The position numbers and the translations under genes were made by a program. Below, piece by piece: positions 1-22,106 of a stretch of 22,106 nt of DNA; the stretch's first letter is position 1, and every line of letters starts with the position of its first letter. The stretch comes from a candidate division KSB1 bacterium (GTDB taxonomy: Bacteria > Zhuqueibacterota > JdFR-76 > DREG01), in the NCBI GenBank assembly GCA_022566355.1, contig JADFJB010000082.1, positions 1 to 22,106 on the forward strand, written 5' to 3'. The notes beneath the pieces were generated by a model. It was given only the letters and a program-made list of their open reading frames with translations, made no database searches and had not been told where the DNA came from.

Positions 1-294
1 TTTAGAAAAATATTTCAGAAACTACTTAACTATAAAAATTATTATCTTTATTTTGTTGGCAAATAAAATAAAAACTCCCCAATAACAACTAGCTGGATAT
101 CAGGGAACCGACAAATTTGGGGAGGGAAAAGGCTGTGGCAAGGTAATTGCAATTTAGTAATTAAAAATCAAGAGCGGGATTCACCGTTCTGTAATTCCTG
201 TATCTGGCTGAGTTTTTCCTTCGGTGGAATCTGCAAGCTCCTTTTATTTTAACCCGCTTAAAAACAAACAATTGTGAATTTTGGAGAAAGAATT
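1..294. other. AT-rich 5' region with one perfect inverted repeat
   Basis: I see no credible gene here. The one structured piece is CTCCCCAA at 75-82 and its exact reverse complement TTGGGGAG at 117-124, an 8-bp stem around a 34-nt loop. It lies about 170 bases before the start of the propeller gene and would be in its leader if transcription starts upstream. I could not match it to a riboswitch family, and no run of T follows it. The ribosome binding site GGAG (283-286) for the next gene closes the region. Confidence 0.4.
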
Positions 295-1740
295 ATGGCA
301 AAGAGATGTTTACTAACTATTGTGTGTATACTTTTGCTCCTGAACTCGGGAGTCCTGTGGGCACAGCAAAAGCAGACAGAGGGTCCATCATCCGCTGCGA
401 CGAGAAAGGCAGCGGCGCCAGGTGTTGTTGGTATAAAAGAATTGGCACCAGCACTTTTGGGAGCGGACATTCGCACAACCACGAGCGCCAACCCACAGAA
501 CGAGACCACTATTGCGGGAGATCCATCTAATTCCCTTATAGTCATTGGTGGATTCAATGATTACAGGCTTGGAACAGGCTTTGGAGGCAACGGGGTTGTC
601 TTTTCAGCAGATGGAGGAGCCACATGGGTTGACAACGGCCCGGCCGTTGCTCTGCCAGCAGGCTTCACAAATAGTGGTGGAGACCCGAGTATTGCGTTCA
701 ATTCGAGTGGCCGTGCTTATTATGCCCATATCGCTTCGGCAGCTGGAGCCTCTATCTTCACCCGAAACAATGGGATATTTGTCTCATCCAGCACCAATGG
801 CGGTGTGACCTGGTCCCCGACGGTGGGAGTAGCAACCAATATATGGCCAGGTTTTGGTACCGTTCCATTTGAGGATAAAGAGATGATCGCTGCGGATGAG
901 TATCCGGGCAGTCCATTTACCGATGGTGTGTATGTCAGTTGGACCCGGTTTTATGACGGTGTCCATCCGGCGAATGCTGTTGCTGGAGGAGGTGACATTA
1001 TGTTTTCCAGTTCTTCGGATAACGGCGCAACCTGGTCTGCACCCATCATTGTATCTTCTCCTGCCAACGAGCCGGCTAATGGCGGTACAGGGACCAACGG
1101 AACTTCTTTTGTTCAGGGCTCAGAACCCGAGGTTGAGGCAGACGGCGATGTCTACGTGGTCTACTGGTTTGGAAACCGAACGAATGTCTCCCGCTCAACG
1201 GATGGAGGTGGTTCCTTCGGGGTAGCGACTTTTCCATTTGGCGTTCCTTTCGCTGTATCCGGAGTGCCTAGTCCGTTGCCGTCTGAGACCTTTCGAGTCA
1301 ACCCCTACCCGAACATCGAGACCGATCCAACGCGGCCGGATCATGTCTATGTCGTTGCAGCAGACGCCGATGGCCCAACGCCTCTGGCTCAAGTTGGCGG
1401 TGGTACCCGCGCCACCGATGCAGGTGCTGATATCATCTTTGCGAGATCGACCGACAACGGTGCCACCTGGAGTCCGACATTAATCTTGAACGACGACCCA
1501 GCCGAAAACAACCAGATCTTTCCCTGGATGGCGGTCGACCAAAACACCGGCGACATCTGTGTGATTTGGTACGATACGCGTTTGGATCCAGTAGGAGCGG
1601 ACGGGATCAAGGACCTGGACGTGTTCGCCACGATTAGTACGGATGGCGGCGCCACCTGGTCGCCAAACGTTAGAGTTACCGATGTATCGTTTGATCCTAA
1701 CGTCGGTAGTGTCTTTGCTGGCGCTACCTTCTTTGGCTGA
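295..1740 (+). CDS. Secreted Asp-box (BNR) beta-propeller, sialidase-like; N-terminal part of a frameshifted gene
   Basis: The product starts with a clear signal peptide (MAKRC, then a Leu/Val-rich core, ending near WAQQ) and is exported. ATG 295 is chosen because GGAG lies 8 nt upstream; an in-frame GTG at 274 lacks such a site. Six Asp-box motifs of form SxDxGxTW are encoded at 604-627, 791-814, 1012-1035, 1195-1218, 1447-1470 and 1636-1659, the mark of sialidase/BNR propellers. Substrate is unknown; Asp boxes are structural, so sialidase activity is not shown. The frame ends at TGA 1738-1740 in the middle of a conserved-looking stretch (FFG, then DYNGL in the next frame), so the natural protein very probably continues in the +1 frame to 2329. 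Base composition is visibly richer in G and C than neighbouring genes, which may mean transfer. Confidence 0.82.
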   Translation: MAKRCLLTIVCILLLLNSGVLWAQQKQTEGPSSAATRKAAAPGVVGIKELAPALLGADIRTTTSANPQNETTIAGDPSNSLIVIGGFNDYRLGTGFGGNGVVFSADGGATWVDNGPAVALPAGFTNSGGDPSIAFNSSGRAYYAHIASAAGASIFTRNNGIFVSSSTNGGVTWSPTVGVATNIWPGFGTVPFEDKEMIAADEYPGSPFTDGVYVSWTRFYDGVHPANAVAGGGDIMFSSSSDNGATWSAPIIVSSPANEPANGGTGTNGTSFVQGSEPEVEADGDVYVVYWFGNRTNVSRSTDGGGSFGVATFPFGVPFAVSGVPSPLPSETFRVNPYPNIETDPTRPDHVYVVAADADGPTPLAQVGGGTRATDAGADIIFARSTDNGATWSPTLILNDDPAENNQIFPWMAVDQNTGDICVIWYDTRLDPVGADGIKDLDVFATISTDGGATWSPNVRVTDVSFDPNVGSVFAGATFFG

Positions 1741-2329
1741 TTACAACGGTCTCGGGGTCACGCCCAACAGTCGATTCCACGCACTGTGGACGGACAATTC
1801 CGTAGGCGAACAGGAAATCTTTTATGATTTTAAAGGAGGAGAAGTAACGGGACTGGTATTCCGCGTGGAACGCGCCACTGGCGACGTGTTTGCGGCAGGT
1901 GCGTTTATCCCAGGTGGTGCTGACCTGGCTGAACGCATCGATGTTTCTGAGCCGGTCGAACCTGGCGACGTTGTCGAGCTCGATCCCGGCAAACCAGAGC
2001 ACTATCGCAAAGCACGTGGTAACAGCAAATTCATAGCAGGGGTAATCACGACAGAGCCAGGATTTATATTGGGAAATAACCCAGAAGAAATGGAAACAGC
2101 CGAGGATTCAAGTCGTTATATGCTTGCCCTGATGGGCCGAGTGCCGGTAAAAGCTACGTCCGAGAATGGTCCGATTCGGCCTGGAGACCTATTGACAATC
2201 TCCAACAAACCTGGCTTTGCAATGCTTTGTGTTGATATTGAAAAGTGTGATGGCGCTATTATAGGTAAAGCGCTGGAAGGATTAGAAAGTGGGGAGGGAT
2301 TAATTTTGGTTTTGGTGATGGCGCATTAA
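1682..2329 (+). CDS. C-terminal continuation of the propeller gene in the +1 frame, ending in a surface-protein-type domain
   Basis: From 1739 this frame continues the propeller (DYNGLGVTPNSRFHALWTDN, a typical last blade) without a gap, so it is best read as the second half of the gene starting at 295. It then holds about 160 residues with ADLAERIDVSEPVEPGD, an AGVITTEPGF segment, GRVPVKA, ENGPIRPGDLLTISNKPG and IIGKALEGLESGEG. I have seen this type of C-terminal module on large secreted bacterial proteins; it may be tail-fibre or G2-peptidase-like, but I cannot name the family firmly. Separate initiation at ATG 1682 is possible, because codons from there chance to read like a signal peptide ending in PSLA, yet no good ribosome site precedes it. 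The stop is TAA at 2327-2329. Confidence 0.6.
   Translation: MYRLILTSVVSLLALPSLADYNGLGVTPNSRFHALWTDNSVGEQEIFYDFKGGEVTGLVFRVERATGDVFAAGAFIPGGADLAERIDVSEPVEPGDVVELDPGKPEHYRKARGNSKFIAGVITTEPGFILGNNPEEMETAEDSSRYMLALMGRVPVKATSENGPIRPGDLLTISNKPGFAMLCVDIEKCDGAIIGKALEGLESGEGLILVLVMAH
1735..1741 (+). other. +1 frameshift site at GGC TGA T
   Basis: Reading ...TTC TTT GGC then skipping T1738 gives GAT TAC AAC (DYN) and restores the propeller sequence. A one-base insertion or a sequencing error is the simplest cause. The layout, with a U skipped at an in-frame UGA, resembles the RF2 (prfB) programmed +1 site, but the slippery CUU codon and an adjacent upstream Shine-Dalgarno-like element are absent. Confidence 0.7.
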
Positions 2330-2350
2330 TATAGATACCCACTAACTAAA

Positions 2351-2388
2351 CTATTCCCCTCCTTTACAAGGAGGGGCTAGGGGAGGTC
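2351..2388. repeat. Palindromic dispersed repeat, copy 1
   Basis: A perfect 9-bp stem CCCCTCCTT (2356-2364) and AAGGAGGGG (2368-2376) with a 3-nt loop is followed by CTAGGGGAGGTC. Nearly the same 38 bases recur at 2953-2990, and a related form lies inverted at 2796-2842. It follows the propeller gene by about 20 bases and could also stop transcription weakly, though no T run follows. Confidence 0.85.
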
Positions 2389-2415
2389 ATCTAACGTCTC
2401 GCAGGCCATTACTAT

Positions 2416-2790
2416 TTATTTCCAAATACCCTCCAAATTGTGATAAACTTCCGAGTTCGTGAAACGCAAAAACCGAATACCAAAAGATTCAATATACTCC
2501 TGCCTTTGCTTATCGTATGCTCGAATTTCATCGTTTGCATCATGCGAGCTTCCATCAACTTCTATAGCAAGTTTAACCGCAGGACAATAGAAGTCAACCA
2601 CATAAAGGGGGTGTAGTGACGCCTAAAAGTTTTCGGGATACGGCCCTACACTATACTGCCGCCTGAATTTGTATCCTCTCAGTTGCTTACCCTTAAATCG
2701 TCTCCATAACCTTATCTCGGCAGGTGATAAGTTCTTGCGAAGAGCTCTTCTTTTCTCCTTTTCTGATAACTTGTTGTATATCTTGATCAT
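2416..2790 (-). pseudogene. DUF559 endonuclease-like gene broken by a 36-bp in-frame insertion
   Basis: Read on the minus strand from ATG 2790, the protein begins MIKIYNKLSEKEKRR, then NLSPAEIRLWRRFKGKQLRG and YKFRRQYSVGPY, followed after an interruption by VVDFYCPAVKLAIEVDGSSH and a final RFLRFTNSEVYHN segment. This is the full DUF559 domain (PD-(D/E)XK nuclease-like, related to very-short-patch repair endonucleases): VDFYCP, the E-V-D core and the terminal RF-N-EV are all present. Between Y (2638-2640) and V (2599-2601) lie 12 extra codons including TAG at 2623-2625. Without them the protein would be about 112 residues, the normal family size. The frame is otherwise intact, so the lesion looks recent. 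Translation from GTG 2601 could at most give a 61-residue C-terminal piece. Confidence 0.85.
2602..2637. other. 36-bp insertion with amber stop inside the DUF559 gene
   Basis: On the minus strand the inserted codons are CCC GAA AAC TTT TAG GCG and six more ending in TAT, placed exactly between the conserved GPY and VVDFY. TAT stands at both edges (2638-2640 and 2602-2604), compatible with a 3-bp duplication. CTACAC inside the insert is the reverse complement of GTGTAG in the adjoining native sequence. I recognise no element family. Confidence 0.65.
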
Positions 2791-2795
2791 TTTAC

Positions 2796-2842
2796 AACCC
2801 CTCCTAACCTCCCCTTGTTATCCTTGTTAAGGGGAGGAATTT
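2796..2842. repeat. Palindromic dispersed repeat, copy 2 (variant, inverted)
   Basis: CCTCCCCTT (2808-2816) pairs with AAGGGGAGG (2829-2837) around a 12-nt loop, next to AACCCCTCCTAA. Its reverse complement matches copies 1 and 3 in plan (ATTCC.., stem, TTAGG.GGGG-type tail). It ends a few bases before the DUF559 start codon, so it is in the leader or promoter of that gene. Confidence 0.75.
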
Positions 2843-2947
2843 TGTTTGGTTTTGGATATATATTTATCAGTGGTGCTTCTTCATTATCTACTAAATTGTT
2901 TGTTTCATTATTTCCGAAACTCAATTATACATTATTTAATATCAATT

Positions 2948-3055
2948 CTAATCTATTCCCCTCCTTGCTAAGGAGGGGTTAGGGGAGGTTTTTTGAAATG
3001 TTACAATAATTATGTAATTTTTTATACACTGTCGGGTTTGAAAACGAACTTTCAT
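2948..3055 (-). pseudogene. Stub of a DUF433-linked toxin-like gene, running into a repeat
   Basis: The ATG at 3055-3053 overlaps the TGA of the DUF433 gene as ATGA, a classic coupling arrangement. The product would begin MKVRFQTRQCIKNY and stop after 35 residues. DUF433 genes are commonly followed by a DUF5615 PIN-like gene whose product often starts MKxRFQ, so the position and first residues suit a truncated partner. From about residue 22 the codons are made by the palindromic repeat (KTSPNPSLARRG). The identification rests on a few residues and on position, so it is tentative. Confidence 0.35.
2953..2990. repeat. Palindromic dispersed repeat, copy 3
   Basis: CCCCTCCTT (2958-2966), loop GCT, AAGGAGGGG (2970-2978), then TTAGGGGAGGTT. 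It differs from copy 1 at only a few positions and has the same orientation. It provides the tail of the stub gene that overlaps DUF433 and appears to have replaced the rest of that gene. Confidence 0.85.
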
Positions 3056-3366
3056 TCTTGTGAAATCTGAATTTGTCTGCGAGCCTCACCCATTTTCTTA
3101 GAAAAGGCTGTTTCATTGGTATTTTTATGGAGAGTCTTGAACTCAGATTCAGCATTTTTGAGATAAACATTTATTTCCACCCTATGACTTAAATAATAAG
3201 TAATTGCTCCATAAACTTGCTCTAACGTAAGAACAGGAAAACACTCTGCGACAATAGTTTCCGGAGCCAGACCGTCCAAAAAGGCAAACACTACCGAATC
3301 AAGCGAGACCCGTGTTCCTGAAATCCAAAAACAATCATCGCGTTTTTCTACATATTGATTTTCCAT
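3052..3366 (-). CDS. DUF433 family protein, antitoxin-like
   Basis: About 104 residues from ATG 3366. The N-terminal two thirds hold the DUF433 core: YVEKRDDCFWISGTRVSLDS, then FLDGLAPETIVAECFPVLTL, EQVYGAITYYLSHR and EINVYL. DUF433 folds as a small winged/helix-turn-helix protein and usually sits before a DUF5615 PIN-like ribonuclease gene, giving a VapBC-like toxin-antitoxin pair; antitoxin function here is inference from the family. An in-frame GTG at 3396 would add ten residues (MKLKLNNEQI) that lie outside the domain. The partner gene begins with an ATGA overlap but is cut short, so this may be an orphan antitoxin. The C-terminal 30 residues are polar and probably unstructured. Confidence 0.8.
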   Translation of the reverse strand: MENQYVEKRDDCFWISGTRVSLDSVVFAFLDGLAPETIVAECFPVLTLEQVYGAITYYLSHRVEINVYLKNAESEFKTLHKNTNETAFSKKMGEARRQIQISQE

Positions 3367-3412
3367 AATTTGCTCATTATTTAACTTGAGTTTCACATAA
3401 GGTTTTTCATGG

Positions 3413-3485
3413 TTCGACTCCGCTCACTATGTTTCAAGTTAGCCAGCCTGAGCCCTTCGGCTGCGCTCAGGATAAACTCGTCGAA
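3413..3485. repeat. Short inverted-repeat element with internal hairpin
   Basis: The outer ends are TTCGAC (3413-3418) and GTCGAA (3480-3485), exact reverse complements. Inside, CCTGAGC (3447-3453) and GCTCAGG (3465-3471) form a second stem around CCTTCGGCTGC. The make-up (ttcgactccgctcac... cctgagcccttcggctgcg) is like small dispersed intergenic repeats seen in many environmental bacteria. It lies upstream of the DUF433 gene. Confidence 0.7.
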
Positions 3486-3882
3486 GGCTGATAAAAATGA
3501 TAATTTTACAAAAGATTATGCTATGTCGAGCTCACGTTATTTACGTCTTTCATTTGTATGAAAAGATATAAGATAATTTCAAACTATCAATTACCATTGT
3601 TAATTCAATAAGGATAACGCCCTTGTAAGTGAAAGCCAACCATTGGTTTTTTCTGTAAGCAAAGTCTCTCCAAAATAGTCTTGTATTTCAACTGCCATTT
3701 TATTACATTTCAAATAATTTTTTAGGAATTCAACTATACTGATTGAAATGGGTGTTTTTGGTTAGTAGATGGTTTCCGATAGTTCGAATGATTTTGAGAT
3801 TATTGTTTTTTTGCAAACCATTCCGATGAAAAGGTTATCCAATTTTTTATTTTTCCAGGCACATTTGAACACAAAAATAAAA
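3486..3882. other. Intergenic stretch without a convincing gene
   Basis: AT-rich sequence between the DUF433 cluster and the GH2-like gene. On the minus strand an ATG at 3698-3696 opens a 32-codon frame to TAA at 3600 (MAVEIQDYFGETLL...), and the frame stays open upstream without a start. It reads like a protein tail and may be a gene remnant, but I recognise nothing in it. An upstream extension of the next gene, from ATG 3769, also falls here. Confidence 0.35.
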
Positions 3883-6414
3883 ATGTCTTTTAAACCATGT
3901 TTCGTTTTTATATTCTTCTGTTTAGCGGCACTGTTTTTTTGGTTGCCGTTGTATTCACAAGAACCTGACCAAACTTTAGATACTGAAACAAGGCAGGTAA
4001 TCGATCTAAACGGAGAGTGGTCGTTTAAGAAAAAGGGTGAAACTGAGTGGCGCAAAATCGTGCTGCCTTCACCAACTGAAGAAATAGGGGATCTTTTTTT
4101 CCGTCGCACTTTTGAAATTCCGGCAAACATAGGCGATTCACAGTTTTTCATTGTTTTTGAAGGAATTAATTTTTCTTCACGAATTAAGCTAAATGATCAA
4201 TATCTTTCTTCTCAATCTTATGGACATACTTCGATATTAACACCGATTCCAAAGAATTTGCTTCGATTGCGTGGTAGCAATGTGCTGGAAGTTGAAGTGA
4301 ATACGAGTTTGGGGAATAAAACCATTCCTTTACGTCAGGCTTTATTATCGCCGTTACCTTTGCGAGGCATATTTCGTGATATTTATTTGACGATCCAGCC
4401 GGCTATGACAATCAGTTCGGTTGTGGTCAAAAGTGAGCTGGCTAATTCATTGTCTGCCGCCAAATTGGATTTAGAAATAGAGATACTCTCAACGGAATTA
4501 GCTTTTAATACGATGGTGGCTGACAACGATTCCCCTAAGGTTGTTTGTGTTGTGCGAGATGAAGAATCAAATCAAATCCTGGCTACAGCGGAACAAAGCT
4601 TCCGGTTGAACAATGAGTTGAAGAATCAAATCCAATTGTCCATGGAATTTCAAAATCCAAAATTATGGAGCCTTGTTTTCCCCAATCGGTATTCGGTTGA
4701 GGTCAGGATTTTGTATAAAAACAAATTGATCGATGAAGTTGAACAAAAAATTGGAATCAGGGAATTAAAACTGGATAACAATCATTTGTTTTTAAACGGC
4801 GAGCTTTTACCTGTCAAAGGTGTAACATTCCTGGAAAACAAATCAAGGATATTGACCGATGAGCAGGCTCTCACACTTCTCCAAGAAATCAAATCAAATG
4901 GTTTTAATACCATAACCTGGCACAACCCCCCGCCGGCCCATGTCCTTGAGTTGACCGACTCATTGGGCTTACTCAATATTTTGCGAGTCCCATTATGGAA
5001 TGTTCCCGGCGCTGTTTTATCCGACCCGGAGTTTAGCGGACGAATGAGTAGTTTACTTGGCAAGATGGTTCAATTGGCTTCAAATCATGCATCCGTGCTG
5101 GCGCTCTCGCTGGGTGATGGATTCGATGCTTCTTCCGTAGGGACGCAATCATTTATATCGGACCAATTGAATGTAGTCGGGACTGAAAACCAATTTTTCA
5201 TCACGTCCGGATTTCGTAATTATGATTCCTCATTGTCCGAATTTGCTTTTGATTTCATCACTTTTAATCTAACTCTGCATGGTTACAGTGACTGGAGAAA
5301 ATGGTTGGCAAACTGGATAGACGAAGGCTCGGGAATACCCATACTTTATTCTGATATTTCAGTACCATATACTGCCACAAGGTCTGACAGTGAAAATGTA
5401 TCCATCTACGAAGCGATTCAAGCACAAAAGTTAAAGAAGTTAATTGAAGATATCCAAAAGGAACCCACCCTGGGCTTTATGTTAGCCGCGCTCTATGATT
5501 GGCAAATATCTTATCCTTCTGTACTCTCTCTCAAAACCTCGGACAGAAATTTGTTGCCGATCGGGCTATTTACAGTAAGCAACGAACCGAGAATGTCCTT
5601 AAGCATGATGCAAAACTTAAATAAAGGGACGGGGTATCAATTTGAATTTCAGCAAAACACAATCGAGCGGTTTGACACAATATTTATAGTATATGGATTG
5701 ATTGTTATTGTCCTCTTTCTCATTTTCTTTCGCAGGGACCATCGCCTAAGAGGCAATTTTATACGAATACTTTCAAGGCCTTTTGGATTTTATATTGAAT
5801 TAAAAGATGGAAGAAAAATCCCCTGGTTTACTACTTCGATCATTTTAATTACATCGGCATCCAGTTGGGGTTTAATTCTTGGATCGGTATTTTCTTTTTT
5901 GCGCCATCATCCGTTATTCGATTTCTTAATATCTCAATTTTCTCCATCAAACACTGTAAATATTGTTTTGATTTATATGAGTTGGTACCCAATATTGGGC
6001 ATAATCGGTTTTAGTTTATGGACAGCTGTTCTGATTACTGTTTTAGCATTTTATGTTTTGTTTCTTTCCCTTATTACGCGTCGGCGTCTCTCAATTAGAA
6101 ATTCTTTGACGCTAGTTTATTGGGAAAGTTGTATATTTATTTTTTTATTACCTGTTGCATTTATATTTTATAGATTGATGATTATTTCACCAATTCGATT
6201 GCTTCTATTATTGCTCTTGATTATTTTTCTAATTTGGTACATCTATAGAATCTTCACTGGCATTCGCACGGTATTTACAATTAGACCCGGAATGACTATC
6301 GCTTTATTTGTGGGCATTCCAATAATCTTGATTTTAGTGCTAGATATTTTGTACAATCAAAGTAATGGTTTGAATGCACAATTGGTTTATCTTATCCACC
6401 TGTGGTATAATTAA
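3883..6414 (+). CDS. Secreted GH2-like protein with degenerate catalytic site fused to a polytopic membrane domain
   Basis: Residues are counted from ATG 3883, chosen because a signal peptide (MSFKPCFVFIFFC... LYSQ) follows at once; the frame is open back to ATG 3769, which would bury it. Residues 30-150 match the GH2 sugar-binding jelly roll (VIDLNGEWSFKKKGETEWR, FFRRTFEIP, GINFSSRIKLNDQYL), 155-300 an Ig-like sandwich, and about 300-560 a TIM-barrel (FLNGELLPVKGVTFLENKS, NGFNTITWHNPP). Where GH2 enzymes carry the acid/base Asn-Glu (SLGNE), this reads SLGDG, Glu being replaced by Gly413, so hydrolysis by the normal mechanism is unlikely. From about 598 to the end there are several strongly hydrophobic segments (FIVYGLIVIVLFLIFF and others) with Arg-rich loops, vaguely Yip1-like. 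I infer an external carbohydrate-binding module anchored in the inner membrane. No obvious partner gene is adjacent. Confidence 0.78.
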   Translation: MSFKPCFVFIFFCLAALFFWLPLYSQEPDQTLDTETRQVIDLNGEWSFKKKGETEWRKIVLPSPTEEIGDLFFRRTFEIPANIGDSQFFIVFEGINFSSRIKLNDQYLSSQSYGHTSILTPIPKNLLRLRGSNVLEVEVNTSLGNKTIPLRQALLSPLPLRGIFRDIYLTIQPAMTISSVVVKSELANSLSAAKLDLEIEILSTELAFNTMVADNDSPKVVCVVRDEESNQILATAEQSFRLNNELKNQIQLSMEFQNPKLWSLVFPNRYSVEVRILYKNKLIDEVEQKIGIRELKLDNNHLFLNGELLPVKGVTFLENKSRILTDEQALTLLQEIKSNGFNTITWHNPPPAHVLELTDSLGLLNILRVPLWNVPGAVLSDPEFSGRMSSLLGKMVQLASNHASVLALSLGDGFDASSVGTQSFISDQLNVVGTENQFFITSGFRNYDSSLSEFAFDFITFNLTLHGYSDWRKWLANWIDEGSGIPILYSDISVPYTATRSDSENVSIYEAIQAQKLKKLIEDIQKEPTLGFMLAALYDWQISYPSVLSLKTSDRNLLPIGLFTVSNEPRMSLSMMQNLNKGTGYQFEFQQNTIERFDTIFIVYGLIVIVLFLIFFRRDHRLRGNFIRILSRPFGFYIELKDGRKIPWFTTSIILITSASSWGLILGSVFSFLRHHPLFDFLISQFSPSNTVNIVLIYMSWYPILGIIGFSLWTAVLITVLAFYVLFLSLITRRRLSIRNSLTLVYWESCIFIFLLPVAFIFYRLMIISPIRLLLLLLLIIFLIWYIYRIFTGIRTVFTIRPGMTIALFVGIPIILILVLDILYNQSNGLNAQLVYLIHLWYN

Positions 6415-6641
6415 TGTTAAGACAAAGAATTCTAAGCTTTTCACAGGCGGATAGGTAAAATATGGAGTTTGAATCCTGCCAGGTCTGGTTCAAATAATTC
6501 AGAAATGACCGTAAAAATAAGAGCCAAATATTTTTGAATATTTTCACCCTGTTGCATAATTTTTATCTTGCAGGATAAATTTGGTATTTCGATATTGTTT
6601 CGGGATTCGATAATTTATTTTAGGATTTAATTTATAAATTT
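6415..6641. other. Intergenic stretch after the GH2-like gene
   Basis: No gene, RNA or clear terminator could be recognised in these AT-rich bases. They lead into the inverted-repeat element at 6642. The whole gap between the two genes is 441 bases. Confidence 0.4.
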
Positions 6642-6823
6642 ATTAACCTGGATAATTCATAGCCACCAAGACTCAAAGACACAAAGTTTTAAAAATAAAG
6701 GTTAAGAAAGATTGATTTTTTATATCGACCGAAAATTGGTTCATAGTAATCTTCTTTATAACTTTCATATTCTTAGTGACTTAGAGTCTTTGTGGCAAAA
6801 ATTCATGAATAGTGCAGGTTAAT
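6642..6823. repeat. 182-bp MITE-like element with long terminal inverted repeats
   Basis: ATTAACCTG (6642-6650) is mirrored by CAGGTTAAT (6815-6823), and ATTCAT lies just inside both. Further in, 6662-6686 (GCCACCAAGACTCAAAGACA...) and the reverse complement of 6772-6796 (GCCACAAAGACTCTAAGTCA...) agree at about 20 of 25 positions. No frame inside encodes anything recognisable. Elements with CCACCAAGACTCAAAG-type ends are known as dispersed intergenic repeats. The right end is only 32 bases from the smc start, so the element probably carries or replaces part of the smc promoter region. Confidence 0.8.
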
Positions 6824-6855
6824 AATTCAGATCAATAATAAATGAACGGCTTTCA

Positions 6856-9800
6856 ATGTATTTACAAAAATTAGTAATTCAGGGTTTTAAATCGTTCGCA
6901 AAAAAAACCGCATTGGAATTTAATGGAGGATTAACTTGTGTCGTCGGACCCAACGGCAGTGGCAAATCCAACATAGTAGATGCTGTTCGTTGGGTACTGG
7001 GTGAACAGAAAGCCAGCGTGTTGCGAGGCGAGAAAATGGAAAATATAATTTTTTCCGGATCGAAATCGACCAGGCAGCTCGGGATGGCGGAAGTTTCTAT
7101 TACCATTGAAAATACAAAGGATTTATTGCCAACCGAATTTAAAGAAGTCGAAATCACACGCAGACTTTATCGCTCCGGAGAGAGTGAATACTTAATTAAC
7201 AAAACTCCCAGTCGTTTAAAGGATATTAACGATTTGTTTCTTGATACCGGGATAGGACCTGATTCTTATTCGGTTATTGAGTTAAAAATGGTTGAAGCTA
7301 TATTAAACAGCAAATCAGACGAACGAATGAGGTTATTCGAAGAAGCGGCAGGAATTAATAAATATAAACATCGTAGAAGCGAAGCCTTTCGAAAGTTGGA
7401 TTCTACGGCAGTGGATTTGAATAGGGTCAATGATATCATCTCAGAAATCGAACGTAACACCAATGCTTTAAAACGACAGGTTAACAAGGCCGAAAGATAT
7501 AAAATTCTTTCTAATGCAATCGAAGAATTGGAAATTCGTGCCGCTTCATTGGAATTCGCAGCCATCCAAAAGAAATTGATCCCATTGAAAGACGGGTTGG
7601 TTCAAAGCGAAGACAACATGCAAAAGAACCGGACACGAATTTTTAAGGATGAAGCGGAGATTGAAACGTTTAAGTTGAACTTAACGAGAATGGAAGATAA
7701 GCTGGCGGATATACAAAACGAACTAATGTCTTCTACCGATTCGCTTCATCAAAAAGAAAGTCAGAATGTCGTAAACCAGGAAAGGATTAAAGCGCTGGAA
7801 GAAAAAATCATTCGTTATTCTCAAGAAAAGGAGCAATTACAGCGTAGGATTGAATCTTTACGACAACGTGTGCAGGAGGGAGAACCCGAGCTTATTGTTT
7901 TGGGTGAGAAAGTAGATAGTGTAAGAATGAAGCACCGGAAACAAAAACAAGAGCTGGAAGAATTTGAAAAAACATTGGCCCGGCGTCGTCTCGAAGTCAA
8001 TGAAGCTCGAATGAATTTGATCGAGCTCATGAAAACAATTAGCGAAAAAGAGAAAGAGCGAAATGCCCTGGAAACTGAATTACTGCATTTGGAAGGAAGA
8101 GAAGAACAGCTTACGGAGGAAATTGAACGCTTGGAAGAAGAGGACAAAAAACTTGCTTCCGACCAGGATATTTGGGTAAAAAAAGAAAGTGAGTTGTTGA
8201 TAGAAACTCAGCTTGTAGCTTCTGAGCTGGAAAGTAACAACAAGGTTAAGGAAAGCCTGGATCTTGAAATCATTCAATTAAGGGAAAACCGGGCTAAGCT
8301 TGAAAATAAAATACAATCTCTTAAGGATCAAGAATCGTTTCTTTCAAACTTGATTGAGACCAATGAAGGTTATCCAGGCGGTGTTCAATATATTTTGAAC
8401 AATGCCAAATCTTTTCCTGGTGTTCTTGGCATTTTGAGTGATTTAATTTCAGTACCCAAAAAGTTTCGTCCGGCAGTTGAAGCCATTTTGGGTGAAAAGT
8501 CTTTTTTTGTCATTGTCAAAACTGAACACGATGCTTATCAAATTATTGATCAACTCAGGAAAGGGAAATTAGGCCAGGCTACTTTTTTGGTTCTCGATAA
8601 GTTTGCTTTTACGGTCTCTTCTACAAGCCAAAATATTCCTGATAGTACATCTGTAATTGGTAAAGTCCGGGATCTGATTCAGGTTCCTAAAGAACTCGAT
8701 CCTCTAGCGGATTTTCTATTTGGCTCCTATTTACTAGTCGACAATCCAAAAAATCTCCAACAGATTAAAAAAGAAATTAAAACTAATGATTGGAATTTTG
8801 CAACCCTGGACGGTGAAGTATCACAACCATCAGGAGTGATACGCTATGGGCGTTCCGGGGATGGTGATTCTGTGAATGCCATTTGTCGGTTGGATCAATT
8901 AAATGAAATTCAACAGCAGGTTGTGGATTGTGGTAAAAGCGTGAATGTGTTAGAAAAGCAAATTGAAAAACAAGTAGAAAAAACTAAAAAGCTGGATTCG
9001 GAAATTGAAAATTGGACTCAGAAAAAGAAGGAAACCGAAGAAGAGTACCAGCAAAGCAGGATCAATACTGTTCAAAAACAATCTACAAAATCGAATGTTA
9101 AAAGCAGGTTAGACTCCACTCGAGAAGAAATCGGAAATGTGCGGGATAAAATATCACAAATATTCGAACGGATCGAAAAATTACGACCGGAGATAGATAA
9201 ATTTGCACAAAACCGTAGAAAACATGAAGATCAAGTTGAGTTATTGCAGGGAAAACTGGAAGAGTATGAAACTCAAAGAAATCGCTTTGCCAACGAAGTG
9301 TACGAGTTAAACGTGAACCTCGTAAAGGCTTCCAGTGAGTTCAATAATTTAGAAGCTGATGTAAAAAGAATGAAACGAACCCTGGTTGAATTTGAATCTA
9401 CAATTGTTACGCGAGAAAAAGAACTTGTTGAAAGCCAGGTTGAGATAAAACATTTGCAAACGGACATTGAGCGTCTTTTTAGTGAAACTGAGGAGATTCG
9501 TGTCCGGAAAGATGAATTGTTAGAAAGACGATCGAGACAACAGCAAGAATACCAGCAGCTTCAGGAGTTAATGTCGACTAAAGAATCCACTTTGAAGAGT
9601 ATACGCGATTTAAGTCAAAGCTCGATTGATACTTTGCAGGAGAAGCGGTTGCAGCTTTCCGAATATGAGATGAGAATCAAGAACATACGTGTAAATATCA
9701 AAGATAAATATTCTTTGGAAATAACACCGATTCAAGCAGAATCTCCCGATGAAATCGATTCTATCCGGATTTCGTTGGATGAGAAAAAAGAAAGACTCAA

Positions 9801-10440
9801 TTTGTTTGGACCGGTTAATTTGCTGGCATTGGAAGAGTTCCAAAAGGAAAGAGATCGACTTGAATTTTTAAAACGCCAAAAGAGTGACCTGGATGAAGCC
9901 AGGTCAACATTAATTGAAACCATCGATATTATTAACCAGACAGCCAGTGAAAAGTTTGAAGAAGTTTTTGATAAAATTCGTGAAAATTTTCAAAAGAATT
10001 TTTCGGTATTTTTTGAAGGTGGTGAAGGAGATTTGCGGATTTTATTCGATAAAGACGATCCACTTTCAGCGAAAATTATGATAATGGCGCGACCCAGCGG
10101 TAAAAGGTTGGGGGCAATTGAATTGTTATCAGGGGGTGAAAAAGCTCTTACTGCGATCTCTCTTCTCTTTTCTATTTACCAGGTGAAACCAAGCCCGTTT
10201 TGTATTTTAGATGAAGTGGATTCACCACTTGATGATTTAAATGTACAAAGGTTTTTAAGGGTGTTACGAAAATTTTCGGACCATACACAATTTATCCTGG
10301 TCACTCATAACAAAATTACCATGGAAGCTGCTGATTTTATATATGGTGTGACTATGCAGGAAGAGGGAGTATCTAAGCTGGTATCCGTAGAACTGGTTAA
10401 AGAAAAGATGGAATCCGAACAATTAAACAAATCAAATTAG
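6856..10440 (+). CDS. smc: Chromosome segregation protein SMC
   Basis: A full-length 1194-residue SMC ATPase, which with ScpA and ScpB (not in this window) forms the bacterial condensin that loops and compacts newly replicated origin regions. The N-terminal head opens MYLQKLVIQGFKSFAKKT and has Walker A GPNGSGKS at residues 31-38. A first coiled coil runs from about 170 to 500, the hinge from about 520 to 660 (LGILSDLISVPKKFRPAVEA, ILGEKSFFVIVKT), and a second coiled coil to about 1000. The C-terminal head holds the signature LSGGEK (1091-1096) and Walker B CILDEVDSPLDD (1116-1127), the Glu1120 being the catalytic one. ATG 6856 gives the standard N terminus although no strong ribosome site precedes it. 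The stop TAG at 10438 is 13 nt before the next start. Confidence 0.98.
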   Translation: MYLQKLVIQGFKSFAKKTALEFNGGLTCVVGPNGSGKSNIVDAVRWVLGEQKASVLRGEKMENIIFSGSKSTRQLGMAEVSITIENTKDLLPTEFKEVEITRRLYRSGESEYLINKTPSRLKDINDLFLDTGIGPDSYSVIELKMVEAILNSKSDERMRLFEEAAGINKYKHRRSEAFRKLDSTAVDLNRVNDIISEIERNTNALKRQVNKAERYKILSNAIEELEIRAASLEFAAIQKKLIPLKDGLVQSEDNMQKNRTRIFKDEAEIETFKLNLTRMEDKLADIQNELMSSTDSLHQKESQNVVNQERIKALEEKIIRYSQEKEQLQRRIESLRQRVQEGEPELIVLGEKVDSVRMKHRKQKQELEEFEKTLARRRLEVNEARMNLIELMKTISEKEKERNALETELLHLEGREEQLTEEIERLEEEDKKLASDQDIWVKKESELLIETQLVASELESNNKVKESLDLEIIQLRENRAKLENKIQSLKDQESFLSNLIETNEGYPGGVQYILNNAKSFPGVLGILSDLISVPKKFRPAVEAILGEKSFFVIVKTEHDAYQIIDQLRKGKLGQATFLVLDKFAFTVSSTSQNIPDSTSVIGKVRDLIQVPKELDPLADFLFGSYLLVDNPKNLQQIKKEIKTNDWNFATLDGEVSQPSGVIRYGRSGDGDSVNAICRLDQLNEIQQQVVDCGKSVNVLEKQIEKQVEKTKKLDSEIENWTQKKKETEEEYQQSRINTVQKQSTKSNVKSRLDSTREEIGNVRDKISQIFERIEKLRPEIDKFAQNRRKHEDQVELLQGKLEEYETQRNRFANEVYELNVNLVKASSEFNNLEADVKRMKRTLVEFESTIVTREKELVESQVEIKHLQTDIERLFSETEEIRVRKDELLERRSRQQQEYQQLQELMSTKESTLKSIRDLSQSSIDTLQEKRLQLSEYEMRIKNIRVNIKDKYSLEITPIQAESPDEIDSIRISLDEKKERLNLFGPVNLLALEEFQKERDRLEFLKRQKSDLDEARSTLIETIDIINQTASEKFEEVFDKIRENFQKNFSVFFEGGEGDLRILFDKDDPLSAKIMIMARPSGKRLGAIELLSGGEKALTAISLLFSIYQVKPSPFCILDEVDSPLDDLNVQRFLRVLRKFSDHTQFILVTHNKITMEAADFIYGVTMQEEGVSKLVSVELVKEKMESEQLNKSN

Positions 10441-10453
10441 GATAAGGTCCCTG

Positions 10454-11893
10454 GTGAATTTCTTCCTTTCATGCTGCAAATTTCAATCACCGTGTCGGTT
10501 GATACAGCTTATTCCTGTCTTTCTGGCATTTACAATTCTCCTTTTTGAAGATATATACCCCCAAGCAGCATCATCGGATGATCTTGTTTTTGATGTAGAC
10601 TATTCTCGCTTTCGTGCATCGGCAGATATGGTGTATTTAGAAGTATATTATTCCATTCCGCGTTTCCAGTTACAGTTTATAGAAGAGGGGAATCAGTTTG
10701 AAGCAATATTTATGATAAAAACTGAAATCTATAAAAATGATTCGTTAGCAATTGCCGATTCCATAATTAATATCACAACCGTGGATAGTTTATCACAGGT
10801 TACGAAAAGTCAAAATCTACTTAATCTCACCGGTTTTGCTATTCAAGAAGGCGATTACAAAATTGAAGTTTCGTTAAAGGATATGACCTCAAAGCGTATT
10901 GGCCGGCAATCCCTAGACCTTCGAATTCTTCCTTATCCTGAAGCTGAATTATCGATTTCGGATATTCAATTATCATCTTCCATCAATCTAAATAAAGAGC
11001 AACCGGATAAATTCACAAAAAACCATTATAGAATCATTCCCAATCCTGGCAGAATGTATGGCCTGGAAACCCCGATGCTCTATTTTTATGCTGAAGTCTA
11101 TAATCTGGATAATCAAGTTGGTGACAAGCAGTACAGGGTAAAATCTTCGATTCACAATGCAAATGGAGATGAGATTCGAACCTTACAAGAAAAAGTGAAA
11201 GAAAAGCCAGGCGCTTCGAGTGTTGAAGTTGTTGGATTTAATATTGTTAGTCTTAAATCAAACACATATATCCTACAACTTGAGGTGGAGGATTTAGCGA
11301 CTGGTAGTAAAACGAAGCGGACAAAAAAATTCTTTGTCTATCGTGAAGGAGATTATCAGCCTAATATGTTGGCCAATCAATTCAACAAAGATGCATTATT
11401 AAATTCTTTTGAGTACAAATTCTACGACGAACTTAACGAATCGGAAATTAACACTGAATTTCTAACGGCTAAATACCTGGCAACAAAGGAAGAAGTGAGC
11501 ATATATGACGGATTAGACTTGCAAGGGAAACGCGTTTTTATGAAATCTTTCTGGTTTGCACGTGACCAGGATCTATCTACACTGCAAAACGAATTTCGGC
11601 AACAATACCTGAATAATTTGAATTATGTTAATTCTTATTTCGGTAGTGGAAAGCCTGGCTGGAAATCTGAAAGGGGAAGAGTTTATCTTTTATACGGCAA
11701 ACCCGATGAAGTTGAAAGGCATCCAAGCACGCTTGAAAACAAGGGGTACGAGGTTTGGAATTACTTCCAAATCCAGGGAGGGATTTTCTTTGTCTTTGTA
11801 GATAACAGGGGGTTCGGTGAATACATTATGGTGCATTCCACTGCTCGTAATGAACTCCACGATTTTGATTGGCAAAGATGGTTGAGCGAATGA
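10454..11893 (+). CDS. GWxTD-domain secreted protein
   Basis: About 479 residues with an N-terminal signal sequence (hydrophobic RLIQLIPVFLAFTILL, cleavage probably near YPQA). The middle, about 45-300, is beta-rich and repeats phrases such as EGDYKIEVSLKD and SNTYILQLEVEDL, like extracytoplasmic sandwich domains. The C terminus, about 330-479, matches the GWxTD domain: SFWFARDQD, NEFRQQYLNNLNYVNSYF, GWKSERGRVYLLYGKPDEVE, YEVWNYF and FFVFVDNRGFG. The name-giving motif is GWKSERG at 402-408, so the usual Thr-Asp is Ser-Glu. The role of the family is unknown; it occurs in Acidobacteria, KSB1 and related groups. The GTG start is supported by AAGG at 10444-10447 and by spacing of 13 nt from smc, suggesting co-transcription. 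Confidence 0.85.
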   Translation: MNFFLSCCKFQSPCRLIQLIPVFLAFTILLFEDIYPQAASSDDLVFDVDYSRFRASADMVYLEVYYSIPRFQLQFIEEGNQFEAIFMIKTEIYKNDSLAIADSIINITTVDSLSQVTKSQNLLNLTGFAIQEGDYKIEVSLKDMTSKRIGRQSLDLRILPYPEAELSISDIQLSSSINLNKEQPDKFTKNHYRIIPNPGRMYGLETPMLYFYAEVYNLDNQVGDKQYRVKSSIHNANGDEIRTLQEKVKEKPGASSVEVVGFNIVSLKSNTYILQLEVEDLATGSKTKRTKKFFVYREGDYQPNMLANQFNKDALLNSFEYKFYDELNESEINTEFLTAKYLATKEEVSIYDGLDLQGKRVFMKSFWFARDQDLSTLQNEFRQQYLNNLNYVNSYFGSGKPGWKSERGRVYLLYGKPDEVERHPSTLENKGYEVWNYFQIQGGIFFVFVDNRGFGEYIMVHSTARNELHDFDWQRWLSE

Positions 11894-11947
11894 TGAGTTT
11901 TAGCTAATGAACAATGATCAATGATCCATAATCAAGAGGGTATAACT

Positions 11948-12032
11948 CCAGCATTCAGGAATTCAGCATCAAGAATCAGGATTCCAGCATCAAGTACCAA
12001 TATCAAGCTTCAAGTATCCAGTATCTAGAATC
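11948..12032. repeat. Degenerate short-unit repeat tract
   Basis: Variants of a roughly 14-16 base unit CCAGCATCAAGTATC recur: CCAGCATTCAGGAAT, TCAGCATCAAGAATC, CCAGCATCAAGTACC, then AATATCAAGCTTCAAGTATC and CCAGTATCTAGAATC. The units are imperfect, without spacers of fixed length. The tract fills most of the gap between the GWxTD gene and the tmRNA. Confidence 0.65.
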
Positions 12033-12120
12033 TGCTACTTTAGTTGGATATTCAATGGAATTCCACTCAATGGATTTATATATTTAGTTCGTTTGAATTT
12101 GTTCTTTGTCTTAAAAATTT

Positions 12121-12474
12121 GGGGACGCTCTGGGTTCGACGGAAAAGGTTCGTTCTTGAAGCGGCATACCGTGGTCTCCGACGGTCACGCTAAAAAGTCG
12201 GGAAAAAAAATAAATGCAGACTATAACTATGCATTGGCTGCCTAATTAAAGGTAGCCCGTTATTGAATTCGAGGTCCACCTAGAGTTTAAATAACGTCGA
12301 TTTGGTGGATGCGTACCTGGTGTTGTCTGAGAGCCAAGGTATTAAGTTTTTTCAGACTGGTTTGAGTGCGTTTTGTTTGTCGAACAAACTCGAACGAGAT
12401 CTAATGACAAACTAAGTATGTAGAAGCTTCAATGTGCGCTTTTTCGGACGCGGGTTCGATTCCCGCCGTCTCCA
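12121..12474 (+). ncRNA. ssrA: tmRNA (transfer-messenger RNA)
   Basis: The 5' end GGGGACGCTCTGGGTTCGAC and the 3' end GCGGGTTCGATTCCCGCCGT with CTCCA form the tRNA-Ala-like part: GGGGACG pairs with CGTCTCC (one G-U), and the T arm GCGGG/CCCGC closes a TTCGATT-type loop. The resume codon is GCA at 12216 and the tag reads ADYNYALAA followed by TAA at 12243-12245, with the usual YALAA degradation signal. CCA is not encoded after the discriminator A12474. A one-piece, 354-nt gene. It rescues stalled ribosomes with SmpB and tags the nascent protein for ClpXP-type proteases. Confidence 0.97.
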
Positions 12475-12478
12475 CAAT

Positions 12479-12508
12479 AAGCGTGGTTTAAACAACCACG
12501 CTTTTTTT
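12479..12508 (+). terminator. Intrinsic terminator of ssrA
   Basis: AAGCGTGGTT (12479-12488) pairs perfectly with AACCACGCTT (12494-12503) across the loop TAAAC, and a run of seven T begins at 12502. It starts four bases after the tmRNA 3' end, the normal place for its terminator. Confidence 0.93.
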
Positions 12509-12591
12509 ATTTCAAAACTCTCCTGCCATTTTAAACAGAGCTAATCAATTTCCAGGTTTTTGTCGATAATCAATTTATAGGAAATCACCTT

Positions 12592-12651
12592 ATGACTATG
12601 TTAGAAAAGGATAATTCTGAAATATTTTCATCCCAAAAGGGGATCCGTTAA
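12592..12651 (+). CDS. Possible 19-codon leader ORF before the hybrid kinase
   Basis: ATG 12592 has AGGA nine bases upstream (12579-12582) and opens [19 protein letters not shown], ending with TAA at 12649-12651, two bases before the kinase ATG. The kinase ribosome site AAGGGGA (12637-12643) is within this frame. That layout suits translational coupling, or a chance short frame. The peptide resembles nothing I know. It is in a different frame from the kinase, so it is not a simple N-terminal extension. Confidence 0.3.
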
Positions 12652-12653
12652 TA

Positions 12654-15600
12654 ATGAATGACCAGGTAGTATTAGATCTTAGCGTTCAAACGTTGATCAA
12701 TACAATTGGGCAGGGTTTTGGAATTATAGATAAAAATGAGAATATTTTATTCGTAAACCACGATTTTGCGAAAATCCTAAATTATGAACAGGGAGAATTA
12801 ATCGGGAAGAATATTGCTGAGATATTTTCTCCCACCCAGCTTGATTCCGTAAAGGACCAACTCTGTTTATCAGATTCTTCTGCCGAGATAAAAGTTCTTG
12901 ATCTAAATTTACGTACCAAAGAAAATGGTTCTAAGAAAATTGCTATTCGAATTATCCCCAATAATACAAATGAAGACAATGTTTTGGGAATGATTTGGAT
13001 GCAGCCTACAAACAACCAGGATTCGGAACCGGGAAACAAAGAATCCAAATTCACCGATTTTATAGAGAAATCTCTCGATGGTTTTTTTACGCATAATGGA
13101 GATCAGTTCTTTTATGTCAATGAACGCATGTGTAAAATTACCGGTTATTCTCGTGAAGAGCTTTATAACATTAAATTAATGGATTTGGTTTATGATGAAG
13201 ATCGGGAATATGTTGAAGATCTGGTTGAAAACAGGAAACTGGGCAAAGTAGTACCATATCGATATCGAACTAGGATTATTTGTAAAAATAAGAGTGTGCG
13301 TCAATGTGAAGTTTCAGCCATTAGGGTGAGTGAAAATAATCACATCGTTCAGGGTTGCATTCGCGATATTACCGACCAGGTCTTATTTGAAGAAGCTTAT
13401 AAAGAATCCGAACTAAGATTTCGAATGCTGACCCAATCCGCTAATAATGCAATCATTACCATAAATCATGAAAGATTAATCGTTTTTTTAAACAGTGCAG
13501 CTGAAAAGTATTTCGGTTATGAAGGCACAGAAAGTATCGGTCTTCAATTTGATCAATTACTTCCGGAAGATTTTTCCGATGAATTCAAAAATAGTCTAGA
13601 TGAGTATTTTCAAAAAGGGGAAAGCCAACTTTTTGATGGTGAGATCGAAACGAAAGGCGTTCGAAAAGATGGAAGCCAGTTTCCTGTTGCAATGTCACTT
13701 TCTACCTGGAAGGCATCGGGAGCTCATTATATAACCGCAATTATTCAAGATATTTCTGAGCGAAAAGAGGCTGAGCAGAAAATCAGTAAAATGAACGCCA
13801 TCTTAAAAGCTCAACAAGAAGCTACATTTGATGGGATTTTGGTACTTGGGCATTGTGGTGAAGTCGTGAGTTTTAATCAACGCTTTTTAGAATTGTGGAA
13901 ACTTTCTGAGAGCCAGGTTAAAGAGATGGACATGGTTTCTCTAATGGAACATGAATCGCAAAAGTTAAATAATACAGATGAATTTAACGAATGGACTGAA
14001 CTTATTCAATCTGATCAAGAATCGACTCGAGAAGGTGATATTTTAAAATTAAAAGATGGTAGGACTATTTCTCGAAATTCCTTACCAGTTAAAGGAAATG
14101 ATGGTACCATTTATGGCAGAGCGAATTATTATAAAGACATTTCAGAAGAAGTTGATAGCCATGAAGCCTTAAACAAAATGTACCAAGAAACCTTAGAGTG
14201 GAAAAATTCGCTTGAGACGATTAACAAGCTTTCTGAAATGTTAAATCAAATGCTAACGGTCGATGAAATTGCTTTAGTTCTCATTGAAAGAATTCATGGT
14301 TTAATAGAAGCCGATCAATCCTGGCTCTTTTTATGGAATGAAGCTGATTACTTACTTTACCCGGTATTTCAAAAAAACTTAAAGGTTAATAAATTATGGA
14401 AAAAGGGATCAAAGGGATATGCGATCCATTCAAATCAAGGGTTTGTAGGAGAAGTTCTGGAAAAGGGTGTAGGTTTAATTGTTAATGATTTAGAAAATGA
14501 TCCACGCAGTAAGATGGATCCATGTATTGGAGAGAATTCAAAATCGATCATTGCCGTTCCGCTTAAATTTGAATCAAGGCAAATTGGGGTGTTCGCACTC
14601 TATAGAAATAGTGATGCTCATTTTGAAGAAAAACATTTACAGGTGTTAAACATTGTTGCTAGACAGACAGCAATTGCAATTGAAGATGCGCTGATTTTAG
14701 ACGAACAAAAACGCCGGGCTGATCATTTTTATTGGATTAATCGAGTTACCAGGAGTATTGCAGATACTCTTGATTTTGATGAAATAGCAAAAATAATGAT
14801 CCGCTCCCTAAAGAAAGGTTTCAATTTTTTTGATGTTGTTATGGCGATTTATGACGAACAATCGGACGATCTGGTTATCACTCACTTTACCAGGAAAAGT
14901 AAAAGAGTAAAATCCGGTGTACATTTAAAAATTGAAGGTTTGATTAAGGACGCTTTACAAAATAATGATATCGTTAATATTTCAGAAAAAGATATTGATA
15001 GTTATAATTCCTTGATTCCGGGGCAAGGTCTGGTATTGCTGGTTCCTTTGAAAGTCAGGAATAAAGTGATCGGCCTATTTTTGATAAGAAGTGAATCAAA
15101 AGAACTTCCTGAGAATGATAGTAATACTTTGAAAATACTATCCGATCACTTTGCGATTGCCTTAGAAAATGCCAATTTGTACTTAAGTGAAAAGAAAAGC
15201 GCGGAGATTGCCCACAGTGCGAACGAAGCGAAAAGCGAATTCCTGGCAAATATGAGCCATGAAATCAGGACTCCCATGAATGGCATTATTGGAATGACTG
15301 AGCTATTGCTTCATACTGAATTGAGCAAAGAACAGGAAGAATTTACACAATCTGTGAGGTCAAGTGCGGATTCACTCCTCAATGTAATTAATGATATCTT
15401 AGATTTTTCAAAGATTGAGGCCGGTAAACTGGATTTGGAATTGTTTGATTTTGATTTAAGGTTAACTGTTGAGGATTTGGCTGATACATTGGCATATCGA
15501 GCGCATATCAAAGGGATTGAACTTAGCTGTTTTATTCATCATGATGTTTCTTCACCAATATTTGGCGACCCCGGAAGGTTGAGGCAAATTTTAATCAATT

Positions 15601-17171
15601 TAATCGGTAATGCTATTAAATTTACTTCGACCGGTGAAGTAAGTGTGAATATTCATCTCAAAAGTGAGACTAAATCAGAGGCAATGCTCGAATTTTCTAT
15701 TTCCGATACCGGAATTGGAATTAAGAAAGATCGATTAAAATTTATTTTTGAAAGTTTTACCCAGGCTGACGGTTCAACAACAAGACAATTTGGCGGAACA
15801 GGTCTTGGGCTGTCGATATCCAAAAGGCTTGTAGAAATGATGGGCGGCAATATAACCGTCGAAAGTGAGTATGGAAAAGGCAGTTGTTTTTCTTTTTGCA
15901 TCCCCTTTAAAAAGCAGGTTGGCCAAAAACGGCCGCCACAATATATAAATGCGGATTTTAAAGATCTATCTATTCTAGTCGTCGATGACAACAAAACCAA
16001 CCGATTTATTTTGTCTTCATACCTGAGCAGATTAGGCAGTAATCCGGTTGAAGCAGAAGGTGGTGTTGAAGCTTTTCAAGAGGTCAAATCTGGAATAAAG
16101 GCTGGTAAACATTTTGACTTGATCATTATGGATGTGCAAATGCCGGGAATGGACGGTTACCAGACTGTGAATTTGATTAAAGAGTGTATTGATTTGAAGG
16201 AAACGCCAATCATTATTCTAACCTCCATTGGTAATCGAGGTGATGCAAAACGATTTCAAGAATTAGGGTGTGCCGGATATTTAACCAAACCGATCAAACA
16301 ATCGCAATTGCATGATGTTTTAGTAACCGTTTTAAGCGGCACTGTCTCAGAAATTGAATCTGATTCAATTTTAACCCGTCATTCAATTCAAGAAGTTAAG
16401 AAACGTAATGTTCGAATATTGCTAGCCGAAGATCATCCGGTTAATAAACAGTTGGCTCTTAAAATATTGGAAAGAGGAGGATTTTACGCCGATTGCGTAA
16501 GTAATGGTCAAGAGGCTGTGGATGCTATTAAAAATACGCATTATGACATCATATTGATGGATATTCAAATGCCGGTGATGGACGGCTTTCAAGCAACAGC
16601 TCAAATTCGAAAATACCAGGAATCGGATCATGTTACAATTATTGCTATGACTGCCCATGCAATGAAAGGAGATGATAAGCGATGTATAGACGCCGGTATG
16701 GATGATTATTTATCTAAGCCTATTAATCCACAAAAGCTATTTGATATTATTAATAAGTGGACAGGTTTGAAAAAGGGTCCGGTGTTAATTGAAGTTAATA
16801 AGGAACCAAAGAATGGATCAGGAAAAAAACCGGTTGATTTATCCGTACTTATGGATGCTCTTGGTAATGATCATAAGGTAGTCAAAAGATTGATTCAAAT
16901 GTTTATTGATAATTCCCAGGATCGAAAACTATCCTTACAGAAGGCTATTGAATCTAAAGATTCCAAACAAGTTGAACATGAAGCTCATGCATTTAAAGGA
17001 GCAAGTGGCAGCGTTGGCGCAATGCCATTGTTTACATTTTGTGATGAGTTGGAAAAATATGGAAGAGATGATAATTTATCCTTAGCTGAAGTAAGCTATA
17101 ATAATGTTTTAAATGAGTTTGATCGTGTAAAAGATTTCCTCGAAAATTACTTAAAAGAACATACTAACTGA
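12654..17171 (+). CDS. Soluble hybrid sensor histidine kinase with PAS, GAF, two receiver and HPt domains
   Basis: A 1505-residue multistep phosphorelay protein. Four PAS domains occupy about 8-118, 130-245, 255-375 and 380-505, two GAF domains about 535-685 and 700-845. The HisKA block has [20 protein letters not shown] with phospho-acceptor His869. The ATPase domain shows [20 protein letters not shown] (N box), DTGIGI and [10 protein letters not shown]. Two receivers follow: LSILVVDDN with Asp1160, and [12 protein letters not shown] with Asp1303. A C-terminal HPt has [10 protein letters not shown] with His1445. No hydrophobic spanning segment is seen, so sensing is cytoplasmic; ligands of the PAS and GAF domains are unknown. 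The order resembles BarA/BvgS-type kinases. An output regulator is not adjacent. The start is supported by AAGGGGA ten bases upstream. Confidence 0.95.
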
Positions 17172-17750
17172 TTAATGTTGAGGTTAAGAATAAGTTTGAC
17201 TACTGTTTTGCTTTTGCCATTAGGTCAATTTTTCTTCTTGATTTAAATCCCCTAATCTTAAATTGTTTATTTAAAATTAATACGAACTGACAGTTTGTCT
17301 ATAAATCCCAAAATCCCACCAGGAACGAATGTTTATAAAACCCACCACCACTTTGATATTTCTAACGTTCAAATTCCCTATGATGAATCGCGATGCTATA
17401 GTCGTTCCTTTATTATAGATTAATCCATTGGGCGTTTTTTCAATATCGTCTAAAACTGTCAAATCTTGGTGAATATCGTTTTTCAGTGAAAACAGTCTAA
17501 CCTCTCAATTTCTTTTAATTTTCTGTATGTAAATTGGAAGTCTTAAATTTAATTCACAACGGATTGTCCTTAATTTCAATCTTAATCTTAACCTCATCTT
17601 GTATTTCATGCTCCGAAAAGATTGCGACTAATTTTGCTTGCTTATATAGGATATATTTTCTAATCTATATCATTTATATTCCCATTTTCAAAAAACTTAA
17701 ATTGACTTATGATTGATGGATCGCTAATTCCTTTTTCTTATTGAATCACA
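17172..17750. other. 579-base gap between kinase and TIM-barrel gene
   Basis: AT-rich and poor in signals. Apart from the start-less minus-strand frame at 17277-17504, I see nothing supportable. A 60-codon plus-strand frame at 17534-17716 is low in complexity and has no ribosome site. No terminator hairpin with a T run was found after the kinase. Confidence 0.5.
17277..17504 (-). pseudogene. Start-less open frame, possible gene remnant
   Basis: This frame gives EVRLFSLKNDIHQDLTVLDD, then IEKTPNGLIYNKGTTIASRF and IIGNLNVRNIKVVVGFINIR, and ends RQTVSSY. The composition is protein-like (balanced charges, PNG and NKGT turns) rather than the low-complexity text of the neighbouring frames. There is no ATG; TTG 17462 is the only possible start, and a stop closes the frame just upstream. 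I do not recognise a family. It may be the tail of a decayed gene or chance. Confidence 0.25.
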
Positions 17751-18734
17751 ATGGATTGGTTTGTTAAAGTACCGCGTTTAGAGCTTTCGAATTGGGCTCC
17801 TTCCGAAAATTGGGAAGGTCTGTTTGAAAGGTGGACCAAGAAGGGAGTTAAGGGAATCATTCTTCCCTTAAACTTGAAGGACGAAATTGAAAAAATATCC
17901 AGTATAATTCAATTGGCAAAATTAGGTAATGTTCAAGTATGGGTAAATCTGCCTGTTCTTAACAATCAGGCTGTTTCGGATCGCACCGAATTCGGAAAAA
18001 TAAAACATCGTACCGGGGAGATTTTTGATTTCCCGGCATGGTTTGCACCGATTTGTCCCTCAAATCTTGAATATCAAGATTATCTTGATGAAAAGATTGA
18101 AAATTCTCTAATGCATTTACCTATAGATGTTTGGCTTCTTGATTATGTGAGGTTTCCCTATTTTTGGGAACAGTGGGGCAATACCGTTCAAGAAGATGAA
18201 TTCCCGCCTTTTTGTTATTGTGTTGATTGTAAATTGTCATTTCAAAATTTAATGCATTTAAGTTTAGAGGACAGTACTGTGGTTCATCTTCAAAAATGGC
18301 AGAGCCGGGTTATTGAAAAGTTAATCGAAAGAATTTCCCGGAACATTAAAGGAGTTCACCCAAACTTACAAGTGGGTATGCAGATCCTACCACTGATGTC
18401 GCAAAAAAGACGCCATCCTAAATCTGAATGGGTTGGGCAGAATTTACAATCGCTGCAAAGACATGTTGATTTTTTTAGCCCATTGATGTATGGAAAACTT
18501 TTGGGTTTGTACCCAGACCAGATCCTTTCTTATTTAGTCGATTTTATCAGTACCCAAAAACAACCGGTTGTGCCATCTTTTCAAATTTCTTCTACGCGAT
18601 GGGATCGACAGAGATATGAAACTAAGGTGAAGTTGACTGATTTAGGGAATAGGTTAACCCCCCTGGGAATTGATGCGGCGACTCTATTTCATGCAAAAGA
18701 TTTTTTGAATCCTGAAAAAATTCAAAAGGAATAA
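17751..18734 (+). CDS. TIM-barrel glycoside-hydrolase-like protein of unknown substrate
   Basis: A 327-residue protein without signal peptide, so probably cytoplasmic. It resembles the glycosyl-hydrolase-like group related to GHL10 and DUF4015: strand-like ends GVKGIILPL (33-40) and VQVWVNLPVL (61-70), APICPSNLEYQDYL (99-112), then DVWLLDYVRFPYF (126-138), where Asp131 sits at the usual barrel active-site position. HVDFFSPLMYGKLLG (238-252) and PVVPSFQIS (272-280) fit later strands. FCYCVDCKLSF (154-164) carries three close cysteines, as in relatives with a C-x-C-x-x-C insert, possibly binding metal. ATG 17751 is the first start after an in-frame TGA at its -9 position; no clear ribosome site is seen. 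The substrate cannot be told from context. Confidence 0.65.
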   Translation: MDWFVKVPRLELSNWAPSENWEGLFERWTKKGVKGIILPLNLKDEIEKISSIIQLAKLGNVQVWVNLPVLNNQAVSDRTEFGKIKHRTGEIFDFPAWFAPICPSNLEYQDYLDEKIENSLMHLPIDVWLLDYVRFPYFWEQWGNTVQEDEFPPFCYCVDCKLSFQNLMHLSLEDSTVVHLQKWQSRVIEKLIERISRNIKGVHPNLQVGMQILPLMSQKRRHPKSEWVGQNLQSLQRHVDFFSPLMYGKLLGLYPDQILSYLVDFISTQKQPVVPSFQISSTRWDRQRYETKVKLTDLGNRLTPLGIDAATLFHAKDFLNPEKIQKE

Positions 18735-18785
18735 GCACGTAGTAACTTCATCGCAATCTTTTGTTATTATCTTTTGGCGCTTAAA

Positions 18786-18857
18786 TCCTAATATCGAATA
18801 TCGAACCTGTCCCTGACCGCAGGCTCAAAGGTCAGGAATCCGAAACAAATATCGAAA
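18786..18857. repeat. Degenerate intergenic repeat with hairpin
   Basis: Short direct repeats of ATCGAA (ATATCGAATATCGAAC, later ATATCGAAAC) flank CCTGAC (18812-18817) and GTCAGG (18831-18836), which form a 6-bp stem. It resembles the other small dispersed elements of this window but is not a copy of any of them. Confidence 0.45.
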
Positions 18858-18860
18858 CCC

Positions 18861-18898
18861 CAAATTCAAATATTCAAAAAAATATTTGAGTTTTTGGG
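18861..18898. terminator. Possible bidirectional terminator
   Basis: TCAAATATT (18866-18874) and AATATTTGA (18881-18889) form a 9-bp stem with a 6-nt loop, extended by A-T pairs and closed by CCC/GGG, with GTTTTT within the 3' arm. It lies between two convergent genes. The stem is AT-only at its core, so strength is uncertain. Confidence 0.4.
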
Positions 18899-19011
18899 TC
18901 AATACTGAATTGGTTATTGTGATTTGCTTAGAAATTCGATCTTATTATTTAATTATTTATGATTTATTTTAACCTCATACTTTAAGTACATTTCCTGTTG
19001 TTTCCTTAACT

Positions 19012-20094
19012 TTATAACCTTTCTCGTTCAAGAATCCATTTGGATGCAGCAAGCAGATCTATGGCAATGAAATCAGGATCTATGTCAAACTCTCCATCTT
19101 TTCCAGCATTGCCGGTTTCTACCAAAATTGTGCATAGCCCCGCATTTTTGCCGGCCAGGATATCACAGGTTTTATCTCCAATCATATAACTATTGACTGT
19201 ATTGATATTTAAATCCTCTATGGCTCGATCAATCAGTTTTGTCCCTGGTTTTCTACAACCACAATTTTCCGTTATAGAATGGGGGCAAAAATAGATTTTA
19301 TCGATCAAAATATTCTCTTCCTTTAACAAACCAAACATCATGCGATTCACTTTATAAAAATCTTCTTTGGTGAAATATCCCAACCCGATACCCGCCTGAG
19401 TTGTAATAATGACTAATTTAAATCCCATATTTTGAAGATTTTTAAGGCCAGGTAAAGCATTGGGGAGCAATTGTAACTTTTCAGGTTCATGTAAATATTC
19501 ATCATCCACGTTAATTGTACCGTCGCGGTCTAAGAATACTGCTGGCTGAAGTTTACTTTGGCTTACAGGAAAATAGGCAGCTCTTTCATATTCAATGATG
19601 ACATCATTTGTTTGGCCATGACTGCTTTGAATCTTATTAATTAGATCGGAAGATGATAGCGACGATTCAATAGGAATCAACAATATCTTGCCACCATATG
19701 ATTCAACAAGATTCCCGGAAGTAAGTTGATCCCGGGAATAATCTCCTGCTTTGATATATAGATGTGGTTTTAGGGCTTCAATATTTGCTTTATTTCTTCG
19801 CTCGTTGAAAACGAAGACATAGTTGACCATTTCTAATGCAGCGACTAATCTTGCTCTTTGTTCCTGGGGCACAATGGGTCTGTGGTTACCCTTATAGCGC
19901 CTGATGGAAGAATCACTATTGATCCCGACAATTAAAATATCACAATGTGACTTCGATTTTTCAAGGAATTCAACATGACCGGTATGTAACAGATCGAATG
20001 CGCCTGATGTAAAACCTATAGTTTGTCCACTCTCCCGCCAGTCTTGACTCAATTCAGCAAGTTCGTCACGTGATTGGATTTTATCTTTAATCAT
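19012..20094 (-). CDS. Bifunctional heptose-1-phosphate nucleotidyltransferase (RfaE2-like) / heptose-bisphosphate phosphatase (GmhB-like)
   Basis: A 360-residue fusion. Residues 24-145 are a cytidylyltransferase-like domain of the RfaE2/HldE C-terminal type: FTSGAFDLLHTGH (28-40) with the HxGH nucleotide motif, VGINSD, RPIVPQEQRARLVAALE and LYIKAGDYS. Residues 184-330 are a HAD phosphatase of the GmhB type: FLDRDGTIN (187-195; nucleophile Asp189, acid Asp191), TTQAGIGLGYF (231-241), the zinc ligands Cys270, His272, Cys278 and Cys280 in CPHSITENCGCRKP, and GDKTCD (306-311). In the ADP-heptose pathway GmhB removes the 7-phosphate and RfaE2 then activates C1, so one chain would do both steps, for lipopolysaccharide or another heptose glycan. 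Substrate and nucleotide are inferred from family. No gmhA or heptokinase is adjacent. The gene stands alone, divergent from the aminotransferase. Confidence 0.88.
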   Translation of the reverse strand: MIKDKIQSRDELAELSQDWRESGQTIGFTSGAFDLLHTGHVEFLEKSKSHCDILIVGINSDSSIRRYKGNHRPIVPQEQRARLVAALEMVNYVFVFNERRNKANIEALKPHLYIKAGDYSRDQLTSGNLVESYGGKILLIPIESSLSSSDLINKIQSSHGQTNDVIIEYERAAYFPVSQSKLQPAVFLDRDGTINVDDEYLHEPEKLQLLPNALPGLKNLQNMGFKLVIITTQAGIGLGYFTKEDFYKVNRMMFGLLKEENILIDKIYFCPHSITENCGCRKPGTKLIDRAIEDLNINTVNSYMIGDKTCDILAGKNAGLCTILVETGNAGKDGEFDIDPDFIAIDLLAASKWILERERL

Positions 20095-20317
20095 TTATTT
20101 TATTTTTTTCTGGTAATGGATTTTTTAAAATCAATGTATTCAAATCAATATGTCGATGCAACACAGAATTTTGACTTTGGATTTGGAAGAGCTTGAAATG
20201 TCTTAAATTCCGCTTGAATATGAAAGCTTATTATTTTATTTTCTAAAGATTTACCATATGTTTTTAAGGATAATCTAAGTCAACCTCAGAACAGCAAGTC
20301 TAAAAATTGGTGGTTAG

Positions 20318-20323
20318 TATAAT
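20318..20323 (+). promoter_or_regulatory. Possible -10 box of the aminotransferase-gcvT unit
   Basis: TATAAT stands 50 bases before the aminotransferase ATG in the divergent 279-base gap. No good -35 hexamer is found at the right distance, and AT-rich sequence gives such matches by chance. The AGGAG at 20361-20365 is a good ribosome site for the gene. Confidence 0.3.
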
Positions 20324-20373
20324 AATTATTCGATCTCATTATTAGCTATCAAAACTAAACAGGAGAAGCCAAC

Positions 20374-21555
20374 ATGAAGCTTGCACAAAGGATGGAAAGA
20401 CTAGGTACTGAAACAGCTTTTGAAGTGCTTGCAAAAGCGAAGGCGTTAGAAGCTGAAGGGCGAGATATTATTCATTTGGAAGTTGGTGAACCGGATTTTG
20501 ATACACCATCTCATATTTGCAATGCAGCCACAAAAGCCATCAGTGAGGGGTACACGCACTATGGACCTGCAAGCGGAATGCTGGAATTAAGAAAACAAAT
20601 TGTGAAAACGATCGGAGATACACGCAATATCCACGTTAAACCGGAGCAGGTTGTGGTTACTCCAGGTGCGAAACCGATCATGTTTTTTTGTGTCCTGGCT
20701 CTTGTAAACTCAGGAGATGAAGTGATTTATCCGAATCCCGGGTTTCCGATTTATGAATCGGTAATTGATTTTGTCGGCGCCAAGTCTATTCCGTTGCCAT
20801 TAAAAGAAGAGAAAGAATTTGGGTTTGATCTGATTGATTTAAAACAATTGGTTACGCCAAAAACCAAAATGATTATCTTAAATTCGCCGGCTAATCCAAC
20901 GGGCGGAATGATTTCTGGTGATGATTTAAAGGGAATCGCTGATTTGGTCAGAGATACGGATATCACAATTCTTTCAGATGAAATTTATGAATTCATCACT
21001 TATGATGATGAAAAGCATGAGAGTATTGCTTCGTTTCCAGGAATGCAAGAACGAACAATTATCCTCCATGGTTTTTCAAAAACCTATTCTATGACAGGAT
21101 GGCGCTTGGGTTATGGTGTAATGCAGGAACAATTGGCTGAACAAGTTACAAAACTGCAGATCAATAGTAATTCGTGTCCCAACAGTTTTGTTCAATTTGG
21201 CGGTCTGGCAGCTTTGACCGGTTCACAGGAAGAACCCCAAGCAATGGTTCGGGAATTTGAACACCGTCGAGGTGTTATAGTCGATGGGTTAAATTCAATT
21301 GATGGTATTACCTGCTTAACGCCGAAAGGTGCATTTTATGTGTTCCCCAATGTAAAACAGCTTGTTGAACGAACAGGAAAAAGTGCTAAAGAATTGGCTA
21401 ACCATTTCTTGGACGATGGGGGTGTTGCTGTCCTTTCCGGGACCGCATTTGGAAAATACGGAGAAGGCTATTTGAGGTTCTCTTATGCAAATTCTGTTGA
21501 TAATATCAACCGGGCATTAGAGCGAATCGAGACTAGTTTGAAAAAAATTCTATAA
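20374..21555 (+). CDS. PLP-dependent class I aminotransferase, aspartate aminotransferase-like
   Basis: A 393-residue fold-type I enzyme transferring amino groups between an amino acid and a 2-oxo acid in the cytosol. Motifs in order: HLEVGEPDFDTP (34-45), YGPASGMLELR (63-73), TPGAKPIMF (96-104), NSPANPTGG (170-178; Asn174 contacts the cofactor), SDEIYE (201-206; Asp202 pairs with the pyridine nitrogen), HGFSKTYSMTGWRLGY (232-247; Lys236 forms the Schiff base) and YLRFSYA (Arg368 binds the substrate carboxylate). This is the AspC/aspartate aminotransferase subgroup Ib; exact substrates (aspartate, prephenate, aromatic or branched) cannot be decided from sequence alone. AGGAG precedes the ATG at good spacing. 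The gene is followed after 22 bases by gcvT, so joint transcription is likely. Confidence 0.93.
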   Translation: MKLAQRMERLGTETAFEVLAKAKALEAEGRDIIHLEVGEPDFDTPSHICNAATKAISEGYTHYGPASGMLELRKQIVKTIGDTRNIHVKPEQVVVTPGAKPIMFFCVLALVNSGDEVIYPNPGFPIYESVIDFVGAKSIPLPLKEEKEFGFDLIDLKQLVTPKTKMIILNSPANPTGGMISGDDLKGIADLVRDTDITILSDEIYEFITYDDEKHESIASFPGMQERTIILHGFSKTYSMTGWRLGYGVMQEQLAEQVTKLQINSNSCPNSFVQFGGLAALTGSQEEPQAMVREFEHRRGVIVDGLNSIDGITCLTPKGAFYVFPNVKQLVERTGKSAKELANHFLDDGGVAVLSGTAFGKYGEGYLRFSYANSVDNINRALERIETSLKKIL

Positions 21556-21577
21556 TCATTGAATCGAGGAAATCCGT

Positions 21578-22106
21578 ATGGCAAATAAGACAGTATTATA
21601 CGATGAACACACGAAACTTGGCGCTAAAATCGTTGAGTTTGCCGGTTACATGATGCCAATTCAATATGGTGGAATATTAAAAGAACATCGCAGGGTCCGC
21701 ACCTCAGTGGGAATGTTTGATGTTTCCCACATGGGTGAATTCATTGTTCGGGGCGCGGATGCCGAGTCTTTTTTGCAAAACGTTACCATCAATAATGTTT
21801 TTAAACTGGCAATCGGTCAGGCACAATACTCTGCAATGTGTTTTGAAGACGGAGGCATCGTAGACGATTTGCTGCTTTATAGATTGCCCGATTATTATAT
21901 GATGGTAGTGAATGCTTCAAATCTTGACAAAGATTGGAATTGGTTACAGCAACATAAACCCGGTTCTGTTCAAATGGAGAATGTTAGTGATCAGACGACC
22001 CTTCTTGCCGTCCAGGGAAAGAAATCAGGAGAATTATTACAAAAATTAACAGATGAAGATTTAAGCAAAATTGATTATTATCATTTTAAAGAAGGAGAAA
22101 TAGATC
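21578..22106 (+). CDS. gcvT: Aminomethyltransferase, glycine cleavage T protein (5' part, cut by window end)
   Basis: The first 176 residues of about 365. The product begins MANKTVLYDEHTKLGAKIVE and carries the family block FAGYMMPIQYGGILKEHRRV followed by GMFDVSHMGE, then GQAQYSAMCFEDGGIVDDLL, YYMMVVNASN and TLLAVQGKKS, all typical of the folate-binding N-terminal domain of GcvT. The enzyme takes the aminomethyl group from the H protein to tetrahydrofolate, releasing ammonia. AGGA at 21567-21570 lies seven bases before ATG 21578. No frameshift is seen before the window edge. The other gcv genes, if linked, would be to the right. Confidence 0.96.
   Translation, partial: MANKTVLYDEHTKLGAKIVEFAGYMMPIQYGGILKEHRRVRTSVGMFDVSHMGEFIVRGADAESFLQNVTINNVFKLAIGQAQYSAMCFEDGGIVDDLLLYRLPDYYMMVVNASNLDKDWNWLQQHKPGSVQMENVSDQTTLLAVQGKKSGELLQKLTDEDLSKIDYYHFKEGEID

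Follow-up and report, generated by a model that had tools for sequence, protein, structure and literature searches.

An ancient fusion of a predicted pseudo-glycosidase ectodomain with a Yip1-like membrane domain in several bacterial phyla

A gene conserved in bacteria of at least four phyla encodes a protein in which an ectodomain with the GH2 fold, apparently devoid of a working catalytic pair, is continued in the same chain by a divergent Yip1-like membrane domain. The copy from which this study departs lies in a stretch of 22,106 nucleotides from a candidate division KSB1 bacterium (contig JADFJB010000082.1 of assembly GCA_022566355.1), referred to in its entirety as the window. The fold of the ectodomain, the loss of its catalytic pair, the strictness of the fusion, its conservation, its vertical inheritance and its gene neighbours were established computationally, and the gene is both ancient and single-copy. 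The GH2 and Yip1 parts are of known kinds; their fusion and its conservation across phyla are the new part as far as the open-licence literature goes, in which we found no description of them.

Results and discussion

Domain architecture of the ectodomain

The fusion protein is encoded on the forward strand by an ORF of 881 residues that extends from the ATG at 3769 to position 6414. Translation could alternatively begin at 3883, which corresponds to Met39 of this ORF and would yield a product of 843 residues; this appears the likelier start, because a hydrophobic signal-like stretch comes right after it. The stretch in question (3883..3957, residues 39-63 of the 881-residue ORF), a putative signal peptide or signal anchor, is indicated by hydropathy, with the family average peaking at residues 48-60, and by a helix at 6-20 in the AlphaFold2 model, which uses the numbering of the 843-residue product. 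It precedes three forward-strand domains arranged in the order of GH2 enzymes: a jelly-roll, sugar-binding-like domain (residues ~70-211, 3976..4401), an immunoglobulin-like domain (residues ~212-332, 4402..4764) and a degenerate TIM barrel (residues ~333-620, 4765..5628).

Several lines of evidence bear on this assignment. In the window copy the Ig-like domain exceeds its Pfam cut-off (PF00703, Glyco_hydro_2, 45.4 bits), the jelly roll, visible as strands in the model, scores 26.0 bits at 99-211 against a cut-off of 28 (PF02837, Glyco_hydro_2_N), and the barrel reaches a sub-threshold 13.4 bits (PF02836); the latter two profiles match 29 and 27 of 34 relatives, respectively. A profile built from 34 relatives aligns over its whole range of 62-596 to GH2 beta-glucuronidases (6ncy, E 7e-61). 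The AlphaFold2 model, computed with 17 relatives (pLDDT 83, pTM 0.76), shows the sandwich, the Ig domain and the barrel, and VIA-align places its residues 34-582 on the beta-glucuronidase 6xxw with a Z of 35.1 (2.3 Å over 500 residues). Since Pfam, the family profile, AlphaFold2 and the VIA-align match to 6xxw agree, the predicted GH2 fold of the ectodomain is secure. The first-pass annotation, made from the sequence alone, had proposed that the jelly roll, Ig-like and barrel regions were retained, and each of these approaches bears it out. The solved beta-glucuronidases and beta-galacturonidases of family GH2 (6xxw, 6ncy, 6d8k, 3cmg) thus share with the fusion family the same three domains in the same order, at Z values of about 35, but the fusion family lacks their pair of acid/base and nucleophile residues and has an added C-terminal membrane domain. 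It is also remote from the named enzymes of the family, the best score against NCBIfam equivalogs such as GalA, LacZ and beta-glucuronidase being 105.9 bits vs a cut-off of 900.

Degeneration of the catalytic pair

In active GH2 enzymes the acid/base is a Glu that follows an Asn at the end of strand beta-4, and the nucleophile is a Glu within an S/T-E-F/Y-G motif. Where these enzymes have (W)S-x-G-N-E, the window protein reads S447-L-G-D-G451. Asp450-Gly451 (5116..5121, +) stands opposite the Asn-Glu pair of the solved GH2 enzymes 6xxw, 6ncy and 8dhe in two alignments, so that Gly451 occupies the acid/base position, in agreement with the earlier suggestion that a change from SLGNE to SLGDG had removed this residue. 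That suggestion covered the acid/base alone; our analysis adds the apparent loss of the nucleophile, as Asp529 (5353..5355, +) aligns with the Glu of the SEFG/TEFG motif in 6xxw and 6ncy. Structure prediction and comparison with a GH2 enzyme concur in finding the GH2 fold with neither catalytic Glu in the window copy, and no other Glu stands at either position.

Of the 77 aligned members, 13 have Glu at the acid/base position and 2 at the nucleophile position; none has both. Twelve of the 13 fall in one subclade (L143-L156) of the G192 phylum, a group that is probably Calditrichota; they carry motifs such as GNE or GQE, with the nucleophile replaced by Lys, Asn or His, a pattern that reads as stepwise decay of the catalytic pair. 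An initial estimate of near-universal loss of the acid/base Glu (present in 1 of 57 members of the first set) was dropped after 12 of 20 added sequences, mostly from this phylum, proved to keep it. As judged from the alignment, the pair is broken in the whole sampled family, by differing routes, and cleavage of sugars by the ectodomain is unlikely.

A divergent Yip1-like membrane domain

Beyond the barrel the chain continues for about 245 residues, close to the hydrophobic extension of about 240 residues noticed previously, and comprises a linking helix and five long helices. In a model of this region alone (pLDDT 87), the first helix, TM1 (5674..5736, +; model residues 9-29), connects the ectodomain to the core. 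A pair of short amphipathic helices follows, together with a conserved loop rich in Arg and Lys, and then come five long helices at 59-86, 114-142, 149-170, 180-209 and 213-239, the number expected of a Yip1 domain. This core (5764..6411, +) resembles PF04893: of 33 relatives, 16 match the Pfam Yip1 profile downstream of TM1 with E values of 1 or less, and one of them lies above the cut-off (33.2 vs 28.6 bits, E 6e-8, positions 2-167 of 173 in the profile). Among ten relatives viewed in detail one passes the cut-off, one falls just below it (28.3) and the rest give weaker matches or none, and the membrane sequence of the window copy itself has no Yip1 match in Pfam. DUF4271 gave matches in 2 of these 33 relatives, with a best E of 1e-4. 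A search of the PDB by sequence and by fold returned no similar solved structure for the membrane domain (VIA-align Z of at most 5.2, below the stated noise level for helical proteins).

From these matches, divergent Yip1-like appears a fair label for the domain. With the Yip1 family at large (PF04893; eukaryotic YIPF, bacterial and archaeal proteins) it shares the five-helix core, which the Pfam profile spans nearly end to end in relatives; it differs in its divergence, in the extra preceding helix and in the pseudo-enzyme of 600 residues that it bears, presumably in the periplasm. Elsewhere in these genomes the Yip1 profile mostly hits proteins of 185-380 residues. The loop after TM1 has, on family average, 7.9 Lys/Arg vs 2.7 Asp/Glu, a bias consistent with an exported ectodomain and with TM1 crossing from the periplasm to the cytoplasm.

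Phyletic distribution, inheritance and selection

A search for homologues sharing the C-terminal domain, together with their neighbours, recovered full-length relatives of the same architecture, once per genome. In the genomes searched, the membrane-domain profile detects one gene per genome, always within the fusion ORF if split and contig-end copies are set aside, and the ORFs around its matches represent the whole fusion, mostly of 810-980 residues. By phylum, the gene is present in 52 of 82 KSB1 genomes, 28 of 39 G088 genomes, 35 of 40 G192 genomes and 8 of 9 G171 genomes, with a few further occurrences outside these groups. It is absent from several KSB1 families and is therefore not essential to that phylum as a whole. 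The viral contigs contained no member of the family, and the library of defence systems gave no match. Pattern scanning of genome contigs from the window protein alone found no relatives, these patterns being too specific, and the full family alignment was too diverse to yield patterns; those derived from a subset led to 17 named loci.

The window belongs to a draft assembly of 213 contigs, which could be taken to favour a frameshift, assembly or prediction artefact joining two genes. The homologues refute this explanation, to which we assign practically no likelihood: the fusion recurs, free of internal stops, in scores of independent genomes of several phyla, including one single-contig genome of 5.0 Mb, and in homologues from at least four phyla both parts lie in the same gene. 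An assembly error is further contradicted because the membrane domain is never seen outside the fusion in the genomes searched, and an origin of the architecture by chance is excluded by its conservation in scores of genomes. The fusion is a trait of the family and not a peculiarity of one gene.

Alignment and tree comprised 77 members; two distant loci, L124 and L125, were left out, as the ORF caller gave no family member there, probably through masking by longer overlapping ORFs. In the tree, obtained by a quick method and with several long branches, the phylum groups cluster with 4 label changes, the fewest possible, as expected for vertical descent of the gene. Per-domain dN/dS values between the closest pairs indicate purifying selection in all domains (0.07-0.46). 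The membrane domain, at 0.07-0.24, is the most constrained; the jelly roll has values of 0.08-0.29, the barrel of 0.12-0.31 and the Ig domain of 0.21-0.46. Purifying selection on the barrel implies that, though inactive by prediction, it is still useful.

Gene neighborhoods

In the window the fusion gene is followed by smc, encoding the chromosome segregation protein (6856..10440, +; SMC_N, SMC_hinge), and then by a gene for a GWxTD-domain protein (10454..11893, +; TIGR04514, 92.9 bits). Both are conserved neighbours: in 41 of 76 loci smc is the next gene downstream, in the same orientation, and 26 loci have the GWxTD gene after smc. Fusion gene and smc are separated in the window by an AT-rich interval of 441 bp (6415-6855); among the first 29 loci measured, 21 have a spacing of 12-207 bp. 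The smc/GWxTD neighbourhood is common to the KSB1 and G192 phyla; in the latter smc comes next in every locus examined, one of which (L156) has pdxJ upstream. Two G171-phylum members have the GWxTD gene directly after the fusion. Overall, this gene is adjacent to the fusion, or separated from it by one gene, in three phylum groups or more. The G088 phylum has IMP dehydrogenase in place of smc; a GWxTD identity suggested for these downstream genes by their length was rejected on this account. In three loci of the KSB1 families f14 and f20 (L036, L037 and L039) the gene that replaces smc belongs to one cluster, whose member in L036 (5748-7568) is a CHAT-domain (caspase-like) protein.

The smc/GWxTD block is old; housekeeping-type neighbours alone do not show a shared function, and the cytoplasmic smc product may be a mere positional companion. 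GWxTD matches number 14 in the host genome and several in each of the 82 KSB1-phylum genomes, against none in 14 control genomes; co-occurrence of GWxTD and fusion genes within KSB1 is uninformative because GWxTD is found in every KSB1 genome. The neighbours in the loci examined are not genes of sugar uptake or degradation.

Other genes of the window include one for a secreted-looking BNR/Asp-box repeat protein (274-1740, +), one for a DUF433 protein (3052-3396, -) and one for a 1505-residue hybrid histidine kinase with several PAS, two GAF, HisKA, HATPase, two receiver and Hpt domains (12654-17171, +). The product of 17751-18734 (+) bears a weak, below-cut-off likeness to the DUF4015 and GHL10 putative glycosyl hydrolase domains. 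At 19012-20094 (-) a 360-residue protein joins a cytidylyltransferase-like domain to a HAD-type phosphatase, an arrangement that suggests synthesis of heptose-type sugar nucleotides.

Functional considerations

On balance, we lean towards an ancient inner-membrane protein in which a periplasmic pseudo-GH2 binding module is mounted on a Yip1-like base and which serves the upkeep of the envelope, not the breakdown of sugars. The signal segment would export the N-terminal half, so placing in the periplasm a GH2-shaped ectodomain with no working catalytic pair; TM1 would return the chain to the cytoplasmic side, and five further helices would build the Yip1-like domain. The ectodomain would most likely bind an envelope glycan or a partner protein, for example the neighbouring GWxTD protein, and its bound state might be passed to the Yip1-like domain, or the ectodomain might simply be anchored there. 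It is this topology, the binding and the role in envelope upkeep that we infer. The first-pass view, in which a polytopic membrane domain carries a pseudo-hydrolase ectodomain, is well supported; the carbohydrate-sensing or transport-related role that it attached to this is possible, but we found neither a transporter family nor a ligand or signalling output.

Precedents show that such designs exist. In 7TMR-DISM receptors a periplasmic jelly-roll-like sensory domain sits on a polytopic membrane domain. One such protein, RgsP of Sinorhizobium, acts in peptidoglycan growth at the pole (PMC7327166). The fusion does not appear to be a homologue of these receptors. Their membrane part comprises seven helices and is joined to a signalling module in the cytoplasm, whereas the ORF of the fusion ends right after the last helix, leaving no such module, and its ectodomain is a complete GH2 unit; 7TMR-DISM_7TM was not among the Pfam matches of the window copy or its relatives. 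A second precedent is provided by the animal heavy chains 4F2hc and rBAT, whose membrane-bound, glycosidase-fold ectodomains are described as fake or orphan alpha-glucosidases supporting amino-acid transporters (PMC8537225). This is an analogy and no homology; these proteins combine a GH13 fold and one membrane helix with a separate transporter subunit, in contrast to the GH2 fold and about six C-terminal helices of the fusion.

The heavy chains lend some weight to the idea that the Yip1-like part is itself a transporter or channel, with the dead GH2 part as a stabilising or trafficking ectodomain. A review of the Yip1 family, while reporting no function for its prokaryotic members, proposes for the family, these members included, a role as transporter, channel or receptor (PMC6682643), and the membrane domain of the fusion family has an invariant Arg and Trp. 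We nevertheless hold this explanation to be rather unlikely, given that the membrane domain matches no transporter family and no solved transporter fold, that the neighbours are not substrate-specific uptake genes, and that the heavy-chain precedent concerns GH13 and not GH2. Slightly better placed, if still unlikely, is an ectodomain that binds protein only, such as the GWxTD protein, with no sugar and with the GH2 fold as a plain scaffold. The free drift of both catalytic positions in the family is what would be expected of a pocket that no longer touches sugar, and the recurrent proximity of the GWxTD gene points the same way. Yet the family conserves the WGxG strand motif, the PPHP loop and D577, which indicates some remaining constraint on the pocket region, and the G192 subclade retains its GNE or GQE acid/base motif. 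At the other extreme, an enzyme with migrated residues, for instance with Asp450 or Asp453 as acid and Asp529 as nucleophile, might be read into the Asp at the nucleophile position of the window copy and into the presence of Asp453 in 21 of 57 relatives. Asp529 is rare, however, most relatives having Ser, Gly, Asn, Lys or other residues in that column, and the sequence alignment reveals no alternative acid or other migrated catalytic residue kept family-wide; we regard continued catalysis as very improbable.

Conclusions

The preferred reading, a pseudo-GH2 binding module on a Yip1-like base, also admits a bolder form, which we rate as distinctly unlikely: that in several FCB-group phyla the protein, encoded in a conserved smc/GWxTD block, serves as a core envelope factor, a dead beta-glycosidase that reads the state of periplasmic envelope glycan and relays it via a Yip1-type domain. 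If true, this glycan-reading role would be the first defined role for a prokaryotic Yip1-type domain. On the practical side, its GH2 domains could cause the gene to be counted as a sugar-degrading enzyme, which would overstate the carbohydrate-degrading capacity of these uncultured phyla. To our knowledge, the membrane pseudo-glycosidases described so far are mainly animal proteins. With an ancient single-copy gene that joins such an ectodomain to a Yip1-like domain, shared by four or more bacterial phyla and nearly universal in one, the bacterial function of Yip1 domains can be approached through a defined protein.
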